DNA from: Candidatus Hadarchaeum sp.
GTDB taxonomy: Archaea; Hadarchaeota; Hadarchaeia; Hadarchaeales; Hadarchaeaceae
Assembly: GCA_020725055.1 (NCBI GenBank)
Contig: DYFS01000005.1
Span: 1 to 42,424, forward strand
Length of the DNA: 42,424 nt
Reading direction: 5' to 3'
Positions 1 through 42,424 of the stretch are shown piece by piece (positions within the stretch are counted from its first letter, which is position 1; each line of letters begins with the position of its first letter). Position numbers and translations under genes: made by a program. The notes under the pieces were generated by a model, which had not been told where the DNA came from, made no database searches, and worked only from the letters and a program-made list of their open reading frames with translations.

Positions 1-70
1 GCGCGGTCGACCGGCACCTGCGCAAAATTAGTGTAAACCCAAAACCCTATTTAATCTTACACACCTCTAA

Positions 71-109
71 AAAGAAGAAGAGAGGCCAAAGGCTGAGCAG
101 TACAGCCTT
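71..109 (-). terminator. Candidate terminator after the zinc-ribbon membrane gene
   Basis: On the minus strand the stop codon leads into a 7-bp hairpin (AAGGCTG/CAGCCTT, 7-nt loop), followed by a pyrimidine- and T-rich tract ending in CTTCTTTTT. That suits archaeal termination, which depends mainly on T tracts. The remaining bases to the left edge hold no gene I can support. Confidence 0.4.
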
Positions 110-887
110 AGCCCCAACACCATAGCTTCACAATGTCTATCGTAACGCTTTCACCAGCTGCCAAAGTCTTGTTTACCCAGTTATCGTGTACGACGTTGAC
201 CCTGATGTAATCGGTACTGCCGGATGTTGCGCCTATCGCTCCCACGTTCTCGAATATGGTTTCAAATGCATTGCCGACGTTCTCTCTGGCGTAGACGATC
301 TTTCCCGACATTTGCACCTCTATCTGCGCGTTCTCTTTGGCATTGTAGGCCGTGTTGTCCCCATGCGCCTTGTACGCTATCACGATGTCGAACGCGGTAT
401 CGTAGGGGATAGCGACAGATCCACCACTTGCCTCGATGGTCCCAAGAATGTTATCTAGGTTGGCGGTAGAATTCATGGCTTTTGTGTTGTCGTATTTTCC
501 GGGCCCCTTCATCACGTAGATGTTTTCTATTCCCGAGCCCACTGGCGCCGCACCGATGACAATGGTAGGTTTTACGTACTCTTCTGGTGAAATCGCCGTA
601 ATTTTTGCGTTCCTCCATAGCGGAGAAAGTTCGCCCGGAACTCCAGTAACTACAGTTGGGGCAGTTGGCCACAAAGACCATGCTGCAATCGCCATCACTG
701 CTACTACTATGACAGCTGCTGTTGCCCAAGGAAGTTTCGTTGTCATCTCTTTTCCACCTCCTTTTTTTCCTATCTTTGGTGCCCCCACCGGCCCTGGCAC
801 GTAATCTAATCTCCCCTTGCATCGGGGGCATTCCTTCGGGTTTGGGATTTTCGACTCCCACTCATATCCACAGCGGGGACACTTCAT
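108..887 (-). CDS. Zinc-ribbon, single-pass membrane protein with extracytoplasmic domain
   Basis: No family recognised. The first 25 residues hold two CxxC pairs (CPRC at 3-6, CPRC at 20-23), a short cytoplasmic zinc ribbon. A basic, glycine-rich linker follows, then one hydrophobic segment at about residues 51-72. The remaining ~185 residues are Thr/Ser/Asn-rich and probably beta-rich, and should lie outside the cell. There is no cleavable signal; the zinc ribbon must stay inside, so topology is N-in. The layout resembles archaeal pilin-like or surface-sensing proteins with an added zinc ribbon, but the membrane helix lacks a clear class III signal-peptide motif. The gene diverges from trm1. 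A terminator-like hairpin follows the stop. Function is unknown. Confidence 0.7.
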   Translation of the reverse strand: MKCPRCGYEWESKIPNPKECPRCKGRLDYVPGPVGAPKIGKKGGGKEMTTKLPWATAAVIVVAVMAIAAWSLWPTAPTVVTGVPGELSPLWRNAKITAISPEEYVKPTIVIGAAPVGSGIENIYVMKGPGKYDNTKAMNSTANLDNILGTIEASGGSVAIPYDTAFDIVIAYKAHGDNTAYNAKENAQIEVQMSGKIVYARENVGNAFETIFENVGAIGATSGSTDYIRVNVVHDNWVNKTLAAGESVTIDIVKLWCWG

Positions 888-925
888 ACGGTTAATTTTA
901 TGAAAACATGGGGTAAAAACATTTC

Positions 926-990
926 GTAGAATCTACTACTATTACTATGATGCGCTACTATGAGCCCCGTAACCATCATGTTTATTTTTA
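926..990. promoter_or_regulatory. Divergent promoter region of the zinc-ribbon gene and trm1
   Basis: The 130-bp gap holds a TATA-like TTTATTTTTA at 981-990, which would start trm1 transcription about 8 nt before its ATG. It also holds an 11-bp palindrome GTAGA-A-TCTAC at 926-936, next to AT-rich ACTATTACTA sequence. The palindrome could be an operator, but it is short. Confidence 0.3.
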
Positions 991-1017
991 TGACGGTTCT
1001 CTTTACATCGGAAAAAC

Positions 1018-2235
1018 ATGCGAACTCAGCTTGTGGTTGAAGGCCGGGCTAGACTTGAGGCACCGGAACTCGAGCGCTACAGAACGCAGGCCGGCGACTA
1101 CGCACCCTCTCTCACCAGCGTTTTCTACAATCCCCGCATGGAGTTCTGCCGCGATATCTCGGTTTCGGTTGTTCAGGTGCTGGCTGATGAGCTCGGCAGT
1201 ATCAGCATCTGTGATCCATTGGCCGGGGTTGGTGTACGGGGGATAAGGTACGCCAAAGAGGTCAGAGGTGTGGAAAACGCTACCGTCAACGATCGCTCAC
1301 AGGAAGCGGTTGGGTTCATCAGGCGCAACGTTGAGCTCAACAAACTCGACAACATCGAGGTGCGAAACGAAGATGCGAACGTCTTGCTTTGGAGCCGTCG
1401 AAGAGGGCGATTTCACTTCATCGACATCGACCCGTTTGGTTCCCCGGCGCCGTTCGTCGATGCGGCATGCGCGGCACTCGCTCGGGAGGGCATTCTCGCA
1501 CTGACCGCCACGGATACAGCCCCACTTTCTGGCGCCCACGTGAAGGCCTGCCTGAGAAGGTATGGGGCCCGCCCCCTGAAGACGGAGTATTGCCATGAGC
1601 TTGGCGTGCGGATTTTGATCGGCTTCGCCCAGCGGGTCGCGGGCAGGCATGAACTCGCGCTCACCCCGGTGTTGGCGCATAGCACCGAGCACTATTTCAG
1701 GGTTTATCTCCGCGCGCGGAGGGGGGGGCGACGCGCTGACGAGCTTCTGGCTCAGCAGGGCTACGTGTTGCACTGCAGGGCGTGCGGGCGCAGGGTGCTC
1801 ACGCGCGGGATTGCGGTCGAGCTGCCGGGCGCCTGCGAGTGCGGCGGAAAACCAGATCACGCCGGCCCGATGTGGTTGGGGCAGCTCATGGACAAGGGGT
1901 TTGTAAGGAGGGTGAGTGCGGACTTGGTGAACCGAAATTTCAAGCTTGGGCATCGAGAGCTGGTGATGCTCGACCGCTGCGCGGAGGAGGCTGATGGGCC
2001 GCCGACGTTCTACGATGTGCACGATTTGGCTAGACGCGCAGGAGTTTCGGCACCCAAGCTACTTGAGATTTTGGCAATGCTTCGTAAAAGGGGTTACTTT
2101 GCATCGCGTATGCATTTCTCGGACATCGGGCTACGAACGGATGCACCCGTCGACGAGATTTTGCAGGTTTTTAGGAGCTTTTCTGTCTTACGTAAGACAA
2201 CAGAGGTTGGTTTGAACCCCTTCCCGATAACGTAA
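1018..2235 (+). CDS. trm1: tRNA (guanine26-N2)-dimethyltransferase Trm1
   Basis: Methylates N2 of G26 in tRNA with S-adenosylmethionine. The 405-aa length fits archaeal Trm1. Visible features are the SAM-binding segment with DPLAGVGVRGIRYA (about 65-80), the family motif DIDPFGSPAPFVD (about 138-150), and a C-terminal zinc-binding region with CRAC and CECG before the winged-helix-like end. The ATG at 1018 sits about 8 nt after the likely transcript start set by TTTATTTTTA, so the mRNA is nearly leaderless. The last 142 nt overlap the 3' end of rlmE on the other strand. Both tRNA- and rRNA-modifying genes are thus packed tail to tail. Confidence 0.95.
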   Translation: MRTQLVVEGRARLEAPELERYRTQAGDYAPSLTSVFYNPRMEFCRDISVSVVQVLADELGSISICDPLAGVGVRGIRYAKEVRGVENATVNDRSQEAVGFIRRNVELNKLDNIEVRNEDANVLLWSRRRGRFHFIDIDPFGSPAPFVDAACAALAREGILALTATDTAPLSGAHVKACLRRYGARPLKTEYCHELGVRILIGFAQRVAGRHELALTPVLAHSTEHYFRVYLRARRGGRRADELLAQQGYVLHCRACGRRVLTRGIAVELPGACECGGKPDHAGPMWLGQLMDKGFVRRVSADLVNRNFKLGHRELVMLDRCAEEADGPPTFYDVHDLARRAGVSAPKLLEILAMLRKRGYFASRMHFSDIGLRTDAPVDEILQVFRSFSVLRKTTEVGLNPFPIT

Positions 2236-2813
2236 ACTTCGGCACTTCCCTTGCGCGAGGCTATGGGTTTGGACACTTTCACGAACGCAAACTTTTGCCT
2301 GACCTCGGTTAAAAATTCATCGAGCATCTCCCCCTGAAAAACTTTGATGAGGAATTTCCCCCCATGGGCCAGAACCTGACAAGCGATTTCAAGTGCTGCC
2401 CTCGCGAGTTCGATCGAACGCAAGTGGTCGATCTCCCAGACTCCTGAAACGGAAGGCGAAGCATCAGAAATCACTACATTAGCTGCGCGCGGGAGTTTGG
2501 TTTTGATATGCCCCCAAGTTTCTGGCTTTGTGATGTCACCCACAAGAGTTGCAACATTGTTGTACGGTAGCTTGGTAATCGGCTGAAGGTCAACTCCCAG
2601 CACAAAGCCCTCTCCGCCAACCTCCTCCCTCGCCACTTGGAGCCAGCCGCCTGGAGCAGCCCCTAGATCGACGACGACGTCCCCCCGCCGCAGCAGGCCG
2701 TAGCGCCTGTTCAGCTGCTGGAGTTTATAGGCCGCGCGAGATCTGTACCCGACGCGTTTGGCCATGCGGTAGAAATGCTCGCGCTTGCGCTCGCGTTGCC
2801 ATCGTCTGCCCAA
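2094..2813 (-). CDS. rlmE: 23S rRNA 2'-O-methyltransferase RlmE/FtsJ family
   Basis: SAM-dependent ribose methyltransferase of the RrmJ/FtsJ family, normally acting on the 23S rRNA A-loop. SRAAYKL carries the first catalytic Lys, DLGAAPGGW is the SAM motif, ISDASPS holds the catalytic Asp, and LIKVFQG the second Lys; an acidic residue lies in AEVYVIGKGF. The enzyme core ends near GKGFK at about residue 201. The remaining ~38 residues are an extension read antisense to the end of trm1. The start is probably TTG at 2813, with GGGGGCAGAAG upstream, 12 nt after the nitroreductase stop. Assignment is firm; whether the tail matters is unknown. Confidence 0.93.
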   Translation of the reverse strand: MGRRWQRERKREHFYRMAKRVGYRSRAAYKLQQLNRRYGLLRRGDVVVDLGAAPGGWLQVAREEVGGEGFVLGVDLQPITKLPYNNVATLVGDITKPETWGHIKTKLPRAANVVISDASPSVSGVWEIDHLRSIELARAALEIACQVLAHGGKFLIKVFQGEMLDEFLTEVRQKFAFVKVSKPIASRKGSAEVYVIGKGFKPTSVVLRKTEKLLKTCKISSTGASVRSPMSEKCIRDAK

Positions 2814-2825
2814 AACTTCTGCCCC

Positions 2826-3389
2826 CTAATCTTTCGATGATCCGCTGAACGGCCTCCCCCACTTGCGATCGTAAGCGATTTCACCGAGACTTTTCCGCTT
2901 CTTGCCGACCACCGCCTTGACGACTTTTCCCAAGATGCCTTCGCTGGGGTGCGGATAACCGAGCGGTGTTAGCGCTACTACGCGGATTCCTTTTGGGATT
3001 TCAAGGAGTTTTTTGGTTTTCTCCTCATCGAAGAGCCCGAGCCAGCACGTGCCTAGCCCGAGGTTGGCAGCCTCAAGCACGAGATGCTCCATTGCGATGG
3101 CCACATCTACGAGGTAGTACTTCTGTCCATAGCGGGTTCCGCTCCGCTTCGGGTCGCCGCAGGCCACGATAAAAACAGGTGCTGATTTGGCCCAGAAATT
3201 GATTCCCCCGGCGAGTTTAGCAATGATCTTCTTATCCCGGACGACGATGAACCGCCAGCACTGCTTGTTCTTCCACGATGGCGCTAGTCTGGCGGCCTCG
3301 AGGCATTTGGCTATTTTCTCCTCTTCGACTGGTTTGTCTAGGTACTTCCGAACGCTTTTTCGCGCCCGGACGACTTTATCGAAATCCAT
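2826..3389 (-). CDS. Nitroreductase-family FMN oxidoreductase
   Basis: Nitroreductase-like flavoprotein, usually an FMN-binding homodimer using NAD(P)H. It opens with the hallmark RARKSVRKY (phosphate-binding Arg), continues with APSWKNKQCWRF, and has the later glycine-rich LGLGTCWLGLF. Length (187 aa from the ATG at 3389) is typical. The substrate cannot be read from sequence; archaeal members are mostly uncharacterised. A TATA-like CCTAAAATAG lies about 30 nt upstream of the ATG. The track start at 3398 (GTG) would add three residues. It is followed by rlmE 12 nt downstream, so the two may be co-transcribed. Confidence 0.88.
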   Translation of the reverse strand: MDFDKVVRARKSVRKYLDKPVEEEKIAKCLEAARLAPSWKNKQCWRFIVVRDKKIIAKLAGGINFWAKSAPVFIVACGDPKRSGTRYGQKYYLVDVAIAMEHLVLEAANLGLGTCWLGLFDEEKTKKLLEIPKGIRVVALTPLGYPHPSEGILGKVVKAVVGKKRKSLGEIAYDRKWGRPFSGSSKD

Positions 3390-3436
3390 AGCAATCACTC
3401 TAGGTTCATCGGCGTGCTATTTTAGGTTGCGCCACG

Positions 3437-3862
3437 TTAACCGATGCATTCGATTTTCACAGGTTTGATTCCGCACTCCTTGAAGCTCGCCAGCACGTTT
3501 TTTCGAAGTTCGTTGAAGTCGGGGCCATAGAAGAGGTGGCTCTTGCAGCGGCAATCGCTCGAGCCAAAGCCCGCGACGGAGGCTAGGTGTTTCGCCAGCT
3601 CCCCGGCGATGGCGCACTCCATGCGTTCTTTTGTTTCTCCTTGAACGACGTCGATGACCCTCCCCCTTGTGAGGAGGTAGTCGATATGCCAGTGGATTTT
3701 TTTATCGCCCGCCAAGTGGCGCTCGACGCGTTTTTCGAGGCCGTCGAGAGCCGAGCCAACGTATGCGTAATAGCCGGCCTTTAGTTTGAGGTTCCCAAGC
3801 TCGCCGACGCTCAGCTGAACTGGATACGGCACGTGGATGAGCAACACATAGATTCCGCGCAT
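3437..3862 (-). CDS. GIY-YIG-domain protein, DUF123 family
   Basis: 141-aa protein of the DUF123 group, a compact GIY-YIG-like fold found in archaea alone or fused to endonuclease III. It begins GIYVLLI, followed by GYYAYVGSALDGLEKRVERH, which supplies the Y..Y-G-S and Arg elements of a GIY-YIG active site. KKIHWHIDYLL and the late C-x-C pair (SDCRCKSHLFYG) are typical of the family. A DNA nuclease or repair role is inferred from the fold; activity is not shown. It lies 9 nt downstream of the LAGLIDADG gene, so the two nuclease-type genes may share a transcript. Confidence 0.85.
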   Translation of the reverse strand: MRGIYVLLIHVPYPVQLSVGELGNLKLKAGYYAYVGSALDGLEKRVERHLAGDKKIHWHIDYLLTRGRVIDVVQGETKERMECAIAGELAKHLASVAGFGSSDCRCKSHLFYGPDFNELRKNVLASFKECGIKPVKIECIG

Positions 3863-3871
3863 GGGTCTCGG

Positions 3872-4930
3872 TTAAACTTTGGTGGTGGCGCTACTTTTGC
3901 CTTCCGCAGGCGCGAATAGCCAAGCCTGGCCCCGCTTGCCAACGCGTTTCACCTTGCCCTTGCGCTCAAGGATCGGGATGTGGTGGGCTTGGATCGTCGT
4001 CCGGGCCTTGCCGAGCGCGGCTGCGAGGTCGTCGTAGGTCTTCGGGCCTGAGGCGAGCTGCTGGAGGATGAGCGCTCGAGCCTCTTCGCCTTGCAAGACA
4101 TTCACGCGTTTGTAGTTCGCGAACCCAAGCTCGAACTTCGCGCGCTTCTCTGGGTGAAGGGTGTGAATGCCAAGCCCTCCAAAGCGTTTGAAGTTTCGCC
4201 AACCATGAATCGGAAGGTTTCTGCTCTCATTCTCGTACTTGCTTGGAATTATTCCTATTGAGGCGAGACATTCTTTTAAAAATTCGATTACTTCTTTATC
4301 CTTCGAAGAGATATTCAGATGGTGTAAAATACCAGACTTTCTCAAAATTGCCGAGCCTTCCGCAGCAAAGATTCCCCTAAGGTAAGCCGCCGCAAATTCA
4401 GTTCGCGAAAGAATAAGCGACTTTACCTTTTCATGTACAGTTTTTAATAACTCCACTAACACAACCGAGTTGAAGTAAATTTGGGCGTACTCTTGATTCA
4501 TTCTAGGGTCTTCACACATGGCGGTAAAGTTCTCAGATGGAATTTGCAGCACTTTCGACCATTTTTCTCTCGACACGTGTTTGGCCGTTGAACTTAGCGT
4601 GTTAAGCGTAACTCTAAACTCCCGTCGATCAATCCCAATTTTCTCCTCGACAAAATCCAAAAATCGTAGCAGAAGCTCTGGACATGAGTTGCCGATGTAA
4701 AGTCCCTTTGCTTTTCCGCCCTCTCCAGCCCAGAGCCCAAGCCCCTCAAAAAATAAGTCGTCTAAATTAATGAGCCGATTGACAACAACCTCTTTTGAAC
4801 TGCTGCCGCAATATGGCCTGTTTGGACCTAATGTGAATAGTTTAGCTTTGTCTTTTGAAATACTCACAAGGATGTCCTTACTACGAAAAGTTTTCATCGG
4901 ACCTATCTCTTTCACATCAAGATGCTCCAT
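3872..4930 (-). CDS. Free-standing LAGLIDADG endonuclease-like protein with C-terminal HTH
   Basis: Homing-endonuclease-type protein outside any intein. In the 362-aa track numbering, LAGLIDADG motif 1 is FEGLGLWAGEGG (about 71-82) and motif 2 is AAYLRGIFAAEG (about 191-202). Both keep the acidic residue, here Glu, that would bind metal. The last ~75 residues form a winged-helix-like domain (KTYDDLAAALGKARTTIQAHHI). No intein splicing blocks are seen. A TATA-like CTTTATAAGTG at 4978-4988 predicts a transcript start near 4957, so I prefer the ATG at 4930; upstream GTGs at 4960 and 4948 are alternatives. It lies directly downstream of the intein-bearing TFB gene. Base composition looks more AT-rich than its neighbours. 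It may be a selfish nuclease or a domesticated regulator. Confidence 0.85.
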   Translation of the reverse strand: MEHLDVKEIGPMKTFRSKDILVSISKDKAKLFTLGPNRPYCGSSSKEVVVNRLINLDDLFFEGLGLWAGEGGKAKGLYIGNSCPELLLRFLDFVEEKIGIDRREFRVTLNTLSSTAKHVSREKWSKVLQIPSENFTAMCEDPRMNQEYAQIYFNSVVLVELLKTVHEKVKSLILSRTEFAAAYLRGIFAAEGSAILRKSGILHHLNISSKDKEVIEFLKECLASIGIIPSKYENESRNLPIHGWRNFKRFGGLGIHTLHPEKRAKFELGFANYKRVNVLQGEEARALILQQLASGPKTYDDLAAALGKARTTIQAHHIPILERKGKVKRVGKRGQAWLFAPAEGKSSATTKV

Positions 4931-4977
4931 TCGTTCTGCGCTTAGCACAATTCCCGCCACGCCTTTGGGCGGAGGTC

Positions 4978-4988
4978 ACTTATAAAGG
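4978..4988 (-). promoter_or_regulatory. TATA box of the LAGLIDADG gene
   Basis: Minus-strand CTTTATAAGTG fits the archaeal TATA consensus and lies about 50 nt upstream of the ATG at 4930. Between it and the TFB stop is a T-rich stretch (GATTTTTGGCTTTATTTTTG on the minus strand) that could terminate TFB transcription. Confidence 0.5.
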
Positions 4989-5054
4989 AAAAACGTGGAA
5001 GGAAAAGAGAGATTTTTAACTCTTATTCACAAAAATAAAGCCAAAAATCAGCTG

Positions 5055-7517
5055 TTATAGCTCAACATCGAGTCCTAATTTCTCACATAGCTCTTTATAT
5101 CGATTTCTGACGGTGACCTCAGTAACGCGGGCGACCTCCGCCACATCTCGCTGAGTGCGCCTTTCTCCGCAGAGAACGCTGGCAATGTAGACCGCGGCAG
5201 CCGCCACTCCAGTCGGCCCCCGCCCCGAAGTCAAGCCTTTCTTGGTGGCCTCCTTCAGGAGCTCGATTGCCTTCGTCTGAACCTCGCCGCTCAACTCGAG
5301 CTCGCTGGCGAAGCGCGAGACGTAATCGACCGGGCTCGTCGGGCGGAGGTGTATGAGCAGCTCGCGGGCGATGAATCGATAGCTGCGGCCGATCTCTTTC
5401 TTGCCCACGCGCGACACCTCAGCGATCTCGTCAAGCGTCCTCGGCACCTTGCACTCCCTACAGGCGGCGTACAAAGAAGCGGCGGCGACCCCCTCGATCG
5501 ACCGCCCGCGGATCAGCCTCTCCTCTACCGCGCGCCTGTAGATGACCGCGGCTGCCTCTCGAACGTTTCGCGGAAGGCTCAGATGCGAGGCCATGCGGTC
5601 TAGCTCGGAAAGCGCGAAGGCGAGGTTGCGCTCGGTTGCGTCAGAAACGCGGATTCGGCGCTGCCACTTGCGAAGACGGTATATCTGTGCCCGGCGCTTT
5701 GGTGTGAGATCCTTGCCATGTGAATCGCGGTCCCGCCAGTCGATCATGGTGGACAAACCTTTATCGTGGATCGTATTCGAGCAAATGCAACTACCTGCAA
5801 TTGCGAAATTCTCACATTCGGGGACTGAAATGTCATATACATATTTACAAGTGGGTTCTACTTTCTCTATCTTCTTCACCCTCAAGAAAACAAGGGGCGC
5901 TGCCGCTAACTTCAATAACTTCTTGTCGTTAAATTTCCTTGCGATGGATGCCGCCAGACTCCTGTTTATCCTTATTCTCTTTCTGGACTTCCAAACCTTT
6001 CTGTATTTGGGCGGCGCTGGCACGAAATCCTCTATCGCGCCTTTTCTTCTTCGCTTGAGCATACCATCGATGAACCCGAGGATTTCAACGCTGCTTGGAT
6101 TTGTAACGCGGGTCCCGGTGCTAAGCGACTTCTTAACGAGTTGCCCAGTTTGTCTGATTGTGTGTTTTGGGATTTCCTCCTCTTGGTAATTTGCGTGAAT
6201 GCCTAATTGCGAATACAACGTCAAAATGTCTCTACTTAATGCATTGCTTACTGAAGTCGTGTAAAGTTGAGTTATCGGCCTCCAATGGTCCCTTTTCTCA
6301 TCCTTTGTATACATACGACCATCGCCCTGGATGTATGCATGTAAGAATGCCAGCTTGAGCTCCAAAGGAAGCGAAAAAATAATTGGCGGAACCCTCTTAT
6401 TTTGAGCGTTTTTGCCTGCTCCTAGAATCTTGGACACCAACACCCCTAAAACCTCGCTGTGTATGCCAACTCCTAAAGCTGAACTTAATTGATTCGCTCG
6501 ATGAATGCCAGCTTCAAGCCCAAATATCGAATGGAGGAGCCGCTTTACATCTTCAACGAGAGAAACCTCATTTTTCCCAAATGAGAATATCACGTCCCCT
6601 CGAGAAGTTACGGATCCCTCACTCACATAGTATCCAAGAAGCCTACACAAATCGTTGTTCACTTCTATTTTTGTTGGAACCTCATTTTCGCCATAACGAA
6701 CTGCAATTGTGAGATTTGAGCCATCATTAGTGATTAATTTTCTGGCGAAGGAGAGGGGCAGAATGTGGTGCCGCCTCCAACTTTTTATCGCCTGTTTCGA
6801 AACACCGTTATCGCGTAACATGTTGTAAGTCTGCGCAGAAACATGCCGCAGATAAAATCGCTCGATATCCTCAGTAGGCAACTTTAAAAACTCATCTATT
6901 AAATTTAGCTCCTTCATTTCATACGTGGGGGTTGGTATCCATGCTGGTGCAATCACGAAATCACCGATCTTTGACTCGCTTACTTTGAGAGGAATAATTT
7001 CTGAATTCTCATTCACACCATAGAGGCTATGTGCTCCAGTGATGCAAATCTTTCTTCCGCTCTCGAACTCTACTTGATAAAGATTTTCTTGAATTTCATG
7101 CCGGTAAACGTGGGTTATCAGCCGAAAGCCTATTTTATATTCTCTGTCGAACGCGACCGCCCGATATTTTAACTTAGTTATGTCTAGGAATTCTAATATC
7201 CCATCCTTTTTTATCTCGGAGGCGCTTTCCATTAATTTATCGATGAACTTTCCAATTGGTAATATCTCGATTTTTCTATCCTTTTCAACGATGAGCGGCT
7301 CCTTGTAATCAACACTGAACGTCATAGGAGCTCCGACCCTGCCGCGCTTCTCCCGCTGCTCCTGGTCGAAGGCGCGCCACTCCGGCCCCATGTCCATAAT
7401 TCGATCGTGGATAACCCGACCGCAGCCGGCGCAGATCAGCTCGGCATGCTCGTAATCACGCACGAGCTTTACGCTTCCGCATTCCGGGCACTTTCGCTCC
7501 TTTTCTACCCGCTCCAC
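5055..7517 (-). CDS. tfb: Transcription initiation factor TFB, interrupted by an intein
   Basis: Archaeal TFIIB homologue; bridges TBP-TATA and RNA polymerase. The N-terminal zinc ribbon has Cys10, 13, 29 and 32 (CPEC, CAGC). The B-finger region runs to VGAPMTF (61-67). A 514-aa intein (68-581) follows. The C-extein resumes with [13 protein letters not shown] and contains two cyclin-like repeats and the recognition helix-turn-helix near the end ([22 protein letters not shown]). Joining the exteins restores the conserved GAPMTFTIHDKGL and gives 306 aa, the normal TFB size. Start is GTG at 7517 with GGGGGAGGAG immediately upstream; this start lies inside gar1, giving a 62-nt overlap. Function depends on splicing. 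Confidence 0.96.
5775..7316 (-). other. TFB intein (514 aa) with LAGLIDADG endonuclease domain
   Basis: Protein-splicing element at TFB residues 68-581. It starts with Ser1 ([10 protein letters not shown]). Block B is [10 protein letters not shown] with its histidine, about intein residue 95. LAGLIDADG motifs are [13 protein letters not shown] (about 223-235) and [12 protein letters not shown] (about 322-333). Block F/G is [16 protein letters not shown] followed by SCICSN, and the +1 extein residue is Thr. The boundaries were set by restoring the conserved TFB sequence. The penultimate residue is Ser rather than the usual His. The insertion is visibly AT-richer than the exteins, as expected for a laterally moving element. 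Confidence 0.93.
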
Positions 7518-7752
7518 GCTCCTCCCCCATAATGTAGAGTTCCTTGCCCACGAGCGAGGTAAGGTTCACCTTGACCCCAGCCGCGGGCCTCACGCAGATG
7601 TATGGCATACCCGTTGGGCCAAAGATATCGATAACGCCCCCCACCCGCCTCCGCGCCTCATCGTACACAAGCGTCCCCTCCCTCGGTGCCTCCTCGACGC
7701 GCAGCACTAGCCCCCGTTTGGTAGCGTGCGATACCCTACCCAACCGCTGCAT
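7456..7752 (-). CDS. gar1: H/ACA RNP protein Gar1
   Basis: Small beta-barrel subunit of the archaeal H/ACA pseudouridylation RNP, working with Cbf5, Nop10 and L7Ae. The start is taken at the ATG at 7752 ([14 protein letters not shown]), preceded by GGGGGAT; the longer track ORF adds an unlikely N-terminus. The 98-aa product has the Gar1 core ([37 protein letters not shown]) and a basic Gly/Arg/Lys tail. Its last 62 nt overlap the start of tfb, so the two genes probably form an operon. The gene diverges from DUF211. Confidence 0.92.
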
Positions 7753-7832
7753 TTTTAAATCCCCCAAAAGTTTAAGCCAACTTCTGCCACCCATTAATAA
7801 GCGTTTCGGAACATATAAAAGTGAGGGTTTTG

Positions 7833-8168
7833 ATGCCAAGGAAAAAAGGTGCAGCCAAGCTTCGCAGGCTGGTGCTAGACGTTCTCAAGCCCCACACCCC
7901 AACCCTGCCGGAATTTGCGACCAAGCTGGGCTCACTCAGGGGGGTCAAGGGGGTGAACGTGGCGCTGATCGAGATAGACAAAGAGACCGAGACGCTCAAG
8001 GTGACCATCGACGGCGAACTCGAATTCAACGCGATCCGCTCGGCGATAGAGGAGTGGGGGGGCGTCGTCCACAGCGTCGACGAGGTAATTGCAGGCAGCG
8101 TGGGGGTCGAAGAGCCCGCGCCCATAGAGCGCCGGTTCAAGCTCCGCACGCACGAGGGCAAGGCGTAG
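7833..8168 (+). CDS. DUF211 family protein
   Basis: Archaeal conserved protein of unknown role. DUF211 members are ~95-aa ferredoxin-fold (ACT/GlnB-like) proteins. The core reads RRLVLDVLKPHTPTLPEFA, followed by KGVNVALIEIDKETETLKVTIDGE and IEEWGGVVHSVDEV, matching the family pattern. I prefer the ATG at 7833 with GAGGG just upstream over the track GTG at 7821. AT-rich CATATAAAAG and ATTAATAAG elements in the 80-bp divergent gap could drive this gene and gar1. An insertion sequence begins 4 bp after the stop codon. The basic N-terminus (MPRKKGAAKL) is longer than in typical members. Confidence 0.85.
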   Translation: MPRKKGAAKLRRLVLDVLKPHTPTLPEFATKLGSLRGVKGVNVALIEIDKETETLKVTIDGELEFNAIRSAIEEWGGVVHSVDEVIAGSVGVEEPAPIERRFKLRTHEGKA

Positions 8169-8172
8169 GCGG

Positions 8173-8190
8173 AGTTTGTCGAATAAATCA
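8173..8190 (+). repeat. IS terminal inverted repeat, left
   Basis: GAGTTTGTCGAATAAATC, inverse of the copy at 9177-9194 apart from one base. Confidence 0.88.
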
Positions 8191-9099
8191 GCGGGATAAT
8201 TAAAACTCCCATTTCATTCATCGCGCGGATGCGCGTGAGGGTGCGCAGGTTGTGCGCCACGGCCATGAGCAGGATGCTCGCGGCCTTCGTGGCAGGTAGC
8301 TTGCACCTCGTTCGGGCGCCGTAGCGGTTCTCCAACCCGCCGAAGAAAGCCTCGCCGACCCCACACTGGCGGTAGAGCTTGCGATTGCACTTGAACTCGC
8401 GCAGCATCTGCTTCCTGAAGATGCCGTGGTACTCGACCGAGCGGGGCTTGATCACAGGTTTGAAGCCGTGCTCGAGGGCGAGCTCGAGGTTGCGCTGGGA
8501 ATCGTAGCCCCTGTCTCCGAGCAACGGCTCGCCGTTGTCCCGCAACCCCTCGAGCAGCCGCCCGAGTTGCGTACAGTCGGCAACGTTATCGTGGGTCACC
8601 CTCGCTAAAACTACCACGAGCGCGCCAGCTTGGCGCGAATATCCCACGAGCGCGTGTAGCTTCAAAAATTCGTGTTTCCAGAGCGTTTTGAACACATTTT
8701 TGCGTCTCCTCATGCAAGGCGTCGAGATGCCAGTCGAGTCTGCGATGTAAAGCTCACATTTTGCGAGCTTCGACACCTCCCCGAAAAGCAAGATGAGGAG
8801 CAGCTTTAGGCATGGCTCGCGGAGCCGCTTGAGCGCCCAGCCGACCGTCGAGTGGTCGATCGTCTTGCCCACGAACGAGGGAGCCTGCCCCTCGACCTCG
8901 CGGTAGGTGTGGTCGAAGTACTGCGCAGTTGCACAAATCGCGGGTGCCTCCGTGCGGAAAACTTGGGCCGTCGGCCCCGCCTAGCGCGCTGCCAAGGTGG
9001 CGGGAGCCTCCTCACGAGTTTTTCGGCAATCTTAAATATTCGCTCGACGTCATCGAGCTTGGAGCTGTGCCGAGCAGCCCAATACTTTGGGCAAACCAT
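8173..9099 (-). pseudogene. Transposase (DDE, IS4/IS5 superfamily), frameshifted
   Basis: The N-terminal part (VCPKYWAARHSSKLDDVERI, ATG at 9099) is open in one frame until a T4 run near 8958-8961. The protein then continues in another frame as FRTEAPAICATAQYFDHTYR into the 7772-8872 track ORF. One added T would restore the frame, giving KFFRTEAP. DDE residues are visible in YIADSTG, LGDRGYDS and GEAFFGGLENRYG. The second frame has no stop before the inverted repeat and would run on antisense through DUF211. A one-base deletion or sequencing error in the homopolymer is more likely than programmed frameshifting, because no classical slippery heptamer is in phase. Confidence 0.8.
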
Positions 9100-9176
9100 C
9101 GAAATCAACTCCGTTTGGTTTTATCCTCGGCCCAGCTCTAACAAATCAGAATGGATGTTCGGCAATTTAAAATCAC

Positions 9177-9194
9177 GAATTATTCGACAAACTC
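9177..9194 (-). repeat. IS terminal inverted repeat, right
   Basis: GAATTATTCGACAAACTC; partner of 8173-8190. Confidence 0.88.
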
Positions 9195-9219
9195 GAAAAA
9201 ACGAGTCTCCCCTCCCTTG

Positions 9220-9253
9220 GTAGTAATATTTATAAAGCAGAAAGTATTACTAC
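9220..9253 (+). promoter_or_regulatory. TATA box flanked by a 9-bp inverted repeat
   Basis: GTAGTAATA (9220-9228) and TATTACTAC (9245-9253) are exact inverse copies around TTTATAAAG, a good TATA box. Transcription would start near 9258, a few bases before the start codon of the small membrane protein. A dimeric regulator bound here would cover the TATA box and start site. Confidence 0.55.
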
Positions 9254-9264
9254 ATTCAGGGGGG

Positions 9265-9582
9265 GTGCAGAAAGTGGTTTGCTACATAATACCCTTGGCG
9301 GCAGCGATAGTTTCGGCGGTTTTATGGGGTTCTCTGAAAAAAGGCCCCGCGGGATTATGGCTCGTACTGCTACTCTGCGGAGGTGCGTTGTTCGGGGTTG
9401 TTGACCACCTTTGGCGCGGCGAGCTATTCATGATCGGTGAAAACATTGCGAGCGATCTGCTACTGGGATGCGCGATTACTGGCACGATGTTTGGGGGCTG
9501 GGGAGTAACCCTCGGAATTGCCAAAATAAACCCGGACTTGGGCCACCGCATGGGGATCTTGGAGCTAGGCAAGAGGCGTTAA
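9265..9582 (+). CDS. Small three-helix membrane protein
   Basis: Not recognised. From GTG at 9265 (or GTG 9274, better spaced from GGGGGGG) the product is about 105 aa with three hydrophobic segments: VVCYIIPLAAAIVSAVLWG, GLWLVLLLCGGALFGVVDHLW and IASDLLLGCAITGTMFGG. It ends with a short basic tail. The longer track start at 9151 lies inside the insertion sequence and upstream of the promoter, so it is not credible. An inverted repeat over the TATA box suggests tight regulation. The gene is monocistronic. Confidence 0.7.
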   Translation: MQKVVCYIIPLAAAIVSAVLWGSLKKGPAGLWLVLLLCGGALFGVVDHLWRGELFMIGENIASDLLLGCAITGTMFGGWGVTLGIAKINPDLGHRMGILELGKRR

Positions 9583-9654
9583 TCACAAGGTTTGATTCAG
9601 CGGACAGGCGGAAGTGATTTAATTAGGGGAGCTTACCGTAATCTGGTGAGTTAG

Positions 9655-9921
9655 ATGGAGGAAGCACCCGTGGAGAAGAAGCTCGTGGGGAAGGTGACCC
9701 ACTACTTTACCAAGATAGGGGTGGGGGTCATCGAGCTTTCCGATGAGCTGAAGGTAGGCGACCGGATCTCAATCGAGGGACCGACGACGAACCTTGAGCA
9801 GGTCGTCGAGTCGATGCAGATCGAACACGAGGACGTGGAGGTCGCGAAAGCTGGGCAGGCGATAGGGCTGAAGGTCGACCAGCGCGTGCGGGAGAAGGAC
9901 CTCGTTTACAAGCTGTCCTGA
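9655..9921 (+). CDS. EF-Tu domain 2-like small protein
   Basis: 88-aa protein resembling the stand-alone archaeal 'translation elongation factor-like' family. These are single beta-barrels like domain 2 of EF-Tu/EF-1alpha, without a GTPase domain. The pattern KLVGKVTHYFTKIGVGVIEL, KVGDRISIEG, VVESMQIEHEDVEVAKAGQAIGLKV matches the barrel strands and the 'G-Q-AIGLKV' signature. The role is unknown; relatives often sit near U32 peptidase genes, but none is here. A TATA-like GATTTAATTA about 30 nt upstream of the ATG suggests a nearly leaderless mRNA. Confidence 0.85.
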   Translation: MEEAPVEKKLVGKVTHYFTKIGVGVIELSDELKVGDRISIEGPTTNLEQVVESMQIEHEDVEVAKAGQAIGLKVDQRVREKDLVYKLS

Positions 9922-9976
9922 GCGCCCCAACTGCAAATTTTGTGATGTGGCTTCAAGTTTCGATTCCCAACCCAGT

Positions 9977-10819
9977 TCAACCCTTGGCTCGACGCTCCCG
10001 TGCTTTGGTTAGCCTTTCGAAGACGCACGCGGCCAACTTCACGAACTCCTTTGCGGCGGGAGATTTTGACGCATAGCGCACGACCGGGATGCCTGCAGTT
10101 AGGCTCTCCCTGACTTTGTCGTCATCCGGCACGACCGCAACGATTGGCCAGCCAAGTGTCTTCCTAACCTCCAGTATCGGCACCTCGTATCGCTTGCCCT
10201 TCACCTTGTTGACGACCACGCCGGTTATTGGTACCCGGTAGCGCTCCGCCGCCTGGAAGGTTCTGAGGGTACTGGCGATGGTTGGGATTTCAGGGTTTGT
10301 GATGACGAGTATCTCATCGCACGATTTTATCGCGGCCACAGCCTCGACCCCGAGCCCGGGCGCGGAATCGATGATGATCAGCCTGTACTTCGACCTCATC
10401 GGCTCTATGCACCCCTTCAGGTCGATGAGCGGGATTTCCCCCTCGTAAGCCACCGAGCCTGGAACCACGTGCAGGGAGCCCCCCACGACCCTCACTGCCT
10501 TCTCCATCGGCGCCGCCCCTGCTAGGACGTCGTGGATTGTCGTCCCCGCATCTAAGATGCCGAGGTGAAGACCGAGGTTAGGCGCTGAGAGATTTGCCTC
10601 CACCACGACCACCCCATTGCCAAATTTCTCGGCCAGTAACGTGCCCAAGTTTGCTGCCGTGGTAGTTTTCCCAACGCCACCTTTGCACGAGAAGATACCC
10701 ATCACGCGGGCGCGCCTTGGCTTTATCTCGATTTGGCGCCCCCTGCGCGTGAGGCCACGAAGCACGTCTCCCGCGCCAAAAATCGATTTTTCCCGAGCGA
10801 GCGGCAACCTATCAACCAT
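9977..10819 (-). CDS. MinD/ParA-like P-loop ATPase
   Basis: Deviant Walker A ATPase of the MinD/Mrp/ParA group. The P-loop is FSCKGGVGKTTTAANLG (about 43-59), with the signature Lys before GGVGKT. The Walker A' region is VVVVEANLSAPNLGLHLG, with Glu-Ala replacing the usual Asp. Walker B is LIIIDSAPGLG. The C-terminus is basic and lacks a clear amphipathic membrane-targeting helix, so classic MinD membrane cycling is uncertain. About 40 residues precede the P-loop, longer than usual. It lies 33 nt downstream of the PGF-pre-PGF membrane protein gene; partnership with it is inferred from order only. Confidence 0.9.
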   Translation of the reverse strand: MVDRLPLAREKSIFGAGDVLRGLTRRGRQIEIKPRRARVMGIFSCKGGVGKTTTAANLGTLLAEKFGNGVVVVEANLSAPNLGLHLGILDAGTTIHDVLAGAAPMEKAVRVVGGSLHVVPGSVAYEGEIPLIDLKGCIEPMRSKYRLIIIDSAPGLGVEAVAAIKSCDEILVITNPEIPTIASTLRTFQAAERYRVPITGVVVNKVKGKRYEVPILEVRKTLGWPIVAVVPDDDKVRESLTAGIPVVRYASKSPAAKEFVKLAACVFERLTKARERRAKG

Positions 10820-10852
10820 ATCCGTTGGAGTAAGGCCATCATAAAAAGCGTT

Positions 10853-11728
10853 CTAACCCCGCTCCATCTTGCGCCTCAGCCGCCTAAGCAGCTTGATATC
10901 TTTTTCACCCCTTCGCTTCTTCACTGTCCTCGCTCGCCCCAGCTCCTCAACTGGGGCCTTGGGCACGCCCTCGAGCTTCGTCGCGCGCCTCAGACGCCTG
11001 AGGGTCGCTAACATCTCTGGCTCGCCCATCCCCGCGCGTCCACGCTTACGCCGTGCAATCGCGCGCTTGAGCTGTCCCAGTGAGACGAAGGGCTTCATTG
11101 GGCGGGTCAAAAACCAGTAAACCGCGGGGACACCCCCAGCCACCGCGATCATGAGCACCGCGTACAGCGCGAGCGGAGGTCCGGCCACCGGCTCCCTGCT
11201 TCCCTTGCTTTGTCCCACCACCGCGAACACCGAGAACCCCGGCGTCTCAGCCTCAAAGTAAAAGTAGAGGTCGGTGGAACGGGTCGGCCTCGTCGGTAGC
11301 CTCCGCCATTCGCTGTTCAACCTCAGCAGCTCAATCGTTCTTTCATCGATGTTGTTTAGCTCGACCCACGACCTCGGCACCTTGAACTCGATCACGGCGT
11401 TCTCGACCCTCGCCTCACCGGCATCGATGCTAACGTAGGCACGCACCAGCGCGGGAGGCTCCGCGGCTCCGGTTGGCCTGCCCTCAAGTTCTTCGACCAG
11501 AACATCCGCTTTTGGTACTTCTTGTTCCAGGAATAGAGATACCCGCGCCACGGTTGGGTGCCCCACGAGAACTAAATGGTAAGCGCGAACATGAAGGTTC
11601 TCCTGAGTACCCGGTTGCGCTTCCGAAAAGCCCGGTTCGGCAGCGGCCCCTACGATCGGTATCGCGTTTAGGCATGCGCCCAAAAAAGCTATAGCTATTA
11701 GAATCGGTAACAACGTGCGCCACTTCAT
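10853..11728 (-). CDS. PGF-pre-PGF domain membrane protein with basic cytoplasmic tail
   Basis: Surface protein. A signal peptide or N-terminal anchor starts at the ATG at 11728 (MKWRTLLPILIAIAFLGACL); the track start is 16 codons longer. The outer domain matches the archaeal PGF-pre-PGF pattern: VENAVIEFKVPRSWVELNNI, then EWRRLPT, then ETPGFSVFAVVG. In this family the domain normally precedes a PGF-CTERM sorting signal. Here it is followed instead by a transmembrane helix (LALYAVLMIAVAGGVPAVYWF) and a ~85-residue strongly basic tail full of LRRLRR repeats. The tail could bind the adjacent MinD-like ATPase, nucleic acid or lipid. First gene of a two-gene operon. Confidence 0.82.
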   Translation of the reverse strand: MKWRTLLPILIAIAFLGACLNAIPIVGAAAEPGFSEAQPGTQENLHVRAYHLVLVGHPTVARVSLFLEQEVPKADVLVEELEGRPTGAAEPPALVRAYVSIDAGEARVENAVIEFKVPRSWVELNNIDERTIELLRLNSEWRRLPTRPTRSTDLYFYFEAETPGFSVFAVVGQSKGSREPVAGPPLALYAVLMIAVAGGVPAVYWFLTRPMKPFVSLGQLKRAIARRKRGRAGMGEPEMLATLRRLRRATKLEGVPKAPVEELGRARTVKKRRGEKDIKLLRRLRRKMERG

Positions 11729-11826
11729 CGCGCGCTCAATCCCTACTCTTGCCGTTGGAAAGCCCCCGCCATCCACACTTTATCTTCAACCGAGAAGCCT
11801 TAAGCGATTTTTTAAATCAAAAAGAT

Positions 11827-11858
11827 GTTTCAAATTTTTTTGAAACCTATTTAAAGTA
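11827..11858 (+). promoter_or_regulatory. Perfect palindrome next to the TATA box of the winged-helix gene
   Basis: GTTTCAAA-TTTT-TTTGAAAC (11827-11846) is an exact 8-4-8 palindrome. It abuts CTATTTAAAG (11847-11856), a TATA box about 25-30 nt before the GTG start of the winged-helix regulator. Position suits a repressor or activator site, most simply autoregulation, possibly also of the divergent PGF gene. Confidence 0.55.
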
Positions 11859-11877
11859 AGAAGAGGTATTCAGTGGT

Positions 11878-12522
11878 GTGAAGAAAAACCAAAGAATTTT
11901 ACGCGAGATACTGTGCCGCTTCTACGAGGGCGGCGAGCGGTTCATGAGCCAGAAAACGCTTGCGCAGGCCAGTGGGCTTTCACTCGGCACCGTCAACCCG
12001 GTTGTGAGCAAACTAGAGCAACTCGGCGCCATCGAGAAGAAGCCTATGGGTTTTCGCGTGATCGACGCAAAGCGCATGTTACTCTACTGGGCCAGCACGA
12101 GGGACTTGGCCAAAGATATCGTTTACAGCACTAACTCCCACCTGTCCTTGAAGGAAATAGAGGCGGACGTGCCAAAGGGTGCGGTTCTAACGGCATACTC
12201 GGGCTACGATGCGAGACTTGGAAACGTGCCCACGGACTACGAGGCGGTTTATTTCTATGCTGACCCGCTCGCCGCGAAGCGTGCGTTCCCCCCTGGGAGG
12301 GGGAGGAGAAAAAATGTTTTAGTGCTGGCCCCCGACCCACACCTCACCCGCCTAAGCAAGGGCGGCGCCGCCCCACTCACCCAAATCTACGTCGACCTCT
12401 GGCAGCTTGGGACACCTGCAAAACGCTTCATCGAGGAACTCGACAGGCAGCTCGAGCTTGCGGCGGTGGGCGCGCTTCAAACTATGATTCAGAGGCTCCG
12501 AGGGCGACCTCAGCGGGCTTGA
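11878..12522 (+). CDS. Winged-helix regulator, AbiEi/MarR-like
   Basis: N-terminal winged helix (about 1-60: MSQKTLAQASGLSLGTVNPVVSKLEQLGAIEKK) with a MarR/LexA-like recognition helix. The C-terminal ~140 residues carry alternating beta/alpha segments (AVLTAYSGYDARL, YEAVYFYAD, KNVLVLAPD, QIYVDLWQLGTPAKRFIEEL). The pattern resembles the AbiEi-type antitoxin/regulator group, where such a domain follows a DNA-binding head. No toxin gene is adjacent, so a toxin-antitoxin role is not supported. Start is GTG at 11878, with a palindrome and TATA box just upstream. Its 3' end overlaps the NuoB-like gene by 13 nt on the opposite strand. Confidence 0.75.
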   Translation: MKKNQRILREILCRFYEGGERFMSQKTLAQASGLSLGTVNPVVSKLEQLGAIEKKPMGFRVIDAKRMLLYWASTRDLAKDIVYSTNSHLSLKEIEADVPKGAVLTAYSGYDARLGNVPTDYEAVYFYADPLAAKRAFPPGRGRRKNVLVLAPDPHLTRLSKGGAAPLTQIYVDLWQLGTPAKRFIEELDRQLELAAVGALQTMIQRLRGRPQRA

Positions 12523-13391
12523 ACGGCCCCGCTGAGATCGAGCAACAACCCCTTCGCCCCTTTTATACTCTCCAAACGGCTCCTGCAGTTTAAGCACAAC
12601 ATCATCGAGCGCTCGATGGCATAGCGGGACTCCACATATTCGGGCACTCCCTCCATTATCCTCTTGGCTGCGCTTGTGAGCTGTCCCGGGGGCACGAAAG
12701 GGGTGCCACAAGACGCGCATTTGGCTAACGCCAGCTCCGCCTCGTCCACCGCTTCACCCTTGCTCTTCACCGCGAGGGGGTAGCGGACGGCGAGCTTTAC
12801 AGCATCCTCGGGGCAAGCCTCCTCGCAGAAGGCGCAGGAGATGCATTTCGCGTACTCAAACCTGACCTTGCGCTTCCCGCCCTCATCGAGCACTTCTATC
12901 GCACCCGCAGGACAAACTTGGGCGCACGCGCCGCACCCAGTACACTCCTCGGCGTCCACCTCTGGCACCCCCCTGAAATCCTCCGGGGCTCGCCAACCCC
13001 GCGGCTTCGCACGTACGGCCCCAGCGAGTGCATCTGCTATAGCATGTGGGCTAGGCGGACACCCTGGCACATAGGCGTTCACCGGAATTAGCTCATCGGT
13101 TGGGTTCGCGACGCTGTAAGAGCCGCTGAAGGCGCCGCTCGAGAAGGCGCAGGCACCAACCGCGACCACCATCCTAGGTGGCTTGATTTTCTGGTAAACC
13201 TGCTTCAGGTGCTCCGCCGTCTTCGCGTTCACCGCCCCCACCACCAGAAGCGCGTTGGCCTCCCCCGGCTCGCTTGCGACCCCAACGCCCATGTCGGCGA
13301 GCTCAAACCTTGAAGCTAAGGCGCTCAGCACCTCAATATCGCAGCCGTTGCACGAGCCGACGTTCACCCTGTACACCATGAGTCCTTTCAT
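12510..13391 (-). CDS. NuoB-like hydrogenase small subunit fused to two-cluster ferredoxin domain
   Basis: Electron-transfer small subunit of a complex-I/[NiFe]-hydrogenase module. The N-terminal ~140 residues keep all four ligands of the proximal [4Fe-4S] cluster: GSCNGCDIEV (two Cys), VGACAFSSG and VPGCPPSPH. A NuoI/HycF-like domain follows with two ferredoxin motifs (CTGCGACAQVCP and CISCAFCEEACP). A further CASC...CLNC pair near the end could bind zinc or iron, as in group 4 hydrogenase ferredoxin subunits. So one polypeptide replaces separate B and I subunits. The ATG at 13391 lies 4 nt after the NuoD-like stop, with GGTGAGGG upstream. Last gene of the operon. Confidence 0.9.
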   Translation of the reverse strand: MKGLMVYRVNVGSCNGCDIEVLSALASRFELADMGVGVASEPGEANALLVVGAVNAKTAEHLKQVYQKIKPPRMVVAVGACAFSSGAFSGSYSVANPTDELIPVNAYVPGCPPSPHAIADALAGAVRAKPRGWRAPEDFRGVPEVDAEECTGCGACAQVCPAGAIEVLDEGGKRKVRFEYAKCISCAFCEEACPEDAVKLAVRYPLAVKSKGEAVDEAELALAKCASCGTPFVPPGQLTSAAKRIMEGVPEYVESRYAIERSMMLCLNCRSRLESIKGAKGLLLDLSGAVQAR

Positions 13392-13395
13392 GCCC

Positions 13396-14523
13396 TCACC
13401 CGAGGTCCACCAACCTCACGCTCCTCTTCCTCCCCGTGCGGGCGTCGACCACGGCAAGGCGGTTCGTGCACGAGATGCAGCGATCTAGGCTCTCCAGAAT
13501 GAGTGGGAGGTCATCCAGCTGCTCGCCGCGCAGCATCTCAGCTACCGCGTGCTCATTCATGTAGGTCGGGGGCCTCAACTTGACCCGCTCTGGGATGTTG
13601 GTACCATTGGATTTGACGTAATAGATCAGCTCCCCCCGCGGCGCTTCCACCCTGCTTATCCCCTCACCCACGTGGGGCTCACCGACCTCAACACCGATTT
13701 CCCCCGCTGGCAGGTTGTCGAGAAGCTGGCGGATGATGTTCATGCTCTCGTATGTTTCCCTTGCCCTCACAAGTGCCCGCGCGTAAACGTCGCAGCCGCC
13801 CTCAACCTTGACCTCGAAATCCACCTCCTCGTACGCCGCGTATGGGTCGTCCTTCCGGATATCGCTCTCTACACCAGAGGCCCGCAGCACCGGACCGACG
13901 ACTCCTGCAGCCGCCGCTCCCTCTCTCGAGAGCGCTCCGATTCCGGAAAGCCTTGGCGCGTGACTTTCCAAAGCCCGGAGGATGTCGCCGGAGGTGACCT
14001 CAAGCTGACCCAAAACCTGCCTAACCCTCTCGGCCGCAGCGGGGGTTAAATCGCGCCTCACCCCCCCTATCGCGTTTATTGAGTAGTGCACGCGATTGCC
14101 GCAAATGAGCTCGATTAGATCCATGAGCGGCTCGCGCGCATCAAGGAGCTTTATGAACAGCTTCTCATCGCGCAGGGTGTGGAAGAGAAGCGCTGACCAC
14201 ATATAATGGCTCTGCAAGCGGTCGAGTTCGAAAATCGCCGTTCTGATGTATCTCGCCCTCTTCGGCGGCTCTATATCAAAAATTTTCTCAACGACTTGGC
14301 AATAGCAGCACGAGTGAGCGTGCGAACACAGCCCACAAATGCGCTCGCATATGAAGACGCCCTGGCGGTAGGTCTTTGTCGAGAGGAGATTCTCTATGCC
14401 GCGGTGGGTGTAGCCCTGCTCAACGCTGACGTCGACGATTTTTTTCCCTTCTACCACTACCTCATAGAGCTCCGGCTCGAGCAACGCCGGGTGGTATGGC
14501 CCGATCACGATAGTCTCAGGCAT
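13396..14523 (-). CDS. NuoD-like [NiFe]-hydrogenase large subunit
   Basis: Catalytic-subunit homologue, 375 aa from the ATG at 14523 (MPETIVIGPYHPALLEPE); the longer track start overlaps the hdrB-like gene. It keeps both Cys pairs that hold the NiFe site: RICGLC (Cys63, Cys66) and DRCISC (Cys349, Cys352), with Arg replacing the final His as in membrane-bound energy-converting hydrogenases. Complex I NuoD proteins lack these cysteines, so a hydrogenase-like metal site is likely. Extra cysteines follow motif 1 (SCCYC). There is no long C-terminal peptide for protease maturation. Neighbours are HdrB-like and NuoB-like genes, each 4 nt away. Confidence 0.9.
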   Translation of the reverse strand: MPETIVIGPYHPALLEPELYEVVVEGKKIVDVSVEQGYTHRGIENLLSTKTYRQGVFICERICGLCSHAHSCCYCQVVEKIFDIEPPKRARYIRTAIFELDRLQSHYMWSALLFHTLRDEKLFIKLLDAREPLMDLIELICGNRVHYSINAIGGVRRDLTPAAAERVRQVLGQLEVTSGDILRALESHAPRLSGIGALSREGAAAAGVVGPVLRASGVESDIRKDDPYAAYEEVDFEVKVEGGCDVYARALVRARETYESMNIIRQLLDNLPAGEIGVEVGEPHVGEGISRVEAPRGELIYYVKSNGTNIPERVKLRPPTYMNEHAVAEMLRGEQLDDLPLILESLDRCISCTNRLAVVDARTGRKRSVRLVDLG

Positions 14524-14527
14524 CGCC

Positions 14528-15382
14528 TCACCCCATCTTCCGCGCCAGCTGCTCCACCGGGCTGCGATGGAGCTCCAAACCGAGTTCTGCCGCGGGAATG
14601 CCGAGTGCAAGCGCAAGGAACTCGACGATGTGAAGGCATGGGAGGTTGTACCTCGCGCCGTATTTTCGAAGCAGCATCTGCCCGGCCTCAAACTGGACGA
14701 TGCAGGTTGGGCAAGGCGCGACGACCGCATCGACCGCTAACTCTTGATAACAGGCAAGCTTTGGCAACAAGTTCCGCTTCAGCGCAAGCTCCTCATTCAC
14801 CTGCATCATCGGGAAACCGCAGCAGAGGCGATCTAATTTACAGTGCACTACTTCCGCCCCGGTGGCGAGTGCTAGCTCCTCGAGTTGCTTTGGCTTTCTC
14901 CAGATGTCGCCACCCCCCGCTTCCCTAAACAGGTGACAGCCGGGGTGAACCGCCAGCCGCAGCTTTGCCGGCCTTTTCACGAGTTTCTCTATTTTCCCAA
15001 CCCCAACCTCTTCGTGCATGACCTCAACCACGTGCTTGACCTCCACAGTGCCCTCGTAGGCCCTCCCAAGCCCAGCGAGGATATCGCTCGTCTCTTTCCT
15101 CGCCTCCGGCTCGCGCCTCAGGATCTCGTTCGCCTCGGTGAGGGTTTCGTAACAACCGTTGCAAAGTACTAAAAGGTCGAGGCCCATCCCCTCCGCCAAC
15201 GCGAGATTTCTGGCTGAGAGGGCGAGCCACATTTTTCTATCCATCAAGCGCGCCACCACCGGGTCCGGGCAGCAGGCGTAACCGGGAAGCTCTGCCGCGT
15301 CCACGCCGATGCACTCGAGTACCCCCCTCGTTGCAAGCTCAACGCTCGGGATCCGCTGGGGGATCAAACAACCGAGAAACAA
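14528..15382 (-). CDS. hdrB: Heterodisulfide reductase subunit B-like protein
   Basis: Complete HdrB-type protein with two CCG domains, each binding a non-cubane [4Fe-4S] cluster. Motif 1: Cys5-x31-Cys37Cys38-x35-Cys74-xx-Cys77. Motif 2: Cys149-x37-Cys187Cys188-x35-Cys224-xx-Cys227. Both match the published CX31-39CCX35-36CXXC pattern. HdrB is the site of heterodisulfide reduction in methanogens; related CCG proteins serve other disulfide or thiol substrates. No HdrA or HdrC is nearby. The earliest standard start is TTG at 15382, but family N-termini read M-x-K-Y-x-x-FLGC. An in-frame ACG at 15397 (ACG GCA AAA TAC GGG) with GGGGG 7 nt upstream would give MAKYGLFLGC. Confidence 0.9.
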   Translation of the reverse strand: MFLGCLIPQRIPSVELATRGVLECIGVDAAELPGYACCPDPVVARLMDRKMWLALSARNLALAEGMGLDLLVLCNGCYETLTEANEILRREPEARKETSDILAGLGRAYEGTVEVKHVVEVMHEEVGVGKIEKLVKRPAKLRLAVHPGCHLFREAGGGDIWRKPKQLEELALATGAEVVHCKLDRLCCGFPMMQVNEELALKRNLLPKLACYQELAVDAVVAPCPTCIVQFEAGQMLLRKYGARYNLPCLHIVEFLALALGIPAAELGLELHRSPVEQLARKMG

Positions 15383-15408
15383 CCCGTATTTTGCCGTGGT
15401 TTTGCCCC

Positions 15409-16071
15409 CTATTTGTGCCTCAGCCTTTTCTTCTCCCAGTCGTAGCCCGCCTTCTCATCAAACCCCGTGCGCCGCATCAGCTCTTGAACCTCACGCAGCG
15501 ACGCATCGCTCGAAAAACTCGCCGGTGGTGATGGGGGTAGTCCCTTCTCCTCCCGCCTGCGCTGCATGAGGGGTGACATCGGCCCCGTCACACCCGTTGA
15601 TACTAGAGACTCAGCCACCGGGCAGAACTGCTCGGGTAGCGCGCGCTTGAACGGCCCGCGTAGCGGGGGCCTGTCGCTTGGCCACCCCTCTGGAAGCAGG
15701 AGACGCCCGGGTTTTGGGTGAGCGCGAAAATTCACGCCGAAGAGCTCCGCCGCCTCCTTCTCAGCCCACTCGGCCGCGGGAACCAAGTCAACGATGGTAT
15801 TTATCTCACTCGCCTCCTTCACAACCGTAGTTTTTAAAACGACAACCACGCCTTTGACATCGAAGTGATAAAGCAAGTCAACGTCCATCCCCGCATCGAC
15901 CGCAGCTATTATCACGAACCTGGGCTGGTGTTTGAGGAGAACCTCGACGGCTTTTCTGAGCACGGCTGGCTCGATCGTTAAGCTGATTTTCCTCTTTTGA
16001 ACGGGGGCGCTGCTCACTGCCCCGGACCCTATACTCTTTTGGAGGTGCTCGAGGAGTTCGACCTCCCTCAT
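15409..16071 (-). CDS. NuoC-like (30-kDa) subunit
   Basis: Complex I 30-kDa/Ech-type subunit that scaffolds the large and small subunits. The family motif is EWAEKEAAELFGVNFRAHP (about 99-117), followed by RLLLPEGWPSDRPPLR. The N-terminal ~100 residues form the expected alpha/beta domain. The C-terminal ~80 residues are an extension, with a Pro/Ser-rich linker and a charged helix (SLREVQELMRRTGFDEKAGY) not typical of NuoC; it could dock another subunit. Its start overlaps the polyferredoxin stop by 4 nt (ATGA). 11 nt separate its stop from the HdrB TTG, and the ACG candidate would leave none. Confidence 0.87.
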   Translation of the reverse strand: MREVELLEHLQKSIGSGAVSSAPVQKRKISLTIEPAVLRKAVEVLLKHQPRFVIIAAVDAGMDVDLLYHFDVKGVVVVLKTTVVKEASEINTIVDLVPAAEWAEKEAAELFGVNFRAHPKPGRLLLPEGWPSDRPPLRGPFKRALPEQFCPVAESLVSTGVTGPMSPLMQRRREEKGLPPSPPASFSSDASLREVQELMRRTGFDEKAGYDWEKKRLRHK

Positions 16072-16538
16072 GTTTTACCACCTTTCGCGTACCGCTGACG
16101 GTTGAACTCCAGCGCCTCGGCGCGGGTGCCGACCCTTATCGCCTGGGGTGAGCAGTACATCGCGCAGACCGGCTCCCCATCGCAAAAATCGCACTTCACA
16201 ACAACCTTATGTTCCTCGTCAAACCACGGGCAGGAGAGCGGGCAGGCGAAGATGCACGATTTGCAACCCGTGCACCCCATCTGGTTTACCGTGACCCATC
16301 CAGTTTGCTCGTCTTTTACCACCGCATCCTCGGGGCAGGCTGCCTTGCAGAGTGGTTCCTCGCAGTTCTGGCAGTTCGACGCCTCGAGCTCGAAATTCCG
16401 CTCATCGATGAAGATGCGGATGTGCGATTTTTCGGGGTTGATGATGCCGTGGTGCTTGAACGCACAGGCTATTTCGCAGTAGCGGCAGCCTGTACACCGC
16501 TCCGGGTCGTAAATCAGCACTTTCTGCCGGGCTACCAT
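16068..16538 (-). CDS. Four-cluster ferredoxin, HycB/CooF-like
   Basis: Electron-transfer protein of the HycB/CooF/DmsB type with four Cys groups: CTGCRYCEIAC, CQNCEEPLCKAACP, CTGCKSCIFACP and CDFCDGEPVCAMYCSP. Together they should bind four [4Fe-4S] clusters in two dicluster lobes. Such subunits wire hydrogenases or formate/CO dehydrogenases to partners. Starts possible are TTG 16547, ATG 16538 or GTG 16520; GGAGGAG lies just before the ATG. First clear gene of the NuoC-HdrB-NuoD-NuoB operon and translationally coupled to NuoC by a 4-nt overlap. No signal peptide is seen, so it is cytoplasmic. Confidence 0.9.
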   Translation of the reverse strand: MVARQKVLIYDPERCTGCRYCEIACAFKHHGIINPEKSHIRIFIDERNFELEASNCQNCEEPLCKAACPEDAVVKDEQTGWVTVNQMGCTGCKSCIFACPLSCPWFDEEHKVVVKCDFCDGEPVCAMYCSPQAIRVGTRAEALEFNRQRYAKGGKT

Positions 16539-16583
16539 CTCCTCCAAAGCATCGCCTCTTTAGCCGAGGGGGCTTTGATGACT

Positions 16584-16730
16584 TTAAGCCTTTCGCTTTC
16601 GGGGCAAATCTTGAATTATATCGATCACTCTGTCGCGATTGTTCTTGCTAATCACAGGGTCTCCCTCATCCGCCGCCGAGTAGAACTCGCTATTATGAAT
16701 ATCCCAATTCCGAAACGGTTCTTCAAACAC
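16584..16730 (-). CDS. Small ORF, 48 aa, unknown
   Basis: Absent from the ORF track. Read by eye from GTG at 16730, 1 nt after the DUF59 stop, to TAA at 16584-16586. The product begins MFEEPFRNWDIHNSEFYSAA, continues DEGDPVISKNNRDRVIDIIQ and ends LPRKRKA. It is charged and soluble with mixed composition, not the Arg/Ser/Pro-rich look of shadow frames. It fills most of the 184-nt gap between DUF59 and the polyferredoxin gene, leaving 37 nt before the latter. No clear Shine-Dalgarno is close to the GTG, so it would depend on coupling. It could be a real operon member or a gene remnant. Confidence 0.4.
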   Translation of the reverse strand: MFEEPFRNWDIHNSEFYSAADEGDPVISKNNRDRVIDIIQDLPRKRKA

Positions 16731-16731
16731 G

Positions 16732-16971
16732 TCAACGCATTACTTGAACCTCTACCTCTTTTACCACTTTCTCAGCTGCGGACTTGATTTCCCGCACGAG
16801 GTAGGAGATGAGCGGGCAACCAGGGATGGTCGGCCTGAAAGCGATTTTGGCCCGGTTCCCCTCGACGGCTATCTCCTTGATCATGCCCATGTCCACAACA
16901 CTCACGCCAGTTTCGGGGTCGATCACACCCCGAAGCTTCTCCCTTATCTGCTCGGCTTTGCCAGCTGCCAC
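16732..16971 (-). CDS. MIP18/DUF59-family Fe-S assembly protein
   Basis: 79-aa protein of the MIP18 (PaaD/SufT-like) family, linked to iron-sulfur cluster assembly. The pattern EQIREKLRGVIDPETGVSVVDMGMI, then KIAFRPTIPGCPL with the conserved Cys, is diagnostic. I choose GTG at 16971: it overlaps the preceding stop as TAGTG and has GGAG about 8 nt upstream. The track start adds nine residues inside the R15P isomerase gene. Its place just before a Cys-rich redox operon suggests it helps load those clusters, but DUF59 genes are widespread, so this is inference. Confidence 0.87.
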   Translation of the reverse strand: MAAGKAEQIREKLRGVIDPETGVSVVDMGMIKEIAVEGNRAKIAFRPTIPGCPLISYLVREIKSAAEKVVKEVEVQVMR

Positions 16972-17909
16972 TAGATCAGCTCCTCGCCCGGCCTCCACTC
17001 GAAGAGCTCTTGGATTATAGTGTAAGCAGCGGATGGCGGGATGATTCCCCGCTCCGTTATTATGAGGTCAACGTAGTCCGGCGGGGTAACATCGAACACT
17101 GGGTTGCGGATCTTTACCCTTGGAAACCGCTTGGGCTTGACGATCTCCTCTGGTGGGCGCTCCTCGATTTCAACCAGCCTCCCAACGAGGGTGCCCGGGT
17201 GGAACTTGTAGCTCTCCGCCGCGACGAAAAAAAGCACACGTGCCTCGTGAGCTGCCAGCGCGATTTGCGAGGTGCCAATTTTGTTGATCACCGCGCCATT
17301 GGCCGCGATGCTGTCGGCGCCGACGATTACCTTATCCACGTCGCGGATGAAGTGCCTCACCGCCGAATCCACGATGAGCGTCGTGGGCACGCCCGCGCGG
17401 CTGAGCTCACGGACGCTTATCAGCCCCTGTCTCGCAGGCCTCGACTCGGTCACGAAAACCTCAACGTGCTTGCCCTGCTCGAACGCGGTCTTGATGACGG
17501 CGAGCGCACAGTCGCTGTTGCAGTGTGTCATCAGGACATCGCCGTCCGATACCCTGCGCGCGCCTATCTCGCCGATCGTTTTGACCGCCATCCTAGACAT
17601 GCGGATGAACTCATCGGCGCGGGAGATCGCGGCCCTTCGCAACGTCACGAGGTCTGCCCCCCTCTCACGTTTGAGCCCCAAGGTGACAAACCTGACCGCG
17701 TTTGGCAGGGAGACCGCGGTTGGGCGCGTCGAAAGCAGGTGCGATGCAACCTCCTCGATCTCCTTTAAGAATCCAGCCGAAGTGCTCGCCTTCGAACTTT
17801 TCGCTGCGAGTTTCAAGGCGGTCGCAGCAGCCCGCCCTACCCTGCCTGCCCCCCTTATCTTCATCGTGCGTATCTCTCGAGCGATCCGCTTTACATCTGG
17901 ATGCCCCAT
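16971..17909 (-). CDS. Ribose-1,5-bisphosphate isomerase (eIF-2B-like)
   Basis: Converts ribose 1,5-bisphosphate to ribulose 1,5-bisphosphate in the archaeal AMP/nucleoside degradation route that ends at form III RuBisCO. The eIF-2B/MtnA-like fold shows the catalytic Cys in LMTHCNSDCAL, the catalytic Asp in VIVGADSI, and NKIGTSQIALAAHEA. Length of 312 aa from the ATG at 17909 (MGHPDVKRIAREI) is normal. R15P isomerase is favoured over a regulatory eIF-2B subunit because the Cys/Asp pair is present; methylthioribose-1-phosphate isomerase is a weaker alternative. AMP phosphorylase and RuBisCO are not in the window. It is coupled to DUF59 through TAGTG. Confidence 0.85.
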   Translation of the reverse strand: MGHPDVKRIAREIRTMKIRGAGRVGRAAATALKLAAKSSKASTSAGFLKEIEEVASHLLSTRPTAVSLPNAVRFVTLGLKRERGADLVTLRRAAISRADEFIRMSRMAVKTIGEIGARRVSDGDVLMTHCNSDCALAVIKTAFEQGKHVEVFVTESRPARQGLISVRELSRAGVPTTLIVDSAVRHFIRDVDKVIVGADSIAANGAVINKIGTSQIALAAHEARVLFFVAAESYKFHPGTLVGRLVEIEERPPEEIVKPKRFPRVKIRNPVFDVTPPDYVDLIITERGIIPPSAAYTIIQELFEWRPGEELI

Positions 17910-17941
17910 GTTATTGCCTATCAAACTTAAGTGCGGGTGCC

Positions 17942-18184
17942 TTAAATCGGTACCGAGCGGGGCAACCGTCTCCTCAATTCGTTTACGAGAATTTGCCCAT
18001 CCGTTTTATGCGTCGGGTCTGTTTCGGCCGAGAGAACTTGTTTGAATTTTTCGATGAAAGTTTTGACGTCCGGACTCCCGCTCGACACCTTCTCCACTAG
18101 GGCCTGGAGCTCCTGGGGGTAGACGAAGTACGGCATAGCGGATGAAAACGAGTCCCAAATCAGCTTCGCTTCGTCTTCCCGCAT
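17942..18184 (-). CDS. Hypothetical protein, 80 aa
   Basis: Not recognised. A helical, soluble, charged protein (REDEAKLIWDSFSSAMPYF, then ALVEKVSSGSPDVKTFIEKF) without Cys clusters or membrane segments. Start taken as ATG at 18184; a TTG lies one codon upstream. It begins 8 nt after the Lrp-like gene and ends 32 nt before R15P isomerase, so it is in the same transcript. Codon pattern and position suggest a real gene. Confidence 0.65.
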   Translation of the reverse strand: MREDEAKLIWDSFSSAMPYFVYPQELQALVEKVSSGSPDVKTFIEKFKQVLSAETDPTHKTDGQILVNELRRRLPRSVPI

Positions 18185-18192
18185 CAAAGCAC

Positions 18193-18633
18193 CTAAGGGT
18201 TTAGGAGGGTCTCTTTGATGGTGCCCATCACCATCGTCGTTTGAACGCTTTTGATCGGGTCGAGCGAGCTAATCCGCTCGTTCACGAACCTCTTAAGGTC
18301 GTCTATGCCACGGGCCCGCACTTTTGCCAGCAAAGCGTGCCTGCCCGTCGTTTGATGGAGCTCGCAAACTTCACGGTAGCGCGAAAGCGCTTTGGATATC
18401 TCGCTTATGCTCCGCGGGCCGACCTCGATGTTCACAAATGCTAAAACCCTGCAATCGAATTTTTGCGGGTCGATGACTGCGGTGTACCCCTTTATCACGC
18501 CGGTTTTTTCGAGATGCATCATGCGCCTCCGAACACCAGAGGTACTGAGCCCAACCTCGCGACCCATCTCGCTGAGGGAGACCCGCGCATTCGTGTTCAG
18601 CATCTTCAAAAGCCGCATATCGGTGCTGTCCAA
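18193..18633 (-). CDS. Lrp/AsnC-family transcriptional regulator
   Basis: Feast/famine regulator: N-terminal helix-turn-helix (DSTDMRLLKMLNTNARVSLS, then EMGREVGLSTSGVRRRMMHL) and C-terminal RAM/ACT-like ligand domain (AVIDPQKFDCRVLAFVNIEV). I take the TTG at 18633 (MDSTDMRLLKML), because GGGGGGCGGGG lies upstream and the product then has the usual ~146 aa. GTG at 18660 would be leaderless behind the TATA-like AAAATTAAATAG (18680-18691), and the track start at 18702 lies upstream of that box. The gene is 8 nt before the hypothetical gene and 28 nt after SAM synthetase, in the same direction. It may regulate the run that follows; effector unknown. Confidence 0.9.
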   Translation of the reverse strand: MDSTDMRLLKMLNTNARVSLSEMGREVGLSTSGVRRRMMHLEKTGVIKGYTAVIDPQKFDCRVLAFVNIEVGPRSISEISKALSRYREVCELHQTTGRHALLAKVRARGIDDLKRFVNERISSLDPIKSVQTTMVMGTIKETLLNP

Positions 18634-18731
18634 AACCCCGCCCCCCGGTTCGGCCTCCACTATGGTTTGAACGCTCACTCTATTTAATTTTTGTGTGCTC
18701 AATTTTTGACATTTTGCTCGTGCGCGAGGAG

Positions 18732-19943
18732 CTAACAGATGGGGATTTTTCCCTCCGCTAGGTCTGTGCAGAATTTGTCGATGCGCTCGAGCTCTGAGTC
18801 CACTATTTCTGCTATCTGCCCCCGGACGCTCTCGATGGTTGTTCCAGGCCTCGTGATGACGCGAGCAGCTGCAATCGCCGGCTCATCGATCGGCTTTCCT
18901 ATCTGACTCACCAACCAAACGTAGACTTCATCTAACCCGGGCACCCGTTTGTAAATCTCGCCTGCAATCCGGTGGGTGAGTAGGTTGTAGATTTTGCCCA
19001 CGTGGCTCACTGGATTTTTGCCCGCTGCGGCCTCAGAACCAACGTGGCGGTTCAGCGGGATGACGCCGTTTGGTCGGTTGCCCCTGCCGACTTGGCCGGA
19101 GTCCGCCCCATCCGCACTCGTTCCGAGCACCGTCAGGTAAACGCCACCGATGCCACGCCCGCGCGTATCGAGGGTATTGAAATCCAGCTTGATTTTTTTG
19201 AGATCGGTGATCTCCTCGACAAAGGCCCGTAACCGCTCCAAAATCTCGGCCTTCTTTCTGAAGTAGTCATCCTCATTTTTCACGAACCTGTCGACGAACG
19301 CCATGCCGACGGTCAGGTAAAGCTCGTCGTTCTTCCTGAACCCCATCACCTTCACGTCTTCCCCAGACTCCGGGAACTCCCGCTTGAATTGTTTGGAGTT
19401 CAGGTACTGCTCCGTCTTGAGGATGAGCTGCTCCGTCCATGTCATGGGTGCGTAGCCGACCGCCGCCGATGTGTCGTTGGCGCTCAAGACCTTGCCCTTC
19501 CTCCTGAAAATATCGGTGAGCGCGGCCGAACCGGGTTTCAGCTCGACTTGGTAGCGCACGTGTTTCTCGGGGTCAACGAACCTGAGGTTTTCCTTCAACC
19601 ATTTTTTCGCGGCCCTGATGGCGATTTCTTCGACGGGCACGCTTACCCCCTCCACCTCGCTCGTCGCTCGATCGCCAAAAATTAGGAGCATCGGTTGCTT
19701 CACCTCGCCCCCACCGAACCTCACCTCAACCTTGCCGGCGACGAGCAGTGATTTGTCCGCGTTGTGGTGCATTATCGCCCCAAACTTTTTTAGGTATTCC
19801 CTGCTCAGCTCCACGGAAACCCGATCTAAAATCGCGTCGCATATCGAGTCGGGGTGACCGAGGCCCTTTCGCTCGACTATTTCTAGTTTTTGTTTTTCTA
19901 GGGGGATTTGCTTGAACTCTTCGACCACGATGTTTCGCTTCAA
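18732..19943 (-). CDS. mat: S-adenosylmethionine synthetase, archaeal type
   Basis: Makes S-adenosylmethionine from Met and ATP. The archaeal-type MAT is distant from bacterial MetK. Hallmarks: EIVERKGLGHPDSICDAI near the N-terminus, HHNADKSLLVAGK, FGGGEVKQPMLLIFGDRAT, and the late GADSGQVGRGNRPNGVIPL. The length of ~403 aa is standard. I choose TTG at 19943 (MKRNIVVEEFKQI): it follows GAGGTCTGAGG and lies about 11 nt after the start site predicted from TATAAATA at 19976-19983. The track ATG at 19967 would lie upstream of the transcript start. It diverges from an XRE-CBS regulator across a 10-bp inverted repeat. It supplies SAM for Trm1, TrmI and RlmE. Confidence 0.93.
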   Translation of the reverse strand: MKRNIVVEEFKQIPLEKQKLEIVERKGLGHPDSICDAILDRVSVELSREYLKKFGAIMHHNADKSLLVAGKVEVRFGGGEVKQPMLLIFGDRATSEVEGVSVPVEEIAIRAAKKWLKENLRFVDPEKHVRYQVELKPGSAALTDIFRRKGKVLSANDTSAAVGYAPMTWTEQLILKTEQYLNSKQFKREFPESGEDVKVMGFRKNDELYLTVGMAFVDRFVKNEDDYFRKKAEILERLRAFVEEITDLKKIKLDFNTLDTRGRGIGGVYLTVLGTSADGADSGQVGRGNRPNGVIPLNRHVGSEAAAGKNPVSHVGKIYNLLTHRIAGEIYKRVPGLDEVYVWLVSQIGKPIDEPAIAAARVITRPGTTIESVRGQIAEIVDSELERIDKFCTDLAEGKIPIC

Positions 19944-19970
19944 CCTCAGACCTCGGGTTTTGGTCATCGA

Positions 19971-20007
19971 GTAGTTATTTATAGGTTTCCGTCAAAAAAA
20001 TAACTAC
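19971..20007. promoter_or_regulatory. Shared divergent promoter with 10-bp inverted repeat (mat / XRE-CBS)
   Basis: GTAGTTATTT (19971-19980) and AAATAACTAC (19998-20007) are exact inverse copies, 17 nt apart. The left arm overlaps the TATA sequences read in both directions (minus CCTATAAATA, plus TTATTTATAGG). The right arm covers the expected start site of the XRE-CBS gene. A regulator here would control both genes; the XRE-CBS protein is the natural candidate. Confidence 0.6.
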
Positions 20008-20016
20008 GGGGAATAA

Positions 20017-20598
20017 ATGAAAATCCTGAGGCCTTCTGAAATCCGCGCGATGCGGACGAAGCTCGGGCTGACCCAAGCGCAGCTAGCCGAACTCGCCGGC
20101 GTCACCCAAGCATACATTGCGAAAATCGAAGCGGGAGCAGCTGACCCACGAGTTTCAACACTTGAGAAAATCCTCAAGGCGCTCGAGCGGGCGACGGCGG
20201 AGAAACACATCAGTGTGGAGGAAATAATGACCTCGCCAATCGTTAGGGTCAGGCCCGGGGACAAGGTTGAAAAGGCCGTGCGGCTGATGGGATCGTACAA
20301 AATCTCACAGCTCCCGGCGCTCGACGGCGAAACTCAAGTTGGCTCAATCTCCGAGACGGCGCTGATGCGCAAGATCACCGCGGGCGAGGATATGTCCAAG
20401 TTGGTGCGGCGGAGCGTCGAGGAGGTGATGGAAAACCCATTCCCGACCGTGAGCAAGGATACCGATGTCGACACCATCTACCGCCTGCTCGAGCACAGCC
20501 CGGCTATTTTGGTCGTCGACCGCGGTCGAGCTACGGGCATCGTGACAAAGGCCGACATTCTCAAGCTCGTGAGCAGGTCAGAAAAGCCGCGGGAGTAG
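20017..20598 (+). CDS. XRE helix-turn-helix regulator with CBS domain pair
   Basis: 193 aa. An N-terminal XRE/Cro helix-turn-helix (LRPSEIRAMRTKLGLTQAQL, then AELAGVTQAYIAKIEAGAAD, about 5-45) is fused to two CBS motifs (about 68-190; VEEIMTSPIVRVRPGDKVEK and VEEVMENPFPTVSKDTDVDT). CBS pairs commonly bind adenosyl ligands such as AMP, ATP or SAM. With mat divergently transcribed from a shared inverted repeat, a SAM- or adenylate-sensing regulator of mat is plausible; this is inference. ATG at 20017 follows GGGGA. A second XRE-type gene follows after 45 nt. Confidence 0.88.
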   Translation: MKILRPSEIRAMRTKLGLTQAQLAELAGVTQAYIAKIEAGAADPRVSTLEKILKALERATAEKHISVEEIMTSPIVRVRPGDKVEKAVRLMGSYKISQLPALDGETQVGSISETALMRKITAGEDMSKLVRRSVEEVMENPFPTVSKDTDVDTIYRLLEHSPAILVVDRGRATGIVTKADILKLVSRSEKPRE

Positions 20599-20643
20599 CG
20601 GTGGGCACTTTATAGGTGGAGACGTAGACGAAATCTGGTAGCG

Positions 20644-21363
20644 ATGCTCGGAGATCCAGCGAAAGACCGCGTCGCCAGGTGGATAGCCGGCGATATCACC
20701 CTATCTGACGAGCCCGGCAGCGCCATCAAGCGCTGGAGGGAGAAGTTCGACGTGAGCCAAACTGCGCTAGCCGAAGCGCTGAAGATCTCGCCTTCGGTCA
20801 TAAGCGACTACGAGGCTGGGCGACGCAAGTCCCCGGGGGCGACGACCACCAAGCGCATCGTCGAGGGGCTGATCAAAATAGATGAAAAAGGCGGGGGGAA
20901 AGTGACGGGAGCCTTTTCATCGATGCTGGGCGGCCAGCTCCCCCCTGACGTGCTCCTAGACATGCGCGAATTCGGGGAGCCCGTGGATGGGAAGGTGTTG
21001 TGCAAGGCGGTGGGTGGAGAAGTCGTCGCAAACAGGGATTTGCTCAACAAAAAGCTCTTTGGCTACACGGTCATCGACGGGCCCAAGGCCGTGCTCACGC
21101 TCTCCGCCGACGATTTCATGCACCTCTACGGCATGACAACCGAACGTGCGCTGGTCTTTACCGGCGTCACCACCGGTCGCTCCCCCATGATAGCCATAAA
21201 AGTCAAGGGGATAACCCCAGGCGTGGTCGTTATTCACGGTGAACTCAAGGAGGTCGACCCCCTAGGCGTTAAAATCGCCGAAATTTTGCGCGTCCCGCTC
21301 ATCGTTTCGAGACTGCCGACGGTAAAAGAGCTCATCGAAGGGCTTAGGAAGTGTGCGCCCTAG
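20644..21363 (+). CDS. Archaeal XRE-type transcriptional regulator (COG1709-like)
   Basis: 239 aa. A helix-turn-helix lies at about 28-80 (IKRWREKFDVSQTALAEALK, then ISPSVISDYEAGRRKSPGAT). The ligand or oligomer domain of ~140 residues follows (LLNKKLFGYTVIDGPKAVLT and VFTGVTTGRSPMIAIKVKGI). This architecture is a conserved archaeal regulator, often found next to the mevalonate-pathway genes, as here just before HMG-CoA synthase. A lipid-precursor regulatory role is inferred from this linkage. CTTTATAGG at 20608-20616 places the transcript start about 6 nt before the ATG, so the mRNA is essentially leaderless. Confidence 0.87.
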   Translation: MLGDPAKDRVARWIAGDITLSDEPGSAIKRWREKFDVSQTALAEALKISPSVISDYEAGRRKSPGATTTKRIVEGLIKIDEKGGGKVTGAFSSMLGGQLPPDVLLDMREFGEPVDGKVLCKAVGGEVVANRDLLNKKLFGYTVIDGPKAVLTLSADDFMHLYGMTTERALVFTGVTTGRSPMIAIKVKGITPGVVVIHGELKEVDPLGVKIAEILRVPLIVSRLPTVKELIEGLRKCAP

Positions 21364-21407
21364 GTTCACCAACGGCAATTGTCGAAGGTTTTATAGACAG
21401 TCAAAAA

Positions 21408-21419
21408 GTTTTTATTAAC
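21408..21419 (+). promoter_or_regulatory. TATA-like element for the HMG-CoA synthase operon
   Basis: GTTTTTATTAAC lies about 30 nt before the GTG start at 21449; a second TATA-like GGTTTTATAGAC lies 20 nt further upstream at 21388-21399. The 85-nt gap after the XRE gene suggests the mevalonate genes have their own promoter. Confidence 0.45.
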
Positions 21420-21448
21420 CCTCCTAAAAGTTTGAGCGAGTTGGAGCG

Positions 21449-22504
21449 GTGGCCGATTTGGAAGTTGGTATCGTCGGTTACGGTGTTTACATCCCTCTAT
21501 ACCGCATCAAAGTTGAGGAGATAGCGAAGGTCTGGGGGGCGGATGCCGAGCGGATCAAGCGTGGGCTTTTCCTCGAAGAGAAATCCGTGCCCGGGCCGGA
21601 CGAGGATACTGCCACAATCGCTGTGGAGGCCGCCCGGAACGCGGTCAAACGCGCTGGAATCAACCCCCAAGACATCGGTGCGATTTACGTTGGCTCGGAA
21701 TCGCACCCCTATGCGGTCAAGCCCACCGCTACCATCGTGGCGGAGGCAATCGAAGCCACCCCCGACTTGACCGCCGCCGACTACGAGTTCGCCTGTAAGG
21801 CCGGTACGGCTGGCATCCAGACCTGTATGGGCATGGTGGGGGCCGGGATGATAAAGTACGGCATGGCGATAGGTGCAGATACTGCCCAAGGTGCCCCTGG
21901 GGACCCCCTCGAGTACACCGCCTCTGCCGGCGGGGGGGCGGTCATCGTTGGGAAAGACGGCAGCCAGTGTTTGGCAGCGATCGAGGACACCTATTCTTAT
22001 ACTACCGATACCCCCGACTTCTGGCGCCGGGAGATGCGGCCCTACCCGAAACACGGGGGGCGCTTCACCGGCAAACCCGCCTACTTCAAACACGTGCTCT
22101 CGGCTGCCCACGGTCTGCTCAGAAAACTCCAGCTCGCCCCCCAGGACTTCACATACGCCGTTTTCCACCAGCCCAATGGCAAGTTCCCGCTCCAAGCCGG
22201 GAAAGAGCTGGGCTTCACCAAAGAGCAAATCATGTCCGGGCTGCTCACGCCAAAAATTGGAAACACCTACTCCGGGGCGAGCATGATCGGGTTGGCAGCC
22301 ATCCTCGACCAAGCAAAGCCAGGTGACCGGATTCTCGTGGTTTCATTCGGTTCTGGTGCCGGAAGCGACGCCTTCAGCATCCTCGTGAGGGATGGCATCG
22401 AGGCCAAACGGGACGCCGCGCCTATGGTAGCGGACTACATTAACCTGAAGATAAACGTCGATTACGCCACCTACACCAAATTCAGACAGCTGCTGGTGAG
22501 GTAG
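21449..22504 (+). CDS. Hydroxymethylglutaryl-CoA synthase, archaeal
   Basis: Condenses acetyl-CoA with acetoacetyl-CoA to HMG-CoA, the second step of the mevalonate route to archaeal lipids. Catalytic features: Cys in [11 protein letters not shown], His in [10 protein letters not shown], and the late [14 protein letters not shown]. 351 aa is normal for archaea. Start is GTG at 21449 after GGAG; a TTG three codons later ([13 protein letters not shown]) is an alternative. The stop abuts the thiolase ATG (TAGATG). In Methanothermococcus this enzyme forms a complex with thiolase and a DUF35 protein that channels acetoacetyl-CoA; the same three genes are adjacent here. Confidence 0.95.
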
Positions 22505-23668
22505 ATGCGCAAGGTCGCGGTCATTGGGGTTGGGCTGACGAAATTCGGCGAGCTATGGGACGTTTCGTTCAGGCGGATGATGCTGGAGGCCGGGGGCCGC
22601 GCAATCGAGGACGCCGGCATAGATGGCGGGCGAATTGATGCGATGTACGTTGGAAATATGTCAGCTGGGCAGTTCATCCGCCAGGAGCATATCGCCTCGC
22701 TCATCGCTGACCACGCTGGTTTGATACCAGTACCCTGCACCCGCGTGGAGGCAGCCTGCGCGTCGGGCGGCTTAGCCTTCCGCCAGGCGGTGATAGCCGT
22801 TGCCTCAGGCATCCATGACATCGTGGTTGCTGCTGGGATTGAGAAAATGACCGACGTACTTGCAGAGCAGGCCACCGAGGCCCTTGCAACTGCCGCTGAC
22901 CAGGAATGGGAGGCGTACGTTGGGGCAACCTTTCCCGGCGTCTACGCGCTGATGGCGAGGCGCCACATGTACGAGTTCGGCACCACCGAGGAGCAACTCG
23001 CGAGGGTGGCGGTGAAAAACCACCACAACGCCTGCTTCAACCCGTGTGCCCAATATCAGACGGAGATAACCGTTGAGGATGTGCTGAACTCATCCCCAGT
23101 GTGTTCGCCGCTCAGGTTGCTCGACTGCTCGCCAATCACCGATGGGGCTGCCTGTGCCATCTTGGCCCCTGCCGACCTCGCAAGGAAAATAACAGATACC
23201 CAAATCCTGGTCGCTGGGGTCGGGCAGGCGAGCGACACTATCTCACTCCACGACCGCCAAACCTTGACCGGCCTTCCTGCCACAACCAAAGCTGCTGAAA
23301 TTGCGTACAAGATGGCTGAGGTCGGCGTGCGCGACATCGACCTCGCGGAGGTGCACGACTGCTTTACCATTTCCGAAATCATGGCGATCGAGGACCTCGG
23401 CTTCTGCAAGAAAGGCGAGGGGGGCAAATTAACGGAACAGGGGGAAACAGCGATTGGTGGGTCAATACCTGTAAACACGAGCGGCGGGCTCAAGGGCAAG
23501 GGGCACCCGGTCGGCGCCACGGGCGTCGCTCAAGTTGTAGAAGTCGTACAACAGCTTCGGGGCGAGGCTGGGAAACGGCAGGTCGATGGCGCTGAGATCG
23601 GGCTCACGCACAACGTGGGTGGCTCGGGAGGAACGGTCGTCGTCCACGTGCTGAGGAGGGGGGGGTGA
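22505..23668 (+). CDS. Acetyl-CoA C-acetyltransferase (archaeal thiolase)
   Basis: Claisen-condenses two acetyl-CoA to acetoacetyl-CoA and passes it to the adjacent HMG-CoA synthase. The nucleophilic Cys lies in [12 protein letters not shown], the catalytic His in [14 protein letters not shown], and [13 protein letters not shown] near the end replaces the Cys-containing loop of bacterial thiolases, as usual in archaea. 387 aa. Translation is coupled on both sides: TAG/ATG with HMG-CoA synthase, and TGA/ATG with the DUF35 gene. Confidence 0.95.
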
Positions 23669-24061
23669 ATGGGCGTCCCGCGTTTCTGGCGAGAAATCCC
23701 CAACCGCTACAACCTCATAGGTACCCGCTGTGGCACTTGTAACAAAATCTTTTTCCCACCGCGCTACATCTGCCCAAGCTGCCGACGGACAGGCAAGCTG
23801 GAGCCCTACAAGCTCGGCGGCAAAGGGAAAATCGTCTCGTACACCGTCACTTACGTCGCACCGAACGGGTTTGAGGACCAGGCGCCCTACGTGATGGCGA
23901 TAATCGAACTCGACGAGGGGCCAAAACTGACGGCGCAGGTGACGGACTGCAGCCCCGGCCAGGTAAGGATTGGCGATCGCGTCGAAATGGTCTTCAGGCG
24001 GATGGGGCAAGAGGGCGAGGATGGCCCGATATACTACGGGTACAAATTCAGATTGGCCTAA
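23669..24061 (+). CDS. Zn-ribbon OB-fold (DUF35) scaffold protein
   Basis: Non-enzymatic bridge of the thiolase/HMG-CoA synthase complex. An N-terminal rubredoxin-like zinc ribbon has four Cys (GTRCGTCNKIFFPPRYICPS, then CRRTG). An OB fold follows (GKGKIVSYTVTYVAPNGF and YVMAIIELDEGPKLTAQVTD). In the solved methanogen complex the DUF35 protein binds CoA shared by both enzymes. 130 aa, typical. The 3' end overlaps the convergent trmI gene by 4 nt. Confidence 0.93.
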   Translation: MGVPRFWREIPNRYNLIGTRCGTCNKIFFPPRYICPSCRRTGKLEPYKLGGKGKIVSYTVTYVAPNGFEDQAPYVMAIIELDEGPKLTAQVTDCSPGQVRIGDRVEMVFRRMGQEGEDGPIYYGYKFRLA

Positions 24062-24813
24062 ATTTTCCTGACAAACGTTAGGTAACCCGTGTGCGCGATC
24101 ATCCGTGTGCTCGGTCGCGTTGCGCCTGGTTTGACCTCGAACTCTCGCACAAGGCACTCAATCGTCCGATGATTAGTAAAACGGTATTTTTGCAGCTCTA
24201 CATAAAGTCTCTGTATGTGCTCGATGCACGGGGAAAAAACAGCCAAATGACCGCCTGGTTTGAGTGCTCCATCGACATAGGCAAGCGCTCGCTCGGGCTG
24301 GGGCAGGTCGAGCGTCACCAAGTCGACATCTCTTTCGTCTATGCCTTCGTAGATATCCTTGCGCTTTACCTTGACCACATCGCTTAATCCAGCTAACGCA
24401 ATGTTCTCTTCCGCCACTTTGGCAAAATCCTCCCGCACCTCGTAACTGACAACCCTGCCGTTCGGCCTGACGAGATTCCCCAGAAATATCGCGAGTGCCC
24501 CCGAGCCGGCTCCGGCATCCACAACGGAATCACCTGGACCCACGCCTGTGTAGGCCACTATCTGCGCCGCATCTTTCGGAAGCATTATCTGGGGCATTCG
24601 GCGCATCTTTTGAAGGTAGTCCACCACACGGGGGCTCAACACGACGAATTCCCTGCCAACGTGTGATCTAATCCGGGCACCGGGTTCCGCCCCTATCAGC
24701 TCTGCCAAATCGAGGACCCCGAAATCGGTGTGGAGCTGTCTCCGCTCAGCCTTAACAAGGTACTTCCTGCCGCGCTCGTCGATGAGGATTGCTCGCTCGC
24801 CTTCTTTTATCAT
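24058..24813 (-). CDS. trmI: tRNA (adenine-N1)-methyltransferase TrmI (m1A57/58)
   Basis: SAM-dependent methyltransferase that modifies A58, and in some archaea A57, in the tRNA T-loop, usually as a homotetramer. The N-terminal beta domain includes HTDFGVLDLAELIG. The SAM motif is VVDAGAGSGALAIFLGNLV, followed by VVSYEVREDF and VDLVTLDLPQPERAL with the catalytic Asp-Leu-Pro. I choose ATG at 24813 (MIKEGERAILID); the track GTG is three codons earlier. The gene diverges from secF with only 59 nt between them, so the two promoters overlap. Confidence 0.93.
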   Translation of the reverse strand: MIKEGERAILIDERGRKYLVKAERRQLHTDFGVLDLAELIGAEPGARIRSHVGREFVVLSPRVVDYLQKMRRMPQIMLPKDAAQIVAYTGVGPGDSVVDAGAGSGALAIFLGNLVRPNGRVVSYEVREDFAKVAEENIALAGLSDVVKVKRKDIYEGIDERDVDLVTLDLPQPERALAYVDGALKPGGHLAVFSPCIEHIQRLYVELQKYRFTNHRTIECLVREFEVKPGATRPSTRMIAHTGYLTFVRKI

Positions 24814-24839
24814 AGCAACCACAGATTTTTACGTGCGCC

Positions 24840-24850
24840 AGCTTAAATAA
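24840..24850 (+). promoter_or_regulatory. TATA box of secF-secD
   Basis: AGCTTAAATAA is centred about 27 nt before the secF ATG at 24873, predicting a leaderless transcript. Confidence 0.5.
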
Positions 24851-24872
24851 CGGCTCGAAGGACGGCGACAAA

Positions 24873-25757
24873 ATGGACATAACGTGGCACGCTAAGCACC
24901 TCCAAGTGCGCAAGATGGCCGCAATCCCGCTGATTCTGGCTGCCTTCTTCGCAACGGTTTTGGTCGTGCGCGGTGTGCCCATGAGCCTTGAGTTCTCAAG
25001 TGGCACGATGATAAGCTATCGGGACCTCGAGAACCGCCCAGATACAGGTGCTGTCGAGCATGTGCTTGGCGCGCTACTCAACGCGGATGTAAAGGCGGAT
25101 GCCATCCAAGACCCAACGACCATGAAGTTCGGCCTCGATATCCAAACGACGCGGGTGCTCGATGAAAATCTGAAAGATCAAACACAACGGGCGCTCGCCG
25201 CACAGTTTGGCATCCAGGGGGCGCCAGATGTCCTCCCGTTTGAGCCGGCCCTTAGCAAGGCGTACCAAATGCAGGCGGTGTGGGCAATTGTGGGCGCGCT
25301 GGTTGCGATGGCCGTCATCCTTCTCTTCGTGTTCAGGCGAAAATTATCATTGATGATGCTTCCCTGCGTCTGCCTCAACATGCTCGCCGCCCTAGGGGGA
25401 ATGGCGCTGTTCCAGGTGCAGTTCAGCTTGGCATCCTTGGCCGGCATCCTGCTGCTCATAGGTTACTCAGTCGATACGAACATCTTGCTTGGCATGCGCG
25501 TGCTCAAGCGGGTCGGCGGCGAGGTGAGGGAGCGCGTAGCGGATGCGATGAAGACCGGGTTCATGATCACCGGCACGACTATAGCCACGATGGTTGCGGT
25601 CAACCTGCTCGTGACCCATCCCCAGATCGACCAGCTCTCCGCCGCGCTTGTCTTCGGCCTCATCGCTGATCTCTTTAACACGTGGTTCCTAAACGCCGGC
25701 GTCATGATACGATACGCCGAGCGCGTGGGGAGGAAGGAGTACTATGTCGCTCTTTAA
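24873..25757 (+). CDS. secF: Protein-export membrane protein SecF
   Basis: SecDF subunit that assists Sec-dependent export using the proton gradient. 294 aa with an N-terminal helix (MAAIPLILAAFFATVLVV), an outer domain starting LEFSSGTMISYRD, and five further helices. Conserved membrane segments include LASLAGILLLIGYSVDTNIL and GFMITGTTIATMVAVNLLV. In archaea secF precedes secD, as here; secD starts inside the last 14 nt. Confidence 0.93.
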   Translation: MDITWHAKHLQVRKMAAIPLILAAFFATVLVVRGVPMSLEFSSGTMISYRDLENRPDTGAVEHVLGALLNADVKADAIQDPTTMKFGLDIQTTRVLDENLKDQTQRALAAQFGIQGAPDVLPFEPALSKAYQMQAVWAIVGALVAMAVILLFVFRRKLSLMMLPCVCLNMLAALGGMALFQVQFSLASLAGILLLIGYSVDTNILLGMRVLKRVGGEVRERVADAMKTGFMITGTTIATMVAVNLLVTHPQIDQLSAALVFGLIADLFNTWFLNAGVMIRYAERVGRKEYYVAL

Positions 25758-27558
25758 GGAGAAGCGGCTGATGCTACTTGCCGTCGCCTCCCTTTTAGCG
25801 CTCGCGATAGTGTGGCAACCGTGGCGCGGGCTCAGCCCTGAGCTACGTGGCCTTACTTACGGGATAGACATCGCGGGCGGCTCGAGGGTAACCCTGAAGC
25901 TCGAGGCGTGTGAAGCCACTATTAAGATGCGCGAACCCATCAGCGGGGATCTACAGAATGTCGATCAACTCGCTTCTGCGATAGCAGACAACCTGCTCAC
26001 AAGTGTTAGGGTAATCGCGGTTGATAGGGCAAAAAATGAGGCGACGCTCGAGATAGGGCGGCCGGTGGAGAGCGGGGCACTCGCTGGCATCATCGGCGGT
26101 ATAGGTGAGGTCGTCGATGTGGAAAACAGGATAAGCTCTGAAGCGCGGGATGAGGTTGTTGACCTCCTACTAGCGCGGGTTGATCCGGCGGGCCTCCTCG
26201 GTGTCCAGGCCAGGCCGGCAGGTGCGAACCTCGTTCTATTCGAAATCCCGGCGATGGACCCGGAGAGAGCCAGGGCGCTGCTCGAGCGGCAGGGGAGGCT
26301 CGAGGCGTTCATAGAAGATACCCCGGTGCTTCGCGGCGCCGACATCGAGCGGGTTTTCCCGGTCAGGGTTTACGAAAGTAGAGGTGTCTTTAAGTACGAG
26401 GTGCCGCTGAGGATATCCCAGGAGGGGGCGGAGAGGTTCGCCGCGGCATCGAAGGGGAAGGGGGACTACCCGCTCGTGATTTACTTGGATCGCCCAGAAG
26501 ATGCCGTCCTGCTCTTTGACCGAGTCATTCTGGGAAGGCTTCAGACCGGTTACACTTACGACGACAACAGGCGGATGTTTCACGCCACCATCGACACCTA
26601 CTGGTACCACCTGCTCGTTACCTCTCTCCCGATAGACGCTGCTGAGATAACCGAGAACACGCGACAGATCTTAGAGGGGTTAAGGGTTTTGAAGAACCGC
26701 GCGATTTTACTAGGCACCGCCGCCGACTACTCCGAAAATGTCGTCGCTACCGTCAAATCACTCTTCACGGAAAATATGGTTACATTCTTCCCTAGAGCCG
26801 CAAAAGATACTGAAACGGAGTGGATCATCCGCGCTTGCGGCTTACAATCCGCGCCCGCGATAAGCCCAGAGATCGCCGGCAAGGCCGCGAGAGATGTTGA
26901 AATCACAGGTACGAGGGGGAGCTACGAGAGCGCCGAGGAGGAAGCTAAAGATTTGAGAACGATACTCTCCCAGCGCCTGCCGATTAGGGTGTCGTTCGTC
27001 GGCGCGATTTCGATTCCGGCGCGCCTCGGGGGAGAACTCGCGCTCGAGGTGAAAAAAGCCGCGCTGGCGGCGGTCATCGCGGTCGGGGTGCTTGTCTACC
27101 TGCGCTACCGGCACCCGTTGATCGTTGGGGCAATCATGCTGACGATGGGCTGCGAGATGCTCATAACGCTTGGGGCTGCGAGCGCGATCCGCCAGACGAT
27201 AGGATTAGCCGAAATCGGTGGCCTGCTCGCAGTCATAGGTACTGGGGTAGAGCACCGGCTCATCATAACCGACGAGGTTCTCCGCGGTGAAATTTCTCTG
27301 GCAAGGCCGAGGGGGGTAATGGGGCGGGTCGGGCGTGCGTTTTCCATTATATTTGCCGCCGCCGCGACGACGATAGCCGCGATGGTTGCGCTCGCGCTCG
27401 TCGGCTTCGGGGCGATGAAGGGTTTCGCCATCATCACAAGCATGGGCATCCTGATTGCCGTATTTGTGACGCGGCCAGCCTATGGCCGGATTATCAACGC
27501 GATTGTCGCAAGGCAGGCGCCGAAAGCGGAGCAAGCGGCTAGGCTGGCACAGCAATGA
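25744..27558 (+). CDS. secD: Protein-export membrane protein SecD
   Basis: 604 aa, somewhat longer than most archaeal SecD (about 500). An N-terminal helix precedes the family motif LTYGIDIAGGSRVTLKLE (D1). A large extracytoplasmic region of about 370 residues follows, including VVDVENRISSEARDEVVDLL and the P1-type core. The C-terminal membrane domain shows LAEIGGLLAVIGTGVEHRLI and FGAMKGFAIITSMGILIAVF; polar residues there fit the proton path. The extra length lies in the outer region. It overlaps secF by 14 nt and its 3' end overlaps a convergent small membrane gene by 20 nt. Confidence 0.93.
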   Translation: MSLFKEKRLMLLAVASLLALAIVWQPWRGLSPELRGLTYGIDIAGGSRVTLKLEACEATIKMREPISGDLQNVDQLASAIADNLLTSVRVIAVDRAKNEATLEIGRPVESGALAGIIGGIGEVVDVENRISSEARDEVVDLLLARVDPAGLLGVQARPAGANLVLFEIPAMDPERARALLERQGRLEAFIEDTPVLRGADIERVFPVRVYESRGVFKYEVPLRISQEGAERFAAASKGKGDYPLVIYLDRPEDAVLLFDRVILGRLQTGYTYDDNRRMFHATIDTYWYHLLVTSLPIDAAEITENTRQILEGLRVLKNRAILLGTAADYSENVVATVKSLFTENMVTFFPRAAKDTETEWIIRACGLQSAPAISPEIAGKAARDVEITGTRGSYESAEEEAKDLRTILSQRLPIRVSFVGAISIPARLGGELALEVKKAALAAVIAVGVLVYLRYRHPLIVGAIMLTMGCEMLITLGAASAIRQTIGLAEIGGLLAVIGTGVEHRLIITDEVLRGEISLARPRGVMGRVGRAFSIIFAAAATTIAAMVALALVGFGAMKGFAIITSMGILIAVFVTRPAYGRIINAIVARQAPKAEQAARLAQQ

Positions 27559-27847
27559 TACCGAGCTGCTCCAGAGCAAGCACGATGGTCGAGAGCGCAG
27601 CGAGGGTGCTGACCGCGGCAAAAAATCCGAAAAATACTTTTTTCACCCCTAGCATCTCCGCCAGCGGTTTTGACATCCGGTAAATCGGGAGCGAGCATGC
27701 CCAGTAAAACCAGAATACCACCGTGGCGGTAACGAGCATCCGGATTTTCAACAAAATCATGATAAACGCTATGAAGCCCGCAGCAATCGTGACGATTGAG
27801 AGCGGATAGAAGAGCGCCGCGAGGAGCGCTCGCTTACGGGTTTCCAT
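27539..27847 (-). CDS. Small three-helix membrane protein downstream of the ATPase genes
   Basis: 102 aa, unrecognised. Hydrophobic stretches are FYPLSIVTIAAGFIAFIMILL, LVTATVVFWFYWACSLPIY and VFFGFFAAVSTLAALSTIVL. ATG directly follows the DUF61 stop (TGAATG), so it ends the AtpH-I-K-E-C-F-D-DUF61 transcript. An ATP-synthase assembly role (compare bacterial AtpI/UncI) is a guess from position only. Confidence 0.65.
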   Translation of the reverse strand: METRKRALLAALFYPLSIVTIAAGFIAFIMILLKIRMLVTATVVFWFYWACSLPIYRMSKPLAEMLGVKKVFFGFFAAVSTLAALSTIVLALEQLGIIAVPA

Positions 27848-28246
27848 TCACCCCACCATGAAGAGGTACTGTGTGGTAGTGGGAAGCTTTGCGCGGAGCA
27901 CCGCGACCTCTGGGCGGTAGATTACCATTTCATCGCCTCGCGCCTCTTTTTTGAGCACGCTGCTGACCACCTCTACCTCTGGCCTACCCGCGATCTCCGC
28001 TGCCCCCCTGCCGAGCTTCGGGTTGATCACGATCAATATCGGGAGGCGCAGGCTATCCCAGTCACTCGGCGGCACGATTTCCTTCAAGAACTCGAGCTCC
28101 CCACGCTCAAACTTGTGCTTGCTGCCATCACGGGCGACGACATGCGGGGCTGGGGATGAAAGCGCTTCCTTCAGGGTGATTTGCCGCTCGGGTAGGTGGA
28201 CGTTCAGGCGCGCAAGCTCAAACTGGATGATGCGGTCGGTGCTCAT
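27848..28246 (-). CDS. DUF61 family protein
   Basis: Archaeal conserved protein of unknown function, 132 aa. The pattern QFELARLNVHLPERQITLKE, then EIVPPSDWDSLRLPILIVIN and GRGAAEIAGRPEVEVVSSVL, matches the DUF61 family. Soluble. Overlaps the atpD stop by 4 nt (ATGA) and is followed at once by the small membrane gene, so it is expressed with the ATP synthase. Whether it helps the ATPase is unknown. Confidence 0.85.
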   Translation of the reverse strand: MSTDRIIQFELARLNVHLPERQITLKEALSSPAPHVVARDGSKHKFERGELEFLKEIVPPSDWDSLRLPILIVINPKLGRGAAEIAGRPEVEVVSSVLKKEARGDEMVIYRPEVAVLRAKLPTTTQYLFMVG

Positions 28247-28881
28247 TCGCGCGCCTCGAGCATCGCTTTAATTCGCTTCAAACGCGAGAAGTTCTCGCGC
28301 TCCATCTCGTCCAGCCTCATCGAGATGAATTTCACCATGGCTTTCAAACCTGGCAAAATCACGTACTTGAGCGCGTTCACCCTCCGCTTGGTCTTCTCAA
28401 GCTCCAGCGCGATTACACGCGCACCCTCCTCGAGCTCGGCCAGTTTTAGCAGACCCCCTAACACTTTTTCGAATTCCCTCGATGCCTCATCCAAGGCCGA
28501 AGAGGTTGCGTATAAGCTGTAGCCCCTGGCCAAGGCGTGGCGCTCGATTGGCCTGACATCAAAAACAGGCACGAGGATTCCCATGACGTGGCGGGTTGAG
28601 ATGTCCACCACGAGTTCCTTTCTTGCCTCCCTCGCCGCCTGGTGGGTCTCAATCGTGCCTTGGAGAGCAAAGCACAGCGAGAGCGCGTGGTAGGCCGCCT
28701 CCAGCCGCCGCATCGCCTTAACCCTCGCATCCCTGATCCGACGCACGATTCCGAAAAACTCTATTACGAGCGCATCCATTTTCTCGCGCAGCAGGTCGTG
28801 CCCCTTTTGGGCCAGCGCCACCCTCTGCCTCAGCCTCAGTAGCTCCATCCGGGTTGGGGTTATCCCCACCGCCTTCGCCAC
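28243..28881 (-). CDS. atpD: A-type ATP synthase subunit D
   Basis: Central-shaft subunit that transmits rotation between the A3B3 head and the rotor ring. Long helical coiled-coil protein, 212 aa, with the N-terminal signature ITPTRMELLRLRQRVALAQK and HDLLREKMDALV, and a C-terminal helix VNALKYVILPGLKAMVKFI. GTG start directly after the AtpF stop (TAGGTG). In most archaeal operons D follows A and B; here A and B are elsewhere, so D follows F. Confidence 0.94.
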   Translation of the reverse strand: MAKAVGITPTRMELLRLRQRVALAQKGHDLLREKMDALVIEFFGIVRRIRDARVKAMRRLEAAYHALSLCFALQGTIETHQAAREARKELVVDISTRHVMGILVPVFDVRPIERHALARGYSLYATSSALDEASREFEKVLGGLLKLAELEEGARVIALELEKTKRRVNALKYVILPGLKAMVKFISMRLDEMERENFSRLKRIKAMLEARE

Positions 28882-29217
28882 CTAACCCCCCTCCTTAACT
28901 GTTATCTCCGCCCCGACCGTCCGCCTGATGATCTCCTGAAGCTCATCGACGCGCGGCACCCAGCCAGTTTTGTCTGGAATCCTAAGCACAGCTGGTAATA
29001 ATTTTTTCACCCTCACCCTGCGCCTGAACTCGGATCCGAGAGCCTCTGCAACGCGGTGGGTAATGATGACAACCCCCACCTCCTTGCTCGCGAAAAGTTC
29101 ATCAAGCTTCGCTAGGGTTTCCTCCTTGTTCACGTGCACATGGGTTTCCAGCACCCCCGCCAGCGCGAATCCAGTCACGGTTTCCCCATCGGCGACGACC
29201 GCGATTTTAAAGCTCAA
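28882..29217 (-). CDS. atpF: A-type ATP synthase subunit F
   Basis: Small central-stalk subunit with a CheY-like fold, contacting subunit D. 111 aa, with KIAVVADGETVTGFALAG at the start and VGVVIITHRVAEALG in the middle, both typical. The C-terminus forms the flexible helix of the family. Its start lies 11 nt inside the end of AtpC. Confidence 0.92.
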   Translation of the reverse strand: MSFKIAVVADGETVTGFALAGVLETHVHVNKEETLAKLDELFASKEVGVVIITHRVAEALGSEFRRRVRVKKLLPAVLRIPDKTGWVPRVDELQEIIRRTVGAEITVKEGG

Positions 29218-30394
29218 GCTTTGGCACCCTCACTACCGCTTCCTTTATTTTTTCCGGCTCAACCCTATCGGCCTTGAGCCTGATGATCGCGCGCAGGTTC
29301 CTGAACTCGATCTCTTTCAGGCGTATGTATGCCAGCGCCGGCGCTAGGCTAAAGAACTCCACGACCGACATCCGCTTACAAACCCCCAGCCAGCCCTCAT
29401 CGAGCGCCTTCTCGAGCGGCGTGAGTGAGCCACTTGCTTCAGCCTCAGGCAGGGCCTTCACCAGAACTTGACCGTAGGTTGTATGTGCGATCCCCTCGAT
29501 GGCCTCCCTGATGTCCTTCGCCGCAGCCATCCACTTCAAAGTGTGCTCGGGTAGCTCGTGTGAAGGCAAAATTAACATGCCCTCTATCTCCTCAGCCGGC
29601 AGCCCCTCCCGCTTGAGGCGCAGGATGAGCTTGATGTTGACCGCGTCTATCTCGTAGCCGACGATACTCTTTAGAACTTTTCGCTGCGTCCGCCTCGCCA
29701 GCCTAGCCCTCAACCCCTTGATTTTTCCCAAAGTCGACAGCCGCTCTTCCTTACCTGCCACCTCCTCCCACAGCGACGAGTAGTAAGCCGTATCCAAAGC
29801 TGAAAGCAACACAGGGAGCCCGCGTTCTTTGTACCGCTCGAGAGCCGTGGAAAATGCGTCGAAGTACTCCGTGCCCCTCAAGTACTCCAGCAAGGCTTCA
29901 AAGCTCTCTGCAGAAACAAGCATCTCGAGCCGCTCTCGTGGGAGCGTCGGTGATGGTAGCATCCCCTCCAGCCGCTTTTCCTTCGGCACGCGGTTGTGGA
30001 TCGCTGCCACGAGCGCCTTGAGGTTGTAGAGATCTGCCCTTTTGATGAATTTGGCTATGCCTTCCTTCTCCTCCTTCGGTATTACTTTGAGAAGCTCGCA
30101 GTAATCATCGCGCAGGTGCTCTTTTAGGGCGCATTCTACCACAACGACGTCGACTCCCTCCTGCGGGATATCTGCTAAATAGGTGCTGTAAACAGTGCCG
30201 TCCAGCCCAGCCAAGATGTTTGAAACTTTCGGCGCATCCGCGAACTCAAACAGGCACGACTCCGGGAGAAGCCTGGCCTCCCAAGCGCTCACCTTTGCCC
30301 CACAGTAGACGTACGGCATTGTCCGCTCCGCCTGAACGAGCACCAAAGAAAAAAAGGTGGCTATGAGCCCAAAAATGACCGCGATTTCAATCAT
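29207..30394 (-). CDS. atpC: A-type ATP synthase subunit C
   Basis: Funnel-shaped subunit coupling the central stalk to the proteolipid ring. 395 aa, mostly helical, with YVYCGAKVSAWEARLLPESC near the start and GYEIDAVNIKLILRLKREGL, a well-conserved segment. The first ~23 residues (IEIAVIFGLIATFFSLVLVQ) form a likely membrane helix; as I recall, some methanogen AtpC proteins also have one. An internal ATG at 30319 (MPYVYCG) with GCGGAG upstream would remove it, but the ATG at 30394 directly follows the AtpE stop (TAAATG), so I keep the long form. Confidence 0.9.
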   Translation of the reverse strand: MIEIAVIFGLIATFFSLVLVQAERTMPYVYCGAKVSAWEARLLPESCLFEFADAPKVSNILAGLDGTVYSTYLADIPQEGVDVVVVECALKEHLRDDYCELLKVIPKEEKEGIAKFIKRADLYNLKALVAAIHNRVPKEKRLEGMLPSPTLPRERLEMLVSAESFEALLEYLRGTEYFDAFSTALERYKERGLPVLLSALDTAYYSSLWEEVAGKEERLSTLGKIKGLRARLARRTQRKVLKSIVGYEIDAVNIKLILRLKREGLPAEEIEGMLILPSHELPEHTLKWMAAAKDIREAIEGIAHTTYGQVLVKALPEAEASGSLTPLEKALDEGWLGVCKRMSVVEFFSLAPALAYIRLKEIEFRNLRAIIRLKADRVEPEKIKEAVVRVPKLEL

Positions 30395-30985
30395 TTAACT
30401 CCCAAACAAGAGCCTCGCCACTTTTACTCGCATAACATCGAGCTCGCGGCGCAACCTGCAGTCAAAGGTGTCGTCGATTTCGATCCTCCCGTCAGCCGAG
30501 GTCACCCTTACCCCGCCTATCGCCTGAATTGGCTCACCGAATGATACGCCCGCGACCTCAACCAACAAGGCCCGTGCGATTCTCGCCCGCGCGCGCCTCA
30601 ACACCCGCAAATCCCGCTCATTGGCGCTGATTAGTACTTGGCCTGTGCCAAGCTTTTTACATGAGCCGATGGCCAGCCTGACCAAGTCTCCCCTGTATTT
30701 ATTGGACGCAGCATACTTTCGAAGTTTTTCCTCTGCCTCTCTGAAAACCTCGTTCATTACCTCTTCCCTTCTCTGGAGGGCCACTTTCTTCACCTCAATC
30801 CTCCCCTTTGCCATAACTTCCTCGTAAGCCCGCCAGCCCTTCACCTGCGCCTCTTTTAACTCGCGCGCCTCTTCCTCTCTTGCCGTGAAGCGGGCCGCAT
30901 CCAAAATAGTTGCAGCCTCTTTTTTTGCGGCTGCTATCATGGCAGTCGCTCGCTCGCTCGCCTCTCGGAGTACTTCCTCCGCCAT
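30395..30985 (-). CDS. atpE: A-type ATP synthase subunit E
   Basis: Peripheral-stalk subunit that pairs with subunit H. Long N-terminal coiled coil rich in Ala/Glu/Lys/Arg (EVLREASERATAMIAAAKKE) and a globular C-terminal head (IGGVRVTSADGRIEIDDTFD) typical of V/A-type E. I choose ATG at 30985 (MAEEVLREASERA), which follows AAAGGGG; the track start, TTG at 31012, adds nine residues and also has GTGAGGTC upstream. Start is uncertain, identity is not. Confidence 0.92.
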   Translation of the reverse strand: MAEEVLREASERATAMIAAAKKEAATILDAARFTAREEEARELKEAQVKGWRAYEEVMAKGRIEVKKVALQRREEVMNEVFREAEEKLRKYAASNKYRGDLVRLAIGSCKKLGTGQVLISANERDLRVLRRARARIARALLVEVAGVSFGEPIQAIGGVRVTSADGRIEIDDTFDCRLRRELDVMRVKVARLLFGS

Positions 30986-31027
30986 CAGCCGCGCCCCTTT
31001 GCTGACCGGCAAGTTCTGACCTCACGC

Positions 31028-31504
31028 CTAGAAGAGCCCTAACCCCATCATGAGGAGGAATGTCGCTAAGAACCCCAAGATGGCATAGGTTTCAACCATC
31101 ACCGCGTACACGATCGAAGGTGTAAACGCCTCCGGTCTTTTTGCGAACGCCGAAACCCCTGCTGTACAGACCCTCCCTTGGTAGTAGGCGGTGATGCCCT
31201 GCAGGATAGCCGGCACCATCGCGGCTAACGCAGCTAAACCAATGACTCCAGGCTTCAACGCGCCGCCGAGCAAACCGCTTCCTATCATCAACAACATCGC
31301 CGCAATGAAGCCATAGAACCCCTGCGTGCCTGGGATTACCTCAAGCACGAATAGTTTCGTCCATTTCTTTGGATCCTCGGCTACGACCGCCGCCGCCGCA
31401 ACCCCGACTATATGCACACCTATCGCTGACATGATCCCTGGAATTGCAACTGCTAAACCCACCGCCAACGTCACCCAGACTTCTTCACCTACCAGGCCAC
31501 TCAC
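31028..31504 (-). CDS. atpK: A-type ATP synthase proteolipid subunit K (two hairpins)
   Basis: Rotor-ring subunit, 158 aa, four helices arranged as two hairpins. The ion-binding carboxylate appears in both: Glu55 in VLEVIPGTQGFYGF and Glu138 in VMVETYAILGF. In eukaryotic and Enterococcus duplicated K only the second hairpin keeps it. Residues matching the Enterococcus sodium site are present: Pro-Gly-Thr-Gln (58-61), a Gln in TAYYQG (109), and Glu138 with Tyr140. This suggests Na+ may be the coupling ion; this is inference from motif. GTG start with AAAGGGG, overlapping the end of AtpI by 20 nt. Confidence 0.94.
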   Translation of the reverse strand: MSGLVGEEVWVTLAVGLAVAIPGIMSAIGVHIVGVAAAAVVAEDPKKWTKLFVLEVIPGTQGFYGFIAAMLLMIGSGLLGGALKPGVIGLAALAAMVPAILQGITAYYQGRVCTAGVSAFAKRPEAFTPSIVYAVMVETYAILGFLATFLLMMGLGLF

Positions 31505-33536
31505 CCCCTTTTACTTCTGTGAACACCCTTTTAGCTTTAAAGGGAGCGAACTCCTCGCCTCCCCCCTCGTAGAATTTCCCGAAGAACTCGGCGAAGTGCA
31601 GACGCATGGTGTGGATGAAGCCAGCCAGCGAGCCGATGAAGAGGTTGAAGATGTGCCCGATCAAAAGCACGAACGCTATCCCTATTAGCACGAGACCAGC
31701 GAGGATCACAGCGGGGGAGAGGGCGAGGTTGGGCCTTACCATGCCGCTGAACGCCAGCCCGACGATGTAGTTCAACAAATACGCGATCACCCCGGTCGCG
31801 ACACCGAGCGCCATGAGCCTAGCATAAGAGGTCACATCCGCTACCAAACTTATTATACCATAAACCGTGTTAATTGCCCCGCCGAACTTAGCCCGAACTC
31901 CTGGGGAAATGAGGATTGCCCCAATCAGCCCCCCAACCAGCCCCGCGTAAAAGAGAGCCCGGAGAACGACCACTATAGCTGGCGCTGGCGCGAGCGGGTT
32001 GAACGCCTCCGCCAGCCCCATCTTCGGGAAGGTGAAATCTATACCAAGCGACCTCAGGCTGAAGCCCAGAACGCAGAAACCGAGCCCGAAAAACCCAGCG
32101 ATCAGCGCTGCCCTCGAGATATCCTCAAAGACGACTTTCGCCCACCTCCTTCTGAACGCGTCCTTCAGCGTCTTCGCCACACCGAAGGCCACTAAGAGGT
32201 GCAGGATGCCGATGACTATCGCCAACTTGAGCAGGGGGAGCGGATCTCTAGTTGGGTCCGACCAAATCGCCGGCAGAGTTGGGCCGAATAAGCTGCCAGT
32301 CAGAACACCCATCACGATCGCGCATACCCCTGCCACGGCTAACGTTCTCCTGACATCGCTCGGAAACGCCTTGGCGAACCAGAAGCCGGAGAGCATGAAA
32401 ATCGTGAGTATGGCGCCGTAACCGATGTCGGACAGACAAATCCCGAAAAATATGGCGAAGCTGACGGTTAGGAGCGGCGTTGGGTCGACCTCGTCGTAGC
32501 GGGGGGTGCCGTACATGGTGGTGATGAACTCAAAATCTTTGGCAACGGGTGGGTTCTCGAGCTGGATTGGCACCTGCTCAACCTCCCCCTTCTGGGGCTC
32601 GTAAGCGCGGAAAACACATCGTCCGCGGGTGGCCGATGCGATGATCGATTCCAGCCCAGCCGTTTTCTTCACCGGCACCCAGCCCTCGATGAGAACGGCT
32701 GCCTCACTGTAGCCAAATGCCGAACATGCCTCAAGCCTCTCTTTCTTTATCCCAAGCTCCTCCGCCAAGCGGTTAACATCCCGTGCCCACGCCTTCGTCA
32801 GCTTTGCGATTTCTTTTTCAAGCCTTTTTTCAAGCTTCTCTAGGCCAGCGATCTGCTTGTCCAGCCGCTCCATCGCCACCCCTGGCACAAGGGGGGCTGG
32901 CGGGAGCTCGAGGAACTCCACCCCGTACCTGTAAAGCACCGGCGCTAACTTGGGTTGATCCCGCACCCGGCACGCCACAACCACCGATTTCTTCTCCCCC
33001 TTCCCAAGCATCGCAGCAATGACTTTTTGGGAGAGGGTCTCGCGAGCCGTGGCGATGAATTCCCCCACCACGTCCTCCGAGACCCGCCCGATTGCCACGT
33101 AAAATTCATCGGTCGGGTGGAGGTATTGGAGCGAGAACTTTACCTCCAAAAAATCTTTGAGCGCCTCCCTCTGAGTAAGCAACTTTTGCCCCTCGCTCTC
33201 TATCTCCTTGCGCTTCGCTCCCAGCGCCTCTAACCTCGGCCCGAGCTTCTCGATGGTTCTCTTCGCTTCCCTCACAACTTGCTCGCGCGTACGCTCTTTG
33301 ACTTTTAGGGGGCGCTTGAGCCCTGGCGCCCCTAGCACAGTCCGCATCCCCTCGAGCTTCGCAAGTAGCGCTGAGACCTCGAAAAACTCATCACCAAGCG
33401 CCTTCCGCACGAGCTCTGGCTCCACCGCTTCTTTTATCTGGACGATGCCGGCCTCGTGTAGCCTCGACACAACATCATCGCGTTCGCTTTGCAAAACAAC
33501 CACTCGGAACTTCTGCATACGGGCGGTTTTGAACAT
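31485..33536 (-). CDS. atpI: A-type ATP synthase subunit I (a-subunit)
   Basis: Stator membrane subunit carrying the ion half-channels. 683 aa. The N-terminal ~340 residues are cytoplasmic and coiled-coil-rich; the rest has seven to eight membrane helices. The essential Arg lies in VTSYARLMALGVATGVIAYL, matching yeast Vph1 Arg735. The ATG at 33536 is 4 nt downstream of the AtpH stop. The C-terminus ends in a basic segment that overlaps the atpK start. Confidence 0.94.
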   Translation of the reverse strand: MFKTARMQKFRVVVLQSERDDVVSRLHEAGIVQIKEAVEPELVRKALGDEFFEVSALLAKLEGMRTVLGAPGLKRPLKVKERTREQVVREAKRTIEKLGPRLEALGAKRKEIESEGQKLLTQREALKDFLEVKFSLQYLHPTDEFYVAIGRVSEDVVGEFIATARETLSQKVIAAMLGKGEKKSVVVACRVRDQPKLAPVLYRYGVEFLELPPAPLVPGVAMERLDKQIAGLEKLEKRLEKEIAKLTKAWARDVNRLAEELGIKKERLEACSAFGYSEAAVLIEGWVPVKKTAGLESIIASATRGRCVFRAYEPQKGEVEQVPIQLENPPVAKDFEFITTMYGTPRYDEVDPTPLLTVSFAIFFGICLSDIGYGAILTIFMLSGFWFAKAFPSDVRRTLAVAGVCAIVMGVLTGSLFGPTLPAIWSDPTRDPLPLLKLAIVIGILHLLVAFGVAKTLKDAFRRRWAKVVFEDISRAALIAGFFGLGFCVLGFSLRSLGIDFTFPKMGLAEAFNPLAPAPAIVVVLRALFYAGLVGGLIGAILISPGVRAKFGGAINTVYGIISLVADVTSYARLMALGVATGVIAYLLNYIVGLAFSGMVRPNLALSPAVILAGLVLIGIAFVLLIGHIFNLFIGSLAGFIHTMRLHFAEFFGKFYEGGGEEFAPFKAKRVFTEVKGGEWPGR

Positions 33537-33540
33537 CGCC

Positions 33541-33852
33541 TCACCGCGTGACCGCTTTCAAAATCAACTCGACCGCTTCCCTGCACCTCGCCCTGAGCTT
33601 CTTCTCGGGGATTTGGCTCCCTTTGCGTGCCCTTTCGAGCTGTTTTTGAACTTCTGCCTTCGCTTTTGATATGAAATCTTTAATCGTTTTCTCAGCCTTC
33701 GCACGCGCTTCCGCCGCGGAGCGCTCCTTTATTTGGGCAGTCTCACTCCGCGCTGACTCTAGAATCCGTTCGGACTCTTTTTTTGCCGCCTCGATTTTTT
33801 CCCCCGCCTTGCGCTCCGCCTCAAAAATCGCACGAAGGTCTTCCTCGACCAC
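33541..33852 (-). CDS. atpH: A-type ATP synthase subunit H
   Basis: Peripheral-stalk subunit, almost entirely a right-handed coiled coil with E. Ala/Glu/Lys/Arg-rich helix throughout (AERKAGEKIEAAKKESERIL). 103 aa from GTG at 33852, which follows GGGGG by about 8 nt; the track start at 33894 adds an unlikely MAPFKTMWSAGG. A GTTTAAAAC box upstream would begin transcription near 33853. First gene of the minus-strand ATPase operon, as H is in most archaea. Confidence 0.87.
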   Translation of the reverse strand: MVEEDLRAIFEAERKAGEKIEAAKKESERILESARSETAQIKERSAAEARAKAEKTIKDFISKAKAEVQKQLERARKGSQIPEKKLRARCREAVELILKAVTR

Positions 33853-33977
33853 ACATCTGCCCCCGGCCGACCACATTGTTTTAAACGGCGCCACTCATAA
33901 GCGTTCTGCTCGGTTTCTGTGGAGATGCCTCTGGAGTAAAACAGTTAAATGATTGGCTAAAAATTTCTTTGGTGGAT

Positions 33978-35372
33978 ATGAAAGCTACTGTGGTGATCCC
34001 AGCAAAAGATGATGGGGCAACGATTGCCGAAGTTGTGCGCGCTGCCAAGCAAGCTAAGTGGGTTGATGAGGTAATCGTTGTAGATGGACACTCGACCGAC
34101 GACACCGCTAAAGAAGCCAGACGGGCTGGCGCGAAAGTCGTGACGCAGTCCAAGAAGCTCTACCCAGGTAAGGGGGTGGCGATGCGCGATGGGTGCATGG
34201 CAGCATCGAACGACATCATCGCATTTGTGGACGCCGATATCGTAAACATCGGCCCGGCGACGCTCGAGCAGCTGATAGAACCGATCCTAAAGGGCGAAGC
34301 CGATTTCGTCAAAGGAACATTCGAGCGCGCTGCTGGGAGGGTAACCGAACTTGTGGCAAAACCGCTGTTGAAGATGTTCTTCCCCGAAGTAGCGGGGTTC
34401 TCGCAACCCCTCAGCGGCGAGATAGCGGGTAAGCGGTGGGTGTTCGAGCATGTGAAATTTGAAGAGGATTGGGGCGTCGACGTTGGCATTTTGATAGATG
34501 CGGTGAGGTCGGGCGCGAGGGTGAAAGAAATTCACATTGGGTTCAAAGACCACCTCATGAAACCGTTACTCGACCTGCGGGAGATGGCATACCAAATTGC
34601 AGAAACAATCATCAAAAGGGCTGAAAGGCAAAGCTGCACCAAAGATCTTGCTTGGATATCCCCGCTACGCTACCGGATAACCCATCACGGGGAGATCGCT
34701 GCGGGAGTGAAACCCTATACAAGGCTTGTGGTCTTCGACTTCGACGGCACGCTGGTCGACGGGAGGGTAATCGACACGCTGGCTGAAAAATTTGGCTTCA
34801 CCGAAAAGTTAGAAGCTGTGCGCAAAAGAGTGCCTTCTGGGCATAAGCAATCTTCAGAAATCGCGAAACTTTTGAACGGTCTCAAGATACGAGGTCTGCT
34901 GAGGGCTGTGATGGAGATGCCGCTAATGCCGGGTGCCAGACAGGCGCTGCAAGAGCTGAAAAGCAAGGGGTGCTACATAGGAATAATAAGCGATAGCTAC
35001 AGGCGGGCGGTTGAGGCCAAAACGAGCGAGCTTCCGATAGATTTTACCATAGCGAACGAACTGGACGTTCAAGACGGGGTTTTTACCGGCGACATACATA
35101 TGCCCTTTGGCTGGGTGAAAAAAGAGGGTTGTTTGGAACATTCGGTATGCAAGCTCGTTGCCCTCAGGAGGCTCGCTGAGGAGGTGGGTGCTGACATGGA
35201 AGAAGTAGTCGCGGTTGGTAACGGTGATGTTGATACGTGCATGGTGGAAGCGGCTGGCCTCGGGATTGCCTTCAACCCGAATTCCGTTAGGCTAGTTGAG
35301 GCAGCCGATGTCGTGATAAAAGAGAAAGACTTGCGAAAGGTATTGGAGCACATCCGCCAACGGTTGTTATAG
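33978..35372 (+). CDS. Glycosyltransferase (GpgS-like) fused to HAD phosphatase
   Basis: Two enzymes in one 464-aa protein. Residues 1-~235 are a GT-A glycosyltransferase with VVIPAKDDGATIAEVV, VIVVDGHSTDDT, and the metal-binding FVDADI. The segment FVKGTFERAAGRVTELVAKP, then AGFSQPLSGEIAGKRW, resembles glucosyl-3-phosphoglycerate synthases (GT81). Residues ~250-464 are a HAD phosphatase of SerB-like type: FDFDGTLVDG, GIISDSYRR and VAVGNGDVDTCMVEAAGLGI. The pair could make glucosylglycerate, a compatible solute or lipid/polysaccharide precursor, in two steps. A dolichol-phosphate sugar transferase is an alternative. The ATG at 33978 is preferred; GTG at 33972 is possible. It sits between the two halves of the ATPase genes. 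Confidence 0.8.
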   Translation: MKATVVIPAKDDGATIAEVVRAAKQAKWVDEVIVVDGHSTDDTAKEARRAGAKVVTQSKKLYPGKGVAMRDGCMAASNDIIAFVDADIVNIGPATLEQLIEPILKGEADFVKGTFERAAGRVTELVAKPLLKMFFPEVAGFSQPLSGEIAGKRWVFEHVKFEEDWGVDVGILIDAVRSGARVKEIHIGFKDHLMKPLLDLREMAYQIAETIIKRAERQSCTKDLAWISPLRYRITHHGEIAAGVKPYTRLVVFDFDGTLVDGRVIDTLAEKFGFTEKLEAVRKRVPSGHKQSSEIAKLLNGLKIRGLLRAVMEMPLMPGARQALQELKSKGCYIGIISDSYRRAVEAKTSELPIDFTIANELDVQDGVFTGDIHMPFGWVKKEGCLEHSVCKLVALRRLAEEVGADMEEVVAVGNGDVDTCMVEAAGLGIAFNPNSVRLVEAADVVIKEKDLRKVLEHIRQRLL

Positions 35373-35406
35373 GGTTTGGCCAGTACGAACTTTGTTCACC
35401 TCGCAA

Positions 35407-35416
35407 TTCATAAAAG
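35407..35416 (+). promoter_or_regulatory. TATA box of atpA-atpB
   Basis: TTCATAAAAG lies about 35 nt before the TTG start of atpA, giving a predicted leader of about 10 nt. It shows that A-B has a promoter separate from the H-I-K-E-C-F-D operon. Confidence 0.45.
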
Positions 35417-35446
35417 CTGAGTAGATACACTAGTGCTGGTGCGAGC

Positions 35447-38400
35447 TTGGGCAAAATCACCCGGATCACTGGCCCCGTCGTCATCGCTGATGGTATGAAA
35501 GGTTCAGAGATGTACGAGCTCGTGCGCGTGGGCGAACAGGGCCTCATCGGGGAGATCATCGGGCTGATTGGTGATCGCGCGACAATCCAAGTTTATGAGG
35601 AAACGGCCGGCATCAAGCCAGGTGAGAGGGTTGAGGGTACGGGAAAACCCCTCTCCGTCGAGCTCGGGCCAGGGTTGATCGGCGCGATATATGACGGCAC
35701 TCAAAGGCCACTCAACATAATCAAACAAAAAACCGGAGATTTGATAACGCGCGGCGTCTTCGCGCACCCCCTGCCACGCGACAAAAAATGGGAGTTTGTG
35801 CCGAGGGTGAAAAAAGGTGATGAGGTGGGGGAGGGTGATGTACTCGGAACTGTCAAAGAGAGCAAACTTGTAGAACACCGCATCTTGGTTCCGCTAGGAG
35901 TCAAGGGCAAAATCGTCAACATCGCCGAAGGAGCTCATAGGGTTGAAGAAGTCGTAGCGACCGTAGAAACCGCTCACGGCAAAAAGGAAGTTCTGATGAT
36001 GCAGGTCTGGCCCGTTAGGCGGGCGAGACCATTCAAAGAAAAACTCGACCCGTGCGAGCCCCTGATAACTGGGCAGCGTGTTGCAGACACATTTTTTCCC
36101 ATAGCCAAAGGCGGGACTGTAGCGATACCTGGAGGATTTGGGACTGGTAAGTGTGTGAAAGGAAACACGCCCGTCTTGCTTGCCGATGGCGAGCTTCTAA
36201 CTCTTGAAGAGATATACGAAAAATCGAAGAACAACAATGGACGTCGTATAAACAACGGTTCTGAAGAATGCGTCGTTTTAGATGAGCCCATAAAGATTCA
36301 TACCTTCAACGGTAGTGACATAGTTGAAGCTGACGCAACGCTTACTTACAGGGGCTACAGCGATCAGATATGTAGAATAACTACTAGGGCAGGTAGAACC
36401 ATTGAAATCACCCCTATTCACAACTTGCTCGTTTTTCGACCGAATTGCACCATCGAGGCGATCCCTGCAAAGAATTTGAAAGAGGGGGATTACCTCGTCG
36501 TGCCGCGAAAGATAGAGAGGCACACTTCAAACCAAATCATCAATTATTCAAAGCTTGTCGAGAGTTGGGGCAACGATCTGAGAACTGCTGATAAAAAACT
36601 GATCTATGAGACGGTTCGCGCGGTTAAAAAAATGGCTGAAAAGGAAGGGTCCTTTAAAAAGTTGTTGGATAAACTTGGGATAAGCTACGATGTCTTAATG
36701 AATTATGTGTTAAGGCGGGCGAGACCTCCGCTATCGTTCGTTGCTAAGGTACTCAAAAAAAGAATCTGCCCACGAAAGGTTGGAATCCGCAGAAGCGATA
36801 ACGAACTATTATTGCCTCAAAAAGTGACCCCTGAGTTAGCGGAATTTCTGGGAATGTTGCTCTCCGATGGAACCATAAAACCTGGATTTGTGCGCTACTA
36901 CAGCGTTGAGCCAGCGTTGCTCAATAGGTTTTCCGAGCTAGGCCAAACAATCTTTGGAGCAAAATGTCGAAGAACCGTTGAGAAAGGGGTTGGATGTATT
37001 GTAATTAGCAACAGGGTTCTTGTACGAGTGCTTCATGAAATATTTGAAATACCGCTACGCAAGAAATCCCGCAACGCTAAAGTTCCGAGGCTGATTCTGA
37101 AATCGGATGGCACCGCCATTGCATCCTTCATCAAAGGGTACTTCCTAGGGGATGGGTACGTCGGTAGGCGGGAAGTTGGGCTATACACGACGAGCAAAGT
37201 GATGGCATCGCACTTGTCTTATCTTTTATCCATCCTTGGCATTCCACATGCTGTTAAAACAAAACCCCGGTTTGGCGCCTACATTATTGTCATCTCAAAC
37301 TGCGAGCGGGCCGCCACATTCGCAAAACTCGTAAAAGTTCCGGATAAGTTCGCTATTGGCAGAAAACTCGCAGAGAGATTGCGGAAAAATCCAAGAGGGT
37401 ATACTGCGCTTGATGTAGTACCTGTATCCGCTGAGTTCCTTCAGTCAACCATCAAAAGCGGCAGCGTTGAGGCCAGCCTCTTTAGACGTTATGGGGTGAA
37501 AATCCGAAACTACCTCAAACTACGGGAGAAACCCTCCATCAGCACCTTTAAGAAAATAGCAAGTGGGCTGAGGGAAAATGCCCCATCTACAATCGAAGTC
37601 AAAAGAATTTTAGAAATCAGCGAAATGCTTGACTCAATCGGCTTTGATGCTGTGGAAAAGATCGAAAGTGAGAATTCACCAACTCCTGTTTATGACATCA
37701 CGGTGCCTTCGACCCATAACTTTGTGGGCGGAACTATGCCCACGCTCCTGCACAACACCGTTTTCCTCCACCAAGTTGCAAAGTGGGCCGACGCCGACAT
37801 CATCACTTACGTGGGGTGCGGTGAGCGCGGTAACGAGATGTGCGACGTGCTCGTCCACTTTCCACAACTCAAAGATCCGCGAACCGGCGAATCGCTTATG
37901 GAGCGAACGGTGCTCATAGCCAATACCTCAAACATGCCCGTCGCAGCGAGAGAAGCCAGCGTGTACACCGGCATCACGATAGCCGAGTACTTCCGCGACA
38001 TGGGCTACAACGTTGCCCTCATGGCTGATTCAACGTCGCGCTGGGCTGAGGCAATGCGCGAGATCTCCGGGCGGCTCGAGGAGATGCCCGGTGAGGAGGG
38101 TTTCCCAGCCTACTTGGCGTCAAGGCTCGCTGAGTTCTACGAGCGGGCGGGACGCGTCCGCACCTTGAGCAACGATGAGCGGTATGGCTCGGTCACGGTG
38201 CTCGGGGCCGTTTCTCCCCCGGGAGGCGACCTCTCGGAGCCGGTGTGCCAAAACACCCTACGCATCGTCAAGGTCTTCTGGGCCCTCGACACGGCGCTCG
38301 CCGATCGCCGCCACTTCCCCGCCATCCACTGGCTCACGAGCTACTCGCTCTACGTTGACCTGCTCAAGGGCTGGTGGGTACAGAAGCTCGGCGAGGACTG

Positions 38401-38821
38401 GAAAGCGCTGCGCGACAACGCCGTGGCGATGCTTCAAAAAGAGGCCGAGCTCGAAGAGATCGTGCGGCTCGTCGGCCCAGATGCTCTGCCTGAACGCGAG
38501 CGCGCGGTTTTGGAGTCCGCCCGCATGATGCGCGAGGACTTCCTTCAGCAGTTCGCCTTCCACGAGGTCGACACCTACTGCCCTACTGAGAAGCAGCTGG
38601 GGATGTTCAAGCTCCTGCTCAAGTTCTACGAAAATGCGGTTGAGGCTGCGAAGCGCGGCATCGCAGTTGAGGAGATCAAGAAGCTCCCCGTAAAAGAGGA
38701 AATCGCGGGGATGAAGCGGCTGCCCCCCGAAAGGTTTGAGAGGGAGTACAAATCGATGGAGGGGCGTCTCGAAAAGCAGTTCACTGAACTCTTTCAAACG
38801 AAAAAAGCGCTGGGTGGATGA
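35447..38821 (+). CDS. atpA: A-type ATP synthase catalytic subunit A, interrupted by an intein
   Basis: Catalytic subunit; hydrolyses or makes ATP. N-extein is residues 1-235, from [16 protein letters not shown] to the P-loop GGFGTGK. A 535-aa intein (236-770) splits the P-loop, and the C-extein resumes [20 protein letters not shown]. Splicing restores GGFGTGKTVFLHQ and gives 589 aa, the usual size. Other catalytic parts are [35 protein letters not shown] and the stalk-facing [11 protein letters not shown]. Start is TTG at 35447; no ATG or GTG is better placed. Its end overlaps atpB by 4 nt. Without splicing the enzyme cannot bind nucleotide. Confidence 0.96.
36152..37756 (+). other. AtpA intein (535 aa) with LAGLIDADG endonuclease domain
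   Basis: Starts with Cys1 ([20 protein letters not shown], block A). Block B is [22 protein letters not shown] motifs are [14 protein letters not shown] and [16 protein letters not shown]. Block F is [15 protein letters not shown]; block G ends TLLHN with Thr as +1 residue. All splicing residues are canonical. The insertion point is between Lys and Thr of the Walker A motif, the site used by other archaeal VMA inteins and different from the yeast VMA1 site ([11 protein letters not shown]). AT-richer than the exteins. Confidence 0.94.
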
Positions 38822-40215
38822 AAATGAGCGAGGCCGTGAAGAGCAGGGAATATCTGACCGTCGGCAGGGTCTCAGGCCCCCTGATGATAGTTGAGGGGGT
38901 CAGTGGTGTCGCCTACGGTGAGGTCGTTGAGGTCACCACGCCAAGCGGCGAGACCAAGCGCGGCCAGGTGCTCGATGCTTATGAAGATCGTGCCGTGGTC
39001 CAGGTCTACGAGGGAACGGGTGGCATCGACACCCTCCAAACCCGGGTCAGGTTCACGGGCGAGACGGTGAAATTCGGTGTTGGGCTTGAGCTTCTGGGCA
39101 GGGTCTTCAGCGGGAAAGGCGTATCGATTGACGGCGGCCCCAAGCCGATATGTGAGGAAGAGCTCGATGTTCACGGTGCGCCGATAAACCCGTCCGCGCG
39201 TGAGTACCCGAGCGAATTCATTCAAACCGGGATTTCAGCAATCGATGGGATGAACACCCTCGTGCGCGGGCAAAAACTCCCCATCTTTTCAGGGGCTGGC
39301 CTCCCCCACAACGAGCTCGCCGCCCAGATAGCGAGGCAGGCGAAGGTTCTCGGGGAGGAAGAGAGATTTGCAGTTGTCTTCTGCGCGATGGGGATAACCC
39401 ACGAGGAGGCCGCTTTCTTCATCAAAGATTTTGAGCGGACGGGCGCACTCGAGCGGGCGTCGGTATTCCTCAACCTAGCGAACGACCCTGCCATCGAACG
39501 CATTCTAACGCCGAGGCTTGCTTTAACAACCGCCGAGTACCTGGCTTTTACTCAAGGTATGCATGTGCTCGTGATTCTGACCGATATGACAAACTATGCC
39601 GAAGCCCTTCGCGAGATTTCCGCCGCGCGCAGTGAGGTACCTGGACGCCGGGGCTACCCGGGCTACATGTACACCGATCTCGCGACTGTGTACGAGCGGG
39701 CGGGGAGGATACTGGGCAAGCGGGGCTCGATTACACAGATGCCGATCCTGACCATGCCTGGGGACGACATCACCCACCCAATCCCGGACCTCACGGGTTA
39801 CATCACGGAAGGACAGCTCTGCATGGACCGCGAACTCCACCGCAAGGGCATCTATCCCCCGCTCAACGTCCTGCCCTCGCTGTCTAGGCTGATGAAGGAC
39901 GGCATAGGGGAGGGGCACACCCGCGAGGACCACAGCGACGTCTCCAACCAGCTCTACGCCTGCTACGCCGAGGGGCGCGACCTCCGGGCCCTCGTCGCAG
40001 TCGTTGGTGAGGAGGCATTGACCGAGCGCGACCGCCGCTACCTAGACTTCGCGGACCGGTTTGAGCGGGAGTTTGTCAATCAAGGCAAGGCCGAGGATCG
40101 CTCGATCGAGGCGACGCTCGACCTGGGCTGGGAGCTCCTCCGCGCGCTGCCTGAGGGTGAGCTCAAGCGCGTTGACCCGCGGTTTGCCGCAAAGTACCTG
40201 CGACCGCGTGAGTGA
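38818..40215 (+). CDS. atpB: A-type ATP synthase subunit B
   Basis: Non-catalytic, nucleotide-binding subunit of the A3B3 head, 465 aa. Signature regions: [20 protein letters not shown] at the N-terminus, [20 protein letters not shown] in place of a true P-loop, [20 protein letters not shown], and the proline-rich [21 protein letters not shown] at 38818 overlaps the atpA stop by 4 nt, so A and B are made at matched levels. No atpD follows; that gene is at 28.2-28.9 kb on the other strand. Confidence 0.95.
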
Positions 40216-40246
40216 CTTGGTTAAAAAAGCCCGCATGCAAAAGCTA

Positions 40247-40307
40247 GCGCGCTCGGGGACTCAAAATCCTCATCACCAATCAGCGGGTCAGTCTCGTCAT
40301 CGCGCGC
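40247..40307 (-). ncRNA. Box C/D sRNA (methylation guide)
   Basis: On the minus strand the parts are in canonical order: stem GCGCGC (40302-40307), box C AUGACGA (40294-40300), 10-nt guide GACUGACCCG, box D' CUGA (40280-40283), 4-nt spacer, box C' UGAUGA (40270-40275), 13-nt guide GGAUUUUGAGUCC, box D CCGA (40253-40256), stem GCGCGC (40247-40252). Box C has U5 to C and box D has U2 to C, so the usual U-U pair of the kink-turn becomes C-C. The D guide complements GGACUCAAAAUCC, the anticodon arm expected of tRNA-Leu(CAA). The fifth base upstream of box D pairs with U33, one away from C34. TATA-like sequence sits 25 nt upstream. Confidence 0.75.
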
Positions 40308-40326
40308 ATCAAGATTGTCATGCACG

Positions 40327-40338
40327 GTTTTAAAAGTT
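40327..40338 (-). promoter_or_regulatory. TATA box of the box C/D sRNA
   Basis: Minus-strand ACTTTTAAAACC is centred about 25 nt upstream of the first base of the sRNA terminal stem, exactly where an archaeal promoter should be. T tracts CTTTTG (40238-40243) and GCTTTTTTAA (40220-40229) downstream could end the transcript. Confidence 0.6.
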
Positions 40339-40519
40339 GTTTTCTGGTATGTGGTTATTCTGGGGTATCGCGGGTGAGGAAGTAAGCGGCACTCGGGGCC
40401 TCCATCAAAAAATATGGGGGATTACCAAACAGATTACCAACGAAGCCCGTCTGGGGGGCTCCCTCCACCCGCCTCGCAGCCCCAAAAAAACATCACTTCC
40501 CCGCAGAACCAGACGCAAG

Positions 40520-41629
40520 CTACTCTGTGGCGAGCGCGGATATCTTCTCAGCCTTCGCGTGTGCCCGCTTGCGCTCGGCTCGATGGTCGCTCAGGAACCC
40601 CAGCATGAGCTCGATCGCGCGCTTTTTGCAGTCACCGCATATCAGCCCGCCGGTCTTGCAGGCCTCACGCAGCTCGAACAGCTTTTTGTCGTCGGGCATC
40701 AGGTGGTACACGTAGAGCCCGAACACAACACACTTGTCCGGGTCGCCTCCGAGCTTCCGCTGCTCGCGCGCAGTCGGCTGCCCACCGGTGAGCGCATCCT
40801 TAATCTTGCTTGTCGCCCCCCTGGCCGAGTCTGTCAAGAACACCGCTGTCTCGGGCCTGCTGCTCGACATCTTCTCCCCACTCAGGCCTGGTAAGAGGCG
40901 ATGGTAGGTCGAGGATGGCAAGATGAACTTGAACTCGTCGCTGAACCTTCCCGCGACGTCGCGCGCGAGCCTGAGGTGCGGGTCTTGGTCCACACCGACT
41001 GGAACAACCGTCGGGCGGGGTCCACCGAACTCCTCGAGCTGGGGGTGTAGGATGTCCGCAACGTCGACCATGGGGTAGAAGATGTGGGCGATGTTTGACT
41101 CGCCCTTGAAGCCGTAAATCGCGCGCATCTCGCTGAAGTTCACCTTCCGCGCCAAGGCGAAGGCGAGGTGGCGCACCACATCGCTGCGGGACTGGAAGTA
41201 AACGCGGCACTTGCTCAAGTCGAGCCCAAGCGCAAGGAGGTTCGTGAGGTACTCGTCGGTGGCTATTTTTTTGGCCTCCCTGAACGACACGCCGCGCGCT
41301 GCATAAGCCTCGAGGTCGGCGATGCAGAGGAAGATATCCGCCCCCTGCCCCTGGTACCAGGTGAGCTGGTCGACGACGAGCTTGTGCCCGAGGTGCATCC
41401 GCCCACTCGGCATAAGCCCTGTCATCACCACGTACTTCTTGCCGTGGAGCATCGCGTCGAGAACCCTTCCGAAATCGCGGTGCCCGAATATCACCCGCCG
41501 CCGCATCAGGTGGTGGGAATCGGGGATGTCCGCCAGCATCGGCTCGAAGGGCTGGATGCCGAACTCCTCGAGCAGCTTGGTGTAGTCCTCCGGCATCTCG
41601 GCGCTCCAGGGGTCTATCCGAATCGGCAT
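40520..41629 (-). CDS. trpS: Tryptophanyl-tRNA synthetase
   Basis: Class I synthetase charging tRNA-Trp, 369 aa, archaeal/eukaryotic subtype. The HIGH-type motif is TGLMPSGRMHLGHK (about 70-83). KMSSS appears in SGEKMSSSRPETAVFL. PMVDVADILHPQL and VPVGVDQDPHLRLARD are conserved in the catalytic domain. CGDCKKRAIELMLGFLSDHR is the C-terminal signature of this subtype. ATG directly follows the endA stop (TAAATG), so the two genes are one operon. Confidence 0.95.
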   Translation of the reverse strand: MPIRIDPWSAEMPEDYTKLLEEFGIQPFEPMLADIPDSHHLMRRRVIFGHRDFGRVLDAMLHGKKYVVMTGLMPSGRMHLGHKLVVDQLTWYQGQGADIFLCIADLEAYAARGVSFREAKKIATDEYLTNLLALGLDLSKCRVYFQSRSDVVRHLAFALARKVNFSEMRAIYGFKGESNIAHIFYPMVDVADILHPQLEEFGGPRPTVVPVGVDQDPHLRLARDVAGRFSDEFKFILPSSTYHRLLPGLSGEKMSSSRPETAVFLTDSARGATSKIKDALTGGQPTAREQRKLGGDPDKCVVFGLYVYHLMPDDKKLFELREACKTGGLICGDCKKRAIELMLGFLSDHRAERKRAHAKAEKISALATE

Positions 41630-42172
41630 TTATGGTCTCTCCCGCGTCAGTGAGTAGTAGGTCACATCCCCCTCCTCATCGACGATCGCAAAAAATATTG
41701 CTTTGCGGACGCTGTGCGCGAGTCGAACCGCGCGGGCGATATCTGTCGACGACAGCCGCGCGCTCTCGGGGATGGCGTGCACGAGGAACTTCGAATGGGC
41801 CTCACCAGGCTTCTCCCCCCGCTCGTAGACCCTGAAGTGCGCCCCGAATTTCAAGCCTGTTTTGATGATGTATCCTCGCGATCGGAGGTCGGAGTAGACG
41901 GGGTACTTCAGCATCAGCTCCGGATCCTGCTTCACCAGCATGGCCGAAAGCTGCTTGAAAGTGATTTTTTCTCCGGTCTCGTGGTCGAGCACCCGGATCT
42001 TGCCGCCATCGAGCAGGTAAAGCGCCTCAATCGGGGCCAGCTGGAGCTTGCCCCCGGCGAGCGGCTTGCCGTAAGAGCCCCGCTGGTAGAGCTGGTTTGC
42101 CTGTGCCTCGTCCCACACCATTATCTTGTTTTTGTAGAGGTGCGCATCCACGACGGGAATTTCGGCCTCCAT
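41630..42172 (-). CDS. endA: tRNA-intron (splicing) endonuclease
   Basis: Cuts bulge-helix-bulge introns from pre-tRNA and pre-rRNA. 180 aa, the size of the homotetrameric form. The catalytic triad is visible: Tyr in GAHFRVYERG, His in GEAHSKFLVH and Lys in VRKAIFFAIV. YPVYSDLRSRGYIIKTGLKF is the family core. ATG at 42172 follows GGGGGG. A TATA-like TTATATAAAC about 60-70 nt upstream is shared in reverse with the RNA gene on the plus strand. It is co-transcribed with trpS. Confidence 0.94.
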   Translation of the reverse strand: MEAEIPVVDAHLYKNKIMVWDEAQANQLYQRGSYGKPLAGGKLQLAPIEALYLLDGGKIRVLDHETGEKITFKQLSAMLVKQDPELMLKYPVYSDLRSRGYIIKTGLKFGAHFRVYERGEKPGEAHSKFLVHAIPESARLSSTDIARAVRLAHSVRKAIFFAIVDEEGDVTYYSLTRERP

Positions 42173-42231
42173 GCCGTCCCCCCGCTAAACTAGCCCATGC
42201 TCGATAAGAAGCTTGTGATGGCCAAACCGAG

Positions 42232-42242
42232 TGTTTATATAA
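42232..42242. promoter_or_regulatory. Near-symmetric TATA box (endA minus / RNA plus)
   Basis: GTTTATATAAG works as a TATA box in both directions. On the plus strand it sets a start near 42263, just before the first hairpin of the structured RNA; on the minus strand near 42210, upstream of endA. Confidence 0.55.
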
Positions 42243-42262
42243 GTGGTTCAACAAAGTAATTG

Positions 42263-42415
42263 TCGAAGCCGGTATCGGCAATCGCGCTAATACCGGGCGG
42301 CGCAGCCGAGACGATGACGAGAGCTTAAAGCTGAGGCAAAATTCTCTTAGCCGAGGATGTGTCACCTCCAACGGAGCCTATGTAGCTGCCCGCCTGGTAT
42401 TACTGATTTGAATTT
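42263..42415 (+). ncRNA. Structured RNA of unknown family
   Basis: No ORF on the plus strand. An 18-bp stem closes the RNA: UAAUACCGGGCGG-(C)-GCAGC (42288-42306) pairs with GCUGC-CCGCCUGGUAUUA (42385-42402), with one bulged C and one G-U. CCGGUAU (42269-42275) is also perfectly complementary to AUACCGG (42290-42296), competing for the same bases. Inside lies CGAUGACGAGA-N8-CUGA, matching the C/D' part of the sRNA at 40.3 kb. A GAGG/CCUC hairpin lies at 42353-42368, and GAATTTTTTG follows the 3' arm. I do not recognise tRNA, 5S, SRP or RNase P features. Confidence 0.5.
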
Positions 42416-42424
42416 TTTGTTACA

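Follow-up and report, generated by a model that had tools for sequence, protein, structure and literature searches.

Analysis of a 42,424-nt stretch of a Candidatus Hadarchaeum contig (the window) by sequence inspection and pattern search identified a gene for a 61-nt archaeal box C/D sRNA, with predicted ends, on the minus strand at positions 40307-40247. We propose, with a probability of about 0.8, that this sRNA guides 2'-O-methylation at the wobble position of tRNA-Leu(CAA) and, probably, of spliced tRNA-Leu(UAA) too. The sRNA would be transcribed independently and form an RNP with the proteins L7Ae, Nop5, and fibrillarin. Through base pairing of the D guide with the anticodon arms of tRNA-Leu(CAA) and, probably, spliced tRNA-Leu(UAA), this RNP would place the methyl group on nucleotide 34 (Cm34/Um34). 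The sequence-only reading had located the sRNA correctly but left its minus-strand orientation unstated. The features of the locus are as follows.

40247..40307, minus strand: box C/D sRNA, about 61 nt with predicted ends, recognized by its anatomy, Rfam similarity, and presence in 23 of 28 Hadarchaeota genomes
40302..40307, minus strand: 5' half of the terminal stem, GCGCGC, pairing with 40247-40252; the inner 4 bp are formed in 11 of 11 aligned sequences (alignment A2)
40294..40300, minus strand: box C, AUGACGA, with C replacing U at 3b
40284..40293, minus strand: D' guide, GACUGACCCG, 10 nt, without a convincing target in this genome
40280..40283, minus strand: box D', CUGA, an invariant column in alignment A2
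40270..40276, minus strand: box C', GUGAUGA, forming the canonical U.U with D'
40257..40269, minus strand: D guide, GGAUUUUGAGUCC, 13 nt, complementary to the tRNA-Leu(CAA) and tRNA-Leu(UAA) anticodon arms
40253..40256, minus strand: box D, CCGA, with C replacing U at 3n
40247..40252, minus strand: 3' half of the terminal stem, GCGCGC, pairing with 40302-40307
40328..40335, minus strand: TATA box, TTTTAAAA, about 28 nt upstream of box C
40223..40228, minus strand: T6 tract downstream of the sRNA, probable termination

Read 5' to 3', the RNA is GCGCGC G AUGACGA GACUGACCCG CUGA UUG GUGAUGA GGAUUUUGAGUCC CCGA GCGCGC, and the order of boxes C, D', C', and D, the guides of 10-13 nt, and a length within 50-70 nt are those of a C/D sRNA. 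The strict C-D'-C'-D pattern has this single match on both strands of the 42-kb window, and a looser C-D'-C' pattern has two matches in the genome (1.09-Mb assembly, 90% complete), the second of them without the full anatomy. A stretch near the contig end (42314-42354, plus strand) reads AUGACGA...CUGA...CCGA without a C' box and is probably a chance match. The genome also encodes fibrillarin, in agreement with the C/D sRNA reading. On one side the sRNA is flanked by atpB (plus strand, ending at 40215), and on the other by a gene for a class I aminoacyl-tRNA synthetase of the W/Y type (minus strand, ending at 40520), beyond which Pfam identified a tRNA-splicing endonuclease gene. Elsewhere in the window, the A-ATPase subunit A gene (35447-38821, plus strand) is interrupted in its P-loop region by an intein that bears a LAGLIDADG endonuclease domain (Pfam).

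In a local Rfam search the best match was RF00095 (snoPyro_CD), covering the whole model on the correct strand with 32.7 bits (E 2.5e-5 in a 271-nt stretch); this is below the RF00095 gathering score of 45, and no Rfam family matched at its gathering threshold. The Rfam sR-tMet model matches weakly, at 18.2 bits. Relatives were first found by examining the loci around atpB, and a covariance model built from 11 sequences detected orthologues in 23 of 28 Hadarchaeota genomes. In 22 of these the E-values range from 8e-15 to 6e-10; in the outgroup G001, the most distant genome, the value is 0.06, and the sRNA has all boxes and the guide and little terminal stem. In 21 of the 22 order-level genomes the sRNA and atpB share a contig and are no more than about 7 kb apart; in G014 the atpB contig has a fragment of the sRNA at its end, and the full copy is close to a contig end. 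The flanks of the sRNA are not conserved among relatives, and most orthologues have a TTTAA/TTAAA-like element at a distance similar to that of the TATA box here. A 67%-identical homologue of the neighboring synthetase in a Hadesarchaea MAG adjoins the same sRNA. UGA of box C and GA of box D, which form the tandem sheared G.A pairs, are kept in the tabulated members with the exception of G012 (box C AUGGGGA), and the aligned terminal stems contain too few changes for a covariation test. Altogether, the anatomy, the conservation, and the sub-threshold Rfam match confirm the earlier identification of a box C/D sRNA with its boxes, guides, terminal stem, TATA box, and T tract.

In two genomes of genus g5, G007 (L118 and L139) and G010 (L121 and L138), the sRNA is present twice, with about 1.8 kb between the copies and small differences in box C and the D' guide. 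The outgroup G001 has at least four other convincing C/D sRNAs (L162, L179, L180, and L181), three with U.U and one with G.U; in most other genomes, matches to the canonical C/D pattern are mostly coding or due to chance, with few candidates. Our literature searches found no description of a C/D sRNA in Hadarchaeota.

The tRNA-Leu(CAA) gene of this genome was identified by ARAGORN (L016). Its anticodon arm is CCAGACUCAAGAUCUGG, and the mature arm is the same in nearly all relatives found. The sequence-only reading had aimed the D guide at this arm and assumed 13-nt complementarity to GGACUCAAAAUCC; the arm does fit, but the actual target stretch reads AGACUCAAGAUCU and pairs at 12 of 13 positions, all consecutive (10 Watson-Crick and two G.U), the remaining position, adjacent to box D, being a C x A mismatch. 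The assumed target is nothing more than the guide in reverse complement, and was rejected as a tRNA sequence, since its only exact match in the whole genome is the sRNA itself; a near match at C31:34736 was rejected as well, being outside any tRNA. The second leucine tRNA, tRNA-Leu(UAA) (L030), is interrupted by an intron after position 37. Once spliced, its arm, GGACUUAAGAUCC, matches those of intron-less relatives and pairs with the D guide at 13 of 13 positions (11 Watson-Crick, with G.U at 34 and 37). With G.U pairs counted, both tRNAs thus form at least nine consecutive pairs spanning position 34 (12 for CAA and 13 for UAA); the published guide criterion calls for nine consecutive Watson-Crick pairs (PMC4644070), and under this stricter count the G.U pairs leave the duplexes short. 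When the guide was shuffled 1000 times, only 3 of the shuffled versions equalled its pairing with the tRNAs of this genome. The guides of G017 and G018 are perfect 12-nt complements of the tRNA-Leu(CAA) arm present across the phylum, and the guide core GAU?UUGAGU is invariant in nearly all members, save the base facing tRNA position 37, which varies freely among A, C, G, and U. Position 37 is usually m1G, in which case the facing guide base could not pair anyway. One sRNA may therefore serve both leucine tRNAs, as the complementarity to both arms suggests.

Elongator tRNA-Met(CAU) was also considered as a target of the D guide. Inspection of the spliced arm, GGACUCAUAAUCC, showed a single mismatch, at position 36, and this candidate was set aside because the guides of relatives are perfect for tRNA-Leu(CAA) and U36 makes a mid-guide mismatch. 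The intron of this tRNA (L017, G000:C6:6973-7089) contains GGUUGUGAGUG-CUGA-UUAAAGAG-AUGAUGU. Here a guide-like stretch is complementary to the anticodon loop of the same tRNA and places C34 at N+5 relative to CUGA; a box resembling C' follows. The element may represent one half of a C/D guide within the intron, or just a splicing helix; in haloarchaea the tRNA-Met guide has been reported always outside the intron (PMC2584109). In several Hadarchaeota (genus g5, G004, and G006) tRNA-Leu(CAA) has a short canonical intron at 37/38 (L096, L081, L083, L105, and L085), whereas in the genome studied here tRNA-Leu(CAA) lacks an intron and tRNA-Leu(UAA) has one instead.

The nucleotide selected by the D guide depends on its length. 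In members with 12-nt guides (G001, G002, G004, G016-G018, G021-G024, G026, and G027) C34 occupies exactly the fifth position upstream of box D, whereas in members with 13-nt guides (this genome, G003, G005, G019, and genus g5) GAGUCC precedes CCGA or CUGA and U33 is at N+5. The earlier count pointing to U33 and not C34 is thus borne out for this genome, and the suspicion of an unusual target base or box register most likely applies to the register, which is shifted by one extra C in some lineages, the others keeping C34 at N+5. The shifted register, together with a guide of 13 nt in place of the 12 nt found optimal in archaea (PMC8413462), speaks against the main reading. Comparison of the C runs (GAGTCCCGA in G016 versus GAGTCCCCGA in this genome; GAGUCCCGA in G016 versus GAGUCCCCGA) suggests that the extra C is probably the result of slippage. 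It had about three origins: on a quick AtpB tree, some branches of which are weakly supported, the 13-nt state requires three changes from a 12-nt root. Since the shift recurred without other changes in the guide, it appears to be tolerated, which seems to fit better with tolerance of an extra base than with retargeting and makes position 34 the likelier target in the 13-nt lineages.

If strict N+5 counting holds, the same sRNA and tRNAs in the 13-nt lineages, including this genome, would give a methyl group on U33. We consider this rather unlikely, even though GAGUCC followed by CCGA (CUGA in G015) fixes the register of box D with A opposite U33 at N+5 and the 13-nt form persists across several genera; its repeated, slippage-like origin with the rest of the guide unchanged argues against it, and we know of no U33 methylation in archaea. 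In a broader form, the RNP of the 13-nt Hadarchaeota would either methylate U33 or measure N+6 from box D, in parallel with a terminal kink-turn devoid of U.U. This possibility is a tentative one; if true, the recurrent slippage at box D would constitute a natural experiment on the N+5 rule.

It is also conceivable, although improbable, that the guide serves chiefly as a folding chaperone for the tRNA-Leu anticodon arm, or binds this arm in some other role, so that the exact position of methylation matters little. Such a role could account for the repeated 12/13 slippage without a compensating change and the free guide base facing position 37, as well as for the second guide of many members, which matches the D-loop of this tRNA over 8 nt. 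In about half of the tabulated copies the D' guide contains (C/U)UGGCU, which is complementary to a D-loop stretch of tRNA-Leu(CAA), AGCCAGG, and puts G15 at N+5; positions 1-3 of this guide, adjoining D', show no consistent pairing with the loop. However, all 12-nt members, including the most distant G001, hold C34 exactly at N+5, and position-34 methylation guides are established elsewhere. The genome studied here and G005 have another D' guide (CUGACCC) and other D-loops. The rRNA target previously suggested for the D' guide, CGGGUCAGUC, did not stand, as no exact match exists in 16S or 23S rRNA; the best match, AGGGUUAGUC in 23S rRNA, forms nine pairs, one of them G.U, and is not significant, such matches being common by chance. 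Orphan second guides are usual in tRNA-directed sRNAs (PMC7994747). Finally, chance assembly of the boxes in an intergenic stretch has a negligible probability: the motifs are short and have many loose matches within genes, but conservation in most Hadarchaeota genomes despite unconserved flanks refutes it, and the Rfam similarity is to C/D RNAs.

The terminal kink-turn departs from the consensus RUGAUGA/CUGA with U.U at 3b.3n. The two C residues noticed earlier in box C and box D are indeed present and face each other as C.C, but they are not a matched double change. Among 23 members the 3b.3n combination is C.C in six, G-C in five, A.C in five, G.U in four, and A-U, U-A, and A.G in one each, and U.U in none. 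The two sides vary independently (11 of 23 combinations pairable versus 10.1 expected, P 0.37), and the idea that C.C is compensated was rejected. Only in the terminal motif is 3b.3n relaxed, since both boxes of the internal C'/D' motif have retained U in these RNAs. Archaeal box C/D k-turns strongly favor U:U (PMC5689011), and C at 3b has been reported to permit ion-induced folding, unlike in typical box C/D k-turns (PMC4382518, PMC5689011). By the published folding rules, C:G at -1b:-1n in this sRNA favors ion-induced folding and G:C at 4b:4n impairs it. As a k-turn with G-C at 3b.3n still folds on L7Ae (PMC4382518), the function of the sRNA is not in doubt on this ground, and the U.U consensus is a strong tendency and not a requirement. 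The single-stranded sRNA folds no more stably than shuffled sequences (z -0.30), and no excess stability is expected since a k-turn RNA needs protein.

Guides for position 34 of tRNA-Leu(CAA) and tRNA-Leu(UAA) are already known from Pyrococcus, where C/D sRNAs target this position in these two tRNAs and in tRNA-Met and tRNA-Trp (PMC7994747). The Hadarchaeota RNAs resemble them in RNA class, target tRNAs, and, for 12-nt members, target nucleotide; they differ in that one RNA can pair with both tRNAs, U.U never occurs at 3b.3n, and some guides are of 13 nt. The RF00095 family is similar in box order, spacing, and length, whereas box C (AUGACGA), box D (CCGA), and the guides are different. The Haloferax sR-tMet and tRNA-Trp intron guides are likewise C/D guides acting on the tRNA wobble position; they serve different tRNAs, and the Hadarchaeota gene is free-standing. 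In bacteria, TrmL methylates position 34 (Um34/Cm34) of tRNA-Leu(CAA) and tRNA-Leu(UAA), the same two isoacceptors and the same modification as proposed here. The analogy is functional, TrmL being a protein enzyme that is not RNA-guided and has no homology to the sRNA.

Thus, an ordinary kind of RNA is found in a new place, and it is mildly unusual in its relaxed terminal 3b.3n position and in the recurrent one-base slippage of its guide. The Hadarchaeota sRNA would add a deeply branching phylum to the archaea in which leucine tRNAs undergo RNA-guided methylation at the wobble position. The repeated 12/13-nt slippage could test the strictness of the N+5 rule, and the free variation at 3b.3n is relevant to the extent to which L7Ae depends on the box C/D consensus.
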